NCBI GenBank assembly: GCA_002722565.1 | Contig: PBMG01000007.1 | Location: forward strand, 106,423 to 170,422 | DNA: 64,000 bases | DNA from: Acidimicrobiaceae bacterium | GTDB taxonomy: Bacteria; Actinomycetota; Acidimicrobiia; Acidimicrobiales; Poriferisodalaceae | Direction of reading: 5' to 3' | Shown: positions 1 through 64,000 of the stretch, piece after piece | Numbering within the stretch: position 1 is the stretch's first letter | Layout of the letters: each line of letters begins with the position of its first letter | The notes under the pieces: generated by a model | Database searches by the model: none | Told to the model about the DNA's origin: nothing | Seen by the model: only the letters and a program-made list of their open reading frames with translations | Position numbers and translations under genes: made by a program

Positions 1-291
1 GCGAACTTTGTCTTTGCGGCGGCGTTTTTGACCTGGGCTGGGCGGATATCTGTAGCAGCTCTTATGTTCGCGGCGTTAGGTGGCTTCATCCTTCGTTTAG
101 CCTTCCTAACTGTCGCTGTTATTGCTTTTAGTAAAATTGGCGTTTTTGCACCTATTCCCCTGGCTATAACGATTATCGTTTCGCATCTCGGGTTGCTGGT
201 GTGGGAGACGCGCTATGTTTCCATATCGCTGGCTTACCCCGGATTGAGACCTAGCCAGATGAGACAAAGAAATCGCAAGGAGATCAAGTGA
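1..291 (+). CDS. AtpI-like ATP synthase accessory membrane protein, 5' end outside window
   Basis: The frame is open from the first base, so the gene starts upstream of the window; the TTG at 28 is probably internal. The visible 96 residues hold two or three hydrophobic segments and a basic C-terminal tail (ending RQRNRKEIK). Size, topology and position directly before atpB match the AtpI/subunit I proteins, which are thought to help c-ring assembly or Mg2+ supply; that role is from family knowledge only. Its stop codon overlaps the GTG start of atpB, so the two are translationally linked. The family call rests mostly on context because these proteins are poorly conserved. Confidence 0.6.
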   Translation, partial: ANFVFAAAFLTWAGRISVAALMFAALGGFILRLAFLTVAVIAFSKIGVFAPIPLAITIIVSHLGLLVWETRYVSISLAYPGLRPSQMRQRNRKEIK

Positions 292-1091
292 ATCAACTGC
301 TTGCCGCCGGCAATGGCGATAGTTCTGGTGGGCTGCACTTCCCGGCAATCGAGAGCCTTTTGGAGTGGCCTGGCTTTCTCTTCGAAGGCAACACATATTT
401 TGAACTGAACAAGGTGGGCGTGATCTACCTCTGGGCGATGGTTGCACCTCTGCTCATATTCATTTTGGCTAGTCGTAAGAGTGCGCTGGTCCCGCGAGGC
501 ATTCAGACGGTCGCTGAATCATCAGTTGACTTCGTGCGTGAAAACGTGGTCATGCAAACTATGGGTCCCGATGGCATGAAATTCATGCCGTTCCTTCTTT
601 CCCTCTTCTTCTTCATTTTCTTCGCAAATATCACTGAGGTAATCCCGTTTATTCAATTTCCTGCGAATTCACGGATGGCTGCGCCGGCGTTCTTAGCGAT
701 CCTTGTTTGGGTTGTCTTTAATGCTGTCGGAATTAAGAGTCAGGGTTTCTTTAGTTATTTCAAGAACACAGTTATTCCGCCTGGTGTCCCAGGCGCTCTG
801 CTACCTCTGGTCGCAGTTATCGAGTTTGTATCAACATTCTTGGTGCGTCCCTTCTCGCTAGCAGTTCGGCTTTTTGCGAACATGCTGGCCGGCCACCTTT
901 TGTTGGTTACGTTCGCAGTACTATGCGAGAATTTGTGGGCCAAGAACATTTTGGTTTCGATCATTTGGGCCCCATTTGTTGTGTTGATTGGTCTCACGGG
1001 CTTCGAGATTCTCGTTGCCTTCTTGCAGGCTTTCATCTTCACGATCTTGACTGCCGTGTACATCGGCGGCGCGTTACATCCAGAGCATTAA
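288..1091 (+). CDS. atpB: ATP synthase Fo subunit a
   Basis: Subunit a forms the two proton half-channels of the membrane Fo sector beside the c-ring. The 267-residue protein has several hydrophobic helices. Its conserved helix reads VRLFANMLAGH at about residues 193-203, in which Arg194 corresponds to the essential stator arginine (Arg210 in E. coli numbering). The GTG start at 288 overlaps the preceding stop by four bases, and the N-terminus is hydrophilic as usual. It is the first complete gene of an operon in the standard a-c-b-delta-alpha-gamma-beta-epsilon order. Length is normal for bacteria. Confidence 0.96.
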   Translation: MNQLLAAGNGDSSGGLHFPAIESLLEWPGFLFEGNTYFELNKVGVIYLWAMVAPLLIFILASRKSALVPRGIQTVAESSVDFVRENVVMQTMGPDGMKFMPFLLSLFFFIFFANITEVIPFIQFPANSRMAAPAFLAILVWVVFNAVGIKSQGFFSYFKNTVIPPGVPGALLPLVAVIEFVSTFLVRPFSLAVRLFANMLAGHLLLVTFAVLCENLWAKNILVSIIWAPFVVLIGLTGFEILVAFLQAFIFTILTAVYIGGALHPEH

Positions 1092-1101
1092 ATGCAAATA
1101 G

Positions 1102-1371
<270 letters not shown>

Positions 1372-1380
1372 GGAGAGACA

Positions 1381-1917
1381 ATGAACTCAATTGGACTCCT
1401 AGCGGCGGGCGACGCAGGAGGGGAGGCTTCGAACCCGATCCTTCCTGTTTGGAATGAAATTATTTGGGGAGGCATGGCCTTCGCGATTCTTTTCATTGTC
1501 ATGTCGAAGTTCGCCTACCCGGCGATAAAGAACGTGATGGAAGCTCGATCCGAAAAAATTCAAGGCGACCTTGATGCTGCAGATACAGCCCGGTCGGAGG
1601 CAGAAGGTCTTCGTGCTGAATATGACTCGAAGATTGCAGAAGCCCAGGCTGAAGCATCACGAATCCTCGAGGCTGCACGCGCCGAAGCTGAACAGGTCAG
1701 ACAAGATCGTCTGGCAGCGATAGAACCTGAAATTGAAGAGAAGCGCGCACAAGCCGACGCTGATATTGAGGCAGCGAAAGCAAGAGCATTGGCGGACCTT
1801 CGGGCGCAAGTTACATCGCTAGCAGTCGGAGCGGCAGAGCAAGTTGTTCGTTCCAGCTTGGATGAAGCTGCGTATTCAAGGTTAGTGGACGACTACATCG
1901 AGTCAGTTGGTAGCTGA
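1381..1917 (+). CDS. atpF: ATP synthase Fo subunit b
   Basis: Peripheral stalk subunit of 178 residues. One N-terminal transmembrane helix (about residues 27-47) is followed by a long charged, Ala/Glu-rich coiled coil (about 50-160) that dimerises and reaches F1. The ATG start lies 9 bases after atpE and is preceded by AAGGAGAG. Subunits b and delta are separate genes here, unlike the b-delta fusion of mycobacteria. A 100-base spacer with small hairpins separates it from atpH. Confidence 0.94.
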   Translation: MNSIGLLAAGDAGGEASNPILPVWNEIIWGGMAFAILFIVMSKFAYPAIKNVMEARSEKIQGDLDAADTARSEAEGLRAEYDSKIAEAQAEASRILEAARAEAEQVRQDRLAAIEPEIEEKRAQADADIEAAKARALADLRAQVTSLAVGAAEQVVRSSLDEAAYSRLVDDYIESVGS

Positions 1918-1933
1918 CTCACCTATAAGAAGT

Positions 1934-1985
1934 GGTCCTTCAAGCTCTGGTTGTTGGACCCCTAAAGAGGCAGCAATTTAGCTGC
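1934..1985 (+). other. Intercistronic hairpins between atpF and atpH
   Basis: The 100-base gap in an otherwise tightly packed operon holds two short inverted repeats: GGTCC (1934-1938) with GGACC (1956-1960), and GCAGC (1970-1974) with GCTGC (1981-1985). Neither has a T-tract, so they are more likely RNA processing or stability elements than terminators. The pairing is seen in the sequence; the role is a guess. Confidence 0.3.
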
Positions 1986-2017
1986 AGGAACTGTTTACGA
2001 GTAGAACGAGGAAAGCG

Positions 2018-2545
2018 ATGACCGAGAAAGTGGAGGAGTACGCTGCCGGTATAGCCAAACTGGCTGAAGCCGAAGGCGAACTCAACCGCGTCGCGGATGA
2101 GCTGTATCAGTTGGGTCGGACCGTCGAGTCTTCTGATCAGCTGCGTTCGACGCTCAGCGATAAGGCAATACCTGCGTCGCGTCGAATCGGAGTGCTAGAA
2201 GACCTGCTAGGGGTTAGTGCCTCGCCAATCACGGTCAATCTTGTGAGCATGTTGGTCGGCGCGGGTCGTGGAAACCATATCGGCTCTATCGCTGATGAAT
2301 TAGTTCGACAAGCAGCGGAATCCCGAGGGCAAGCAGTTGCCGAGGTTCGTTCAGCTGTGGCCCTTAATGAAGACCAACGTGAGCGTCTTAGGGGTGCCTT
2401 ATCTAAAGCAACTGGGTTGAACATTGATGTAGTCGTGGTTGTGGACCCAGAAATCCTCGGAGGAGTAGTGGCCCAAGTGGGGGACACAGTTTTCGATGGA
2501 TCAGTACGTACTCGTCTTGAAAAAATGAAGGAGCGTTTGTCATGA
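2018..2545 (+). CDS. atpH: ATP synthase F1 subunit delta
   Basis: Delta (OSCP) joins the peripheral stalk to the top of the alpha/beta hexamer. The 175-residue protein has the usual N-terminal helical domain starting near Tyr8-Ala-Gly. The C-terminal part carries the family pattern [22 protein letters not shown], shown here as [11 protein letters not shown] followed by the D-x-S-V-R-x-R-L end. The ATG start follows GAGGAAAGCG. The stop overlaps the atpA start (ATGA), so translation is coupled. Confidence 0.93.
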
Positions 2546-4083
2546 CTGACCTCAGCTTCGATGCTGCGGACATAACTGCAGCCATCCAGAAAAATCTTGA
2601 AGGGTTTGATCCCTCCGTTGAATCTGGAACTGTAGGTCGCATTCTTGAAGTAGGAGACGGCATTGCGCGTGTGTCCGGTCTACCTAATGCTTCAGTTAAT
2701 GAGATCTTGGAATTTGATAGTGGAGATGTCGGCCTCGCCTTGAACTTAGATGAAGATTCAATTGGTGCAGTTGTTCTCGGAAACGTGGAGAACATAGAAG
2801 AAGGCCAAAACGTTAAGTCAACGGGAAGAATCTTGTCGGTACCGGTTGGCGATGGCGTCTTGGGAAGAGTCGTTAACGCTTTAGGTGAGCCCATTGATGG
2901 AAAAGGTCCGTTAGTAGGAACTGAAGCACGCCGAATGGAAATTCAAGCTCCCGGAATCATGGGTCGCCAGCCAGTGCATGAACCACTTCAGACAGGTATC
3001 AAAGCCATTGACGCAATGACGCCCGTTGGGCGTGGCCAGCGTGAGTTGATTATTGGAGATAGGAAGACCGGCAAAACGTCAGTTGCTATCGACACCATCC
3101 TCAATCAAGCTGGCCTTGGCGTTAAGTGCATTTACGTTGCGGTTGGCCAGAAGGGCTCAACGGTTGCACAGGTGGTCAGCACTCTTGAAGAGCGAGGAGC
3201 GATGGACTACACCGTCGTTGTCTGCGCTCCGGCTGCGGACGCGGCTCCGTTCAAATATTTGGCTCCATACGCAGGATGCGCCATGGGTCAGCATTGGATG
3301 GAAAATGGCGAGCATGCTCTGATCGTTTACGACGACCTTTCCAAGCAAGCAGAAGCGTATAGACAGTTGTCATTGCTGCTTCGGCGACCACCAGGACGCG
3401 AAGCTTACCCAGGGGACGTGTTCTATCTTCACAGCCGACTGCTTGAGAGGGCCGCTAAGTTATCTGATGCTCAGGGAGCGGGCTCGTTGACTGCATTGCC
3501 AGTTATTGAGACTAAAGCCGGAGACGTGTCTGCATACATTCCCACGAATGTGATCTCGATTACTGATGGCCAGATATATCTCCAAGATGACCTTTTCAAG
3601 TCTGGTGTCCGACCGGCTGTTGATGTGGGCGTTTCGGTATCGCGTGTAGGCGGGGATGCTCAAACTAAGGCCATGAAGAGCGTTGCGGGAACGCTAAAAA
3701 TCGATTTGGCGCAGTTCCGAGACCTTGAAGCCTTTGCGACTTTCGGTTCCGAGTTGGATGCTGCGTCTGCAGCGCAATTGGGGAGAGGTTATCGACTCGT
3801 CGAGTTGTTGAAACAAGGACTTAACAGCCCCATGCCTGTAGAAGAGCAGGTCGTATCGATATACACGGGAACCAACGGGTACCTGGATGATTTGCCTGTC
3901 GAAGATGTTCAGCGTTTCGAATCTGAGTTCATTGAGAACATGAGAACTCGAAATTCGGGGTTGTTGGATGAAATTCGTAGCTCTGGGGTTTTGCCAGAAG
4001 ATCAGGTGAAAGCAGCAGTGGAGTCCTTTAAGGCGGCCTTCCAAGTGAGCGTTGAAGCCGATGCGAACGATTCAGAGGACTGA
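2542..4083 (+). CDS. atpA: ATP synthase F1 subunit alpha
   Basis: Non-catalytic nucleotide-binding subunit of the F1 hexamer, 513 residues, normal length. A beta-barrel N-domain is followed by the P-loop GDRKTGKTS at residues 172-180. The arginine-finger segment SVSRVGG appears in the last third, before the helical C-domain. The start overlaps the end of atpH and gives an acidic N-terminus. The acidic C-terminal end (about the last 10 residues) is common in actinobacteria. Confidence 0.97.
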
Positions 4084-4089
4084 TAAGTA

Positions 4090-6514
<2,425 letters not shown>

Positions 6515-6534
6515 TTGGTAGGTGAGCCAGACAT

Positions 6535-6918
6535 ATGCAGGTTGAACTTGTCTCACCCGAAGCGGTGCTGTTTTCGGGTGAATGCTCCCAAGTAGTAGCC
6601 CGTACAGTGGATGGCGATATAGCCTTCCTCGATAATCATGCGCCATTTATAGGAGCCCTTGATATCGGTCAAACTCAACTTTGGGCGAATGATGGTGTGG
6701 TTTCGTTGGCTATCAATGGCGGATTTGTTGAAGTAAGCGGTAACTCCGTGACGATTCTGAGCGACGGTGCGCTCGCATCTCAAGATATTGACCTAGAAGG
6801 TGCGCAATCAGACCTTCAAGCTGCAGAGCAGGCTCTGAGTGTGGATGCTGATGATGATGAGGCGGCAAACGCTAAGAAGTGGGCAGAAACTCGAATTCAG
6901 GTCTCCAGCGCTGGTTGA
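6535..6918 (+). CDS. atpC: ATP synthase F1 subunit epsilon
   Basis: Epsilon couples gamma to the c-ring and can inhibit hydrolysis. The 127-residue protein opens with the family pattern MQVELVSPEAVLFSGE, continues with the ten-stranded barrel (GDIAFLDNHAPFIGALDIG) and ends in a short helical domain. It is the last gene of the operon. It is followed by a convergent HisI-like gene after only 41 bases, with no clear terminator between them. Confidence 0.94.
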   Translation: MQVELVSPEAVLFSGECSQVVARTVDGDIAFLDNHAPFIGALDIGQTQLWANDGVVSLAINGGFVEVSGNSVTILSDGALASQDIDLEGAQSDLQAAEQALSVDADDDEAANAKKWAETRIQVSSAG

Positions 6919-6959
6919 CTATACGCGTTCTGTATCGATAGCCGAAGCTCGTTCTTTGA

Positions 6960-7391
6960 CTACTCCTCCACAAAAACTAGTTCGTTTTCGCTGGCGACAA
7001 TGCGGTAGTAGCAGCCGGACCGCGTAGACCCGTCTTCGCCCAGAGTGTGGCAGGCGCCCTGCCCGTCTTTCCGAACGCGGTACAAAAGTGAGTTTTGTTC
7101 ACAATTGACACTGACATCCACGAGCGACAGCGTGTCACCAGAAGTGGCACCTTTGTGCCAGATCTCTTCTCTTGAGGTTGAGTAAAGAACGGCACTCCTA
7201 AGTTCCAAGGTCATTCGCAATGCGGTTTCGTTCGCATAGCCGATGAATAAGACATCGCCAGAGTCAGCGTCTTGGAGAACTACGGGCACAACCTGATGGC
7301 CGCTTCGACCAATTGAGCCAATTTTGTCGAAATCAAGGCGTTGCGTCGTGCCTTCCTCTAAGTCATTGCTTTTTGACATAAGAGTGAGCAT
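6960..7391 (-). CDS. HisI-like phosphoribosyl-AMP cyclohydrolase with altered metal motif
   Basis: The fold is that of HisI, which opens the purine ring of phosphoribosyl-AMP in histidine synthesis. Family motifs seen are FIGYANETALRMTL, WHKGATSGD and ACHT. The three Cys that bind zinc in HisI are kept (in NCE, ACHT and SGCYYR). However, the usual Asp-Cys-Asp-x-Asp motif reads NCEQN, so all three acidic Mg ligands differ. There are also extra residues between ACHT and CYYR (LGEDGSTRSG). No other his gene is nearby. It may be a divergent HisI or a paralogue with another substrate. The start could be 7391 or the ATG at 7379; neither has a clear ribosome site. Confidence 0.7.
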   Translation of the reverse strand: MLTLMSKSNDLEEGTTQRLDFDKIGSIGRSGHQVVPVVLQDADSGDVLFIGYANETALRMTLELRSAVLYSTSREEIWHKGATSGDTLSLVDVSVNCEQNSLLYRVRKDGQGACHTLGEDGSTRSGCYYRIVASENELVFVEE

Positions 7392-7439
7392 AGAGGCGAA
7401 GATGAGGATGACCTGTTTCGTGGGATAGCGGCATTGCTA

Positions 7440-8435
7440 CTAGGTGAAGTCGACTGACGAAAATTCACTCAATTTTTCTATGTTGTGCGTAGCTTCGATC
7501 CTACGGACCGTGCCGCTTTTCGAACGCATCACCAATGAATCAGAAATAGCTCCTTCAGCGGTAAACCTAACGCCTCTTAGGAGCTCTCCGTCTGTGATGC
7601 CGGTAGCGGCAAAAAAGACATCGTCGGACTGCACGAGGTCATCGGTGTTGAGAACTCGATTCAAATCGTAGCCAGCATCCAGGGCTGCTTGGCGTTCGCT
7701 TCCGTTCCTAGGCCAGAGCTTTCCTTGCATTTCACCTCCGAGGCATTTAAGAGCTGCCGCTGAAATCACACCTTCGGGAGTTCCTCCGATCCCGAATAAG
7801 ACATCAGCGCCATCACTCGTGGCTGTCGCGATCGCACCCGCTACGTCGCCGTCAGGAATTAGCCGGATACGGGCACCGCTCTCTCGGACCTCGTTAATCA
7901 ACTCTGCATGCCGATCTCGGTCAAGTATCACTGCTGTCAGATCACGCACCCCACGTCCGGTGGCGGTAGCGATTGCGTCGAGGTTCTCGGTCGGGCTTTT
8001 CTCGATAGAAATTAGGCCTTTGGATTGTGGGCCTACCGCAATCTTCTCCATGTACACGCAAGGCCCGGGGTCAAACATCGTTCCTCGGGGGGCAACGGCG
8101 ATCACTGAAATAGCGTTGCCTCGCCCCAAAGAAGTGAGCGTGGTCCCGTCGATAGGGTCTACAGCAATATCAGTTTTAGCTCCGGTTCCGTCGCCGATGG
8201 CTTCTCCGTTGTAGAGCATTGGGGCTTCGTCTTTTTCGCCCTCTCCGATTACTACAAAGCCATCCATGGGCACTGAGCCGAGGATGATGCGCATAGCATC
8301 AACTGCAGCGCCGTCTGCGCCCTCTTTGTCACCTCGCCCCATCCATCTAGCCGCCGCAAGAGCGGCCGCTTCAGTTGTACGTACCAACTCAAGTGCGAGA
8401 TTTCGATCAGGAACCTCAGAAAGTGACTTAGCCAT
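7440..8435 (-). CDS. glpX: Class II fructose-1,6-bisphosphatase
   Basis: GlpX hydrolyses fructose 1,6-bisphosphate in gluconeogenesis. Seen in the sequence are the N-terminal pattern [17 protein letters not shown], the motif [11 protein letters not shown], the metal-site segment AVDPIDGTT and the C-terminal FAATGITDG. The frame extends to 8465, but the ATG at 8435 ([15 protein letters not shown]) is preferred because it matches where family proteins begin and has AGGG upstream. That gives 331 residues, the usual length. It is transcribed away from the J-domain gene and towards the HisI-like gene, with 48 bases between. Confidence 0.92.
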
Positions 8436-8507
8436 AGAGACTGACCCTAGCCCGTTGAGCGGCATAAGTATGAGTCAGTCGCCAGTTCCGCTAGTAGCTT
8501 CCATAAT

Positions 8508-9230
8508 GTGATTTTGGCTGAGTTGAATGTCTGGCATTCACGACCCGCGGTTCCTACACGTCGCGTGGCCTTGGGTGAGGACCAATTAGGGTTCGATCCT
8601 TCGCCGGGCCCTGGTGGGTTGCTTCTCGCAGCTGTGTTCGCAGCTCATACTCAACAATTCGGTGATGATGAAAATAATGATTTAGATGACCTGTTAAACC
8701 TCGTTGAACTCGGTGCTCGAATCCCGCAACCTCGGCTTCGGCATCGATTACAAGAGGACCGTGTAGGTCTTACTCGGTCAACCCATCGGCTCGTCGAATT
8801 TCCCGATGGTCTGATAAGCCTTGATCTAGCTCCTAGCGATCGCCCGGAACCGCACGTGCTTGCAGCTCTTTATCGAATAAGCCAACAACAGAGACAAATG
8901 CGAAGAAGCTTGCTGACGCTTTTACGTTCTGCACGAGGATGGCGGGGCCAAGATCACGACGATTTGCTTCGCTACCTTTCAGGACAGTCACCGGTAAATA
9001 AGTGGGGTGGCGACGTAGGAAACGACCGTGTCGCGTGGGCGCTTGAAGTGCTGGGACTGGCTGGTACGTCGATGGAAGACATTCCTGAACAGCGGCAGAT
9101 TCGTCGAACATTTCGTCGTTTACTGCGTAACGCCCACCCTGATCATGGTGGTGTCGCTGAGGATGCTGGGCAACGAATTGAGATGTTAACTGCAGCGCGC
9201 AATATTCTTCTTGATAAGAGGAGCGCTTAA
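8508..9230 (+). CDS. J-domain protein
   Basis: A 240-residue protein whose last 70 residues form a J domain: IRRTFRRLLRNAHPDHGG contains the HPD triplet needed to stimulate DnaK ATPase. The first 170 residues are unrecognised, soluble and Arg-rich, without the Gly/Phe region or zinc fingers of DnaJ. It is therefore a J-protein with a C-terminal J domain, probably a specialised DnaK partner (inference). GTG start at 8508 has no clear ribosome site. It ends 5 bases before lhgO, so the two may be co-transcribed. Confidence 0.7.
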   Translation: MILAELNVWHSRPAVPTRRVALGEDQLGFDPSPGPGGLLLAAVFAAHTQQFGDDENNDLDDLLNLVELGARIPQPRLRHRLQEDRVGLTRSTHRLVEFPDGLISLDLAPSDRPEPHVLAALYRISQQQRQMRRSLLTLLRSARGWRGQDHDDLLRYLSGQSPVNKWGGDVGNDRVAWALEVLGLAGTSMEDIPEQRQIRRTFRRLLRNAHPDHGGVAEDAGQRIEMLTAARNILLDKRSA

Positions 9231-9235
9231 CCCTT

Positions 9236-10441
9236 ATGACTTCTGAGCACATCGATTTAGTAGTCGTCGGGGCCGGCATTATCGGCCTTGCCACAGCTCA
9301 TCAATATCTTTCCCAGTGCCCAGAAAAATCGGTCGTCGTGCTGGAGAGAGAATCTGACTTAGCGTTGCACCAAACTGGTCGGAACTCTGGGGTTCTTCAT
9401 TCGGGAATTTACTATGCACCTGGCTCGATGAAAGCTGAGCTTGCGGTTGCCGGCCGAAGTGCGATGGTGAAGTTCTGCGAGGCACGAGGAATTGATCATG
9501 AGATCTGTGGGAAGGTGATCGTAGCTACACGAAATGACGAAATAGAGCGGCTTCGTGCTCTACGAGAACGAGCAGACCATAACGGTCTAGATGCTGAACT
9601 AATCAGTAGTGAAAGGCTGAAAGAAATCGAACCCCACTGTGTGGGTATTGAAGCACTGCATGTTCCTTCCACAGGAATCGTCTCATATACAGAGGTATGC
9701 AAAGCCTTAATCGTGGAGATAGAAAATAGGGGTGGCGCTGTTAGGTATGGGTCCCAAGTTGTAACGATTGAAGAATCTAGCGAAGGCGCCCGGGTGTCTA
9801 CCTCAAAGGGTGAGCTGCTTGCCGATCTCGTTGTTAACTGTGCTGGCCTTCGTAGCGACCAAGTGGCGAAGATGGTTGGTGCGGCCGAAGGACACCGGAT
9901 AGTTCCTTTTCGAGGTGAATACTTTGAATTGGTTCCGGAGCGCCGTGATTTAGTTCGAGGTCTGATTTATCCAGTGCCTGACCCAAGTTTTCCTTTCCTG
10001 GGTGTGCACCTGACCCGAATGATTGATGGCTCGGTGCATGCCGGTCCTAATGCTGTCTTGGCGATGGCTCGCGAGGGTTATAGATGGCGAGATGTCGAGT
10101 TCAGCCAAGTCTTGGAGCACCTGGGCAATCGAGGCTTATGGAAATTAGCCGGTAAATATTGGCGCACCGGAGCTGGTGAAATATGGAGGTCAGTTAGCAA
10201 AGCTGCTTTTGTGAAAGCCTTGCAACGCTTGGTGCCGGGTATCGCTGCTAAGGATTTGGAAGTTAGTCCAGCTGGAGTTCGGGCCCAAGCTATGGACGCA
10301 GGGGGAGAGTTACTTGATGATTTCTCTCTTACCGAAGCCCCTAATACTTTGCATGTTCTTAATGCCCCTAGTCCTGCTGCTACAGCAAGTCTTGAAATAG
10401 CAGCCCAGATTGTTCGAATGATCGAGACTCGTAACTCTTGA
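9236..10441 (+). CDS. lhgO: L-2-hydroxyglutarate oxidase
   Basis: FAD-dependent oxidoreductase of the DAO fold, 401 residues. The N-terminal dinucleotide site is VVVGAGIIGLATAHQYL. The family signature HQTGRNSGVLHSGIYYAPGS and the segments FRGEYFELVP and VHAGPNAVLA are typical of LhgO, which oxidises L-2-hydroxyglutarate to 2-oxoglutarate and feeds electrons to the membrane. The C-terminal motif SPAGVRAQAMD also fits. The ATG at 9236 lies 5 bases after the J-domain gene. It converges on the enoyl-CoA hydratase gene with a one-base gap. Confidence 0.9.
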   Translation: MTSEHIDLVVVGAGIIGLATAHQYLSQCPEKSVVVLERESDLALHQTGRNSGVLHSGIYYAPGSMKAELAVAGRSAMVKFCEARGIDHEICGKVIVATRNDEIERLRALRERADHNGLDAELISSERLKEIEPHCVGIEALHVPSTGIVSYTEVCKALIVEIENRGGAVRYGSQVVTIEESSEGARVSTSKGELLADLVVNCAGLRSDQVAKMVGAAEGHRIVPFRGEYFELVPERRDLVRGLIYPVPDPSFPFLGVHLTRMIDGSVHAGPNAVLAMAREGYRWRDVEFSQVLEHLGNRGLWKLAGKYWRTGAGEIWRSVSKAAFVKALQRLVPGIAAKDLEVSPAGVRAQAMDAGGELLDDFSLTEAPNTLHVLNAPSPAATASLEIAAQIVRMIETRNS

Positions 10442-10442
10442 G

Positions 10443-11240
10443 CTATGAGCGGTTCTGAGTTCGTCCTCGGCTTTGTATTTCAGCGCGCCGTTGGGCAACT
10501 TTTTCTGGTTTGAAGTTAGTTCTGTCTAACCAATCGGCTCCCATTGAAGCTTCTATCTCCCACCCTTCAGCGACTGTGGTGTCCCCAGTTCGCTCGTAAG
10601 TGTTGAGCATTTGCTGGACGCCTTGTTGGTCATTGGAACATATCTCTGACGCTAATGATTGAACTGTTTCCAGAAGGAGTTCATGTGCAACCACTCTGTT
10701 GACTAATCCCCAAGCAGCGGCGGTTTGTGCGTCGATGTAGTTCCCTGTCAAACTCATTTCCCGAGCCCGGCGGACTCCGATTGCTTGAGGAAGAAGGACG
10801 CTAAGTCCCCAGCCCGGCATGACGCCGACGCGTGCGTGTGTATCTGCGAAGGCTGCTCGGTCCGACGCGATAAGAAAATCACAGGCAAGAGCAAGTTCGA
10901 GACCGCCGGTCACTGCCACCCCATTAATCGCCCCGATGAGCGGTTTTGAATACTTTGGGAAAGGTCCTTTGGCTTTTAAGGATCTATCCGGGTTGATATT
11001 GCCTCCAGAACCACCCAGCTCCTTCAGGTCGAGGCCAGCACAAAATGCTGGGTCTGTTCCCGTGAGAATTAAGACATCTACTTCTGGGTCTTCGTCTAAT
11101 GAACTTAGAGCTTCAGGTAGCGCTGCGAGAAGGTCGCTACTTAAGGCATTTCGCGCTTCGGGCCTATTGAGAGTTACTGTGCCTACTCTGTCGCTGACAG
11201 ATGTAAGAACTATTTCGTTCGTGAACTGGGTAGCAGCCAT
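10443..11240 (-). CDS. Enoyl-CoA hydratase/isomerase family protein
   Basis: Crotonase-fold protein. It contains the family segments RPEARNALSSDLL, the oxyanion-hole region PAFCAGLDLKELGG and the second oxyanion segment ALACDFLIASDRAAFADTHA, then GVMPGWGLSVLLP. Such enzymes hydrate 2-enoyl-CoA in fatty acid breakdown, but exact substrate cannot be read off. The frame begins at 11270; the ATG at 11240 (MAATQFTNEIVL) is preferred because it gives the usual 265 residues and has AGAAGAGA upstream. It is divergent from the small hydrolase gene. Confidence 0.85.
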   Translation of the reverse strand: MAATQFTNEIVLTSVSDRVGTVTLNRPEARNALSSDLLAALPEALSSLDEDPEVDVLILTGTDPAFCAGLDLKELGGSGGNINPDRSLKAKGPFPKYSKPLIGAINGVAVTGGLELALACDFLIASDRAAFADTHARVGVMPGWGLSVLLPQAIGVRRAREMSLTGNYIDAQTAAAWGLVNRVVAHELLLETVQSLASEICSNDQQGVQQMLNTYERTGDTTVAEGWEIEASMGADWLDRTNFKPEKVAQRRAEIQSRGRTQNRS

Positions 11241-11296
11241 GTGGATGTCTCTTCTGATGAGGATTGACATCTATTCTGCCCGGATAAGGAGTTCCT

Positions 11297-11869
11297 ATGC
11301 CGGCGATTGAAGGATTGGTTTTGTTCCCGGGAGCTGGTGGCGTTAAAGAGCACGCCACTCTTGTCGCGTTGGAGCAGTCTTTGTCGCCGTTACCTGTGAT
11401 CAGGCGTGAGTTCTCATACCGTCGTGAAGGGAAACGTGTGCCTCCCCGAGCCCCCAAGCTAGTTGCAGAGCTCATGCAGGAGCAGCAGCTGATAGCAGAT
11501 GAAGTGGGATGTCGGCCGGATCGACTGGTATATGGAGGTAGGTCCATGGGAGGACGGGTATGTTCGATGGCGGTAGCAGCGGGGATGCCTGCGGCCGGGC
11601 TAGTTCTACTTAGCTATCCGCTCCACCCTCCTAACAAACCGGACAAGTTGCGTGTCGAACATTTTGCCGATATTAGAGTCCCATGCTTATTCGTTTCTGG
11701 AAACAATGATCCCTTCGGCACCCAGGACGAGTTCAACCAACACCTAAAGCAAATAAATGGGAGTGTTGAGGTTAAACACCTAGAAGGTGGGGGTCATGAC
11801 CCAAAGAGTCGAGCTCACGTAGCCGCAATCCTTGAGACCGTAAATAAGTGGATCACTTCGATGTCGTAG
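11297..11869 (+). CDS. Small alpha/beta hydrolase (KANL3/Tex30-like)
   Basis: A compact 190-residue alpha/beta hydrolase. It starts straight into the first strand (LVLFPGAGG) and has the nucleophile elbow YGGRSMGGR with Ser83, an acid candidate in SGNNDPFGTQ and a His in EGGGHDPK. Short size and the G-R-S-M-G-G elbow resemble the KANL3/Tex30 and dienelactone-hydrolase-like group. Substrate is unknown. It is flanked by an opposite-strand MFS gene whose end is 11 bases away. Confidence 0.75.
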   Translation: MPAIEGLVLFPGAGGVKEHATLVALEQSLSPLPVIRREFSYRREGKRVPPRAPKLVAELMQEQQLIADEVGCRPDRLVYGGRSMGGRVCSMAVAAGMPAAGLVLLSYPLHPPNKPDKLRVEHFADIRVPCLFVSGNNDPFGTQDEFNQHLKQINGSVEVKHLEGGGHDPKSRAHVAAILETVNKWITSMS

Positions 11870-11880
11870 CTTCTCGGAGC

Positions 11881-13386
11881 TCAGGAACATAAAGGCCCAA
11901 TGTCTTCCGGATTTAACGCCTCTAGTTCTTTTCTTGTCCCTTCGTAGAATCTTCTCCAAACAATAAAGGCAGCAATAAGCGGTCCTATCCAGAGAACAAC
12001 TATGCCGGGGCCAAAAGAGCCCCAACGAAGTCTCATCCAACCCGCAGCAATAATTCCTATAGAGCCGCCCACCACTCCGATAGCGCCAACGATCGTCGCG
12101 GCTCGAGCCCGAACTGCGGTAGGAAACATTTCGGCTCTATAGACACCTATTGCTGGCAGTAAGCCGCTGGCCAGAGTGATGGCGGCGAAGGCAAGTGGCC
12201 ATAGCAGCACTCCAGATGAATTAAAGAAGATAGTCGTAATACCAAGTCCAAGTACCGTTGCCACTCCCACTACGATTCTGCGACCGCGTAAGTCCGCCAC
12301 CCGGCCCGCTACATAAAGACCGATCCCTCCCGGTGTGGCAGTCGTCACCACGAAAAGGCTGACCTGTAAAGCGCTGAAATTGTGCTCGTCACGCAAATAT
12401 TCGTTTCTGAACCAATCGATGGGCGACAGAAAGAGTCCCAGCAAGAAATAGGTTCCACCCAATAGCAAAAGCGGTCTCCAGTAGTTGCTCAATTTGAGAC
12501 TGGCGACTTGGTTTATGAATCGTCGACTTTCCGGAAGTTGGCGAATAGCGCCGGCTATGAGGGGAACCATTAACACGGGAATGAAAAAAATAAGGCGCCA
12601 CGACCATTCAGCAAAACCGGCTATGGGTTGGGTCCATACAACGAACCCGGCCCCCAAGGCGGCAGAAAGACCTAAGACTGAGAGACCCCAGGCGCGACTG
12701 CCTGCAGGAAGTTCCTCCAGAGCGAAAACGACAATTATGACGCCAAGTGTCGCATTAGAAGTCCTCACGACCACCAGACAAGCAGCGAATGTCTCTATGG
12801 ACGGAGCCAGTGCTGCCATACACGAGAAAGCGATCCCAAACCCCATGGCCCATGCGAGGATGCGCCGACGACCATGCCGGTCAGCGAGTATAGAAAAGCC
12901 GATCGCCAGCAAGGTCCCAACGCGAATAAGAGCTCCCAGTAAACCCTGGCTTAGCTGATCAACTTTGAACTCATCAGCAGCGTATGTGTGAGTCTCAGCC
13001 GGTGCGTTGGACAGAAAACCTGATAGGAGAGCGATAGCGCACAAGGTCGAGAATATCGTTGTCGCTCTTTGCCCCAAATGATCAGGGGGAGCCCAAAACG
13101 GAGAGGTGCCATCGTCGCGACGGTTACGGAGGGCGTGACGAACCGGTAACCGAAAAAGAAAACCGAACCAAGGAATTGAGAGTTCGTACTCAAACTGCTC
13201 CTTGACGAGGTGTCTGCCTTGATTCGACGAAATAACGAGGGTTCTTTTGTAAACCGTAAAAGGACCATCAATCAGTGAAAACTCACCGTTTCCTGCGTCT
13301 GTTTCGCGAACCAAATCTGCTCTTGGAGAGCAGACGCGCTTAAGACCCTCATCATCTAAATCGTGAGTTATTTCTAAATGAGCCAC
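11881..13386 (-). CDS. MFS transporter with an N-terminal soluble domain
   Basis: A 501-residue membrane protein. From about residue 108 on there are about 12 hydrophobic segments, with the MFS loop pattern ADRHGRRRILAW between helices 2 and 3 and GRVADLRGRRIVVG in the second half. Residues 1-100 are hydrophilic and not part of the carrier fold. This extension (ending FWAPPDHLGQRA) precedes the first helix and may be a degenerate START/SRPBCC-like domain, which is only a guess. Substrate is unknown. It is divergent from murA with 44 bases between. Confidence 0.8.
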   Translation of the reverse strand: MAHLEITHDLDDEGLKRVCSPRADLVRETDAGNGEFSLIDGPFTVYKRTLVISSNQGRHLVKEQFEYELSIPWFGFLFRLPVRHALRNRRDDGTSPFWAPPDHLGQRATTIFSTLCAIALLSGFLSNAPAETHTYAADEFKVDQLSQGLLGALIRVGTLLAIGFSILADRHGRRRILAWAMGFGIAFSCMAALAPSIETFAACLVVVRTSNATLGVIIVVFALEELPAGSRAWGLSVLGLSAALGAGFVVWTQPIAGFAEWSWRLIFFIPVLMVPLIAGAIRQLPESRRFINQVASLKLSNYWRPLLLLGGTYFLLGLFLSPIDWFRNEYLRDEHNFSALQVSLFVVTTATPGGIGLYVAGRVADLRGRRIVVGVATVLGLGITTIFFNSSGVLLWPLAFAAITLASGLLPAIGVYRAEMFPTAVRARAATIVGAIGVVGGSIGIIAAGWMRLRWGSFGPGIVVLWIGPLIAAFIVWRRFYEGTRKELEALNPEDIGPLCS

Positions 13387-13430
13387 GCGAGTGATGTGTC
13401 CTTCGCCACTTAGATGAACATACTGGAGAG

Positions 13431-14678
13431 ATGGATAAATTCCTTGTGCGGGGAAGTGGGCCCTTAAACGGCGAACTTCATGTTGGCGGAGCGAAGAATA
13501 GCGCCCTGAAGCTTATGGCAGCGTCGCTGTTGGCCGAAGGATCGACCCGCCTAGTCAATGTTCCTGACATCACCGATGTCGCGATAATGACTGAGTTGTT
13601 GGAAGCCATGGGAGTTGAGATTCAAAGGACAGGCCACTCTGTTGACATCAATGTCCCCGATGAAATCGACCCAATAGCTCCATATAGCTTGGTGGAGCGC
13701 ATGCGCGCTTCAATAGTCGTGCTGGGACCGTTGCTTGCGAGAATTGGTCGAGCCCGAGTAGCGATGCCCGGAGGAGATGATTTTGGGTCGCGTCCTATCG
13801 ACATGCATTTGCAGGGGTTAGAGCAGTTAGGAGCCAGATTCTCGCATGAGCACGGCGATATAAACGGCGAAGCCGATCGCTTGGTCGGAGCAGAGGTCTT
13901 CTTAGAATTCCCTTCTGTAGGAGCCACTGAAAATTTGTTGATGGCATCCGTCTTGGCTGAAGGTGTCACGATTATTGAGAATGCAGCTAGAGAACCAGAA
14001 ATTACTGATCTAGCTAACTTCCTTTCAGAAATGGGTGGTCGAATTGAAGGTGTAGGTACATCGCGTCTGCGAATCGAAGGCGTCGACAAACTAACTCCCA
14101 TTACTTACACCGTGATCCCAGATCGGGTGGAAGCAGCGACCTATCTCTCTGCGTTAGCTGTCTGCGGCGGACAGCTTCGTCTAGAAGGGGCGCGTGTGGA
14201 CCACATGGAGATGCTTTTGCGCAAGCTTGAAGAGATGGGGATGATCCTCGAAGAAGATGACTCGGGTCTACAGGCAAGAGTTCTGGGTCGACTCAAAGCT
14301 GTGGATGTTTCCACGCTTCCCTATCCAGGTTTGGCTACTGACTACAAACCATTCTTGGTTGCTGCTCTAACCGTTTCTGACGGAGCTGGAATGGTTACAG
14401 AGAATATTTTTGCCGGGCGTTTTCGTTATATAGATGAGTTGGTTCGAATGGGCGCAGAAATACGAGCAGAAGGCCGTCATGCGGTTGTTCGTGGTGTCAA
14501 GCGGCTATCAGGAGCCCCTGTTAGAGCCCATGACATAAGGGCCGGAGCCGCTCTGGTAGTTGCGGGATTAGCAGCGGATGGCGAGACAGCTATTTCTAAC
14601 GCACATCACGTAGATCGGGGTTATGAAGATTTGGCAGGTAAGCTCTCCTCGGTCGGCGCCCAAGTCAGTCGAACGTGA
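13431..14678 (+). CDS. murA: UDP-N-acetylglucosamine 1-carboxyvinyltransferase
   Basis: First committed enzyme of peptidoglycan synthesis; it transfers enolpyruvate from PEP to UDP-GlcNAc. The 415 residues show the family start FLVRGSGPLNGELHVGGAKN, then ERMRASIVVLGPLLAR, and the C-terminal segments IPDRVEAATYL and DIRAGAALV. The catalytic-loop Cys of E. coli MurA (Cys115) is replaced by Asp116 in MPGGDDFGSRP. A Cys to Asp change at this site is known to give intrinsic fosfomycin resistance in mycobacteria and others. The ATG start has GGAGAG upstream. Confidence 0.95.
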   Translation: MDKFLVRGSGPLNGELHVGGAKNSALKLMAASLLAEGSTRLVNVPDITDVAIMTELLEAMGVEIQRTGHSVDINVPDEIDPIAPYSLVERMRASIVVLGPLLARIGRARVAMPGGDDFGSRPIDMHLQGLEQLGARFSHEHGDINGEADRLVGAEVFLEFPSVGATENLLMASVLAEGVTIIENAAREPEITDLANFLSEMGGRIEGVGTSRLRIEGVDKLTPITYTVIPDRVEAATYLSALAVCGGQLRLEGARVDHMEMLLRKLEEMGMILEEDDSGLQARVLGRLKAVDVSTLPYPGLATDYKPFLVAALTVSDGAGMVTENIFAGRFRYIDELVRMGAEIRAEGRHAVVRGVKRLSGAPVRAHDIRAGAALVVAGLAADGETAISNAHHVDRGYEDLAGKLSSVGAQVSRT

Positions 14679-14705
14679 TCGATTACCCGCCGCTGATTGT
14701 GATAG

Positions 14706-15668
14706 ATGAACAGGCTGAGCAGAGATCCCGTAGCCTTACTGGAGGCAGCACGTGAGGGGCAGCGTCTAGCGCTTGCCAGGCTCATGTCCTTAGTTGAACG
14801 CGGGGGCGATGAAGCCCGTGCATTGGGAGCGCAGACATACTCTCAAGTTGGGGGTGCCTATACCGTTGGGATGACAGGCGCCCCGGGTTCAGGGAAATCT
14901 AGCCTGACAGCCGCTCTAGGGTCAGTTGTTCGTTCAGAAGATGAACGCCTAGCAATTTTGGCAATCGACCCGTCATCTCCCTTTACAGGCGGCGCCATTC
15001 TAGGTGATCGGGTCCGTATGCAAGATCATGTTATGGACGACGGAATTTACATTCGCTCGATGGCGACCCGAGGTCATCTTGGAGGTCTTAGCCTTGCCAC
15101 GCCACAAGCTATTCGAGTGCTCGACGCGTTGGGTTGGCCATGGGTGCTCGTTGAAACGGTCGGAGTTGGACAAGTTGAGGTAGATATCGCGGGAGCGGCA
15201 GACACGACGATTGTGGTAGTCAATCCGGGTTGGGGAGACGCGGTTCAAGCCAATAAAGCTGGACTCATGGAAGTGGCTGACATTTTCGTGATCAATAAAG
15301 CGGACCGAAAAGGCGCAGATGAAACCCGTCGAGATATTCAACAGATGCTTGAATTGTCATCCTTGGGAGATTGGGAACCACCGATTTTAATGACTGTGGC
15401 TACCGACCAGATTGGCGTTGAAGAGCTTTGGAAAGAAGTAGGAGCACATCGTCAGTATCTCGAAGAGTGCGGTGAACTTGAGGTGCGACGCAACCGACGC
15501 GTTGACGCCGAACTAAGCGAGATTGTGAATCGAAGCCTCGAAAAGAGGGTCGTAGCGACAATGGATAGGCCAGAAACAGCCGAACTTAAAGAGAAATTGA
15601 TGCGCGGTGAGATCGATCCCTATGCAGCGGCGGCCGAGCTTATTGCCCTGGCAGAGGCCGTGGATTAA
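14706..15668 (+). CDS. meaB: MeaB/ArgK family GTPase (methylmalonyl-CoA mutase chaperone)
   Basis: G3E P-loop GTPase of 320 residues. The P-loop GAPGSGKSS is at residues 58-66. Then come the Mg-site segment AIDPSSPFTGGAILGDR, the motif SMATRGHLGGLS, the switch segment VETVGVGQVEVD and the base-recognition NKAD. MeaB protects and reloads the B12-dependent methylmalonyl-CoA mutase. No mutase gene is in the window, so the partner must be elsewhere. It follows murA by 27 bases and overlaps the end of the opposite-strand fusion gene by four bases. Confidence 0.88.
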   Translation: MNRLSRDPVALLEAAREGQRLALARLMSLVERGGDEARALGAQTYSQVGGAYTVGMTGAPGSGKSSLTAALGSVVRSEDERLAILAIDPSSPFTGGAILGDRVRMQDHVMDDGIYIRSMATRGHLGGLSLATPQAIRVLDALGWPWVLVETVGVGQVEVDIAGAADTTIVVVNPGWGDAVQANKAGLMEVADIFVINKADRKGADETRRDIQQMLELSSLGDWEPPILMTVATDQIGVEELWKEVGAHRQYLEECGELEVRRNRRVDAELSEIVNRSLEKRVVATMDRPETAELKEKLMRGEIDPYAAAAELIALAEAVD

Positions 15669-16792
15669 TCGAGTTCATCTCGAGCTAACGCGAACACGGC
15701 TTCTCTTTCGTTGGGAGAGAGACTTACATCTAACAACCTGAGTTCGGCGGCCTCGCGGACGTACGCTAGGACTTCGCCTGCTCCGAATTCCTTAATAAAG
15801 ATTTTTGCGAATCGTTTCCTAAGGCTCGTGACGAGTAAGCGGCCGAGCCGCCCGTTGTTAGATTCGGATGTGCGAAGAATCACGTAAGTCACGGCAGCAT
15901 CGAACGCTGAACAACCACGAGCCGAGCTGTTCCAGTTCAGCACCACGGGGCGTCCGTTGCTCATTCTGATCGCTGCAGGATGTAGGTCCAGATGGACTAT
16001 CGAGTCACCTTCGCTAACGCTTTCCCAGTCTTGCGGAGCGGCAACTGTTCCTAGAGCCCGATGCAAGCGGGCGAGATTCTTTGCATGTCTGCCTAGCGTC
16101 CATGGCCTGGATACGAGGTCCTCTAACATTGTTGGGCCGTCGATGCGTTCCATCACTAACGAAGATGTAGATAAGCGCTGAGACAACTTAGGTGCTGGGA
16201 AACCTGCATCAGCCAGTATCTCTAACGCTTCAGCTTCGCGAGATAGATCCAGTTGATGGGTGCTCGTCCGAACTACGTGGCCGGGGCCATAATGACGAAG
16301 TTCCCAATGGGAACCAATATTTATGAGTCCTGCCGGTTCGAGCCCGGTTCCTGCTTGTTGTTGTTCGAGGATCCTCCTCCTCAGACCTCTCAAATTTCGT
16401 TTCCAAATAGCCGTAAGGATTGGTTTGGCGAGTTGTTCCCCGAACTTGCCTGCAAAGTGCCATGGCAAGTCAATGGACTCGACCCAGCTGAAACGTGTCC
16501 CTCCTGCAACAGGATCAAGTGTGAACCGGCCAACCCCAGTGACGATGCCTGAATGTTTGACCGCCATAAGTTTTTCGTGTTCCCACTCAACTATTTCCAT
16601 TTGATCGCGAACTCGAAATGGCCCGACAGCTGTTAAGCACACAAAGGTCACCCCTAGACCTTCCGATATCTCAGATGTCACTTCTACACTTAGAGCATCC
16701 ATCATCCACTCCGAATGCTTTGTTACGTCTCGGAGGTAGTCCCACACTTCTTTAGGTGAGGCGGGTAGATCAATTGATATTTGGATCTTCAT
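15665..16792 (-). CDS. SRPBCC domain fused to an APH-like (probably inactive) kinase domain
   Basis: Two domains in 375 residues. Residues 1-145 look like an SRPBCC/polyketide-cyclase lipid-binding domain (ASPKEVWDYLRDVTKHSEW, then GVGRFTLDPVAGGTRFSW). Residues 160-375 resemble an aminoglycoside phosphotransferase/choline kinase domain: VMERIDGPTM, LARLHRALG and HLDLHPAAI. The catalytic-base Asp269 is kept. The metal ligand Asn that normally lies five residues later is Ala274, and the Asp of the later D-W motif is Asn286 (VLNWN). That predicts a pseudokinase. It is upstream of nothing obvious; a methyltransferase gene precedes it on the same strand 30 bases away. Confidence 0.7.
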   Translation of the reverse strand: MKIQISIDLPASPKEVWDYLRDVTKHSEWMMDALSVEVTSEISEGLGVTFVCLTAVGPFRVRDQMEIVEWEHEKLMAVKHSGIVTGVGRFTLDPVAGGTRFSWVESIDLPWHFAGKFGEQLAKPILTAIWKRNLRGLRRRILEQQQAGTGLEPAGLINIGSHWELRHYGPGHVVRTSTHQLDLSREAEALEILADAGFPAPKLSQRLSTSSLVMERIDGPTMLEDLVSRPWTLGRHAKNLARLHRALGTVAAPQDWESVSEGDSIVHLDLHPAAIRMSNGRPVVLNWNSSARGCSAFDAAVTYVILRTSESNNGRLGRLLVTSLRKRFAKIFIKEFGAGEVLAYVREAAELRLLDVSLSPNEREAVFALARDELD

Positions 16793-16822
16793 CTACTTTT
16801 GCTCTCAGGCTGGGGATTGGAA

Positions 16823-17584
16823 TTAAGAATTCGCTGAAGCGTAGACCGACACGTGGTGATCGCTTGTGCTGGTAAACGCGCTTTGCTGCCAGTCTTGCCA
16901 CCGCTCCACTAATTTCAAACTTTGACGGGCTGCAATCTGATCGAGTTCGTCGGGAGTCTTGATCAGAATTCTCCAAGGTCGCAATACGGCGCCGCTTTCG
17001 CTTAACTCCACACTTTGGCCCCGTACGATTCCCGAAACCTTTTCTCGAATAGTGATGTTGAGCACAGTCGCATCCTTGAGGTAACGGAACTCGACTCCTC
17101 TAGTTGGCAAAAGAGAGTAGTTAGAAGGCACAAAGGCTTCGACAATGAATAACCCATCTGGCGCCAAACGATTGCTTACGAGTTGAAGACATTGTTCCTG
17201 TTCAGCTGGATCAACGAGGTTAAAGAACGTGTTGTACGCACAAAAAATGATTTTAAACGGCCCGGGCGGAAGCCAGTTAGACATATTTGCTAGATGTAAC
17301 TTAACGATCCCTGAACTATCCCTAGCCCGCAAACGTCTCAGCATTTCAGGAGATGAGTCCACCCCGGTTGTGGGTATACCTTTAGAAGCTATCGGCAGAG
17401 CTAAACGACCAGTTCCTACTCCCAACTCGAGAACATCGAGACCTTGGGAAAGGCGGCTGATCAGAGACACAGTGCCTTTAACATCGGTTACCTGTTGGTA
17501 CCAATCGTCGTACACGTCAGCGAATGCATCGCCGTAGGTCGACGATAGATAATTGACTGAATTCGACAGCTCCATACCACTCAC
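16823..17584 (-). CDS. Class I SAM-dependent methyltransferase
   Basis: A 253-residue methyltransferase of the Rossmann type. Motif I is VLELGVGTGRLALP, the acidic end of strand 2 is in TTGVDSSPEML, motif III-like is LHLANMSNW and motif IV is FKIIFCAYNTFFNL. The substrate is not identifiable; the C-terminal beta region is typical of small-molecule methyltransferases. It is divergent from the cysteine desulfurase gene, with 26 bases between. The downstream SRPBCC-kinase fusion is on the same strand, so they may form a pair. A start at the second Met (17575) is possible. Confidence 0.8.
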   Translation of the reverse strand: MSGMELSNSVNYLSSTYGDAFADVYDDWYQQVTDVKGTVSLISRLSQGLDVLELGVGTGRLALPIASKGIPTTGVDSSPEMLRRLRARDSSGIVKLHLANMSNWLPPGPFKIIFCAYNTFFNLVDPAEQEQCLQLVSNRLAPDGLFIVEAFVPSNYSLLPTRGVEFRYLKDATVLNITIREKVSGIVRGQSVELSESGAVLRPWRILIKTPDELDQIAARQSLKLVERWQDWQQSAFTSTSDHHVSVYASANS

Positions 17585-17610
17585 TTTATTTCGGGCGTAG
17601 CCTTGAAGTA

Positions 17611-18753
17611 ATGAAGACAGCCAAGGTTGATCGCCCCATATATCTCGATTGTGCTGCCTCTACTCCGGTCAGGCCAGAAGTCCTTGATGCAATGACTCCG
17701 TACTTTACTGAGCACTTTGGCAACCCATCAGGTGTTCATCGTATGGCTCGGTCATCAAGGGCAGCTATAGACGATGCCCGAGAGATTTGCGGACAGCTCC
17801 TAGGATTTGGGCCCCATGAGATTGTCTTTACCAGTGGCGGCACTGAATCAGACAATCTCGCTATCCATGGAGTATGCGGATCGAATGGCGTAGCCGTTTG
17901 CCCCGAAACTGAACATCATGCGGTATTGCACCCAGTGGAATCTCATAAAGGGCGACTGATAAAGGTCAGCTCAGTCGGTGATATTGATCTCGAGCACCTT
18001 GAGACTCTGCTCGATGAGAACGTATCTGTTCTTTCGGTCATGTTGGTCAACAATGAATCAGGCAAAATCATCGACCTCGAACCGATTGCCGAGCTCAGAG
18101 ACCGCCATGCCCCGCAAGCCGTGTTGCATACAGATGCTGTTCAAGCAATTAACTGGCTCGACATCGTCGATGCCTCAGCAAGGGCAGACATGCTTTCTAT
18201 CAGTGGTCATAAATTTGGTGCACCGAAAGGGGTCGGTGTGTTGGCGGTCCGCAATCATGTAGCGCTCGCTCCGCAATTACTTGGCGGAGGTCAGGAAGCG
18301 GAACGGAGAAGTGGAACGCACAATACGGCCGGCATAGTAGCGATAGGCGTTGCACTGCAGCATCTTGAGAAGTCACGCAAGAGCGAAATTGCACGGTTGG
18401 GGGTTCTCAGCGAACGACTGGCTAGCGGTTTGCATTCAGCTATGTCTGGTTGTTTCGAAACGATCCCTCAAGCAGAAAGAGCAGCGGGGCTTCTGCAGTT
18501 AGTCATTGAAGACATCGAGAGCGAAGCTTTGTTGGTATTGCTCGAACGTCACGGGGTAATGGCATCAGCTGCGGCATCCTGCGCATCCGGAGCAATGGAC
18601 CCTTCACACGTGTTGGCCGCAATGGGTATGGACAGGGTGCTAGCAGCGGGATCTCTGCGACTTTCTGTAGGTTGGTGCACTGAAGAATGGGAAATACAGC
18701 GCGCCGTTGAGGTGATACCTCGGTGCGTTGAACAACTCAGAGGTGCATCGTGA
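17611..18753 (+). CDS. Cysteine desulfurase (IscS/NifS family)
   Basis: PLP enzyme that takes sulfur from cysteine and passes a persulfide to acceptors. The N-terminus YLDCAASTPVRPEVLDAM is the family start; FTSGGTESDNLA is the cofactor phosphate site, Lys201 in SISGHKFGAPKG is the PLP lysine, and a catalytic Cys is in AAASCASGA near residue 325. The 380 residues are the usual length. Its stop overlaps the GTG start of mnmA by four bases, so it most likely supplies sulfur for tRNA 2-thiolation; a wider role in Fe-S assembly cannot be excluded. Confidence 0.92.
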   Translation: MKTAKVDRPIYLDCAASTPVRPEVLDAMTPYFTEHFGNPSGVHRMARSSRAAIDDAREICGQLLGFGPHEIVFTSGGTESDNLAIHGVCGSNGVAVCPETEHHAVLHPVESHKGRLIKVSSVGDIDLEHLETLLDENVSVLSVMLVNNESGKIIDLEPIAELRDRHAPQAVLHTDAVQAINWLDIVDASARADMLSISGHKFGAPKGVGVLAVRNHVALAPQLLGGGQEAERRSGTHNTAGIVAIGVALQHLEKSRKSEIARLGVLSERLASGLHSAMSGCFETIPQAERAAGLLQLVIEDIESEALLVLLERHGVMASAAASCASGAMDPSHVLAAMGMDRVLAAGSLRLSVGWCTEEWEIQRAVEVIPRCVEQLRGAS

Positions 18754-19778
18754 GTCGCGTTTTGGTCGCAATGTCAGGTGGCGTTGATAGCGCGGTCACC
18801 GCTGCCCTTATGAAAGAACAGGGCCATGATGTCACCGGAGTGACCCTGAAACTCTGGGGCGGTCCTCAAGATCAAGGATGTTGCTCGGTTTCAGATGTAG
18901 ACGATGCGCGCCGAGTTGCTCAGCAATTAGATATTGATCACTTCGTATTTAACTACGGCGAAGAATTTGATCGACATGTCGTTGGTCCCTACGTAGATGC
19001 TCACGCAGTTGGACTAACACCTAACCCATGTATCGAATGCAACCGGCACATCAAGTTTGATTCGTTAGTTACTCGTGCCCGAAAGTTGGGATTTGATTCG
19101 GTAGCTACTGGTCACCACGCCAGGATTATCGAAACCGATAAAGGTTTGCGGCTTGCTCGAGGAGTTGATGAGGGTAAGGACCAGTCCTATGTCCTGTATA
19201 TGTTGACAGCCAGCGACCTTTCCATGCTCAAGTTTCCGGTCGGTGAAATGACAAAGAACCAAGTACGTGAACTAGCGAGTCATCGAGGTTTACGATCAGC
19301 TACAAAGCCAGATAGCCAAGATGTTTGCTTTATCACTGCTTCAGAAGGACGGGCCCGTTTCTTGTCCGACCGACTGGACCTACACACGGCGGACGTGGTC
19401 GACGTAAAGGGCAATGACCTTGGGTCCATTGACGCTGTCGAGCTAGTTACTATCGGTCAACGAAGAGGGCTCAATCTCGGTGGAAACGCCGATCGAAACT
19501 ACGCCGTGCAGGTAGATGTGCGGTCACGTCGAGTTGTTGTGGGTAGCGCTGAAGACCTACTCTCAGAAGATGTTTGGTTATCAGACCATGTCTGGGCAGA
19601 TCAGCCGCATGTAGGGCCAGTACATGTCCAAATCAGTGCTCATGGCGCTCAAGCACCTGCTTATTTGACCTCTGATGGAAATGTGCACTGGGACCAGGCT
19701 CGGCGGAAGGTAGCGCCCGGCCAAGCAGTGGTGTTCTATTGTGACGATCTGGTGATAGGCGGAGCTACGGCAGTCTAA
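18750..19778 (+). CDS. mnmA: tRNA 2-thiouridine synthase MnmA
   Basis: Adds sulfur to U34 of Lys, Glu and Gln tRNAs. The PP-loop SGGVDSAVTAA is at the N-terminus, the first catalytic Cys is in the motif NPCIECN and the second in DSQDVCFIT. The segment ATGHHARI is typical. The 342-residue protein ends with the usual beta-barrel domain. The GTG start overlaps the desulfurase stop. Sulfur donor and thiolase encoded as a pair make a functional unit. It converges on the membrane protein gene with a three-base gap. Confidence 0.94.
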   Translation: MSRVLVAMSGGVDSAVTAALMKEQGHDVTGVTLKLWGGPQDQGCCSVSDVDDARRVAQQLDIDHFVFNYGEEFDRHVVGPYVDAHAVGLTPNPCIECNRHIKFDSLVTRARKLGFDSVATGHHARIIETDKGLRLARGVDEGKDQSYVLYMLTASDLSMLKFPVGEMTKNQVRELASHRGLRSATKPDSQDVCFITASEGRARFLSDRLDLHTADVVDVKGNDLGSIDAVELVTIGQRRGLNLGGNADRNYAVQVDVRSRRVVVGSAEDLLSEDVWLSDHVWADQPHVGPVHVQISAHGAQAPAYLTSDGNVHWDQARRKVAPGQAVVFYCDDLVIGGATAV

Positions 19779-19781
19779 AAA

Positions 19782-22799
<3,018 letters not shown>

Positions 22800-22807
22800 A
22801 AGATTTG

Positions 22808-23272
22808 TTAGAAAGAGGTCCAACACCATTGGTGGTCAATATTGTCGACTTCAACATCGATGATCGGAATGGCAATCACTCTGGCGCAAATGAGGCCTCT
22901 CCGAAGTTGAGAGATCACCATGCCATCCCCTGGACTAAAGAAAAACTCGCCTAGTTGCGTAGTGCCAGCGGTTAGCTGATCGTTGGGAATGGAAACTCCA
23001 TCAATTATGAGAGTTGGTTCCCAACCAGGGCTTAACGAAACACCGGCCAATGTCTGCTTGGGAGCCTGGGCACCTTCTTGAGGGATGACGGCGAGCAATC
23101 CAGTAGGAAAAGTTGACGGCTGAGGAGCTCCTCGAGTTGAGGAGGCAATCCAGATCACAAATACCAATGCAAGAGTCACCAGTATCGTCACGGATGAAGC
23201 CACGCCCTTTCTGAGACTCCAGTTGGGAACGTGAGCGTTCGCAATCCGATTACCTTTTTGGGACTTCTTCAC
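22808..23272 (-). CDS. Hypothetical single-pass membrane-anchored protein
   Basis: A 154-residue protein with a basic N-terminus, one hydrophobic helix at about residues 24-44 (VASSVTILVTLALVFVIWIA) and a probable extracytoplasmic domain of about 100 residues rich in strands. Two Cys occur near the C-terminus (LICAR and HQWCW). I do not recognise the family. GTG start at 23272 with GAGAG just upstream. It is divergent from the PASTA protein gene 79 bases away and converges on ligA. Its placement suggests an envelope role but nothing more. Confidence 0.5.
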   Translation of the reverse strand: MKKSQKGNRIANAHVPNWSLRKGVASSVTILVTLALVFVIWIASSTRGAPQPSTFPTGLLAVIPQEGAQAPKQTLAGVSLSPGWEPTLIIDGVSIPNDQLTAGTTQLGEFFFSPGDGMVISQLRRGLICARVIAIPIIDVEVDNIDHQWCWTSF

Positions 23273-23351
23273 CTCTCTATCATGGCTGAATATTGGAACA
23301 GTTGAAATTCGGCGCTATGAGATTCGCTGCAAGTAGCGGTACTGTCGAGAC

Positions 23352-25190
23352 GTGCCTCTCGACGATCTAAATGAACTAACCGGTCGAGTACTCGAAGATC
23401 GTTATCAGCTCACCGACTATTTAGGTCATTCCCAAGCTGCCACCGAGTATGCCGCAAATGATTTGGAAACCGGTGAGCAGGTATTAATCAAGATCTTTGG
23501 AGCCTCAATTTCTGAAGATATTGAATTTTCCAGACATCTTGCTGCAGACGCAACAACGTCGACATCAGTGTTGCACCCTTCTGTAGAGAGGGTTCACAAC
23601 TGGGGTAGATTTCAAGAAAGCGCGTATGTGGTTACCGAACAGCGTCTAGGTGTCACCTTAAAAACATTTCTAGATGCGGGGCAGTTCCTTAACCCGGCCC
23701 AAACATTGAAGCTGGGTATTGAGCTCGGGTCAGGGCTAGAAGAGCTTCATCGTCAAGGACTCTGCCACGGCGATATTTCGCCCAACAACGTAATTCTAAG
23801 GTTGGACGGCTCTGCGAAGCTTTCGTCTATTTACCTAGCCAATGCACTAACAGCGGCTGAAGCAGGACGCCTCGAATTAGTGGGAACTGGCCTCGAAGAG
23901 CGTTTGCACGAGTTCCAAGCTCCGGAATTTAGAAGTGGCATTCACCACCGTAAGGCCGATGTGTATTCGCTAGCGATGACGCTTCGCGCGGCGCAAGGGC
24001 TAGTGCCAGTTGCTTCTGACTCCACTAAAGAATCAAGGCGCACCGAGGTATCAGACTTTGCGTATGTCAAAGAGGTTCTTGAGCTAGCCCTGACCTCGGA
24101 CCCGGACCTTCGTTGTGATGTCAAGATTCTGGTCGAAGGCCTAATCGGTGCAGCTCGGGATTTTGCGAAACCAATGCCCATCGAACTTCCTGAATCCCTT
24201 GTAGGGCAGGCTTCGGCAGGAAATTCAGATAGGCGAAGTATGTTGGCTGCAGCACCTGTTATTGGTCAAGTTCGTTGGCGACCTGCATCGAGACTGGGTG
24301 TCTCAGCGATCGCTGTTCTAATAGCGCTCTCTGCTGTTGCTGCCTGGGCGGTAAGTAGCGTCCGTCCGCAAGGCGTCGTTAGCCATGAGGTAGCTGAGTA
24401 CACCGGGCGTACGATTGGCGAAGTTAGGGCAATCGCCGATTCGATTTCTTGGGTTCTTGACGAGGACCAGATACGGACCGACGAAGTACCCGCAGGAATT
24501 GTGATAGCGCAGCGGCCGGAGGCTGGGACTCGCCTATCTGAAGGGGCGATGCTCGTTGTCGAAGTTGCGAGCGGACCCCGGCTCCGTATGACCCCGGTTG
24601 TTTTGGGGTTGTCAACAGAGGCGGCATCAGCTCGTCTTGTAGCTAAAGGTTTCGAAGTTGATCTTGTACAACCACTGTACGACGAGATTATTTCGCCCGG
24701 CGAAGTGATCAAGCTAACGATTGACGGTGAAACGGCTTTGGGCGGGTCTCTCAGAGAACCTGGCACTAGAGCCGTCTTGGTTGTTTCTGGGGGTCCTGTT
24801 CCTCGGTCCGTGCCGCAATTGAAAGGTCTTGATCTAAGAGCAGCGGAACGAACACTGGACTCCGTTCAGCTAACTCTCGCTCGACCATTGACTTATGAGA
24901 TCAGCGAGTCTGTCCCCGAAGGAGCGGTGATCCGGCAGAGTTTGATCGCAGGCTTACTGGTAGACCGCAGTTCTCTCGTGTCGTTGACGGTTTCCGCAGG
25001 CCCCGACCGTCGAGAGGTACCCGATATGCGCGGTCTCAATGTCACGGAGGCAAGAGAACGCCTGACCGAAGTTGGATTGACGTTAGGAGATGTTACGGGC
25101 GAAGGAGAGGTAGTGCAGGCTACAGAACCAGCTGCTGGGACTATGTTGGCGCCGAACTCTGCTGTGGTTTTGTGGGCTCCTGCTGACTGA
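23352..25190 (+). CDS. PASTA-domain membrane protein with a degenerate Ser/Thr kinase domain
   Basis: Domain order is that of PknB/Stk kinases: a kinase-like domain (about residues 18-270), one transmembrane helix (about 316-336) and four PASTA repeats (345-612) outside the cell, which in PknB bind peptidoglycan fragments. The kinase domain keeps Lys47 (LIKIF), Asp141 in HGDISPNN and the APE-like QAPEF. It lacks the Gly-rich loop (LGHSQAATEY), and the DFG motif reads SIY at 159-161, so the metal-binding Asp is Ser159. It is probably a pseudokinase that senses the cell wall. GTG start at 23352. Confidence 0.8.
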   Translation: MPLDDLNELTGRVLEDRYQLTDYLGHSQAATEYAANDLETGEQVLIKIFGASISEDIEFSRHLAADATTSTSVLHPSVERVHNWGRFQESAYVVTEQRLGVTLKTFLDAGQFLNPAQTLKLGIELGSGLEELHRQGLCHGDISPNNVILRLDGSAKLSSIYLANALTAAEAGRLELVGTGLEERLHEFQAPEFRSGIHHRKADVYSLAMTLRAAQGLVPVASDSTKESRRTEVSDFAYVKEVLELALTSDPDLRCDVKILVEGLIGAARDFAKPMPIELPESLVGQASAGNSDRRSMLAAAPVIGQVRWRPASRLGVSAIAVLIALSAVAAWAVSSVRPQGVVSHEVAEYTGRTIGEVRAIADSISWVLDEDQIRTDEVPAGIVIAQRPEAGTRLSEGAMLVVEVASGPRLRMTPVVLGLSTEAASARLVAKGFEVDLVQPLYDEIISPGEVIKLTIDGETALGGSLREPGTRAVLVVSGGPVPRSVPQLKGLDLRAAERTLDSVQLTLARPLTYEISESVPEGAVIRQSLIAGLLVDRSSLVSLTVSAGPDRREVPDMRGLNVTEARERLTEVGLTLGDVTGEGEVVQATEPAAGTMLAPNSAVVLWAPAD

Positions 25191-25239
25191 TAATCGAGAG
25201 TTGTCAGGTTTTGTCGAATTGGAAGCGACGTAGGTCCCG

Positions 25240-25252
25240 TAGAATTCTCTAG
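25240..25252 (+). promoter_or_regulatory. Possible -10 box giving a leaderless ferredoxin mRNA
   Basis: TAGAAT (25240-25245) matches the -10 consensus in five of six bases and ends seven bases before the ATG at 25253. There is no Shine-Dalgarno sequence between them, so transcription would begin on or next to the start codon. A convincing -35 box is not seen (TTGGAA lies at a 15-base spacing). Confidence 0.35.
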
Positions 25253-25576
25253 ATGGCATCGGGTAACACTCCAGCGAGGCTGGCGCGAATAGAAAATCGC
25301 GAACGAAACGAGAAATGGCCGAACCCCCCGATGTATATAGAGATGTCGGAGTGCATTAACTGCGATGCCTGTTTACGAGCATGCCCACCAAACTTTGGCG
25401 CGATCTTTAATCATGGTATTGATGTGATCATCCTGCCGGAACTGTGTTCTGGATGCGATAAATGTTTAGAGCCATGTCCCGTAGATTGTATTTATCCCCT
25501 TGTCACGGAGAATTGGGATCCTTCGCCAGAAGAATGGTGGCAAGAACCGTTGAGCGTAAACGATCCGTATATGTGA
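25253..25576 (+). CDS. 2[4Fe-4S] ferredoxin
   Basis: A 107-residue electron carrier with two complete cluster motifs: CINCDACLRACP at about residues 36-47 and CSGCDKCLEPCP at about 66-77, each C-x2-C-x2-C-x3-C-P. The N-terminal 28 residues are basic and the C-terminal tail (about 25 residues, Trp-rich with EEWWQEP) is unusual for small ferredoxins. The redox partner is not in the window. It is 22 bases upstream of gatC on the same strand but has its own possible promoter. Confidence 0.88.
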   Translation: MASGNTPARLARIENRERNEKWPNPPMYIEMSECINCDACLRACPPNFGAIFNHGIDVIILPELCSGCDKCLEPCPVDCIYPLVTENWDPSPEEWWQEPLSVNDPYM

Positions 25577-25598
25577 ACTGCTTTGGAGGTTAGGCATT

Positions 25599-25901
25599 AT
25601 GAATCAACCACTTTCGCAAGATGTTGTTGCCCACATTGCTTCACTCGCGCGCATCGACCTTTCTCAAGACGAGATATCTCACTTCACCGAACATCTGAAG
25701 AAAATTCTTGATCATGTAAGACAGTTAGAGGATCTTGATCTTGACTCTGTGGAAGCAATGTCACATCCCTACCCCTTATCGAATGTTCTAAGGGATGACG
25801 TAGTGGGACCGACTTTTGAGCCCCAAGAAGTATTAGTCCAAGCACCTGATGTGGCAGATGGCCAATTTCGTGTGCCCCCTATATTGGGAGATCCATCTTG
25901 A
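25599..25901 (+). CDS. gatC: Glu-tRNA(Gln)/Asp-tRNA(Asn) amidotransferase subunit C
   Basis: The small belt subunit that holds GatA and GatB together. The 100 residues show the family start VVAHIASLARIDLSQDEI, then LKKILDHVRQLEDLDLDSVEAMSHP and the end FRVPPILGDPS. GGAGG at 25585-25589 precedes the ATG by nine bases. Its stop overlaps the gatA start by four bases, giving a coupled gatCAB operon. Confidence 0.93.
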   Translation: MNQPLSQDVVAHIASLARIDLSQDEISHFTEHLKKILDHVRQLEDLDLDSVEAMSHPYPLSNVLRDDVVGPTFEPQEVLVQAPDVADGQFRVPPILGDPS

Positions 25902-27328
25902 ATTCAGCTCGAGAATTGGCATCGGATGTTCGAGAATCGCGCCAGACAGCGCTTCAGGTCTTAGAAGACTTTCTCAAAAATATCGATGACAAAGAAGAAG
26001 ATGTTCATGCCTTCAACGTTGTGGACCGCGAAAATGCGATTGAGGCCGCAGCGAAGATTGATGAAACCCTTGCTGCTGGGCATGACCCAGGTCCATTGGC
26101 TGGGGTGCCGGTGGCCCTAAAAGACAATTTATGTACTCGAAATCTCGCTACTACTTGTTCTTCTCGGATTTTGGAGGGATGGAAGCCACCATATGATGCG
26201 ACCGTGGTTGAGCGTCTGCGAGCTGCAGGAGCTGTGATCATTGGAAAAACAAATCTTGACGAGTTTGCTATGGGTAGTTCGACCGAACATTCTGCGTTCG
26301 GCCCAACACACAACCCTCACGACCTAGCGCGGGTGCCAGGTGGTTCCAGTGGCGGATCAGCAGCTGCTGTAGCGGCAGGTTTCGCGCCGATTGCTTTGGG
26401 CTCTGACACGGGGGGATCAATTCGTCAACCGGCAGCTTTATGCGGGGTGGTGGGTGTGAAACCGACCTATGGGCTAGTCAGTCGGTATGGCCTAGTCGCT
26501 TTCGCATCTTCGTTCGACCAGATAGGCCCGTTTGCGAACGATGTTGCTGACGCGGCACTAGTGCTGGAAACAATCGGAGGGCATGATCCGCTTGACAGCA
26601 CCTCGATCCCCTCCCCACCACCCAGCCTGAGCGGTGGTCTGTCCAGTGGAGTTGAAGGTCTTCGAGTGGGTCTGGTTTCGGAGCTGTTGGAAGGCATCGA
26701 TGAAGATGTTGTTGAACAGGTTCATCAAACAGCTGATGCGTTAAGGGCTGGGGGAGCCGTTGTGGATTTGGTTTCGATACCGGCAGTCGAATACGGACTT
26801 ACTGCCTATTACTTGATCGCGCCGGCCGAGGCTTCAAGCAACCTTGCAAGGTACGACGGCGTCCGATATGGCATGAGAGCCGAAGGTAATGAGGTGGCAG
26901 AGATGAATGCTGCTACCAGACGGCAAGGATTCGGCGATGAAGTTATTGCGAGAGTGATGTTGGGAACCTTTGCGCTCAGCGCCGGCTACTACGACGCCTT
27001 TTATGGCAAAGCACAAAAAGTGAGAACACTAACGCGACAAGATTTTGATTCGGCCTACGCAAAGCACGACATTTTGCTGTCGCCCACATCACCGTCAGTA
27101 GCTTTTAGATTTGGTGAGCGATCGGATCCGATGACCATGTATCGCTGTGATACCTGCACCGTTCCTAGCAATTTGGTTGGTGATCCCGCTATATCTGTTC
27201 CCTATGGAACAGGTGAGGGCGGAATGCCAGTCGGGGTTCAAGTAATGGCCCCACAGTTAGGTGAATCTCAGATGTTTCGAGTGGCGTCGTTCATTGAGTC
27301 GCAAGCGCCAAAGCGAGATGCCGCATGA
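25898..27328 (+). CDS. gatA: Glu-tRNA(Gln)/Asp-tRNA(Asn) amidotransferase subunit A
   Basis: Amidase-signature glutaminase that releases ammonia for transamidation of misacylated tRNA. The Ser-cisSer-Lys triad is visible: Lys in GVPVALKDNL, the Ser-rich loop GGSSGGSAAAVAAG and the nucleophile region GSDTGGSIRQPA. The 476 residues are normal. The start codon is an unusual TTG at 25898 that overlaps the gatC stop (TTGA); no better start is present at the expected position. The gatB start overlaps its end. Confidence 0.95.
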   Translation: MNSARELASDVRESRQTALQVLEDFLKNIDDKEEDVHAFNVVDRENAIEAAAKIDETLAAGHDPGPLAGVPVALKDNLCTRNLATTCSSRILEGWKPPYDATVVERLRAAGAVIIGKTNLDEFAMGSSTEHSAFGPTHNPHDLARVPGGSSGGSAAAVAAGFAPIALGSDTGGSIRQPAALCGVVGVKPTYGLVSRYGLVAFASSFDQIGPFANDVADAALVLETIGGHDPLDSTSIPSPPPSLSGGLSSGVEGLRVGLVSELLEGIDEDVVEQVHQTADALRAGGAVVDLVSIPAVEYGLTAYYLIAPAEASSNLARYDGVRYGMRAEGNEVAEMNAATRRQGFGDEVIARVMLGTFALSAGYYDAFYGKAQKVRTLTRQDFDSAYAKHDILLSPTSPSVAFRFGERSDPMTMYRCDTCTVPSNLVGDPAISVPYGTGEGGMPVGVQVMAPQLGESQMFRVASFIESQAPKRDAA

Positions 27329-28731
27329 GTGACTGGGAAGTTGTAGTCGGGTTAGAGGTTCACGTTGAATTAGCCACAGAAACCAAATTGTTTTCGCACG
27401 CCCCTAACCGGTTCGGGGACGAACCGAATACAAATATCACGCCGGTCTGTCTTGGGTTGCCGGGATCCTTACCGGTGCTGAATCGTCGCGCAGTCGAACT
27501 TGCCATGACGATTGGTATAGCTCTGGGTTGCGAAATCCAGCCATCAGTTTTTCACCGCAAAAACTATTTCTATCCTGATATGCCTAAGGATTATCAGGTA
27601 AGTCAGTATGACCGTCCTATCTGTGCCGATGGTGCCTTGGATCTGCCGAATGGGACTCGAATAGGTATTGAACGTGCTCACCTTGAGGAAGATGCGGGAA
27701 AGACCACACATATTGGGGGCAGTGATGGTCGAATCCATGGAGCAGAAGAAGCCTTAGTCGACTACAACCGAGCCGGTGTCCCTCTTTTAGAGGTTGTATC
27801 CAGACCGGATATTAGATCGGCAGAAGATGCCAGGGCCTACGTTGAAGAACTCCGGGCAATACTGATTGCCACCAAGGCTTCAGAAGCGCGGTTAGAGGAA
27901 GGGTCAATGCGTGTTGATGCCAACGTGAGTGTGCGACCCGTTGGTTCACAAGAGCTTCGAACCCGTTGTGAAATAAAAAATCTAAATTCCCTGAGGTCTC
28001 TGCAACGTGCGGTCACCTACGAAGCTGAGCGTCATATCAATCTCTATGAGGCTGGTGAGGAACCAGTGCAAGAAACTCGACATTGGTCAGAAGAGGGCAG
28101 AACGCACACCTTACGATCAAAGGAGGAAGCGAACGATTATCGGTATTTCCCGGAACCCGACTTGGTGTTACTTGACCCCGACGCGGAGTGGATTCAAGAA
28201 ATTGCGGCTGCCATGCCTGAGCTTCCGGCTCAGCTAAGAGAGAAAATTGTTGCTAAAGCTAACGTTGATATGGAAACTGCAGCCACCGTCGTGAGCAGGG
28301 GGTTGGCCGAACTGGTCTTGGAAGCAATAAGTCATGGGGCTGACCCTGGACGAGCTATTACACACGCGGTGCAGAATCTGGCAATTCAAGGAGCGGACAA
28401 GCTAAATCCAAAGCATTTTGCTGAATTAACAGATATGGAAAGTTCCGGTGCTTTGACGGCTACACAAAGCAAGCAGATCCTCGTCGAGATGGTCGAAAGC
28501 GAACTTGACCCGGCTTCTATAGCGCAGAAACACGGATTCGAATCAATGGATTCGAGCGAGCTCGAAGAGCTAGTTGATATTGCTATTGCCGAGAATCCAG
28601 ATGCCTGGGAGAAGTTTTGTGGAGGGGAAGAAAAGGTCCAGGGAGTATTCGTAGGAGCTGTGATGAAGGCATCCAAAGGACAAGCCGACGGAAAAGCAGT
28701 TTCGACAATTCTTCGAAAACGCCGGGACTAA
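27325..28731 (+). CDS. gatB: Glu-tRNA(Gln)/Asp-tRNA(Asn) amidotransferase subunit B
   Basis: Kinase-amidase subunit that binds the misacylated tRNA, activates the carboxylate with ATP and adds ammonia. The 468 residues carry GLEVHVELATETKLFS, the family signature RKNYFYPDMPKDYQVSQYD and the C-terminal YqeY-like tail ending GKAVSTILRKR. The start overlaps gatA by four bases. With tRNA-Gln next to gltX in the same window and no glnS seen here, it fits the indirect Gln-tRNA route. Confidence 0.96.
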   Translation: MSDWEVVVGLEVHVELATETKLFSHAPNRFGDEPNTNITPVCLGLPGSLPVLNRRAVELAMTIGIALGCEIQPSVFHRKNYFYPDMPKDYQVSQYDRPICADGALDLPNGTRIGIERAHLEEDAGKTTHIGGSDGRIHGAEEALVDYNRAGVPLLEVVSRPDIRSAEDARAYVEELRAILIATKASEARLEEGSMRVDANVSVRPVGSQELRTRCEIKNLNSLRSLQRAVTYEAERHINLYEAGEEPVQETRHWSEEGRTHTLRSKEEANDYRYFPEPDLVLLDPDAEWIQEIAAAMPELPAQLREKIVAKANVDMETAATVVSRGLAELVLEAISHGADPGRAITHAVQNLAIQGADKLNPKHFAELTDMESSGALTATQSKQILVEMVESELDPASIAQKHGFESMDSSELEELVDIAIAENPDAWEKFCGGEEKVQGVFVGAVMKASKGQADGKAVSTILRKRRD

Positions 28732-28746
28732 ATTTTCTGAGCAGAG

Positions 28747-29154
28747 CTATTTGACTATTGGCGGCAGTTTCCGCGCTTGGTCTACCCAGCTAGCTACCTC
28801 TTTTGCAGCAGGTAGACGATTTACTAGTCGCTTCCTACGTTTCTTGTCCTCCGCCACTAGCGATTCATGCAGGTGGGCGGGTCGACTTTTTCTAAGTTTG
28901 CGAATGGAATCGATGCCTGCAGCTTCGAGAAGTTCGGAATAGCGGGTAGAAATACCATGAATACGCATGAGATCCGCTTTGTGAACCCATTCAAGGACTC
29001 GGCCGTCCGAAACCCCGACTGTCTCGGCCACGATTCGCCGCCCCTTCTTAGTAGCGCCAGCCTCGAGTAACGCTCGACAAGACCAAAGATCAGCGGCTTT
29101 GAGGCGTGAGCGGTGACGAACGCCGATGTCCTCGATCGCCTCGATCGATGGCAT
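28747..29154 (-). CDS. DUF4332 helix-hairpin-helix protein
   Basis: A 135-residue protein with the DUF4332 layout: IEAIEDIGVRHRSRLKAA, LLEAGATKKGRRIVAETVG, LEWVHKADLMRIHGI, YSELLEAAGIDSIRKL and a closing LPAAKEVASWVDQARKLP. These are two helix-hairpin-helix units, so nucleic acid binding is likely, but the function of the family is not known. It converges on gatB with 15 bases between. The next gene on the same strand lies 73 bases upstream. Confidence 0.75.
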   Translation of the reverse strand: MPSIEAIEDIGVRHRSRLKAADLWSCRALLEAGATKKGRRIVAETVGVSDGRVLEWVHKADLMRIHGISTRYSELLEAAGIDSIRKLRKSRPAHLHESLVAEDKKRRKRLVNRLPAAKEVASWVDQARKLPPIVK

Positions 29155-29227
29155 AACAACCCCTAGCTCCCTATTGCTGGGTCAGTTAGTAGTGATTTCA
29201 CTTTACGAACTTTGTCAGTTGAAGGCA

Positions 29228-30493
29228 TCATTTGGAACTACTTAGTAGCCAGATTCCGTTGGCTAGGTCAACGACATAGAGGTTCCCTTTAGAATCGCGA
29301 CCAAATGACACTGGCTGATCAACAAACAATGGAAGAGAAGTCACTTCAGACTGTTCATCTGGGTCGAGCGTCATCAGTTGACCTCCACACATATCGGTAA
29401 AGATGTAACGGTTCTTTAGCGATTTATGAGATGCATTCCGAAGAACAAAACCTCCGATGATCGCGCATCGGCCCCGACCATGTCGATATTCAAAATTTGG
29501 CGCTCGCAGCGACCTAGATGGTTGACCCATAAATGATCTCGAACCCTCGACCAGATTCCAACCCAAATTCGCGCCAGCTTCATCTGGTGATAGCACGTTG
29601 ATTTCTTCTACACATTGTTGACCTAAATCCGCTACCCAAAGATCTCCGGTTACTTCATCGAAAGAGAACCGGAATGGATTGCGAACACCATTGACCCAGA
29701 TTCGGGGGTCAGAATTAGGACCTAAGTCTGGATTGTTGGGAGAAGGCCAATGGGGCGGCCATGCCACAGGGTCAACAGAGATTCGAAGAATTGATCCTAA
29801 AGGGGTTGAAAGGTCTTGTCCGTGGCCGTAAGGGTCGCCTAAGCCGCCTCCATCACCGAATGAGATCAGCAGGTTTTCTTGGCTGTCGAAAACTAAATCA
29901 CCTCCGTTGTGCATCGCCGATGGTTGATCTACCACCATAATTTCGACCTCGGGCCCGACACTGGTTATGTCTGAACCCAGCGAATGAGCTGATAACACGC
30001 TCGAACCGTCTCTATCTGTTCTGTTGAGGTAGAGCCAGCGAGCATCCGGCGAAACTGCCATACCCAAAAGTCCTTGGTCCATCTCGATGCTGGTATCGGA
30101 GGAAAGGTCAAGGACTGGCTTAGCCACTAGTTCGCCAGATGTGAACGCATAGACCAGACCAGTTCTCTCCGCGACGTATCCTTCGCTGGTATCAAGGAAG
30201 GCGATGGAGATAGCCCCTGGTAGATCGATGAATACTGAAAGTTCCAGATCTTTGGCCGTGCTTGCTGTGGGTTCGAGCTCAGGAATGTTGTTAGGGCAAG
30301 GCTCATTAGAAAGAACAAATTCTCTGGAATCTTGAGAAGGGATCGAGGGTTGCGCCTCTGGTTGCCAACGGATCTCCTCTCGGCGGCTAGCTGCGCTTCC
30401 AGAATCTGAGGAGGGCATTTGCAATATTGCGATCGCAGCGATCACTGCGAAGCTCAAAAACATTAAGCGGGTGGTGCCTGACAATGGTGCCAT
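29228..30493 (-). CDS. Membrane-anchored PQQ-type glucose/sorbosone dehydrogenase-like protein
   Basis: A 421-residue protein with an N-terminal anchor helix (about residues 9-26, LMFLSFAVIAAIAIL) and a six-bladed beta-propeller of the GSDH family outside the cell. Blade motifs seen are EMDQGLLGMAVSP, HNGGDLVFDSQENLLISFGD, WVNGVRNPFRFSFD and LWVADLGQQCVEEIN. Family members oxidise sugars with PQQ, although many relatives (HHIP-like) have no known activity; the same caution applies here. It is divergent from the ilvBNC leader region. Confidence 0.78.
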   Translation of the reverse strand: MAPLSGTTRLMFLSFAVIAAIAILQMPSSDSGSAASRREEIRWQPEAQPSIPSQDSREFVLSNEPCPNNIPELEPTASTAKDLELSVFIDLPGAISIAFLDTSEGYVAERTGLVYAFTSGELVAKPVLDLSSDTSIEMDQGLLGMAVSPDARWLYLNRTDRDGSSVLSAHSLGSDITSVGPEVEIMVVDQPSAMHNGGDLVFDSQENLLISFGDGGGLGDPYGHGQDLSTPLGSILRISVDPVAWPPHWPSPNNPDLGPNSDPRIWVNGVRNPFRFSFDEVTGDLWVADLGQQCVEEINVLSPDEAGANLGWNLVEGSRSFMGQPSRSLRAPNFEYRHGRGRCAIIGGFVLRNASHKSLKNRYIFTDMCGGQLMTLDPDEQSEVTSLPLFVDQPVSFGRDSKGNLYVVDLANGIWLLSSSK

Positions 30494-30552
30494 TAGAGCT
30501 TGAATCTAGCTGTGAGTTCAGCAAACGGGAGTGAGAGTTATCGCTTCTGAAG

Positions 30553-30581
30553 TTGCGACTCGCAATTCGCGCCGCCAAAAT
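30553..30581 (+). promoter_or_regulatory. Putative ilvBNC promoter
   Basis: TTGCGA (30553-30558) and CAAAAT (30576-30581) are separated by exactly 17 bases, each matching the sigma70-type consensus in four of six positions. The start site expected about seven bases downstream falls on the GTG at 30588, which opens the leader peptide. The same geometry is seen before leuB, which supports both. Confidence 0.45.
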
Positions 30582-30587
30582 GGCTCT

Positions 30588-30644
30588 GTGCGATCTAATA
30601 AGGACCGGACCAGCGTTAGCCGCTTTCTCGTAGTATCAACGTAA
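30588..30644 (+). CDS. Putative ilvBNC leader peptide
   Basis: Eighteen codons from GTG to TAA read MRSNKDRTSVSRFLVVST. The Phe-Leu-Val-Val-Ser-Thr end places Leu and two Val codons (CTC GTA GTA, 30627-30635) at the 5' arm of a downstream hairpin. This is the layout of transcription attenuators, and it resembles the ilvBNC leader of Corynebacterium, which also ends with consecutive Val codons after Arg-Leu. There is no ribosome site, but the predicted transcript start is the GTG itself (leaderless). A longer in-frame reading from a GTG at 30531 is possible. Confidence 0.5.
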   Translation: MRSNKDRTSVSRFLVVST

Positions 30645-30657
30645 GCGGGTACTACGA
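30628..30657 (+). promoter_or_regulatory. Leader hairpin overlapping the Leu-Val-Val codons
   Basis: TCGTAGTA (30628-30635) pairs perfectly with TACTACGA (30650-30657) across a 14-base loop. The 5' arm is made of the CTC-GTA-GTA control codons. A competing smaller stem (CGGG 30646-30649 with CCCG 30659-30662) would use bases of the same region, so translation of the leader can shift the fold. This matches a pause or 1:2 hairpin in an attenuator. Confidence 0.5.
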
Positions 30658-30668
30658 TCCCGTTTGTT

Positions 30669-30697
30669 AATGGTCCCCTAGGGGACCATTTGCGTTT
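30669..30697 (+). terminator. ilvBNC attenuator terminator hairpin
   Basis: A perfect 22-base palindrome at 30669-30690 (AATGGTCCCC and its complement) forms a strong stem and is followed by TGCGTTT, a weak T-rich tract. It lies 24 bases after the leader peptide stop and 63 bases before the ilvB start. It is most simply the attenuator terminator. The short T-tract is a reason for caution. Confidence 0.5.
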
Positions 30698-30753
30698 ACA
30701 GGTCATACTTAACACCCCTTAGTAATCAACAATTTGTCATTAGGAGAAGATCG

Positions 30754-32493
30754 ATGGAACTCACCGGCGCTCAAGCTCTCGTGAAGAGTCTTGAAATGTG
30801 CGACGTAGAGGTCATGTTCGGTCTCCCTGGAGGAGCGATCCTTCCGGTATATGACCCGATTCTTGATTCGAAGATTCGCCATGTCCTTGTGAGGCATGAG
30901 CAAGGTGCTGGCCATATGGCTCAGGGGTATGCGCACGTTACCGGTAAACCGGGTGTCGCAATAGTTACGAGCGGTCCCGCTGCGACCAATATCGTGACTC
31001 CCCTGTGTGACGCCTATATGGATTCAATACCGATGGTCGCCATAACCGGACAGGTCGCCCTCGGGTCAATCGGGTCCGACGCCTTTCAAGAATGTGACAC
31101 GACCGGTATCACGATGGCAGTGACCAAACACAACTATTTGGTTACTGATCCTGCAGACATACCGAGAATAGTAAAGGAAGCGTTTCATATAGCCACCACA
31201 GGCCGCCCAGGGCCTGTTCTAATTGATGTCCCCAAAGATGTCAGTAATCAAACGATGGAGTGGTACTGGCCTAGTGAGATTGCTTTGCCCGGCTATTCGC
31301 CCGTAACAGAGGTCGAACCAACCCAGATTTCTGCGGCAATAGATCTTATTAACGCTGCAGAGAAGCCAGTCATCTACGCAGGAGGAGGACTTTTAAAGGC
31401 GCGTGCTGCAGATGCCCTGAGACGATTTGTCGACCTGACCGGCATTCATGTTGCCACCACCTTAATGGCCAGAGGGGTTTTCCCTGACCGAGACCCGCTT
31501 TGTCTCGGGATGCCAGGAATGCATGGCAATTACACAGCGGTCATGGCCTTTCAAAGAGCTGATCTACTGATCAACCTGGGTGCTCGTTTTGATGACAGAG
31601 TTACTGGAAACACTGAATTTTTCGCTCCTGATGCCAAGATTGTTCATGTAGATATCGACCCTGCGGAACATGGAAAAGTTCGACGCCCCGATGTAGCTAT
31701 ACGAGGGGACGCGCTGCACGCTCTAGAGGCGTTGATAAAAGAGTACGAAGCTTCGGGTGATTCTTCAGTCGACCGCTCTGAATGGAAATCAACTATTAGT
31801 GGCTGGCAAGAACAGCACCCTCTTAAGTATGAACAGTCTGATAGTGGCTTCCCGCTGAAACCCCAGTTTGTGCTCGAACAATTGAGGGATAACACACCCG
31901 ATGACACCATTGTCGTAGCGGGCGTTGGTCAACATCAAATGTGGGCAAGTCAGTTCTGGAAATTTGATTACCCCTACACCTGGGTTAATTCAGGAGGCCT
32001 TGGCACGATGGGCTTTGCTGTGCCAGCGGCGATTGGGGCGAAGGCAGGCCAACCAGACAAAATGGTTTGGGCTATTGATGGTGATGGCTGTTTCCAGATG
32101 ACTGCTCAAGAACTGATCACTGCCGCAGCTGAAAATATTCCGGTCAAAATAGCGATTCTGAATAATGCTTACTTGGGAATGGTTAGGCAATGGCAGGAGT
32201 TGTTCTATGACGAGCGTTACAGCGAGGTCTACCTAAGTCCAGACCATCCCGACTACGTGGGTTGGGCGGAGGCTATGGGCTGCGTAGGAATGCGAGTTGA
32301 ATCCGCAGAAGAAGTTGTATCGGCTATCGAGAAGGCAAATGAGATCAACGATCGACCCGTTGTTATCGACTTTCGGGTAGACGCATTCGAAAAGGTCTAC
32401 CCGATGGTTCCCGCTGGAGGGTCGAACGATGACATCATTCTTGGTCCAGAGGGCGATGCAGATGCGAAAGCAAAGGGGACGGCCCCTTCATGA
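30754..32493 (+). CDS. ilvB: Acetolactate synthase large subunit
   Basis: ThDP enzyme that makes acetolactate or acetohydroxybutyrate, the shared first step for Val, Leu and Ile. The 579 residues show VEVMFGLPGGAILPVYD, Glu49 in VRHEQGAGHMAQGYA (ThDP activation), and the ThDP-Mg motif DGDGCFQMTAQEL with NNAYLGMVRQWQ. ATG start with TAGGAGAAG upstream. It heads ilvBNC behind an attenuator-like leader; its stop overlaps ilvN by four bases. Key residues are complete. Confidence 0.96.
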   Translation: MELTGAQALVKSLEMCDVEVMFGLPGGAILPVYDPILDSKIRHVLVRHEQGAGHMAQGYAHVTGKPGVAIVTSGPAATNIVTPLCDAYMDSIPMVAITGQVALGSIGSDAFQECDTTGITMAVTKHNYLVTDPADIPRIVKEAFHIATTGRPGPVLIDVPKDVSNQTMEWYWPSEIALPGYSPVTEVEPTQISAAIDLINAAEKPVIYAGGGLLKARAADALRRFVDLTGIHVATTLMARGVFPDRDPLCLGMPGMHGNYTAVMAFQRADLLINLGARFDDRVTGNTEFFAPDAKIVHVDIDPAEHGKVRRPDVAIRGDALHALEALIKEYEASGDSSVDRSEWKSTISGWQEQHPLKYEQSDSGFPLKPQFVLEQLRDNTPDDTIVVAGVGQHQMWASQFWKFDYPYTWVNSGGLGTMGFAVPAAIGAKAGQPDKMVWAIDGDGCFQMTAQELITAAAENIPVKIAILNNAYLGMVRQWQELFYDERYSEVYLSPDHPDYVGWAEAMGCVGMRVESAEEVVSAIEKANEINDRPVVIDFRVDAFEKVYPMVPAGGSNDDIILGPEGDADAKAKGTAPS

Positions 32494-32996
32494 CGGACAC
32501 GACAAGTGGCGATGGCGAACCGAATCTGCACATCCTGTCGGTTCTTGTTGAGAATAGATTCGGTGTATTAGCTCGAATAGCAGGATTATTCAGTAGGAGG
32601 GGTTTTAATATCTTTTCGCTAGCCGTTGCCCCAACTGATGACCCATCGCGAAGCCGAATTAGCATCGTCGTGGACGTACATAACACTGATGCCACACAAA
32701 TAGCTAAACAGTTGGACAAACTCGTCAATGTTTTGGAGATCAAAGAGTTGCAGCCTGGATCCTCGGTCGAACAAGAATTGATGCTTGCTCGGGTGAGGGC
32801 TGCCGATGGTGAAGCTGTCCGAGAGATAGTTGATGATTTCGGTGGCTCAATAGCTGATTCGAACGAAGAAGAACTAATAGTTAGTGTCCACGCTCACCCA
32901 AATGAGCTTGACCTGTGTGAACTTGCTTTACGTAAATTCGGCATTGTTGAAATTCAACGAACAGGTCGGATTGCGTTAGGTCACCTTGATAGCTGA
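32490..32996 (+). CDS. ilvN: Acetolactate synthase regulatory subunit
   Basis: ACT-domain subunit that raises activity of IlvB and gives valine feedback inhibition. The 168 residues begin with the ACT pattern HILSVLVENRFGVLARIAGLFSRRGFNI and have the second half (ELMLARVRA) typical of the long form. The ATG overlaps the ilvB stop (ATGA). The ilvC start is 66 bases downstream. Confidence 0.95.
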   Translation: MTDTTSGDGEPNLHILSVLVENRFGVLARIAGLFSRRGFNIFSLAVAPTDDPSRSRISIVVDVHNTDATQIAKQLDKLVNVLEIKELQPGSSVEQELMLARVRAADGEAVREIVDDFGGSIADSNEEELIVSVHAHPNELDLCELALRKFGIVEIQRTGRIALGHLDS

Positions 32997-33062
32997 GAAT
33001 TACCTTAAAGAAGGAACGGATCTTAAGCCGAACAGCGGCTTTTGCTAATTAGGAGCACATTG

Positions 33063-34100
33063 ATGCCAGCCACTATTTATTACGAAAACGATGCAGATTT
33101 GAGCCACCTTGCTGGCCGAACCGTCGCGATTATGGGATATGGCTCGCAAGGCCACGCTCATGCCTTAAACCTTCGCGACAGCGGCGTTGATGTCGTGGTA
33201 GGCCTTCGTGAAGGGTCGTCGTCAACAGCAAAAGCTGAGGCTGAAGGTCTCCGTGTCTTGACTATTGCAGAGGCAGCTCAACAAGCCGATGTGATGATGA
33301 TGGCTCTTCCTGATACTGAACAAGCATCTATTTATTCTGACCACATAGCGCCAAACCTGTCTCCGGGAAATGCCATAGCGTTTTCTCATGGATTCAATAT
33401 CCACTTTGACCAGATCCAACCACCTGATGATGTTGATGTATGGATGATTGCGCCCAAGGGGCCTGGCCATAACGTCCGTAGGACCTACGCTGAGGGAGGT
33501 GGAGTCCCAGCGCTTGTAGCTATTCACCAAGACGCGACAGGAAATGCTCTAAATGACGCCCTCGCCTACGCCAAGGGTATTGGAGGCACCCGAGGAGGTG
33601 TTTTAACGACCACGTTTGCGGAGGAAACTGAAACTGATCTGTTTGGCGAACAAGTTGTTCTTTGTGGCGGTTTGACCGAACTGATCCGTGCGGGATACGA
33701 CACATTGGTAGAGGCTGGATATCAACCTGAATCGGCATACTTCGAAACTTTGCATGAAGTAAAACTGATCGTGGACTTCATATACGAAGCGGGTATAGCT
33801 GGTATGCGCTACTCGATATCCACTACTGCCGAATATGGTGACCTAACTCGAGGGCCTCGCATTGTGACTGATGAAACTCGCGCAGAGATGAAACGCATCT
33901 TGACGGAGATTCAAGATGGAACTTTCGCAAACGAGTGGATCGAAGAAAATCGAAACGGCCTTCCTAACTACAAGCGTCTTGTAGAAGAAGGCAAGGAGCA
34001 TCCGATTGAGGCGGTCGGCGCCGAGTTGAGGGCAATGATGCCTTGGATTACCGCTGGCAAGCAGGATGTGACTGAAGCATCAGGCGGCGACGTCAAATAA
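33063..34100 (+). CDS. ilvC: Ketol-acid reductoisomerase
   Basis: Second enzyme of the branched-chain pathway; it isomerises and reduces acetolactate. The 345-residue class I form has the dinucleotide motif [21 protein letters not shown], the NADP loop [13 protein letters not shown], the motif [10 protein letters not shown] and the catalytic segment [12 protein letters not shown]. The frame opens at 33042, but the ATG at 33063 follows TTAGGAGC and gives the normal N-terminus ([13 protein letters not shown]). Confidence 0.96.
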
Positions 34101-34159
34101 GCGGGCTCAAAGTTCTTTAGTTCCAATGCAGTCTTTTTGATGTTGAAGGCTCTAGTGAT

Positions 34160-34729
34160 GTGACAGAACCGTTAGTTACTCCCGTGGTTGACCCCCGTCG
34201 AGGTTGTCTTCTTGTCGCAACGCCGCTGCTCGAAGATCCGAACTTTCGTAGGTCAGTGATTTTTGTGATTGAACATGGTGCGGAGGGATCGTTAGGAGTA
34301 GTGCTGAATCGCCCGTCGACGCGTTCACTGGAGCCTTTGCTTCCGGAGTGGGCAACGTCGGAGATCGTCTCCCCGAAAGTTTTTGTGGGCGGTCCAGTGC
34401 AGCCGGACGCGTTGTTGGCTTTGGTGCCAACTTCTGCTGACTTGCCCGGAGGCAACAAAATAACAGAAGATGTTTCGCTGTTGGATCTCGAAGTTGAGAC
34501 GTCCATGCCTGCGGCAGACGCAGCAGCAGTCCGATTCTATTTTGGATATTCGGGTTGGAGTCCTGGGCAGCTTCGCCTGGAGATCGAAGAGGGTGCTTGG
34601 TGGACCTTCGAGTCAACTGCGGAAGCATTTATGTGTGAACCGGCCGATTGTTGGCGCACGATTTTGGCTCAACAAAAGTCAGCCGCGAGGTTTCTGTCGA
34701 TCTATCCCGATCAGTCATACATGAACTGA
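34160..34729 (+). CDS. YqgE/AlgH family protein (DUF179)
   Basis: A 189-residue protein of the UPF0301 family, with the signature GCLLVATPLLEDPNFRRSVIFVIEHG, then GVVLNRPS, VFVGGPVQ, and FYFGYSGWSPGQLRLEIEEGAWW. Structures of the family show a compact alpha/beta fold; the biochemical role is unknown. GTG start at 34160, 59 bases after ilvC. Whether it is part of the ilv operon is unclear. Confidence 0.88.
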   Translation: MTEPLVTPVVDPRRGCLLVATPLLEDPNFRRSVIFVIEHGAEGSLGVVLNRPSTRSLEPLLPEWATSEIVSPKVFVGGPVQPDALLALVPTSADLPGGNKITEDVSLLDLEVETSMPAADAAAVRFYFGYSGWSPGQLRLEIEEGAWWTFESTAEAFMCEPADCWRTILAQQKSAARFLSIYPDQSYMN

Positions 34730-34741
34730 GCGAAGCTTTAG

Positions 34742-35860
34742 TTAACTCAAAGCATCCACTATGAAGTCAATGCAAGCGCACAATGCTTCGACGTCGGCGG
34801 GTTCCACTGAAGGGAATGTAGCTAGGCGCAACTGATTTCTGCCGAGCTTTCTATAGGACTCAGTATCAACTAGGCCGTTGGCTCGAAGGACTGTGCTGAT
34901 CGTGTCTGCGTCTACCCCTTCGAAGTCCACTGTGCAAACAACTGGGGATCGTTCCTCAGGATCAACGACAAACGGTTGTGCGAAGGAACGGTCGGTAGCC
35001 CACTGGTAGATAATGCCGCTGCTTTCCAAGCATCGTTCCTCGGCCCAAGAAAGGCCACCCGAGTTGTTTATCCACTCGACCATTTCTGCAGCAAGAAAAA
35101 TAGTTGCGAGGCTTGGAGTGTTGTATGTCTGGTCTTGTCGAGAGTTGGAAAGGGCTATGCCGAGATCTAGACCCGCAGGAGTCCAGCGATCTCCAGAAGA
35201 CAACTGTTCGATTCGTTCGAGGGCCGCTGGGGAACAAGCTGCTAACCATAGGCCGCCGTCGGAAGCGAGAGCTTTTTGAGGGGCAAAGTAATAGCAATCA
35301 ACTTCGCTGGGGCTCCAGGAAATCGCTCCAGCGGCGGAGGTAGCGTCAACCAATACCAGGCCGTCGTTAGTGGGTCGATTCAAACTTGCTCTTACGCCAG
35401 TAGAAGTCTCATTATGAGTAAGGGCGTAAGTATCTACATTTGAAGCGGTTGCTAAAGGACAAGTACCAGGTTCGCTTCTGATTACTTCTGGCTCTCCAAG
35501 GTGAGGGGCGTTGTGCACAACTGTCGCAAATTTGGACGAGAACTCGCCAAAGGCCAAGTGTTGGCTAGAGGAGTTGATGAGTCCGAAAGATGCAGCATCC
35601 CAAAATAAGGTCGTGCCGCCATTTCCCAAGATAATTTCCCAGTCAGTTGGCAATTCAAACAAACTAGAAAGACCTTTGCGCAGACGCGAGACATGATTCT
35701 TGACTGTATTTTGTCGGTGGCTTGTGCCCAGATATGTGGGAGCTATGTCAAAGAAAGCGTTGATAGCCTCTTGTCGGACCTTCGAAGGACCCGACCCGAA
35801 CCGCCCATCTTTGGGAAGTAATTCAACGGGAAGAGAAATTGAAGTTTCAGTCGCGCTCAT
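34742..35860 (-). CDS. serC: Phosphoserine aminotransferase
   Basis: PLP enzyme that converts 3-phosphohydroxypyruvate to phosphoserine. The 372 residues follow the actinobacterial form: LPKDGRFGSGPSKVRQEAI near the start, LGNGGTTLFWDAASFGL, the segment THNETSTGV, and the PLP lysine in YYFAPQKALASDGG. It is divergent from the aminotransferase gene at 35921 and only 1.3 kb from serA, so two serine-pathway genes flank one aminotransferase. The ATG at 35860 is preceded by GGCAGG. Confidence 0.9.
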   Translation of the reverse strand: MSATETSISLPVELLPKDGRFGSGPSKVRQEAINAFFDIAPTYLGTSHRQNTVKNHVSRLRKGLSSLFELPTDWEIILGNGGTTLFWDAASFGLINSSSQHLAFGEFSSKFATVVHNAPHLGEPEVIRSEPGTCPLATASNVDTYALTHNETSTGVRASLNRPTNDGLVLVDATSAAGAISWSPSEVDCYYFAPQKALASDGGLWLAACSPAALERIEQLSSGDRWTPAGLDLGIALSNSRQDQTYNTPSLATIFLAAEMVEWINNSGGLSWAEERCLESSGIIYQWATDRSFAQPFVVDPEERSPVVCTVDFEGVDADTISTVLRANGLVDTESYRKLGRNQLRLATFPSVEPADVEALCACIDFIVDALS

Positions 35861-35920
35861 CGCCTGCCACTATGTCGTTGGGTCATTTGAGTTAGACCCC
35901 GAGCCTTTAGGAGCTTATCT

Positions 35921-37117
35921 GTGAATAACCGAGTTTCGTCCGCTGTCGGACAGATCGCCGAATCCGCCACTCTTGCTGTTGACTCTAAGGCGAAGGCCCT
36001 AAAAGCGCAGGGAGAGAACGTGATCGGGTTTGGGGCTGGAGAGCCTGACTTCGCGACACCACCGCACATAGTTGAGGCTGCAGTTCAAGCTTGTGGAGAT
36101 ACCAAGCATCATCGTTATTCACCAGCGGGTGGGCTTCCAGAGTTGAAGAAAGCACTATCCGAAAAAACAATTCGCGATTCTGGTTTAGAGCTCGACCCAG
36201 GTCAATTTCTAGTAACTAACGGCGGCAAACAGGCCGTTTTTAATACGATGATGAGCCTTATCGATCCTGGAGACGAAGTAATTCTCCCTGCTCCGTATTG
36301 GACCACTTACCCCGAGTCGATTCGCATGTTCGGCGGGGTCCCGGTTGAAGTCCTTGCTGGATCCGATCAAGGCTTCCGAGTGACTGTCGAACAACTTGAG
36401 GATGCAAGGAGCACAAGAACTAAGGCTCTCATCTTTGTTTCACCTTCGAACCCAACGGGCGCCGTTTATTCCAAAGAAGAGATAGAAGCAATCGGACAAT
36501 GGGCTGCAGATAATGAGATTTGGGTAATTACTGACGAAATATATGAACACCTTGTATACGGAGAAACGATCCACCATTCGATGCCTGTTCTGGTGCCGGA
36601 GATCTTAGATCGATGCGTTGTCTTGAACGGAGTGGCTAAGACTTATGCCATGACCGGATGGCGTGTTGGTTGGATGGCCGGTCCTCTTGACGTGATAAAG
36701 GCCGCGTCGAACATGCAGAGCCATGCCACGTCGAATGTCTGCAACATTGCTCAAGTCGCAGCTACCGCAGCTCTTAGCGGAGGTCTTGAAGATGTCGCCA
36801 CCATGCGTCAGGCATTTGATGAACGGAGAGTCACTATCCACAGGATGTTGAATGACATCGAAGGAGTGGAGTGCCTGGAACCTGAAGGAGCGTTCTACGC
36901 GTTCCCGTCGCTAACAGGCTTGATGGGTCGAGACATAGCGGGACGTAAAATCGCCACAACTTTGGATTTAGCAACTGTTGTTTTGGAAGAGGCGAAAGTG
37001 GCGTTTGTGCCTGGCGAAGCGTTTGGGGCGCCTGGGTATGCTCGATTTTCGTTTGCCCTAGGCATAGAAGACTTGGTCGAAGGAATAGGTCGAATAGGCG
37101 AACTGGTTGCTAACTGA
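35921..37117 (+). CDS. Class I aspartate aminotransferase-like PLP enzyme
   Basis: Fold type I aminotransferase of the AspB group, 398 residues. Seen are the N-terminal [56 protein letters not shown], and the PLP lysine in [16 protein letters not shown], followed by SFALG near the end. Aspartate is the most likely amino donor but specificity cannot be read directly. GTG start with AGGAGC nine bases upstream. The serA start comes two bases after its stop. Confidence 0.88.
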
Positions 37118-37118
37118 T

Positions 37119-38687
37119 ATGGCCCACGTTCTAGTCACAGAAGAACTCGCCGAAAGCGGCATAGAACTTCTTCGATCTCGAGGTCACGACGTTCAAGTCC
37201 GTCTAGATCTTTCCCCGGCAGATCTGCGTTCACATATTTCAGAAGTTGATGCACTGATTGTTCGTTCTGCGACTCAGGTTGACGCTCAACTGCTAGAGGC
37301 TGGGAATAGGTTGCAGGTTGTAGGACGAGCTGGAGTTGGCTTAGACAACGTCGACACCATAGCCGCTACAGCTCGAGGAATTTTGGTTTGTAATGCTCCT
37401 GAGTCCAATGTGGTATCAGCTGCAGAACACTCGGTGGGCTTGCTGCTGGCACTTGCTCGTAATGTTGCTCAGGCACATGGCGCTTTAATGGCGGGGCGCT
37501 GGGAGCGGAGCCTATGGACCGGGGTTGAGCTACTTAATAAGACAGTTGGCATTGTAGGACTTGGACGAGTGGGAAGATTGGTAGCCCAGCGCCTTAGCGG
37601 GTTTGACTTGCAAATTCTTGCATTCGACCCATTCGTTAGTCCTGAGTCGGCGCGTGAAGTTAATGCAGAAATAGTGGATCTCGATGATTTATTGGGTCGG
37701 TCAGACTTCGTAACTGTTCATTTACCTAAGACTGAAGAGACGGTGGGTTTGTTTGATGCCGCACGATTCTCGAAATTTAAGAGCGGCGCGTTTTTGGTGA
37801 ACGCCGCTCGAGGCGGGGTGATCGTGGAAGACGATCTAGCTGATGCTTTGAGTAAGGGCCAACTTGCGGGAGCTGCTTTAGATGTTTTCGATACCGAACC
37901 TAAGCTGGATTCACCCTTGTTTGATCGCGCCGACGTTTTGGTCACCCCGCACTTAGGGGCAAGCACTAATGAAGCTCAAGATCGAGCTGGCGTAACGATC
38001 GCGGAACAAGTCGCCCTGGCCCTCGACGGCGACTTTGTGCCTTTCGCAGTCAATATTGCTGCCGAAGAAGCATCTGACGCGCTGCGTCCGTATCTGGGAA
38101 TAGCTGAAAGACTAGGGGCGTTCTTCAGTGGATTAGTCGGTGACCTCCCAACTGAAATCGAAGTAAAAGTCGCGGGTGAAATAAGTGGGTACGACACCAA
38201 AATCGTGGTTCTTTCAGTACTGCGCGGGATCTTAAATAAGGCATGTGATGGGCCTGTCACGTTTGTTAACGCTTTCCAGCGCGGAGATGAATTGGGAGTC
38301 TCAGTTAGTGATTCTGGCTCTCGCGACGCCGGAGAATTTCGAAATCTTGTCGAAGTGCGCGGAGGCTCTCATGCAGTAGCGGGGACCCTCGTTCGGTCGG
38401 GAAACGAGCCTCGCATCGTGATGATCGATGACCATTCGGTGGAAGTGCCTTTAGCCAAACACATATTGGTGATTCGAAATGATGACCGTCCGGGAATGAT
38501 TGGAACCGTCGGGACTATTTTAGGAAACGCTGACGTAAATATCTCGTTTATGGGTCTGGGGCGCGATGGCGCCGGGGATCATGCCTTGATGGCGTTGGCA
38601 TCAGACCATTCGATAGCTGAGACAACTTTGCAAGATCTTCGATCGGAAGCAGGCATTCAGTCAGCCTCGGTTGTTGAGCTCGACTAG
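37119..38687 (+). CDS. serA: D-3-phosphoglycerate dehydrogenase
   Basis: First enzyme of serine synthesis. From the ATG at 37119 it has 522 residues: an N-terminal substrate/NAD domain (VGRAGVGLDNVD, VGIVGLGRVGRLVAQRL, catalytic His in VTPHLGASTNEAQ), an intervening ASB domain and a C-terminal ACT domain (HILVIRNDDRPGMIGTVGTIL). This is the long actinobacterial form, which is usually feedback-inhibited by serine. The frame opens at 37107 with a TTG that would overlap the aminotransferase; the ATG is preferred. Confidence 0.94.
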   Translation: MAHVLVTEELAESGIELLRSRGHDVQVRLDLSPADLRSHISEVDALIVRSATQVDAQLLEAGNRLQVVGRAGVGLDNVDTIAATARGILVCNAPESNVVSAAEHSVGLLLALARNVAQAHGALMAGRWERSLWTGVELLNKTVGIVGLGRVGRLVAQRLSGFDLQILAFDPFVSPESAREVNAEIVDLDDLLGRSDFVTVHLPKTEETVGLFDAARFSKFKSGAFLVNAARGGVIVEDDLADALSKGQLAGAALDVFDTEPKLDSPLFDRADVLVTPHLGASTNEAQDRAGVTIAEQVALALDGDFVPFAVNIAAEEASDALRPYLGIAERLGAFFSGLVGDLPTEIEVKVAGEISGYDTKIVVLSVLRGILNKACDGPVTFVNAFQRGDELGVSVSDSGSRDAGEFRNLVEVRGGSHAVAGTLVRSGNEPRIVMIDDHSVEVPLAKHILVIRNDDRPGMIGTVGTILGNADVNISFMGLGRDGAGDHALMALASDHSIAETTLQDLRSEAGIQSASVVELD

Positions 38688-38709
38688 GCCGCCGCATTCA
38701 AGGCAATGA

Positions 38710-38747
38710 CGGTCAGGTGCTCGGCAACCAACCTGACCGATTTTTTT
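38710..38747 (+). terminator. Rho-independent terminator of serA
   Basis: CGGTCAGGT (38710-38718) pairs with ACCTGACCG (38731-38739) across a 12-base loop, followed by a run of T (38741-38747). It lies 23 bases after the serA stop. It also contains the last codons and the stop of leuD on the opposite strand. Confidence 0.85.
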
Positions 38748-39303
38748 CGTAACCATCGATCGAATCTGCGCTTCTGAGAGTAATTCCTATGTCATCAAGG
38801 CCCTCAAGGAAACGTTCCCGTGTCGCATCGTCCATGGGGAAGTCCTCTTCTAGTCCGATGGCCGGAACCAGGACTTTCAGGCGCTCAACGTCAACCGTCA
38901 CAGCGAGCTCCGGATCTTGATGGAGCGCTTCTCGGAGTGCAGAAGCGCCGTCCTCACTGATTTGACATGGGATTAGGCCGTTTTTGGTTGCATTGTTCCT
39001 GAAAATGTCGCCGAAGCGAGGGGATATCACGGCCATGAAGCCATAATCCATTAAAGCCCAGACGGCATGTTCTCGGGAAGAACCCGTTCCAAAGTTTGAC
39101 CCTGCAACCAAGATTGACGCACCGGCGTAATCTTCGTCGTTCAGAATGAAATCTCTTTCATCCCTCCATTCAGAAAATAACCCTTTTCCGAACCCCGTTC
39201 GTTCAACTCGCTTTAACCAGTCGCTAGGGATGATTTGATCCGTGTCGACGTCGCTGCGGTCAAGGGGTACAGCGCGTCCCTCATGTACTCGAACTGCTTG
39301 CAT
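38713..39303 (-). CDS. leuD: 3-isopropylmalate dehydratase small subunit
   Basis: Small subunit of the isomerase that converts 2-isopropylmalate to 3-isopropylmalate, and citramalate to 3-methylmalate in the citramalate route. The 196 residues show PLDRSDVDTDQIIPSDWLKR, then GSNFGTGSSREHAVWAL, typical of the swivel domain. The C-terminal end YEKNRSGWLPST resembles the usual actinobacterial end and runs through the serA terminator. It follows leuC with 14 bases between. Confidence 0.94.
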   Translation of the reverse strand: MQAVRVHEGRAVPLDRSDVDTDQIIPSDWLKRVERTGFGKGLFSEWRDERDFILNDEDYAGASILVAGSNFGTGSSREHAVWALMDYGFMAVISPRFGDIFRNNATKNGLIPCQISEDGASALREALHQDPELAVTVDVERLKVLVPAIGLEEDFPMDDATRERFLEGLDDIGITLRSADSIDGYEKNRSGWLPST

Positions 39304-39317
39304 AGTCTGTTCCTCTT

Positions 39318-40721
39318 TCAGTCCAAATCTTCCGGAGTCACGAACGTTCCGGCGATAGCGCTTGCTGCTGCCACTGCCGGTGACACAAGGTGCGTTCTTC
39401 CCCCACGACCTTGCCTACCTTCGAAATTACGGTTCGAAGTGGATGCCGACCTTTCGCCTGGCTGCAGCTTGTCTGGATTCATAGCTAGACACATCGAACA
39501 TCCTGGTTCCCGCCAATCAAATCCGGCCTCTTTGAATACTTGGTCAAGTCCTTCGGCTTCAGCCTGAGCCTTAACTTCGAATGATCCGGGAACTACGAGA
39601 GTGCGGACTCCTGATTTCACTTTTCTGCCCTGGGCTACCTCAGCTGCCAAACGAAGGTCCTCGATCCTAGAGTTGGTGCAAGACCCAATAAATACCGTGT
39701 CTAAGGAAACGTCGCTTAGCTTGTCTCCGGCGGTTAGACCCATGTATTCCAATGCGCGCTCTGCTGTCCCAGCTTCAACCGGATCTGAATAGGAATCTGG
39801 CCCCGGAATTGGGGCGCTAATGGGTATTACGTGTGCAGGGTTCGTGCCCCAAGTAACGTGCGGCTCCAGTTGTGTTGCATCAATGTCTACGGATCTATCG
39901 AACACAGCTTCGTCGTCAGTTGTCAGGCTGTTCCAGTCAGCGACGGCGTCCTGCCAATCTCTCCCACTAGGAGCGTGCGTTCTACCTTCCAGATAGTTAA
40001 AGGTCACTTCGTCCGGTGCTATAAGTCCTGCCTTGGCGCCTGCTTCGATTGACATGTTGCACACAGTCATTCGACCTTCCATGGACAGGGCCTGGATTGC
40101 CGAACCGCGGTATTCAATAATGTGGCCTATCCCTCCGCCAGTGCCTATTCGACCGATAATGGCTAGAACGATGTCCTTCGCAGTCACTCCGCTGGGCGCA
40201 TCACCTTCGACATTGATCGCCATTGTTCCAGGTCGACTCTGAGGGAGTGTTTGGCTTGCTAGAACGTGTTCGACTTCTGACGTTCCAATTCCAAAAGCCA
40301 AAGCGCCAAATGCTCCATGTGTCGAAGTGTGGCTATCTCCACAGACCACCGTCATTCCTGGCAAGGTAAGACCTTTCTCAGGCCCAATGACATGAACGAT
40401 GCCTTGACCAGGATGACCCATTGGGTAGAGCTGAATGCCGAACTCCTCGCAGTTTGCTCTTAATACTTCGACTTGTTTCCTACTGATCTCGTCGGCGATC
40501 GGCAGGTGAATATCTTCTGTAGGAACGTTGTGGTCCTCGGTCGCTACCGTCAAATCTGGTCGACGGACTTTCCTGCTGTTAATTCGTAACCCGTCGAAAG
40601 CCTGAGGGGAGGTCACTTCATGTATGAGATGAAGATCTATATACAACAGATCAGGCAAACCATCGCCACTCCGTACTACGTGACGCTCCCAAACTTTGTC
40701 GCTAAGAGTCTTACCGGACAT
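39318..40721 (-). CDS. leuC: 3-isopropylmalate dehydratase large subunit
   Basis: Aconitase-family [4Fe-4S] subunit, 467 residues. It has [50 protein letters not shown], and the cluster Cys in [13 protein letters not shown] and GCSMCLAMN. The ATG at 40721 has AAAGGAT at a seven-base spacing; a TTG one codon earlier is less likely. It lies in a minus-strand cluster greA - hydrolase - leuC - leuD. Note that leuB is across a divergent promoter with cimA. Confidence 0.95.
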
Positions 40722-40760
40722 CAATATCCTTTTGTTTCGTGCTATTTCGCCACTAAGGCA

Positions 40761-41687
40761 TTACTTCACTGTGTCAGTCGGCTTGCCCTCGGTCCAGTTG
40801 GACTTTCCGAGGACGTCGGTGATTGCCGATAAAAGTGCTTGTCGAAATACATGTGGCTGTCCGACACAAACTGTGTGACTGCCGTCTACCTCATGGCCAG
40901 TTGCTCCAGGAATTACCTCGAGCATTTCTCGTTGCCGTGAGACAGAGACAACCTCGTCATTGGTTGTTACTACCGCTGACACAGGGACATCAATTGTGCG
41001 AAGCCACCGTCGACTATCGAACAGCCCGATTCGATGACCAGCCTGAATGAGGCGTAGAGGGTCATGACGCCGCATCTCACCGATCGCCCACTGACGCAGA
41101 TCTTTGCCGGACTTTCCTGTAAGAAGCTGACTGCCTATTAGTTGACGCAGCGCCCTAGGAATCACTTTGGCTGCCTGGGCTAAAGTGCCAATCATGGCGA
41201 ACCGCACATGATCCTGTTTGGTTGTGCTGAATGAGGCAGCCGTGGCGCACAGTACAAGTCCTAATACTCGTTTTGGGTGCCGCCTCCAGATAAGTTGAGC
41301 GATTGGCCCACCCATCGAATATCCGACAGCGATGACATGGTCAATTCCAAGTTCATCTAGAAGGGCTACAGCGTCGTCGGCGCAATCGGTTAGACGAAAA
41401 GGGGTTCGAGAACGGATGCCGCGGCCGTGACCTCGGTGATCAAGCGCCACCAAGCCGTACTTGCCCTCGAGCGCTGAATAGCTGCTGTACCAATTCAGGT
41501 CTGCCGTAGCTGTCCAACCGTGAAGCAGGAGGAGAGTTGGAGCACCTGGAGGAGCTTCGACCACCCGAGCAAAAGTGCGTCCGCGCCCAGGCAGGTCATA
41601 GTGTCGCCCGCGAGGCAGAACCAAGCGGTTCTGCTGGTCGTCTCGTTGTGACGCTTCTCTTGGGGCAATTGCTGCGTCGCCGCTCAT
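40761..41687 (-). CDS. Alpha/beta hydrolase
   Basis: A 308-residue alpha/beta hydrolase with LLLLHGWTATADLNW (oxyanion segment), ALDHRGHGRGIRS, the nucleophile elbow VGYSMGGPIA with Ser124, an Asp in TTNDEVV and the catalytic His in DGSHTVC. This pattern fits esterases and related hydrolases; the substrate is unknown. It sits between greA (9 bases upstream) and leuC (39 bases downstream), all on the minus strand. Confidence 0.85.
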   Translation of the reverse strand: MSGDAAIAPREASQRDDQQNRLVLPRGRHYDLPGRGRTFARVVEAPPGAPTLLLLHGWTATADLNWYSSYSALEGKYGLVALDHRGHGRGIRSRTPFRLTDCADDAVALLDELGIDHVIAVGYSMGGPIAQLIWRRHPKRVLGLVLCATAASFSTTKQDHVRFAMIGTLAQAAKVIPRALRQLIGSQLLTGKSGKDLRQWAIGEMRRHDPLRLIQAGHRIGLFDSRRWLRTIDVPVSAVVTTNDEVVSVSRQREMLEVIPGATGHEVDGSHTVCVGQPHVFRQALLSAITDVLGKSNWTEGKPTDTVK

Positions 41688-41696
41688 GAAAAATCG

Positions 41697-42164
41697 TTAT
41701 ACCTCGATCGAGACGATCTCGACAGATAACGAGCCGGCACCCGCTTCGTATTCGACTACCTCGCCGACCGAGCCACCCTCGAGGGCTTGACCCATAGGTG
41801 AACCGGGAGAAATAATTTCCAAGCCGTCACGTCGTTCTTCGATGGAGCCGAAGAGATATGTTTCTGTAGCGTCATCGCCTTCGAAACGAATTTCTACGAT
41901 GACTCCGGGTGCAACGGAATCGTTTGATGCTTGCTCAACAATCTCGCAGTTCTCTAAGACCGAAGAAAGATGAAGAATCCGTCCTTCCATTTTCCCCTGT
42001 TCTTCCTTAGCTGCGTGATAGTCGCCGTTTTCCGAAAGATCGCCGAGTAAGCGAGCTTCTTCGATCTTGTCGGCGATGTCGATACGACCGCGAGTAGTTA
42101 GATCCTTAAGCTCGGCTGCTAGACGAGCATGGGCTTCAGGGGAAAGGTGTTGCGATTCGGCCAC
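41697..42164 (-). CDS. greA: Transcription elongation factor GreA
   Basis: Rescues backtracked RNA polymerase by stimulating transcript cleavage. The 155 residues have the N-terminal coiled coil with the tip acidic pair (LLGDLSENGDYHAAKEEQ) and the FKBP-like C-domain ending ISPGSPMGQALEGGSVGEVVEY. GTG start at 42164. There is no ribosome site; a promoter-like pair places the transcript start at the GTG, so the mRNA may be leaderless. Confidence 0.94.
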   Translation of the reverse strand: MAESQHLSPEAHARLAAELKDLTTRGRIDIADKIEEARLLGDLSENGDYHAAKEEQGKMEGRILHLSSVLENCEIVEQASNDSVAPGVIVEIRFEGDDATETYLFGSIEERRDGLEIISPGSPMGQALEGGSVGEVVEYEAGAGSLSVEIVSIEV

Positions 42165-42170
42165 ACCTAA

Positions 42171-42199
42171 ATCGTATCGAATTGAAGTTGAGGTATGAA
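42171..42199 (-). promoter_or_regulatory. Putative greA promoter (leaderless)
   Basis: Read on the minus strand, TTCATA (42199-42194) and TACGAT (42176-42171) are 17 bases apart, each matching consensus in four of six positions. Six bases then separate TACGAT from the GTG of greA, which places the start site on that codon. Confidence 0.4.
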
Positions 42200-42238
42200 C
42201 TGCAGACCCAGTTTCTGGTTGAACTCAAATAATTCAGT

Positions 42239-42267
42239 TTGACGCGGCGGCTTAAGTTGCGGACAAT
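42239..42267 (+). promoter_or_regulatory. Putative leuB-cimA promoter
   Basis: TTGACG (42239-42244, five of six to consensus) and GACAAT (42262-42267, four of six) are exactly 17 bases apart. The start site expected seven to eight bases later falls on the GTG at 42275 that opens the Ile-rich leader peptide. It is the clearest promoter in the window and is back to back with the greA promoter. Confidence 0.6.
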
Positions 42268-42274
42268 AGAGGTC

Positions 42275-42310
42275 GTGAGGGCAAACCTGACCGCCATCAT
42301 TATTATTTAG
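42275..42310 (+). CDS. Putative isoleucine-rich leader peptide of leuB-cimA
   Basis: Eleven codons and a stop: GTG AGG GCA AAC CTG ACC GCC ATC ATT ATT ATT TAG, giving MRANLTAIIII. Four consecutive isoleucine codons at the end, directly before a strong hairpin, are the hallmark of amino-acid attenuation. No ribosome site is present, but the promoter predicts that the mRNA begins at this GTG. Isoleucine control makes sense because cimA, the second gene, commits pyruvate to isoleucine. Confidence 0.65.
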   Translation: MRANLTAIIII

Positions 42311-42311
42311 T

Positions 42312-42336
42312 AGCGCACACGTTTAACGTGTGCGCT
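42312..42336 (+). promoter_or_regulatory. Leader hairpin next to the Ile codons
   Basis: AGCGCACACG (42312-42321) pairs perfectly with CGTGTGCGCT (42327-42336) over a five-base loop. It begins two bases after the leader stop codon, so a ribosome held on the Ile codons would mask its 5' arm. It has only CTTGTT after it, so it is more likely a control hairpin than the terminator. Confidence 0.6.
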
Positions 42337-42340
42337 TGTT

Positions 42341-42370
42341 GACCGTCCCCTGGGGGCGGTCTTTGGCTTT
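42341..42370 (+). terminator. leuB-cimA attenuator terminator
   Basis: GACCGTCCC (42341-42349) pairs with GGGGCGGTC (42353-42361) with one G-T wobble and a three-base loop, then TTTGGCTTT. It lies about 60 bases before the leuB ribosome site. The leader bases GACCGCC (42289-42295) are complementary to GGCGGTC (42355-42361) in the 3' arm, offering an alternative fold; which fold is used in which condition cannot be settled by eye. Confidence 0.6.
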
Positions 42371-42432
42371 ATTAGGCCTCCAATAGGCCTGCGCTACAAC
42401 CTGTGGCTAGAAACTGAACTAGGAGAAGTTAA

Positions 42433-43422
42433 GTGCCTCATAAGATTGCAGTCATCGGAGGAGACGGCATCGGGCCCGAAGTGATCTCGGTAGCGCTTGA
42501 TGTCATGAGAGCAGCGGGCGCAAAGCTCGACACGACAGAATTCCGATTGGGAGGGTTCCGATACCTCGAAGACGGCGTTGTACTCCCTGACGAAGTGCTT
42601 GACGAGTTGCGCGCATATGACGCGATCTTGCTGGGGGCCGTGGGCACTCCTGAAGTGCCGCCGGGAGTCATCGAACGAGGGCTTCTTTTAAAAGCACGCT
42701 TTGAACTTGACCTCTACGTTAATTTGAGGCCGTTTGTTCTGCCTAACGGCCACGAATTCGTGGTTATTAGAGAAAACACAGAAGGAACTTACGCCGGGGA
42801 GGGCGGCTTCCTGCGTAAAGGAACCCCTCACGAAATCGCCACGCAAGGGTCGGTAAACACCCGAAAAGGGGCTGAGCGGTGTATTCGTTACGGGTTTGAG
42901 TTAGCGCGAAGCCGGCAACGAAAGCATCTCACGCTTGTGCATAAAACAAACGTTCTAACATTTTCGGGGGATCTATGGGAGCGGACATTTGAGGAGGTAG
43001 CAGCGGAATACCCAGATGTTGAAACCGCCTACAACCACGTTGATGCGGCCTGTATCTATTTTGTTGAAGACCCCACACGCTATGAAGTTGTGGTTACTGA
43101 CAACCTATTTGGAGATATCTTGACCGATCTCGGTGGCGCAGTCGCCGGTGGAATAGGGCTGGCATCTTCAGCCAACCTCAATCCCGACCGATCGGCACCA
43201 TCGCTTTTCGAACCTGTGCATGGTTCGGCTCCAGATATTGCAGGTCAAGGACTAGCAAACCCGACAGCAGCTGTGTTGTCTGGGGCAATGATGCTCGATT
43301 TTTTGGGTGATACCGAAACAGCTCAAAGTGTCCGAGCGGCTTGTGAAGGAATTCCAAGCTCTGGAACTACAGAGGAGATTGCGGCTGCAATTCTCGAGAA
43401 TGTTTCTCGGGTGGTTCAATGA
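42433..43422 (+). CDS. leuB: 3-isopropylmalate dehydrogenase
   Basis: Oxidative decarboxylase with the isocitrate-dehydrogenase fold, 329 residues. Seen are [47 protein letters not shown], the metal-binding [15 protein letters not shown] and [16 protein letters not shown]. LeuB acts on 3-isopropylmalate for leucine and on the methylmalate of the citramalate route for isoleucine. GTG start with AGGAGA at 42421-42426. Its stop overlaps the cimA start (ATGA), and an Ile-rich leader precedes it, so an isoleucine role is likely here. Confidence 0.94.
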
Positions 43423-45065
43423 GCGACGATGACCAGCAGCCTTCATTAGACCGTCAAGGTGTTCGGGACTCCGCTTGGCCAGAGATGGTCGAGATTTTTG
43501 ATACGACGTTGCGTGACGGAGTTCAGTTTGAAGGGATATCGGTTTCTTCCGACGACAAACTAAAGGTGGCTCGCCAACTTGACTATCTTGGCGTTCATTG
43601 GATTGAAGGCGGCTGGCCGGGTTCTAATCCCAAAGATGAGGAATTTTTTAAACGCGCTGCTGACGAGCTAGAACTCAAGTCCTCTCAACTCGTAGCTTTC
43701 GGCTCAACACGCCGCCCTAAAGGTCGAGTAGATGAAGACCAAACATTGTCTTCTCTCGTGGAAGCCGGAACTTCTACCGTTTGCATAGTCGGCAAATCCT
43801 GGGATTATCACGTTACTGAAGCCTTGCGGCAACCCTTGGATGAAGGTGTCGCAATGGTTGGTGATTCAGTCCAGTTTCTGAAAGCAGAAGGTCTTCGCGT
43901 TTTCTTCGATGCGGAGCACTTCTTTGATGGCTACAAGCGGAATCCCGAATTTTCTTTGAGGGTTTTGGAAGCTGCAGCTGTGCAAGGTGCTGATTGCCTA
44001 GTCCTTTGCGATACCAATGGTGGATCGTTACCCCACGAAGTAGAGAAAATTGTCGCTGATGTCGTGCGACATTTCGATGGCGTCCAGATCGGGATGCACA
44101 CCCAAAATGACACGGGTTGCGCAGTTGCCAATGCAGTTGCCGGCGTGGTCGCTGGTGCCACACACGTTCAAGGAACAATCAACGGCTATGGAGAGCGAAC
44201 CGGGAACTGCGACAACACGGTTCTTGTGCCGAATCTCAGTTTGAAGATGGGAATTGAGACTTTGCCAGAAGGTCATATAGAGAGACTGACTTCGGTGTCT
44301 CACCACGTGGCCGAATTGATGAATATGCCGCCCCAACACCAACAACCGTATGTCGGTACATCAGCATTTGCCCATAAGGCTGGTCTGCACACCAGTGCGA
44401 TTGCTCGTCGCCCTGACAGTTATGAGCATGTTGACCCTGTTGCAGTCGGGAACGGCACTAGATTTTTGTTGGGTGATTTGTCGGGCCGGGCATCAGTTGA
44501 GTTAAAAGCTGAGCAGTTGGGTATTGAAATCGAAGATCAGCAAATGGTTGAGGTCGTTGAAGAAATGAAACGGCTGGAACATGAGGGTTATCACTTCGAA
44601 GTGGCTGATGCTTCTTTGGAACTAATGATGAGGCGAGCTGCGGGCGAACAGTTCGATTATTTCAATGTGGAATCGTTTCGGGTGTTGGTTGAACGAGGTC
44701 AGGATCGACAATTCGACACTGAAGCGACGTTGCGGATAGAGGTAGACGGTGAACGGATGATCACGGTCGGTGAGGGTGATGGGCCGGTCAATGCTTTGGA
44801 TAACGCGTTCAGAAACGCTGTGATCGATATTTACCCCGAACTAGCTGAGGTGCATCTCACTGACTACAAAGTGCGCGTCCTTGATACAAACCGTGGAACT
44901 GGCGCCGTAACTCGAGTGTTGGTGGATAGCAGCGATTCAGAAGCGACATGGACGACTATTGGCGTCTCGGGAAACATTATTGAAGCTTCGTGGCTTGCTC
45001 TTCGAGATGCCTTGATTTATGCGCTCTACCGACACCGCGCGAAGATCGATAGTTCTCTAAACTGA
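43419..45065 (+). CDS. cimA: (R)-citramalate synthase
   Basis: Condenses pyruvate and acetyl-CoA to citramalate, giving a threonine-independent start for isoleucine. The 548-residue protein belongs to the long CimA family: [48 protein letters not shown] and [12 protein letters not shown], then a helical linker ([21 protein letters not shown]) and a C-terminal regulatory LeuA-like dimer domain. [13 protein letters not shown] is a strong CimA mark against LeuA. Translationally coupled to leuB. Confidence 0.92.
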
Positions 45066-45071
45066 TTTTCT

Positions 45072-45596
45072 ATGGCGGCTCCCAGACACGTACCCTTGTC
45101 ACCAACGGAAGATTCGAATACATACCGGTCACCAGATGTTGTGCCATCAAGTTGGGTGAACCGTCGTCCAGGGGATCTTGAGTCATTTCAGCCAAGTGGT
45201 GGCTCTATGGGCCATCAAGGTCCCGATCAAGGCTACGCATTGCGATTGTGTCGTGGCTTCAGAGAACAGCTTCATATTGGCGAACATGAACATCTGAGTG
45301 ATGTCGAACGCGGCTGCGTTCAGATAGCTCTCAAGCGAGCATCTATCTTTGGTCGAGCCCCAGTGGTTCATGACTTGGAAATGGCATACCGGGTGTGGGG
45401 GTTTCTGGATCCTGCTGCAGATGGAGCGCTAGTCGCGGAGCGCGCTCGCCTTTTTGAAGGTCTAGCCGAGTCGCATCACTATGCAGACTTACGTCGGCTT
45501 GTTGCAATTGTTCCCGAGTCAACGCTAGAGATGTCGCCGAGCGACTTAGAAGAGAAGTATCTGGCCGACTGGTCTTCACTCCTGGAGTTGACATGA
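45072..45596 (+). CDS. Hypothetical soluble protein downstream of cimA
   Basis: A 174-residue acidic protein with no transmembrane segment. Residues 1-45 look disordered (Pro/Ser-rich). Residues 50-174 are helical, with an Arg/His-rich stretch (GYALRLCRGFREQLHIGEHEHL). I do not recognise it. It begins 6 bases after cimA and its stop overlaps the next gene by four bases (ATGA), so it is part of a leuB-cimA-linked operon by position. Confidence 0.6.
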   Translation: MAAPRHVPLSPTEDSNTYRSPDVVPSSWVNRRPGDLESFQPSGGSMGHQGPDQGYALRLCRGFREQLHIGEHEHLSDVERGCVQIALKRASIFGRAPVVHDLEMAYRVWGFLDPAADGALVAERARLFEGLAESHHYADLRRLVAIVPESTLEMSPSDLEEKYLADWSSLLELT

Positions 45597-46180
45597 ACGA
45601 CTCGACACCTGATCGCGAGTTGCTGCGCCTCCATAGACGGGCGTGTACCGATTTCGCCGCTCGAATGCGATTGCCGGCTTGGGAACACCTTCCTATGCCT
45701 TTGATTCCCCCAATGAGCGATTTGACGGTTGGCGACTTACTCTGCCGAGTGGCTAATGGAAATTTGGCGACTGCTGCAGAACTGGCTGGCCAAGCTGTCC
45801 CAGCCCCAGTGGAGCTTGGAATTGAGCCAACTGAAGTCGTGGTCGAATCTATTCGCACAGTTTTGACCGTGGCGTCAGCATTGGACCATCAGTCTGGTTT
45901 CAGCCCTCAACGGCGCGAGTTGTTGTGGCAGCGAGTAGTCGAAATCACCATGCTTGGGTATGACCTCCAACAAGCCATCAGAGCGGGGACAGGATTGGAT
46001 GATCTTCTTGTGGACCGAATATCTGCAGTGGAACCTGACGTAACTGTTTGGCCGTTTCTGGACTCGCTTGACTTTGATATGTCGACACCGCCGATACTGC
46101 GCCTTCTAGCTCAACATGGACGTCCTGCAGGTCTTTGGGTTGATCCCTCAGACCCTTCTTGTGGCACTGGGCAGTGCTAA
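45593..46180 (+). CDS. DinB/mycothiol-isomerase-like protein, divergent
   Basis: A 195-residue helical protein. It is unrecognised on its own, but the layout (long helices, then SDLTVGDLLCRVANGNL in the place of the D-x-x-D-L-V-x-H motif) resembles the TIGR03086/mycothiol-dependent maleylpyruvate isomerase fold of the next gene. The metal-binding His is not present in that motif. It may be a degenerate tandem relative; this is inference from pattern only. Start overlaps the preceding stop and end overlaps the next start. Confidence 0.5.
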   Translation: MNDSTPDRELLRLHRRACTDFAARMRLPAWEHLPMPLIPPMSDLTVGDLLCRVANGNLATAAELAGQAVPAPVELGIEPTEVVVESIRTVLTVASALDHQSGFSPQRRELLWQRVVEITMLGYDLQQAIRAGTGLDDLLVDRISAVEPDVTVWPFLDSLDFDMSTPPILRLLAQHGRPAGLWVDPSDPSCGTGQC

Positions 46181-46758
46181 CTGAGCAAACCCCCGACGCT
46201 GCTTGGCTTCGGATACACCAGTTAGCTACGGCAGAGGTTGATTATCGAATTCGCCAAATTCTTCCCGAATATTGGGAAGCTTCGACACCGTGTGACGAAT
46301 GGGATGTTTATGACCTCGTTGCACACTGTGTTGTCGAAAACATGCGCGCATCTCTCATCCTTGAAGGTGCTTCGTTCGAAGATGTGATGTCTATTAGTCC
46401 GGAAGTAGTAGTTGAAGATCCGGAAATGGCATGGGAAGTGTCGTGGCGAAACGTTGTTGCAGCTTTTGCAGATACTGACATAGAAGGTCAGGTTGAATTA
46501 GGCGCGCAAACAATCCCAACTATCGAATTCCTGCGAATTCGGGCCTGTGATCTGGCGGTGCACGCCTGGGATTTGGCTATGGGGCTCGGTGTTGATGATC
46601 GGATTGATGATGAGGTAGTAGCCGCTGCACTTCTGTGGGCGAGAGACCGGCGAGACCAAATGGCTCAAATGCCGGAACTTTTTGACCCCCCCAAGAGGTC
46701 TTCTTTTGATGCAGATGACCAAACCCAACTATTAGAGATCTTCGGCCGGGAAGTCTGA
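46174..46758 (+). CDS. TIGR03086-type metal-binding protein (mycothiol-dependent isomerase/DinB fold)
   Basis: A 194-residue protein with the actinobacterial signature TPCDEWDVYDLVAHCVVENMRA near residue 40, in which His in LVAH is a metal ligand. The later segment IRACDLAVHAWDLAMGLG carries the other His ligands (VHAWD). Related enzymes use mycothiol. The GTG at 46174 is preferred: it overlaps the previous stop and gives a start fitting the family; the frame is open a further five codons upstream. It follows the similar-looking gene 45593-46180. Confidence 0.75.
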   Translation: MLTEQTPDAAWLRIHQLATAEVDYRIRQILPEYWEASTPCDEWDVYDLVAHCVVENMRASLILEGASFEDVMSISPEVVVEDPEMAWEVSWRNVVAAFADTDIEGQVELGAQTIPTIEFLRIRACDLAVHAWDLAMGLGVDDRIDDEVVAAALLWARDRRDQMAQMPELFDPPKRSSFDADDQTQLLEIFGREV

Positions 46759-46789
46759 AGCGGCTGCATACTCTCGTACCATCAAAGGT

Positions 46790-48091
46790 GTGAGTACCAC
46801 TCGTCTTCGTTTCGCTCCTGCACCAACAGGGTCCCTTCATCTTGGATCGGCACGCACAGCATTATTCAACTGGCTGACAGCGCGAGGCACAGAAGGTGAA
46901 CTGATTCTTCGCATCGAAGACACAAACGCTGAACTTACGCGTCCGGAGTTGATTGACAACATTTACCGCTCGCTTGAGTGGCTGCAGATTGAGTTTGATG
47001 GCGAACCGGTAAGACAAAGTGAACGAACCGACCTGTACAACGATGCTGTCGAAAGTTGGCTGTCGGACGATTTGGCATACGTTGACGATGGAGCAGTGCG
47101 GTTTCGCGTTCCCTCTGATGGCACTACCTCCTGGGATGATGTAGTCAGAGGAAACGTCGTTTTCGAAAACCAAAATATTGAAGATTTCGTTGTGAGGAGA
47201 GCTGACGGCAGCGCCACCTTCTTTACTGCGAATGCCGTTGACGACTTTGATCTAGGGATAACTCATGTCGTTAGGGGAGAAGACCTTGTCAATGTGACTC
47301 CCAAAGTGATCATGCTTCGACAAGCTCTCGGTGCCCAGGATCTACCCAAATTTGCTCACTTGCCTTTGATTGTCAACGAACAACGAAAGAAGCTTTCAAA
47401 AAGACGAGACGACGTTGCGTTAGAGAGTTACCGAGACAGAGGTGTGCTGGCTGACGCAATGATCAATTATTTGGCCCTACTTGGATGGGGGCCACCTGAT
47501 GATGTTGAAGTGAGACCGATTGAAGAAATCGTTCAGCTTTTTAGATTGGAAGATGTCAATCCGTCGGCAGCAATGTTTGATGTGAAAAAGCTGGAAGCCA
47601 TTAACGGCGATTACATACGCGCGATGAAACCTGAAGAATTTACAGAAGCACTAATTCCATGGATAGCCAACGAACCTTGGAATTCTTTAGTTGATCGTGA
47701 CCAGTTGGCTCAGGTCGCTCCCTTAGTGCAGGAACGGACCCGTGTATTAGTCGAAGGACCACCGCAACTAGATTTTTTCTTTCTTGAAAGTCCCGAAATT
47801 GAAGAGAGTGCTTGGGAGAAGGCGATGACTACGCCTGAGGCTCCGTTAATTCTGGAATCGACAAAAACAGCGTTCGCGAGTGTGGATTGGAGTGTTGCTT
47901 CGTTACATGAGAGTTTGCGAGCCATAGGCGATTCACACGGCATGAAGCTAGGCAAAGCTCAAGCACCGGTCCGGGTTGCAGTCACGGGCCGGTTAGTTGG
48001 CCCTCCTTTGTTCGAATCGATCCATGCTTTGGGACGCGAGGTTGTTCTCGAACGAATCCTCCGAGCGCAAAACAAGCTTGATGAGACATGA
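46790..48091 (+). CDS. gltX: Glutamyl-tRNA synthetase
   Basis: Class I synthetase, 433 residues, a compact bacterial form. The HIGH-like motif is PTGSLHLGSARTALFNW, and the KMSKS-like motif is KLSKRRDD. The middle domain has VDDFDLGITHVVRGEDL, and the C-terminal helical anticodon domain ends with LVGPPLFESIHALG. Given gatCAB and a neighbouring tRNA-Gln, it may also charge tRNA-Gln with Glu (inference). GTG start at 46790; TACCAT (46777-46782) lies seven bases before, so this mRNA too may be leaderless. Confidence 0.94.
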   Translation: MSTTRLRFAPAPTGSLHLGSARTALFNWLTARGTEGELILRIEDTNAELTRPELIDNIYRSLEWLQIEFDGEPVRQSERTDLYNDAVESWLSDDLAYVDDGAVRFRVPSDGTTSWDDVVRGNVVFENQNIEDFVVRRADGSATFFTANAVDDFDLGITHVVRGEDLVNVTPKVIMLRQALGAQDLPKFAHLPLIVNEQRKKLSKRRDDVALESYRDRGVLADAMINYLALLGWGPPDDVEVRPIEEIVQLFRLEDVNPSAAMFDVKKLEAINGDYIRAMKPEEFTEALIPWIANEPWNSLVDRDQLAQVAPLVQERTRVLVEGPPQLDFFFLESPEIEESAWEKAMTTPEAPLILESTKTAFASVDWSVASLHESLRAIGDSHGMKLGKAQAPVRVAVTGRLVGPPLFESIHALGREVVLERILRAQNKLDET

Positions 48092-48097
48092 AGTTTG

Positions 48098-48130
48098 AAC
48101 AACGGCAATCCGCGACGATCGTTGTTTGTT
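48098..48130 (+). terminator. Possible weak gltX terminator
   Basis: AACAACG (48098-48104) pairs with CGTTGTT (48120-48126) over a 15-base loop, followed by TGTT. The stem is only seven base pairs and the T-tract is short, so this is a weak call. It sits between gltX and tRNA-Gln. Confidence 0.3.
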
Positions 48131-48182
48131 GACCGAAATGATCCCGCTACCCTGAGCTTTCGGCTCTCTTGAGCCCATCCGG

Positions 48183-48254
48183 TCGGGGATGGTGTAATTG
48201 GCAACACATCTGGTTCTGGTCCAGTCGTTGGGGGTTCGAGTCCTCCTCCCCGAA
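48183..48254 (+). tRNA. tRNA-Gln(CTG)
   Basis: The cloverleaf reads: acceptor TCGGGGA with TCCCCGA; D arm GTGT with ACAC; anticodon loop TTCTGGT at 48209-48215, giving anticodon CTG that reads CAG; T arm GGGGG-TTCGAGT-CCTCC with one G-T pair; discriminator A. The anticodon stem has one T-T mismatch at its top. The first pair is U1-A72, the known identity mark for GatCAB. CCA is not encoded (the next bases are CAA). Confidence 0.9.
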
Positions 48255-48455
48255 CAAAAATCTAGGAAATTTTTATTTTGTTGGGAGGGGAATCCTTAAA
48301 ATAGATTGCTGTGATATGCGCTTTTCGTCCGTATTTGGACTAAGAAAGCAGAACTGAAATACTAGAAGTACACAAACCAAACTTGCGTGTCCGGTTCAGG
48401 CTGGTAATTTGCGCATTCGCTAGGCAGTAAGCCTTTGCGTTCAAGGAGAGAGGGG
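48255..48455 (+). other. Non-coding gap between tRNA-Gln and livG
   Basis: Two hundred bases, partly AT-rich just after the tRNA (AACAAAA and TTTTGTT can pair but have no T-tract). No coding frame with a plausible start was found, and no convincing promoter for the transporter operon. AAGGAGA at 48443-48449 is the livG ribosome site. Confidence 0.4.
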
Positions 48456-49226
48456 GTGCAACGCGTGGCGTTGCTCGAAGTCTCAGACATAACTGTCCGA
48501 TTCGGCGGAATTGTTGCGCTCGATGACTTGTCATTCACGATGGATGAAGGACAAATTCTCGGGCTCATCGGACCGAACGGTGCAGGAAAGACCACGTTGT
48601 TCAACGTGGTAAGTCGGATCTATGACCCGACGACTGGATCAGTTACCTTCGATGGTGAAGATCTAACTGCGATGTCCGCACACGAAATTAGTCGTGTGGG
48701 CGTCTACCGAACATTCCAGAACTTGGCACTGTGGCCAGGCATGACGGTTATTGAAAACGTGATGGTAGGTGATCACACCAACACCAAAGCGAACGTCATG
48801 AGCTCCGCTCTTCGGCTTCCGTCGATGCGAAAAGAAGAAGCGGACCTTAGAGATAGAGCTTGGGCTGCTCTCGAGGAACTTAACCTCACTGATGTTGCCT
48901 ACAGCCCTGCAGCTGGATTGCCGTTCGGTACTTTAAAGCGGATCGAACTAGCTCGAGCTCTTATAGCGAACCCCAGGTTGATCATGCTTGATGAGCCAGC
49001 ATCGGGGCTTACACACGCTGAAGTGGACTCGCTTGCTCAGGACATCAAAGATCTTCGTGATCGACACAACCTCACTGTGTTGTTGGTTGAACATCACATG
49101 CGAATGGTTCTCGGAATCAGCGAAAAGCTTGTTGTACTTAACTTTGGTCGGAAAATAGCCGATGGTGACCCGGATGTCGTTCGTAACGATCCGGAAGTTA
49201 TCGAGGCCTACCTAGGGAGCTCATAA
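48456..49226 (+). CDS. livG: Branched-chain amino acid ABC transporter ATP-binding protein LivG
   Basis: ABC ATPase of the LivG class, 256 residues. Walker A is GPNGAGKTTLF, the signature region is LPFGTLKRIELARAL (the LivG form of the C-loop), Walker B is LIMLDEPASGL, and the His switch is in VEHHM. GTG at 48456 is preferred: AGGAG at 48444-48448 with seven-base spacing. The frame opens earlier at 48435. The stop overlaps the livF start. Together with LivF it should drive import through the LivHM pairs. Confidence 0.92.
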   Translation: MQRVALLEVSDITVRFGGIVALDDLSFTMDEGQILGLIGPNGAGKTTLFNVVSRIYDPTTGSVTFDGEDLTAMSAHEISRVGVYRTFQNLALWPGMTVIENVMVGDHTNTKANVMSSALRLPSMRKEEADLRDRAWAALEELNLTDVAYSPAAGLPFGTLKRIELARALIANPRLIMLDEPASGLTHAEVDSLAQDIKDLRDRHNLTVLLVEHHMRMVLGISEKLVVLNFGRKIADGDPDVVRNDPEVIEAYLGSS

Positions 49227-49954
49227 TGGTTGATGACGTTTTTGACGAAGTCGGCTTGAAGGTCGAAGACCTCCACGCCTCCTATGGTGCCGTTGAGGTT
49301 CTTCGAGGACTGGACTTCGAAGTTGCCGCAAAAGGTGTGTCGGTGATTCTCGGTGCTAACGGCGCCGGAAAGACCACCACTCTTCGAGCGATATGCAATA
49401 TGTGCAATACAAGCGGCAAGGTCACTCTGGGAGATGATGACATCACTCGAACAGGGACAGCCGAAATTGTTCGCAAGGGGGTGGCGCACGTACCTCAAGG
49501 TCGAGGCACGTTCCCAGAGTTGTCTGTATTAGACAACTTGATGATTGGCGCATACACCAGAAAAGATAAAGAGGTAAAGGACGACGTTGATCGTTGGTTT
49601 GAGATCTTCCCTCGTCTATCGGAACGAAGCGACCAGCTAGCTGGTTCGCTCTCTGGTGGCGAGCAACAGATGCTTGCCGTCGCTCGAGCACTTATGTGTC
49701 GACCCCGACTCCTCCTTCTGGATGAGCCATCACTTGGGCTTGCACCGCTCATTATCGAAGACCTATTCGAACGTTTCACAACTCTCAACAAGGAGACAGG
49801 CCTCACAATGCTTGTAGTGGAACAAAACGCGAATCTCGCTCTCGATATGGCCGATTACGGTTATGTCATCGAGTCTGGTGAGATAACGCTGTCCGGATCC
49901 GCTGAAAAACTCAAGAACGATCCTGCAGTGCAGGAAGCGTACTTGGGTGCTTGA
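49226..49954 (+). CDS. livF: Branched-chain amino acid ABC transporter ATP-binding protein LivF
   Basis: Second ABC ATPase, 242 residues. Walker A GANGAGKTTTL, the C-loop LSGGEQQMLAVARAL, Walker B LLLLDEPSLGLAP and the end VQEAYLG typical of LivF. ATG at 49226 overlaps the livG stop by one base (TAATG). It precedes livH by 15 bases with GAGGAGGG. Confidence 0.93.
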   Translation: MVDDVFDEVGLKVEDLHASYGAVEVLRGLDFEVAAKGVSVILGANGAGKTTTLRAICNMCNTSGKVTLGDDDITRTGTAEIVRKGVAHVPQGRGTFPELSVLDNLMIGAYTRKDKEVKDDVDRWFEIFPRLSERSDQLAGSLSGGEQQMLAVARALMCRPRLLLLDEPSLGLAPLIIEDLFERFTTLNKETGLTMLVVEQNANLALDMADYGYVIESGEITLSGSAEKLKNDPAVQEAYLGA

Positions 49955-49969
49955 GGAGGGCAAAAAGCA

Positions 49970-50920
49970 ATGACATGGAACTTTGACGTCCTCCCGGACT
50001 TCATCTTTAATGGGCTAAGCCTCGGCGCTATATACGGCACCGTCGCATTAGCACTCGTACTTATCTTCAAGGCGACCACGCTAATTAACTTTGCTACGGG
50101 AGAGTTAGCGATGCTCGGCGCTTTCTTGGTCTATGTGCTTCATATGGAGCAAGGGCTATGGCTATGGCTATCGATGCTTCTAGCCATGTTGCTTAGCGCA
50201 GGTCTAGGTGTATTGATCGAACGATCACTTACGCGTCCCTTTGACCCGGAAGACCACTTACCGGTTGTGTTGATAACGCTCGGACTATTCCTGATTATCA
50301 ACGCAGTCGCTGGTGACATCTGGAACTACCAAGTTCGTATCCTCACCAACCCGTTTGGGAAATTCCCGGATTGGGTACCGAGTGTAGGAGGCGATCGTTT
50401 CGTTGAAGTGCTTGGCAGCAGGCTGAAATACCAATCAATTGGTATCTGGGTAACTCTTGCGGTGGCACTCTTCGTCCTTGGTTTGATCCTGAACAAGACC
50501 AGAGCTGGACTGGCGTTCCGCGCGGTTTCGTCGAATGTTGAGTCAGCTCGTCTGGTTGGCGTTCACACTGGAAGAACTTTGGGATTCGGCTGGGCCATTG
50601 CGTCTGCGTTCGGAACTCTCGGAGCTGTTCTGGTTGCACCGCAACTTGGTGGCGTGAACCCCAACATGATGGCGACCATCCTGATTTATGCTCTCGCTGG
50701 AGCTGCCTTAGGCGGTCTTGACAGCCTTGGTGGAGCGGTCCTTGGAGGAATCCTGGTTGGGCTGATCCAAGCTGTCCTCGTTACTTGGGGTGGCGTTGTC
50801 GTATTTGGCCAGCTCTACATGTCGATCCTGCAGCTCGCTGCAGCGTTCCTCATTATTCTTATCGTCCTACTGTTCCGACCATCGGGCCTATTCGGTACCC
50901 GAAGAGTCGAACGCGTCTAA
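49970..50920 (+). CDS. livH: Branched-chain amino acid ABC transporter permease LivH (first copy)
   Basis: A 316-residue permease with about eight hydrophobic helices. Family marks are NGLSLGAIYGTVALALVLIFKAT at the N-terminus, INFATGELAMLGAFLVY, the LivH cytoplasmic-loop segment TRAGLAFRAVSSNVESARLVGV, and the end LLFRPSGLFGTRRVERV. It is one of two LivH copies here; this one follows LivGF directly. ATG at 49970 with AGGAGGG upstream. Confidence 0.92.
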   Translation: MTWNFDVLPDFIFNGLSLGAIYGTVALALVLIFKATTLINFATGELAMLGAFLVYVLHMEQGLWLWLSMLLAMLLSAGLGVLIERSLTRPFDPEDHLPVVLITLGLFLIINAVAGDIWNYQVRILTNPFGKFPDWVPSVGGDRFVEVLGSRLKYQSIGIWVTLAVALFVLGLILNKTRAGLAFRAVSSNVESARLVGVHTGRTLGFGWAIASAFGTLGAVLVAPQLGGVNPNMMATILIYALAGAALGGLDSLGGAVLGGILVGLIQAVLVTWGGVVVFGQLYMSILQLAAAFLIILIVLLFRPSGLFGTRRVERV

Positions 50921-50947
50921 CCCAACAACAACAAGAGGAGTTTCAAA

Positions 50948-52363
50948 ATGAGTGCACCACTGGTTGTCGTTGCAAAAGACAGCGCAGAACACAAAAGGTG
51001 GCAATACGTTCAGTGGCTATACCTAGCAGGCTTCCTGCTGCTCACGCCGCTGGTCCTAGAACCATTTGAAATAGGAAAAATGAACCGGGCCCTGATCATG
51101 AGCGTCGCGATTTTGGCGGTCAACTTGGTCGTCGGATTCAATGGCATGTTGGCCCTCGGCCATTCAGCTTTCATGGGAATCGGAGCATTCGTCACGGCCT
51201 CTATGGTTCAAGACGAAAACTGGGACTACTGGCAAGTGTTGCCCGTGGTTCTCATAGTTGGCTTCATCATGGGAGTGGTGATCGGCCTCCCCGCACTGAG
51301 AGTGAAAGGTCTATATCTAGCCCTAGTCACGATCGCTCAAGCAGCAGTGTTCCCGACTCTGGTGAACATTGATGAGCTAGGTATTGCCGCTCGAACTGGC
51401 GGTCCGAATGGAAAGGGAGTTTCCGAGGAAGTCATCGCACCGAGTTACCTTGAATGGTTGCCGGGCGTCGATGGCGCCCGAGGCGGCTCTGCTTACCGGT
51501 ACTGGATCATCGTATTGATGCTCGGCATCACCCTGCTAGTGATTACCAACTACCTGCGGAGCCGGCCCGGCCGAGCGGTGCTTGCCATTAGAGATAACGA
51601 AGCAGGCGCAGCGGTTTATGGTGTCAACCTTCCAGTTGTAAAGACCATGAACTTCGCCATCAGTGCTTCCCTGGGGTCGCTTGCCGGCTTGATGTGGTGT
51701 CTTGATAAAGGTTTCGTAGCCGGTCAAGACTTCACTTTCCTTCTCGCCATTGACCTCATTATCGGGTTGGTCCTCGGAGGCGTTGGAACCATCCAAGGCT
51801 CCCTAGTTGGCGGTCTATTCGTTGTATGGGTAAATGACCTCACAAAGAGAATTTCGATCCCTCTTGGTCTCTACACCCTCAACGGAGATGGCCCGTTGGC
51901 TAAGGCAATCTTTGGTCTGATCCTTATTCTGTTCACATTCTTTGCTCCGGGCGGCATCGTTTCGTTAGCGCGACTGGTTTCGAGCAAGCTGATTAAAGTT
52001 GTTCCTTTGACTCCTGCGGGAGAACCAATCGAACCCTTGTCGAACTTTGATCCAGGCATGGAGTCAACGAGAGCTGACGCTGCCGTGAAGTTGGCGGTTG
52101 TTCCTCCCGTACTCTTAGCAATAGGTTGGCTTCTCATGTCAGTCAACAACTTGATTGTTGGCGTTCTTGCATTCGGATTGCGAATGACCATTCTGATGGC
52201 ACCAGTTGCAATGCTTGTTGGTTCTAATGAACTGAAAGCACATGCTGCAGGAAACCGACCAGACTCGGTCCAAGGTCCGGCCAATATGGCTCGTCTCTTG
52301 GGTGCTGCTGGCACAGTATTCGTAATTGTTTATGCAGTTCAGCGATTCGTTCTGAACTACTAA
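50948..52363 (+). CDS. livM: Branched-chain amino acid ABC transporter permease LivM (first copy, C-terminally extended)
   Basis: A 471-residue permease. The first about 340 residues form the LivM fold with NLVVGFNGMLALGHSAFMGIGAF, GLPALRVKGLYLALVTIAQA, and the loop RPGRAVLAIRDNEAGAAVYGVN. Normal LivM ends near LFAPGGIVSL. Here about 130 further residues follow, with two or three extra hydrophobic segments (VPPVLLAIGWLLMSVNNLIV and a C-terminal AAGTVFVIVYAVQRFV), a topology I do not know from the family. It ends before a strong hairpin at 52390. Confidence 0.88.
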   Translation: MSAPLVVVAKDSAEHKRWQYVQWLYLAGFLLLTPLVLEPFEIGKMNRALIMSVAILAVNLVVGFNGMLALGHSAFMGIGAFVTASMVQDENWDYWQVLPVVLIVGFIMGVVIGLPALRVKGLYLALVTIAQAAVFPTLVNIDELGIAARTGGPNGKGVSEEVIAPSYLEWLPGVDGARGGSAYRYWIIVLMLGITLLVITNYLRSRPGRAVLAIRDNEAGAAVYGVNLPVVKTMNFAISASLGSLAGLMWCLDKGFVAGQDFTFLLAIDLIIGLVLGGVGTIQGSLVGGLFVVWVNDLTKRISIPLGLYTLNGDGPLAKAIFGLILILFTFFAPGGIVSLARLVSSKLIKVVPLTPAGEPIEPLSNFDPGMESTRADAAVKLAVVPPVLLAIGWLLMSVNNLIVGVLAFGLRMTILMAPVAMLVGSNELKAHAAGNRPDSVQGPANMARLLGAAGTVFVIVYAVQRFVLNY

Positions 52364-52389
52364 GAGCGACTAAATAACAAGAATCGTTC

Positions 52390-52415
52390 TCGGGGGTGGC
52401 TGTAGCCACCCCCGA
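52390..52415 (+). terminator. Strong hairpin between livM (first) and livH (second)
   Basis: TCGGGGGTGGCT (52390-52401) and AGCCACCCCCGA (52404-52415) form a perfect inverted repeat separated by two bases, with AACGCG after it instead of a T-tract. It may be a terminator without a T-tract or an RNA stability/processing element. It lies 27 bases after the livM stop and 50 bases before the next start. Confidence 0.5.
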
Positions 52416-52464
52416 AACGCGACTCCAGTCGAGAGTTCTTGCTACGGTCACAGTGTCTTTTGCT

Positions 52465-53412
52465 ATGGATTACGTTCTTTTACTTCAGCGAATTTTTGAT
52501 GCGTTGTTTAACAGCGCTATCTATTCATCCTTGGCGTTAGCGCTTGTCATCATCTTTCGATCGACGGGCTTGCTGAATTTCGCTCAGGGTGAAATGGCGA
52601 CTTTCACTGCTTATATCGCCTTTGTTCTTCTATCCGGCCCTCAACCCCGACTAACCGGGGGAGGGCTTGCAGGCCTTATTCCAGGAGTCCCCTTTTCCAT
52701 TCCTTTGGCCATTATCGGTGCTGTTGTATGCGGAATGGCGGCGGGTGCAGCGACAGAACGTGCCCTCATTAGGCCGCTAGGCGGGGCCTCGGATTTAGCC
52801 CTAGTGAACATAACTATCGGGTTGTTGTTAGCGACCAATTCTTTGATGGCCCAATGGTGGGGAACCGGCCCGCGGTTCTTTCCGTCAATATTCCCTACAG
52901 GAGCGGGACAGCACTTCGTAATCCTTGGCGCCCGCCTTCGCTATTCAACTGTTGGGGTATGGGCGATACTTTTATCGGTGCTGGTGTTACTTGTTTTGTT
53001 GTTGCGTCATACCCGAGCTGGCCTTGCCTTCAGGGCGGTTTCGATTAGCCCTTCTAACGCTGAACTTGTTGGTGTTCGCGTAGGACCTACGTTGATGTAT
53101 GGATGGGCACTAGCGTCAGGATTTGGAGCTTTGGCCGCATGTCTCAGCGCCAATTCTGTTTTGCTCGAACCAAGCATGATGCTGAGAGTTCTTGTTTATG
53201 CGTTTGCCGCAGCCACCCTCGGCGGACTTGATTCGCCGAAGGGAGCGTTAGTTGGTGGGCTCATCATCGGTTTGAGTCAAACCCTCATACCAGCTTATGT
53301 TCCGTTTATCGGCTTTGAGCTGAGTGTGTTGCCAGCTCTGTTAGCGATGGTCGTTATTTTGTTGATCCGACCAGCGGGACTATACGGAACGAAGCGGATA
53401 GAGCGCGTCTGA
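52465..53412 (+). CDS. Branched-chain amino acid ABC transporter permease LivH (second copy)
   Basis: A 315-residue LivH-type permease with the marks FNSAIYSSLALALVIIFRSTG, LNFAQGEMATFTAYIAF, TRAGLAFRAVSISPSNAELVGVRV and the end LIRPAGLYGTKRIERV. The frame opens further upstream, but a start there would fall inside the hairpin at 52390-52415; the ATG at 52465 gives the normal length. No strong ribosome site is seen. It pairs with the LivM copy that follows. Confidence 0.9.
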   Translation: MDYVLLLQRIFDALFNSAIYSSLALALVIIFRSTGLLNFAQGEMATFTAYIAFVLLSGPQPRLTGGGLAGLIPGVPFSIPLAIIGAVVCGMAAGAATERALIRPLGGASDLALVNITIGLLLATNSLMAQWWGTGPRFFPSIFPTGAGQHFVILGARLRYSTVGVWAILLSVLVLLVLLLRHTRAGLAFRAVSISPSNAELVGVRVGPTLMYGWALASGFGALAACLSANSVLLEPSMMLRVLVYAFAAATLGGLDSPKGALVGGLIIGLSQTLIPAYVPFIGFELSVLPALLAMVVILLIRPAGLYGTKRIERV

Positions 53413-54422
53413 TGATCACTTCGGAGCAACGCGTTAGTCGGTTAAGTGCTGTCGGAATAGCTCTACTTGGTGTGGCCTTGTTCGTAATCCCATTCCTCAC
53501 TTCGACCACCAGTTTGAGGCAAGCCAGTCAAATTATTGTGAGTGTTCTAGCAGTGCTAGGGGTCAATATCGCCACAGGGTATGGAGGAATGATCAGTTTA
53601 GGACACGGAGTTTTCGTGGGCGTTGGGGCGTTCGCGACCGGCTATTACGTTTCTGATCTCTCACTTCCCTGGTTGGCAGCAATAGTTCTTGGCGCAGCTA
53701 CAGCAGGTGTTTCTGGCGCTCTAGTCGGCCTTCCAGCACTGAGGATCAAGGGCATTCATTTAGCTTTAGTTACTTTGGGGCTAGCGATTGTATTTCGACC
53801 TCTAAGTAAAAGGTTCCCTTCAATAACCGGAGGTGTAAGCGGTCGATCGATCGAAGCGCGTTTTGATGCCCCAGGATGGTGGCCTGGCGATGGTCGGATG
53901 GCTTCTTCGGTCTACAGGTACGTATTTTGTGTATTAGTCGTCCTGGTGGCTTTGTGGGCCACATGGAACGTCGTCAATAGTCGTTTCGGGCGCTCAATGA
54001 GAGCGCTCAGAGACAATGACACAGCTGCCGCCGTATACGGCGTTGATCTTGTTGCAGCTCGTGTCACGACATTTGCTTTGAGTGCGGGTTTAGCAGGCCT
54101 TTGTGGTGCACTTCAGGTTGTCCTGGTCCCGTTCGTTTCGCAAGACAAATTCCCGGCGCAAGAATCCTTGATCATTTATGCCTCGGCCGTCGTGGGCGGG
54201 TTAGGGACCATATGGGGTTCTGTACTTGGAGTTCTTGCTCGCACCGTGGTTGGGAAAGTCGGCAGTTTGGCTGCTGGTTTTGACGGTCTGGGCCCTATAG
54301 GCGAATTTTTCAGCCTGTTGGATGAACCAGCCTTTGTCTTTGGTTTCGGCTTAATTCTTTTGACGTTTCTCTTCCCGCGTGGCCTTGCAGGCATTCGACG
54401 CAAAGACCGATCGACTCAGTGA
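53412..54422 (+). CDS. Branched-chain amino acid ABC transporter permease LivM (second copy)
   Basis: A 336-residue LivM permease of normal length: LGVNIATGYGGMISLGHGVFVGVGAF, GLPALRIKGIHLALVTLGLA, FGRSMRALRDNDTAAAVYGVD and the end LFPRGLAGIRRKDRS. The start overlaps the stop of the second livH by one base (TGATG). Without the long C-terminal extension of the first LivM. There is no ATPase or binding-protein gene with this pair in the window. Confidence 0.9.
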   Translation: MITSEQRVSRLSAVGIALLGVALFVIPFLTSTTSLRQASQIIVSVLAVLGVNIATGYGGMISLGHGVFVGVGAFATGYYVSDLSLPWLAAIVLGAATAGVSGALVGLPALRIKGIHLALVTLGLAIVFRPLSKRFPSITGGVSGRSIEARFDAPGWWPGDGRMASSVYRYVFCVLVVLVALWATWNVVNSRFGRSMRALRDNDTAAAVYGVDLVAARVTTFALSAGLAGLCGALQVVLVPFVSQDKFPAQESLIIYASAVVGGLGTIWGSVLGVLARTVVGKVGSLAAGFDGLGPIGEFFSLLDEPAFVFGFGLILLTFLFPRGLAGIRRKDRSTQ

Positions 54423-54500
54423 ACAGGGTCCAGGTCAGTGTCGTCACAAGCCGGGATCGCTATGCTGGCCCTTCGATCGGAGGTTAAGGCCCCCGACCCA

Positions 54501-54576
54501 GTCCCCATCGTCTAGCGGCCTAGGACACCACCCTCTCAAGGTGGCGGCACGGGTTCAAATCCCGTTGGGGATGCCA
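54501..54576 (+). tRNA. tRNA-Glu(CTC)
   Basis: Full cloverleaf: acceptor GTCCCCA with TGGGGAT (first pair G-T), D arm GTCT...AGGAC, anticodon stem CCACC/GGTGG with loop CTCTCAA, anticodon CTC reading GAG, T arm with GGGTTCAAATCCC, discriminator G, and CCA encoded at 54574-54576. It closely follows the E. coli tRNA-Glu sequence pattern. It lies 78 bases after the second livM and is separate from gltX by about 6 kb. Confidence 0.95.
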
Positions 54577-54688
54577 CTTGCTCCTAAATATCTATCTGTC
54601 TTATAACTGATATTGAAACTTGGATAGGGCGCCCGTTGCCAAGAAAACGCTATGGTCACTGCCTAGTTGAGCAAAGAAGTTCAAAAAT

Positions 54689-56185
54689 ATGAGTTCATGG
54701 TATCGGCACCTTCCTAGCGAGTTCGAGCCTGCTGGAGTTGAACTGCTTGCAGGGGGCTCGCTTTCATCGACTTGGGTTGCTAGGTGGCGAGAACAACCGC
54801 AAGAAGCGGTTATCCACGACTCAGAACAAGGTTGGGTTAGCGGACAAGAGCTTTTAGATCGGTCAGAGGTCATCGCACGAAAGCTTGGACGCGCAGGAGT
54901 GGAGCCCGGTGATCGTGTGTTACTCAGCGCCGCGAGTTCTGCGGGACTTGTTGCGGCTCACGCAGCGGTCCTGAGGTTGGGTGCTGTAGTCATGCCCACG
55001 AATGGAGCGTATAGAGCGGAAGAAGTAGCGCATGTCGTAACCGATGCTCGACCGAAGGTTGCGATTGTTGAACAACCTGAATGGATCGAGTGGATTCATG
55101 CCGCTGATCCAAATGTCGTGGTTACATCGCCATCTGTTGACCTGGATATGGGACCCAGCGTTCAGTTGGATCAAGCCCAATCAGAAACTCCAGCATTAAT
55201 TGGCTACACATCGGGAACAACTGGCCGACCCAAAGGTGCTGTGTTATCGCACGGGAACCTGCTTTCTTCTGTTCGCGGCCTGGAGATTGCTTGGCGTTGG
55301 ACAGCCGATGACACGCTGATACTGGCACTTCCGCTGTTCCATATGCATGGCCTGGGAGTGGGTTTGCATGGCACCTTAACGGTCGGAGCTAAAGCAGTTT
55401 TATTGCCAGATTTTGAGGTCAGTCAGGTGCTGGATTCGCTGCAAGAATTTCATGCCACCATGTTTTTTGGAGTGCCTACCATGTACGGCAGGTTGCTTGA
55501 ATCAACGAGAGCAGACGAATTGAAGAACCTTCGCTTGTGTGTCTCGGGATCAGCCCCTCTCGCTGCTGAGCTACATCACAAGATTTATCAAATAACAGGT
55601 CAGCGCGTTCTAGAACGATATGGCATGACGGAAACAGCGATGTTGGTTTCTAATCCCTATGAAGGGGAACGACGACCTGGGTCTGTGGGATTTCCGTTAC
55701 CCGGAGTCGAGATCCGTCTTGAGGGAGAGCCTGCGGAAATCCAGGTCAAAGGACCTAATGTTTTCTCAGGATATTGGGAACGACCGAACGAGAATGTTGA
55801 TGCGTTTGTCGATGGTTGGTTCCGTACCGGTGACCTTGGTGCCATCGACTCAGACGGCTACCTCTCGATCGTTGGTCGAGCAAAGGAACTCATTATTTCT
55901 GGCGGGTTCAATGTTTACCCAAGAGAAGTAGAGGATGTGATTTCGGAGTATGAACCGATCCAGGAATGTGCGGTAGTTGGAGTTCCCGACGACGAGTGGG
56001 GAGAAGTAGTTGTCGCCTTTGTAGTAGCGGAACGGGAAGTCGGGACCGATGAGATCAAGAGCTTTGTTGGTGAGCGACTAGCTCATTACAAGCGGCCTCG
56101 AAGAACCCACAGGGTGGAAGCGTTGCCTCGGAACGCGCTAGGAAAAGTCCAAAAACATCGTTTAATGGAAGAACGCGAAACCTAG
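54689..56185 (+). CDS. AMP-forming acyl-CoA ligase (malonyl-CoA synthetase-like)
   Basis: ANL superfamily adenylating enzyme, 498 residues. The P-loop is GYTSGTTGRPKGAVLSH, motif A5 is ERYGMTETAML, A7 is WFRTGDLG, A8 is GRAKELIISGGFNVYP, and the catalytic lysine is in RNALGKVQKHRL. The segment LERYGMTETAMLVSNPYEGE with RPGSVGFPLPGVE is close to MatB/ACSF3 malonyl-CoA ligases, so malonate is a reasonable but unproved substrate. ATG at 54689. Confidence 0.82.
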   Translation: MSSWYRHLPSEFEPAGVELLAGGSLSSTWVARWREQPQEAVIHDSEQGWVSGQELLDRSEVIARKLGRAGVEPGDRVLLSAASSAGLVAAHAAVLRLGAVVMPTNGAYRAEEVAHVVTDARPKVAIVEQPEWIEWIHAADPNVVVTSPSVDLDMGPSVQLDQAQSETPALIGYTSGTTGRPKGAVLSHGNLLSSVRGLEIAWRWTADDTLILALPLFHMHGLGVGLHGTLTVGAKAVLLPDFEVSQVLDSLQEFHATMFFGVPTMYGRLLESTRADELKNLRLCVSGSAPLAAELHHKIYQITGQRVLERYGMTETAMLVSNPYEGERRPGSVGFPLPGVEIRLEGEPAEIQVKGPNVFSGYWERPNENVDAFVDGWFRTGDLGAIDSDGYLSIVGRAKELIISGGFNVYPREVEDVISEYEPIQECAVVGVPDDEWGEVVVAFVVAEREVGTDEIKSFVGERLAHYKRPRRTHRVEALPRNALGKVQKHRLMEERET

Positions 56186-57918
56186 GCGAAGCTTTCGCGT
56201 ATGTCTCCCGCTGCAATGCGAGAGGCATCGGCTTCTTTGTCATCAGGCTGAGTATTGCTTGACCGTTCCGATTCGACACGATTGACGTAGTGTTCGACTT
56301 CTCTGCGAATCCGAGATTGGTCCCACCCCAATTCGCCAGCCATTAATTGGGCCACAAGAAGAGCGGACTCAGTGCCGCGGTCCCAACTTTCGATCGAAAT
56401 CTTAGTTCTTCTCGTAAGCACATCTTCTAGATGTAAAGCGGCCTCGAATCGTACAGAGTGAATAACCTCAGCGCGAAGATAGGGGAGGTTTTTGTCTATC
56501 AACTCCTTCAGTGATTCATCGGCGGCGATCAAATCGAGCACCTCGTTGATTCGGTCACCGTGACGCGAAATCAAATGGTTGATGCTGACGAGTGGGACCC
56601 CGGAAGTCTCTGAAATATCCTCGGCGCTCCCCGAGATCTGCTTGTAATGCTGAGCTCCGATCAGGGAAATTTTCGACGTGGGTGATTTCGGAATTTGCCG
56701 GCCTTGATCAACTCCTACCGCATCTATGGTGTCGCTCGCCATGACTCTATAAGTGGTGTACTTGCCACCTGAAATAGAAACTAGGCCTTCTATCGAAGTC
56801 GTAACAGCGTGCTCGCGGCTGAGTTTCGTTGTTTTCTCTTCGTTACCTTTGAGGAGCGGCCGAAGACCAACATAAACGCCGACTACATCCTTGGTCGTTA
56901 CCGGACTTCTCAGTATCTGATTCAAAGTGGTAAGCAAATACTCTATGTCTTTCTTGGTGGCAGCTGGATGTGCTCGATCGAGTTGCCAGTCAGAATCAGT
57001 AGTGCCTACTATCCAATGTTTTTCTGACGGAATAACGAACAGGACGCTGTCAGCGGTGCGAAGAATTAAACCGGTGTTGAGGTCAATTCGATCCTGTGGG
57101 ATTACCAGATGAATTCCTTTCGAAGCTCGAACTCTAGATCTATCCGCACCCGCAAACTGTTCAATATCGTCGCTCCAAACTCCCGTAGCATTGACTACTG
57201 TTCCGCATGAGACGTCGAATTCACGGCCGGTTTCTAAACATTTCAGTTCGGCGCCGGTCACGCGGCCATTGCCTGTGATGAGGTTTGTGACCTTCATTGA
57301 GGTCAGAATCAATGCGCCCAAATGAACGGCGGTACGAGCGGCAGAAACCACGTAGCGAGCGTCGTCTACTGAAGCATCGGAAAACATGATGGCGCCTTTA
57401 TTTACAGAAGGCGACAGCGAAGGGGCTTTGATCTGTACTTGTCTTCGACTTAAATGTTTGTGGCGAGGTAGACGGTTGCCTCCGCTAAAAGCCATGAGGT
57501 CGTACAGTCCAATACCTAAACCGGCATAAAATCGCTCTCCAGGTTTCCTTAAGGGGTAAAGAAAGTCGACTTGCTTGACTAGGTGAGGGGCGATTTTAGA
57601 GATTAAGAGGTTCCTTTCGGAGAGGGCTTCTCTCACAAGACCGAACTTAAACTGTTGTAGATACCGCAATCCTCCGTGGATCAGCTTGCTTGAACGGCTT
57701 GAGGTCCCGGAAGCTAGATCTCGTTGTTCAACGACTGCGACACTTAGCCCTCGGCTAGCAGCGTCCAGTGCGCATCCGATTCCAGTTACTCCACCTCCGA
57801 TTACTAGAACATCAAAATGTTGGGCCTCCAAGCGCTCCATGGCTTCGCGCCGGTGCAGAGGACTTAAGCCATCGTCAGCAGACTGCGCCTGGCTCGGAGA
57901 AATTAGGTCATCACCCAC
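56182..57918 (-). CDS. glpD: Glycerol-3-phosphate dehydrogenase (FAD, aerobic type)
   Basis: Membrane-associated flavoenzyme that oxidises glycerol 3-phosphate to dihydroxyacetone phosphate and reduces quinone. The 578 residues have the FAD site FDVLVIGGGVTGIGCALDAASRG, then DLASGTSSRSSKLIHGGLRYL, VNATGVWSDDI, SKGIHLV, and the C-terminal GKYTTYRVMA region. The first 30 residues are not conserved in type; a Met at residue 27 is an alternative start. It overlaps the ligase end by four bases (convergent). Confidence 0.9.
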   Translation of the reverse strand: MGDDLISPSQAQSADDGLSPLHRREAMERLEAQHFDVLVIGGGVTGIGCALDAASRGLSVAVVEQRDLASGTSSRSSKLIHGGLRYLQQFKFGLVREALSERNLLISKIAPHLVKQVDFLYPLRKPGERFYAGLGIGLYDLMAFSGGNRLPRHKHLSRRQVQIKAPSLSPSVNKGAIMFSDASVDDARYVVSAARTAVHLGALILTSMKVTNLITGNGRVTGAELKCLETGREFDVSCGTVVNATGVWSDDIEQFAGADRSRVRASKGIHLVIPQDRIDLNTGLILRTADSVLFVIPSEKHWIVGTTDSDWQLDRAHPAATKKDIEYLLTTLNQILRSPVTTKDVVGVYVGLRPLLKGNEEKTTKLSREHAVTTSIEGLVSISGGKYTTYRVMASDTIDAVGVDQGRQIPKSPTSKISLIGAQHYKQISGSAEDISETSGVPLVSINHLISRHGDRINEVLDLIAADESLKELIDKNLPYLRAEVIHSVRFEAALHLEDVLTRRTKISIESWDRGTESALLVAQLMAGELGWDQSRIRREVEHYVNRVESERSSNTQPDDKEADASRIAAGDIRESFA

Positions 57919-57983
57919 AACTGCAGGTTAGGGCTTCTATGGATCGAACAATCTCCTCTAGCTGGAATCTAGAGTCATGTGCA

Positions 57984-58901
57984 GTGGATAAGAACGAACG
58001 TATATGGAAGCTACTCATGTTTTTGAGGGCCTGCCCAGCTCCTGTGAGCTGGAGCGAAATTGTTCGCGACACGGATCTGTATCTTGATGATGGCCCAAGT
58101 TCGAAGAAGACCTTTGAGCGTGACAAGAAGGATCTGCGCGAATGCGGTATCTCCATACATACGGAAAACATCGGAGGTAACGATGAGTCATCTGGAGGGA
58201 CTCGATATGCGATCCGCGACGCTGATGTTTTCTTGAATATCGACCTTTCTGATAGTGAAAGTGTGGCTATTGAGATGGCAGCGTCAATGGTGCAATTTGA
58301 TGCAGCGTGGGAGATAGACGCTTTAGCCAAGCTGGGTTCGGGGACAATACCCACGGCACCGCCTTTAAGGGCTCAGCTAAGTGCCCCTGATGAGCTGGTA
58401 GCTCTTCATGATGCTGTCGATCGAAATTGCCTTACCAGCTTTGTGTACGCCGGACAGCCCCGCGAGATCGAACCGATTCTGGTGTTTTGGAGACAAGGAA
58501 GCTGGTACGTACATGGATATGAAGACGGGATTGCCAAGAACTTTAAAGTAGAACGATTCCAGAGTTCCGTGAACGTTGGTACGACCGGATCAGCGGGCAA
58601 GCACCCTGCTCCGACACCCGCTGAAGCAATGGCAGAGGATCCGCTGTTACACGGTTCGGAAAGTGTTCTCGTGGCTCAGGTGCTGATTGACCCGTTGCTG
58701 GCTAGGCAGGTGGAACGTGATCGGGGCGGAGTAATTGAGCGGCATGGAGATGGGTCGGTTGTAATTGAAGTTGACGTTCGTAGTCCGGGGGCCTTTCGAT
58801 CATGGCTCTTTGGTATGGGGGACCACGCTGTTGTGTTGAGCCCCCCGGAGATGGTGGATGACATCATCACCTGGCTCAAAGCGGTGGTGAATTCCGAATG
58901 A
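57984..58901 (+). CDS. WYL-domain regulator (PafB-like)
   Basis: A 305-residue protein with an N-terminal winged helix (DKNERIWKLLMFLRACPAPVSWSEIVRDT) and a WYL domain (EIEPILVFWRQGSWYVHGYED). The motif W-Y-V lies in that segment. In actinobacteria PafB/PafC pairs control a DNA-damage response. The GTG at 57984 gives the family-like start VDKNERIWKLL; an ATG at 57939 with GGG upstream is an alternative. The stop overlaps the next gene (ATGA). Confidence 0.82.
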   Translation: MDKNERIWKLLMFLRACPAPVSWSEIVRDTDLYLDDGPSSKKTFERDKKDLRECGISIHTENIGGNDESSGGTRYAIRDADVFLNIDLSDSESVAIEMAASMVQFDAAWEIDALAKLGSGTIPTAPPLRAQLSAPDELVALHDAVDRNCLTSFVYAGQPREIEPILVFWRQGSWYVHGYEDGIAKNFKVERFQSSVNVGTTGSAGKHPAPTPAEAMAEDPLLHGSESVLVAQVLIDPLLARQVERDRGGVIERHGDGSVVIEVDVRSPGAFRSWLFGMGDHAVVLSPPEMVDDIITWLKAVVNSE

Positions 58902-59821
58902 GAAAAAGGCGCACGAATGACGCCCGATTGGCATTGCAATTGGCGATGATGCTTTGGGCTTATGAGCATCAACCCGTCAGCGTCTCGGAGGTTGCTGAGC
59001 ACTTCGGAATTGATCCCGACGATGCATACAGTGAGTTGTATCCGCTTCAAGGGATAGAAGTTGCAGTAAACGAAGAATTCCACAACCTAGGCGTTGTAGT
59101 TGATGACGACGGTGAAATCTTTTTTGATCTGAACCCGTTGTTCGGTCGACCTCGCAGGCTCGAACGAAGCGAAGCTCTTGGCCTTCTCGCCGCAGCCCAT
59201 GCTGCTCTTGGGCTCCCTGGAACCGATGTTGCTGCTCTTGAGACCGCAGTTCAGAAACTTGAACATGCTTTGGGCGTCGGATCTAATGTCGCAATAGATA
59301 TGCAAGATCCCGAATTCTTGAAGGATATTGAACACGCCACAAGAAATCGAGAATGTATCCGGATCGAGTATTACGCCCGGTGGACAGATGAGACTTCGAC
59401 CCGAACAGTGGAACCCTATGAAACCATCAACGTATCCGGAGACTGGTACTTGAGAGCTCACTGCCAACTTCGTGATGAGCATCGAACTTTTCGTATTGAC
59501 CGCATTGAAGATGTTGAATTGACTGGAGAGACGCATGCACGGTCTGACCCAGGCAATGAAGCGTTCACGGGTGGAGAGAAAGCACCAATAGTCACCATCG
59601 AAATGCCAAATAGCTCACGATGGATGATTGAGCCTTTGCAAGCGTCAGTCAAAGACGACGGCAGTAACCTGATAGTTGAAATGCCGGTTTCGAGCACGAT
59701 TTTCCTCGAAAGGTTGATGCTAAGACTCGGCCCAGATGCTCGTGTTGTGAGCCGAGGCTCATTCAGTAGTGTCGCCTCGCTTGCCGCTCAACGATTACTC
59801 AGCCGCTATGAGACGTCCTGA
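58898..59821 (+). CDS. WYL-domain regulator (PafC-like)
   Basis: The partner of the preceding protein, 307 residues: an N-terminal helix-turn-helix-like part (ALQLAMMLWAYEHQPVSVSEVAEHFGIDPDDA) and a WYL domain with VSGDWYLRAHCQLRDEHRTFRIDRIEDVEL. The two genes are translationally coupled. Pairs like this act as a heterodimer in mycobacteria (established for PafBC). Elsewhere pafBC lie near the Pup-proteasome genes; none of those are in this window. Confidence 0.82.
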   Translation: MRKRRTNDARLALQLAMMLWAYEHQPVSVSEVAEHFGIDPDDAYSELYPLQGIEVAVNEEFHNLGVVVDDDGEIFFDLNPLFGRPRRLERSEALGLLAAAHAALGLPGTDVAALETAVQKLEHALGVGSNVAIDMQDPEFLKDIEHATRNRECIRIEYYARWTDETSTRTVEPYETINVSGDWYLRAHCQLRDEHRTFRIDRIEDVELTGETHARSDPGNEAFTGGEKAPIVTIEMPNSSRWMIEPLQASVKDDGSNLIVEMPVSSTIFLERLMLRLGPDARVVSRGSFSSVASLAAQRLLSRYETS

Positions 59822-59841
59822 CAAGAGGCTAAGGTCCGCTG

Positions 59842-60480
59842 ATGCTCCGACTTCGTTCTCGATGCCGTTCTGTGGCAGGTGCAACGATCCGAAGTGTCTC
59901 TAGGTTCTTTAACCGGACCGCGTCGATCGGGCCAAACGACTATCCCGCTCGCCGGTACAAGCATTTCGGACGTGGTTCGATAATTAGCTGGCCCACCGGA
60001 AATATGTACGGAGAGCGTTGGATAAGTATTGGTGAAGACACGATGATTGCTGCTGATGTGACCTTGTCAGCCGGAATGGTGCCCAACCAAGAGATGCTGA
60101 CTGACCCTGTAGTAGTGATTGGAGATAGGTGCTTGATAGGTCGTGGAAGCTCTATCGTCGGCCATTATCGAATCGACATTGGTAACGATGTGTTTACAGG
60201 TATGAATGTCTACATAACTGATCAAAACCATGGCTACGAAGACCCAGAGACCCCAATCGGAATCCAGGACCCGCAAGATGATCCTGTTGTGATAGGCGAT
60301 GGAAGCTGGATTGGGTCCGGAGCTGTTGTGCTGCCCGGAGCTCGAATAGGAAGCAATTGTGTCATTGCAGCCAACTCGGTAGTGCGAGGAGAGTTCGCTT
60401 CGCACTCAGTTATAGCGGGCGTCCCAGGCAAGGTGGTACGGGCTTACGACGGAACAGAATGGAACCGACCACAAAGCTGA
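59842..60480 (+). CDS. Hexapeptide-repeat acyltransferase
   Basis: A 212-residue left-handed beta-helix transferase. Repeats such as VVVIGDRCLIGRGSSIV, DPVVIGDGSWIGSGAVVLPG and IGSNCVIAANSVVRGE show the hexapeptide pattern. The catalytic His is in ITDQNHGYEDP, typical of sugar O- or N-acetyltransferases. Acceptor is unknown. ATG at 59842, 20 bases after the WYL pair. It converges on the endonuclease-family gene. Confidence 0.82.
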   Translation: MLRLRSRCRSVAGATIRSVSRFFNRTASIGPNDYPARRYKHFGRGSIISWPTGNMYGERWISIGEDTMIAADVTLSAGMVPNQEMLTDPVVVIGDRCLIGRGSSIVGHYRIDIGNDVFTGMNVYITDQNHGYEDPETPIGIQDPQDDPVVIGDGSWIGSGAVVLPGARIGSNCVIAANSVVRGEFASHSVIAGVPGKVVRAYDGTEWNRPQS

Positions 60481-61275
60481 CTAGTCCGAAGGACTATCGA
60501 CTAAATCTACGACGACCGCCCAATGATCTGAGGCGGTCACCCCATTAATTGGCTCAACTCCTGCTAATTGTGCTGATTTGACATTCCCCAATGGAGCGGG
60601 GCGGGGCCAAGATACAAAGACATAGTCGAGCCTGCGTTGAGGCCAGGTTGCATCGGCTAGGTAGGGATTTTTCTTATCCCAAGTCCAACCCGGTGTGTCG
60701 TTGCATTGAGGCCAAGCATCAGTCATTGCTAAACCCTCGACAGGGGTAGGCCCCTCTCCAGTGATCATTTGAATTTCAACCGAATTCGGTGTCGCGTTGA
60801 AGTCGCCGGCCAGAATTACTGGATGGCCTTCGGCATCATGTTCAGACCGGACTAAGTCGAAGAGGGCTCTCACTTGCTCTTGTCTTCGTTGGCTTTGGTC
60901 GAACCGGTAATCCAAGTGTGTGCAGATAATTGGTATTCGAAGTTCGTCTCGATCAACGATTGCCGTCAAAGCCCAACGCGTCCCGGGGCCATCAATTGGG
61001 GGAAGCTGAACAGACTCGCTTGAACTGATTGGATCCTTGCTCAAAATTGCATTTCCGAAGGAGTGGCCCTTCCACCACCGTTCGGGCGTTCGCACGTAGT
61101 TCATCCCTAGTGCTTGTGCGAGTTGGTGCGCTTGGTCGGCTCCGTTTTCGGAACTCCAGACTTCCTGCAGGCATACGACATCGGGATTGAGTTTTTTTAA
61201 CGTGTCTAAAATAGCGGGTTGTCGAGATTGCCAATCCCCGAATCGCCACCAAAGGTTCCATGTTATTAAACGCAC
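60481..61275 (-). CDS. Endonuclease/exonuclease/phosphatase family protein
   Basis: DNase I-like metal-dependent phosphodiesterase fold. Motifs: VRLITWNLWWRFGDW (Asn), CLQEVWSSE (Glu), ICTHLDYRFD, AGDFNATPNS (catalytic Asp), LDYVFVSW and ASDHWAVVVDL (catalytic His). Substrate could be DNA, a phospholipid head or another phosphodiester. The frame is open to 61386, overlapping the next gene; the GTG at 61275 is preferred because it begins at the first strand and leaves 36 bases to the divergent gene. Confidence 0.82.
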   Translation of the reverse strand: MRLITWNLWWRFGDWQSRQPAILDTLKKLNPDVVCLQEVWSSENGADQAHQLAQALGMNYVRTPERWWKGHSFGNAILSKDPISSSESVQLPPIDGPGTRWALTAIVDRDELRIPIICTHLDYRFDQSQRRQEQVRALFDLVRSEHDAEGHPVILAGDFNATPNSVEIQMITGEGPTPVEGLAMTDAWPQCNDTPGWTWDKKNPYLADATWPQRRLDYVFVSWPRPAPLGNVKSAQLAGVEPINGVTASDHWAVVVDLVDSPSD

Positions 61276-61311
61276 TTTGTCACCGTATCCGGGTCTTCTA
61301 GTCTTGGACGG

Positions 61312-62865
61312 ATGGATACTGAGAATCTCGACCGATTGAGCCTTCCCGATCTGTTTTCTCGGATTAGCCGAGTCATTGTGTGCCATGAAGATGAGGACAA
61401 AAAAACCTCTTCACAACAAATCCAAGGAGAGGTGGACCGGATTTGTGGTGGCCTCGAGAAATGGGGGATTAAGCCGGGAGACCGGGTTGCTGTATGGCTC
61501 CCGAACGGAGTTCCGTACGTAGAGCTCCTATGGGCGGCTGCTCGACTAGGAATTGTGGTTGTTTCCGTAAATACCAGATTCCGAAGTACCGAAGTAGAAG
61601 ACATCATCGGAAGATCTGGTGCTCGGTTACTAGTCGTAGATCCGTCTTTCTTGGGAATAGATTTCTCAGGAATTCTGTCGCGTATCGATTCGACCAAACT
61701 AGGCGTAGAGGCTGTCGTAAGCCTCGGCGGAACTGTAGAGGGACCCTGGACGACGATCCATTGGGATGAACTGCTCAGAAGTAGTCCTTCGGGTGTTGAC
61801 CGGTCTAGCCCGTCGATACCATGGATCGTTTTCACAACATCAGGCACGACTAGTGCTCCTAAACTCGTTCTGCACCACCAAGGGTCGCCGGCCGAGCATG
61901 CACTTGACTTAGAAAGATGGTTTGGTCAATCCGTCTTAGCCGCTGTACCTCTTTGCGGAGTTTTTGGTTACACAATGTTGTTAGGAGCTATGGGCGCTGG
62001 CTCAGAGCTCGTTACCATGCCCGTTTTCGATGCTTCGGTAGCTGCGTCAGCTATAGAACGTTATGGAGTAACAACCTTTCATGGCTCCGACGAAATGCTT
62101 TTGCGAATCGTCGAATCTGGTCGTGATCTGAGTTCGTTGAATGCTGTGGGTTACGCCCGGTTTGACAACGCGTTGGAAGGAGTGGTGGAAGCTGCGTCTC
62201 AGGTGGGCGTTGATGCGATTGGGTTATATGGCATGAGCGAGGTCCATGCCATTTATTCTCACCGCGATCGAGATAATAAAGAGCGGTCCTCAGTGCCTGG
62301 CGGTACGTTAGTTTCGAGTCGAGCGGAAGCTCGGGTTATTGATCCGAGTACCGGAAATGATGTTCCAGAAGGAACAGAAGGCGAACTTTTACTTAAGGGA
62401 CCTTCACTCTTCGCGGGATATTTAGCTGACGGAGGAACCGAAATCGACATAGCGCTGACCGAGGCTCATTTTGTGGATGGGTGGTTCCGAACAGGAGATC
62501 TGGCGAGGCTCGAAAACAGCGAGACATTTGAGTACTTAGCCAGACTTGGAGATGTTCTTCGGTTGGGTGGTTTTCTAGTGAATCCGGCTGAGATAGAGGA
62601 CTGCCTTTTACAAAACCCGAATGTAGAAGCGGTGCAGGTTGTAGGGATTGACTTACCTGGAGGGACTAAACCAGTGGCCTTCGTAATTAGCCAAAAACCT
62701 ATAAATGAAGATGAGTTACGAATGAAATGCCGAAGTTCGCTAGCGGCTTACAAAGTGCCCGTCAGAATTCTTCAACTCGATGAATTCCCGGTAACTCCTA
62801 GCGCTAACGGGTCAAAGATCCAAAAAGTACGCCTGCGCGAGTTGGCTATGGAGGAAGTCGATTGA
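61312..62865 (+). CDS. AMP-forming acyl-CoA ligase with unusual P-loop
   Basis: ANL family enzyme, 517 residues. Motifs seen are FTTSGTTSAPKLVLHHQG (P-loop, with Ser in place of the usual Gly in TSGTTG), LYGMSEVHA (in place of YGxTE), WFRTGDLARLE, LGDVLRLGGFLVNPAEIED and the end ANGSKIQKVRL with the catalytic lysine. All core residues are present, so it is probably active, but substrate is unknown. ATG at 61312 with GGACGG upstream. Divergent from the endonuclease-family gene. Confidence 0.8.
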   Translation: MDTENLDRLSLPDLFSRISRVIVCHEDEDKKTSSQQIQGEVDRICGGLEKWGIKPGDRVAVWLPNGVPYVELLWAAARLGIVVVSVNTRFRSTEVEDIIGRSGARLLVVDPSFLGIDFSGILSRIDSTKLGVEAVVSLGGTVEGPWTTIHWDELLRSSPSGVDRSSPSIPWIVFTTSGTTSAPKLVLHHQGSPAEHALDLERWFGQSVLAAVPLCGVFGYTMLLGAMGAGSELVTMPVFDASVAASAIERYGVTTFHGSDEMLLRIVESGRDLSSLNAVGYARFDNALEGVVEAASQVGVDAIGLYGMSEVHAIYSHRDRDNKERSSVPGGTLVSSRAEARVIDPSTGNDVPEGTEGELLLKGPSLFAGYLADGGTEIDIALTEAHFVDGWFRTGDLARLENSETFEYLARLGDVLRLGGFLVNPAEIEDCLLQNPNVEAVQVVGIDLPGGTKPVAFVISQKPINEDELRMKCRSSLAAYKVPVRILQLDEFPVTPSANGSKIQKVRLRELAMEEVD

Positions 62866-62982
62866 CTCTGAGCGAATCGGCAGTGACTTCTCAGTGTCCC
62901 ATCATCCCCGTACACTCGCCGACAAGGCTTAGAGGTGAGGTAGCTCACCGACGGTCATGAATGTAGTTAGGGAGCACTTGCG

Positions 62983-64000
62983 GTGACAGAGAGCAGACAA
63001 CGCACTTCAACTTCATCGTTCGGGGTGTCTCGCCGCGAAGGGCATGACTCTTCCGCTTTTTATTCTCGTTTCAGCCCGCCAGACCTGTCTAGCGATGACA
63101 CCGTTAATGCAATTCCAGATTTAGGAGATGGGTGCTTAGAAGGCGACTCTCGAGACATGCATCATATCCCGGACTCCAGTGTCGCCTTAGTAGTAACTTC
63201 GCCGCCGTACTTTGTTGGCAAGGAATACGAGGATTCCATTGCTGCTGATGCTGATGAACGAGTCCCTACTACGTACTTCGAGTATCTCCGAATGCTTGAT
63301 TCAGTATTCGCTGAGTGTGTTCGAGTTATGGAACCGGGCGGACGTATAGCGGTCAACGTTGCGAATCTCGGACGCAAGCCCTATCGAAGTCTGTCAGCCG
63401 ACGTCATCCGCATTCTCGAGGATTTAGGGCTGCTTCTCCGAGGTGAGATTATTTGGCAAAAGAGTCGTGGAAGTAGCGGCTCATGCGCATGGGGTTCTTT
63501 TAGGAGCGCCGCAAACCCTGCGTTGCGGGACACAACTGAACGGATAATAGTTGCTAGCAAGGGCCGCTTCGACAGAGCTAAGTCACCTGCAGCAAGAGCC
63601 GAACTAGGCCTTCCTCATAGAAGTACATTGCCCACTGACGAATTTATGGAGGCGACCCTTGATGTGTGGGATATGCATGCCGAGAGTGCTCGACGAGTGC
63701 GGCATCCCGCACCTTTCCCTGTAGAACTCCCGCGCCGTCTAATCGATCTTTACACCTTCGAAGGAGATGTGGTTCTGGACCCCTTTATGGGTTCGGGGTC
63801 GACGCTTGTAGCCGCTGCTCTCACAGATCGGCGAGGAATTGGGTACGACTTAGACTCGAACTATGTTGATGTCGCTCGCGAGCGAATTAATGCAGCGAAA
63901 GCAAGGGTTTGGGCGCATCGACAGCCCCCCGGGGAACAGCCCCCCTTGCCTGAGATTGCTGAAGCCTTAGCCGACGTGACAGACGCGGAAATAGCCTCTG
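62983..64000 (+). CDS. DNA methyltransferase (probable N4-cytosine, beta class), 3' end outside window
   Basis: GTG at 62983 opens a frame that stays open to the window edge (339 codons). Motif IV is VVTSPPYFVG at about residues 70-79, whose S-P-P-Y form is typical of N4-cytosine methyltransferases. Motif I, VLDPFMGSGSTLVAAA, is at about 265-279, so motifs are in the beta-class order. The segment VWDMHAESARRVRHPAPFP, also typical, precedes motif I. GGGAGC lies eight bases before the start. No restriction gene is visible before the edge. Confidence 0.85.
   Translation, partial: MTESRQRTSTSSFGVSRREGHDSSAFYSRFSPPDLSSDDTVNAIPDLGDGCLEGDSRDMHHIPDSSVALVVTSPPYFVGKEYEDSIAADADERVPTTYFEYLRMLDSVFAECVRVMEPGGRIAVNVANLGRKPYRSLSADVIRILEDLGLLLRGEIIWQKSRGSSGSCAWGSFRSAANPALRDTTERIIVASKGRFDRAKSPAARAELGLPHRSTLPTDEFMEATLDVWDMHAESARRVRHPAPFPVELPRRLIDLYTFEGDVVLDPFMGSGSTLVAAALTDRRGIGYDLDSNYVDVARERINAAKARVWAHRQPPGEQPPLPEIAEALADVTDAEIAS

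Follow-up and report, generated by a model that had tools for sequence, protein, structure and literature searches.

The leader region between the divergent greA and leuB genes of the window (the whole 64,000-nucleotide stretch of Acidimicrobiaceae DNA analysed here) is very probably a ribosome-mediated transcription attenuator. It would respond to charged isoleucyl-tRNA and regulate leuB-cimA, which serve the citramalate branch of isoleucine synthesis. Sequence comparison shows the leader frame with its isoleucine codons, both stems, the leaderless geometry and the agreement of codons with operon content; that ribosomes stall, that transcription ends early at hairpin 2 and that it reads through upon isoleucine shortage is what we infer for its operation. 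The region comprises the following features:

42239 to 42267, forward strand: predicted sigma-70-type promoter (TTGACG, 17 nt, GACAAT), with TTGAC and the -10 hexamer at the same place in relatives
42239 to 42244, forward strand: TTGACG, as read in the sequence
42262 to 42267, forward strand: GACAAT, as read in the sequence
42275 to 42310, forward strand: predicted leaderless leader-peptide ORF, MRANLTAIIII and a stop, with GTG start at 42275-42277; frame, start, isoleucine run and stop are conserved
42296 to 42307, forward strand: isoleucine codons ATC ATT ATT ATT of the leader ORF, as read in the sequence
42308 to 42313, forward strand: tandem TAG TAG, with TCG TAG at the same place in relatives
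42312 to 42336, forward strand: hairpin 1, adjacent to the stop, from folding and covariation
42341 to 42361, forward strand: hairpin 2, intrinsic-terminator-like, core CCGUCC/GGGCGG, from folding and covariation
42362 to 42370, forward strand: T-rich tail TTTGGCTTT of the predicted terminator; most order relatives have a longer run of Ts
42433 to 43422, forward strand: leuB, 3-isopropylmalate dehydrogenase family (NF002898, 473.7 bits, cut-off 393)
43419 to 45065, forward strand: cimA, citramalate synthase (TIGR00977, 675.2 bits, cut-off 450)

The elements that a first-pass annotation had read from the letters alone (TTGACG and GACAAT 17 bases apart, the GTG, MRANLTAIIII, a 10-bp hairpin and a second hairpin with a T-rich tail) are all present where it placed them. 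The promoter is the only promoter-like site in 400 nt, for which shuffles expect 0.3, and the GTG lies 7 nt past its -10 hexamer and opens a frame of 11 codons. A TCG to TAG change produced the tandem stops of the window; the ancestral stop was probably the second TAG, which abuts hairpin 1, because relatives read TCG TAG there. In hairpin 1, 42313-42322 pair perfectly with 42326-42335 (10 pairs, or 11 counting A42312-U42336). Nine pairs were counted in hairpin 2, and the T tail that follows is interrupted in the window (TTTGGCTTT) and strong in order relatives. Folding of the leader RNA gave a z of -5.5, with none of 200 shuffles equally stable. A third hairpin (42373-42391, about AGGCCT..AGGCCT) lies between the terminator and leuB and recurs in the family with differing sequences. 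The leuB and cimA genes overlap by 4 nt and both score above NCBIfam cut-offs; a close relative (LeuB identity 93%) is titled marine actinobacterium MedAcidi-G3.

The region was matched by DNA search in all eight genomes of the genus (the window's own included) and in six further family genomes, and a covariance model gave strong matches in 19 genomes from four genera of the family. With few exceptions, the family peptides follow M[RK][AE]xL[TN]A(I/V)II(I)[SR] and a stop. The leaders differ by synonymous changes (ATT/ATC, TTG/CTG/TTA), by GTG or ATG as the start and by the gain or loss of one whole isoleucine codon. Across the order, 68 of 198 genomes matched the family model (E <= 0.1), and leuB, cimA or ilvB lies directly downstream in 68 of the 69 order loci fetched from model matches, the exception (L111) looking like a chance match. 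A recognisable leader was also found upstream of leuB in about nine of 15 order genomes with no model match. Covariance models were made of hairpin 1 only (R1) and of both stems, from alignment A2 (R2). R2 matches 84 of 148 genomes sampled from the class Acidimicrobiia, and nearly all inspected copies stand before leuB-cimA, leuB-ilvE-cimA, cimA or ilvB. Of 80 leuB loci selected solely on the LeuB protein, 30 carry the leader and are clearly separated from the rest by score (loci scoring under 34 were taken as leaderless).

About 50 of these 80 LeuB loci (the L151-L220 set) have no leader before leuB, many of them titled Ilumatobacter or Ilumatobacteraceae, and none precedes leuB in the sister genera g5 and g6 of the window's family; a missing leader could be loss or replacement. 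Outside the class, few convincing leaders were found (L239, L243 and L245 stand before ilvB). In another class of the phylum, L244 (about 1500-1570) encodes MSQNLLLT and a stop with the same hairpin-terminator layout; its downstream gene, with 27% identity to CimA, is probably of the LeuA/CimA superfamily, and its leader is a possible leucine version of the element. Weak phylum-level matches (L246-L250), with none of the queried branched-chain genes nearby, look like chance, as do own-genome matches weaker than the real leader. Compared with all 4227 families of Rfam release 15, the window exceeded no gathering score, the best weak match being the trpB motif RF04312 (18.1 bits against a gathering score of 59), and nine relatives gave no Rfam match at E <= 1.

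On comparison, both stems are conserved and covarying. Over 57 order-wide leaders, compensatory cells number 59 in hairpin 1, against 13.8 in shuffles, and 15 in hairpin 2, against 2.0; both sides change in seven of the 10 pairs of hairpin 1 across the order. An independent tool confirmed the covariation: in alignment A2, 97.6% of cells pair and both sides have changed in 50 cells against 10.2 in shuffles, and slid controls brought the paired cells down to 34-57%. The core of hairpin 2, CCGUCC/GRCGG, is invariant in 56 of 56 rows, which were aligned on this motif with none lacking it, and the G.U pair is kept in 49 of the 56. The spacer between the hairpins measures 0-6 nt, mostly 2-5. Comparison confirms the leader element as real, far beyond chance, because it is conserved both in frame and in structure. 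The first-pass annotation had expected a conserved short frame ending in isoleucine codons, with covarying hairpins, upstream of leuB in relatives, and this was found in 19 family genomes and order- and class-wide; its reading of an isoleucine-codon attenuator before a citramalate-isoleucine operon gains support accordingly at the level of sequence.

The position of the start codon has also been compared. In 52 of 73 leaders, 6-10 nt separate the end of a -10-like hexamer from an in-frame ATG or GTG, and no other distance between 2 and 25 nt has a count above three, so that the transcript should begin at the leader start codon. The start at GTG 42275, anticipated for the window, agrees with this order-wide geometry. 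Transcription from the leader start codon, with no ribosome-binding site, has likewise been reported for ilvBNC of C. glutamicum (Morbach 2000, as cited in PMC10272879).

The codon content of the leaders has been related to the genes that follow. The cimA coordinates relative to the leader distinguish two operon forms, leuB-cimA and leuB-X-cimA, and X is IlvE, a branched-chain transaminase, in the four loci where it was read. In the LeuB-selected set, the last sense codon but one encodes isoleucine in all 30 leaders. Valine codons are present in 20 of 20 leaders of this set with ilvE versus one of 10 with leuB-cimA (Fisher p = 7e-7, uncorrected for phylogeny), and in the last six codons of 39 of 42 model-selected leaders with X versus one of six without (p = 2e-4, also uncorrected), the two sets overlapping in part with lineages common to both and the operons without ilvE representing only a handful of independent lineages. 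The same contrast is found inside the window's family, where G015 has leuB-ilvE-cimA with SVVVIR and the window's genus has leuB-cimA with AIIII, and in G131 and G090 of another family. Leaders of cimA only are isoleucine-only (IIIIS, IIIIP, IIIIR and FIIIP), those of ilvB are leucine/valine, and valine accompanies ilvE; thus, leader codon content follows operon products, as expected of a ribosome-mediated attenuator. This match is the strongest evidence that ribosomes read the leader codons for regulation, and valine codons gained and lost together with ilvE provide a natural experiment tying leader codons to operon products. In L241 (about 1500-1570), a cimA downstream of leuB and ilvE has its own isoleucine-only leader (AIIIIS and a stop), which indicates that the element can sit inside a gene cluster.

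These patterns bear on an account with no translation sensor, in which a regulator binds hairpins 1 and 2, as RNA or as DNA, and the short frame is fortuitous. Such a site would suit the near-perfect palindrome of hairpin 1 and the core of hairpin 2, conserved beyond pairing needs. However, the codon-wise indel, the synonymous changes, the near-invariant isoleucine codon, the valine codons that follow ilvE, the leucine/valine codons before ilvB and the leaderless start-codon geometry all speak against it, the conserved G.U pair (49 of 56) fits RNA better than a DNA operator, and the account is considered highly improbable.

The window carries a second leader, before its ilvBNC genes (30588-30690), with a leaderless GTG at 30588 and a peptide MRSNKDRTSVSRFLVVST and stop (30588-30644) that ends in FLVVST. 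This is accompanied by a hairpin CGTAGTA/TACTACG (30629-30656) and a terminator AATGGTCCCC/GGGGACCATT (30669-30690), and the type is recognisable in 15 of 16 aligned family genomes. Its layout is unlike that of leuB-cimA, the LVV codons lying inside a hairpin arm.

Isoleucine physiology was considered through IlvA. No full-length biosynthetic-type IlvA was found in the window's genome by an IlvA model search, and IlvA-like matches there and in the genera with isoleucine-only leaders cover only the first three quarters of the biosynthetic model and fall below the cut-off. Biosynthetic IlvA with a C-terminal regulatory region seems to be absent from the window's genome, and the citramalate route is probably the main isoleucine route here because these matches are partial and below cut-off. 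Many order relatives have full-length IlvA. The best IlvA-like match of the window's genome (G000:C20:119916-120782) covers model positions 1-289 of 380.

In the proposed mechanism, transcription would begin at the GTG and the ribosome would load on the 5' end without a Shine-Dalgarno site, translating a few codons and then the isoleucine run that ends right at hairpin 1. When isoleucyl-tRNA is scarce, the ribosome would halt on the isoleucine codons; when it is ample, the ribosome would reach the TAG and its mRNA channel would accommodate the 5' arm of hairpin 1. This hairpin is probably ribosome-gated, and its state would determine the frequency with which RNA polymerase terminates at hairpin 2, a few nt downstream. 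That isoleucine shortage would lead to read-through we infer by analogy with M. tuberculosis ilvB1 and C. glutamicum ilvBNC (PMC13236596, PMC11857589).

Ribosome positions were simulated by masks, with a footprint taken to extend 13 nt beyond the first base of the A site. In silico, hairpin 1 is fully melted by a ribosome on the stop codon and roughly one half to two thirds melted by one on the penultimate codon. With the ribosome at the first isoleucine codons, hairpin 1 can still form, so the terminator 5' arm finds no upstream partner (pairing P 0.02). No equilibrium antiterminator was found in 88 leaders folded with ribosome masks, hairpin 2 having a mean P of about 0.98 in every masked state, and duplex tests of leader segments against both terminator arms (13 segment pairs, three groups) gave complementarity near that of shuffles, with nothing consistent. 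In transcripts truncated before the terminator 3' arm, the 5' arm pairs upstream with a mean P of 0.46 in the stop state versus 0.38 when shuffled. The same truncated-transcript test recovered the switch of E. coli trp as a positive control (0.62 stalled versus 0.01 at the stop).

A classical three-state attenuator is unlikely. It would require the 3' arm of hairpin 1 and the 5' arm of hairpin 2 to form an antiterminator when a ribosome at the last isoleucine codon masks the 5' arm of hairpin 1, with hairpin 1 re-forming on ribosome release to give termination. GUGxGCG can indeed pair with CGUxCAC in several order relatives, the isoleucine codon at -2, where a halted ribosome would begin masking hairpin 1, is nearly invariant, and the 5' arm CCGUCC of hairpin 2 is invariant with a partner that toggles between G and A, as if a second partner existed. 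However, this pairing, weakly recurrent in relatives, does not exceed shuffles in stability (mean z +0.44 for leuB leaders and +1.14 for the window's family), the window lacks it (its best alternative reaches -2.3 kcal/mol), and ribosomes held at the first isoleucine codons leave hairpin 1 intact.

The first-pass annotation had pointed instead to leader GACCGCC (42289-42295), whose pairing with the terminator 3' arm GGCGGTC (42355-42361) would open the terminator. The perfect 7-nt complement stands in the window, and leuB leaders have a slight excess of such pairing (z -0.36 +/- 0.13), but it is broken in relatives (GAACGCC in L003 and L014, TAACCGCC in L012) and its bases are the Thr-Ala codons of the leader peptide. 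As a switch it would also have the wrong sense, because a ribosome held on the isoleucine codons covers those bases and isoleucine shortage would favour termination of a biosynthetic operon; a switch of this kind deserves hardly any credence. Rho-dependent termination or transcript decay under the control of leader translation, with hairpin 2 only defining ends, is improbable. The missing antiterminator and the imperfect T tail of the window would suit it, and PMC13236596 cites work on how Rho and translated uORFs shape premature termination in M. tuberculosis, but the long T tail that follows hairpin 2 in most order relatives resembles that of an intrinsic terminator.

The most likely reading of these sequences is ribosome-gated attenuation in which hairpin 1 is the gate. 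Two hallmarks of an attenuator are found: comparative evidence identifies a short ORF with control codons for the pathway product, and the conserved, covarying hairpin 2 is a predicted intrinsic terminator between the leader ORF and the first gene. The trp subtype is marked by an antiterminator mutually exclusive with the terminator, and none is conserved here; hence, the element would work like an attenuator but is not classed as trp-type. Hairpin 1 may act on hairpin 2 by adjacency or pausing, or through a hidden antiterminator, which could be tertiary or purely kinetic. A possible, though doubtful, extension is a class-wide attenuator family that switches termination without a competing antiterminator, in which a stop-codon hairpin, opened only by a ribosome past the last control codon, would act on a terminator 0-6 nt downstream by adjacency (steric or pausing) and not by alternative pairing.

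Branched-chain leader peptides before ilvB in actinobacteria are already known (PMC1262725, PMC10272879, PMC13236596). No description of a leader before leuB, leuB-ilvE-cimA or cimA, or of any in Acidimicrobiia, was found in the open-licence literature, nor was leader-peptide regulation of the citramalate pathway. The present element would assign isoleucine-specific control to that pathway across a large, mostly uncultured actinobacterial class.

Several known systems can be compared with the leuB-cimA leader. The E. coli trp attenuator similarly has control codons in a leader peptide and a terminator; however, it has a competing antiterminator, which the same folding test did not find in leuB-cimA leaders. 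Actinobacterial ilvB leader peptides are also short ORFs with Ile/Val/Leu codons and terminators, with an unclear mechanism; the study that describes them (Seliverstov et al., 2005; PMC1262725) names Corynebacterium, Mycobacterium and Streptomyces, with no leuB, ilvE or cimA leaders reported in its text. Changes made to candidate control codons in the S. coelicolor ilvB leader were without effect (as cited in PMC1262725), which counts against the attenuator reading. If there is truly no antiterminator, the leuB-cimA leaders would pose a clean mechanistic question that could bear on this puzzling Streptomyces result.

The Corynebacterium ilvBNC attenuator, or ilvB-II motif (PMC10272879, PMC11857589), shares with the present element a leader ORF with branched-chain codons, an upstream hairpin followed by a terminator hairpin, and a branched-chain operon, besides the start without a ribosome-binding site. 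The ilvB-II motif is recognised upstream of ilvB by a branched-chain uORF spanning P1, with Ile/Leu/Val codons, whereas the present ORF precedes leuB-cimA, has isoleucine codons only and ends at the stop codon, where hairpin 1 begins. The antiterminator proposed in Corynebacterium overlaps the terminator by a trinucleotide, an overlap not found in the leuB-cimA leader. The M. tuberculosis ilvB1NC leader (PMC13236596) differs in gene and codons (LVVI) and in an anti-terminator mutually exclusive with the terminator, but it likewise combines a leader ORF, a stop-codon ribosome proposed to mask a downstream structure and a Rho-independent terminator.
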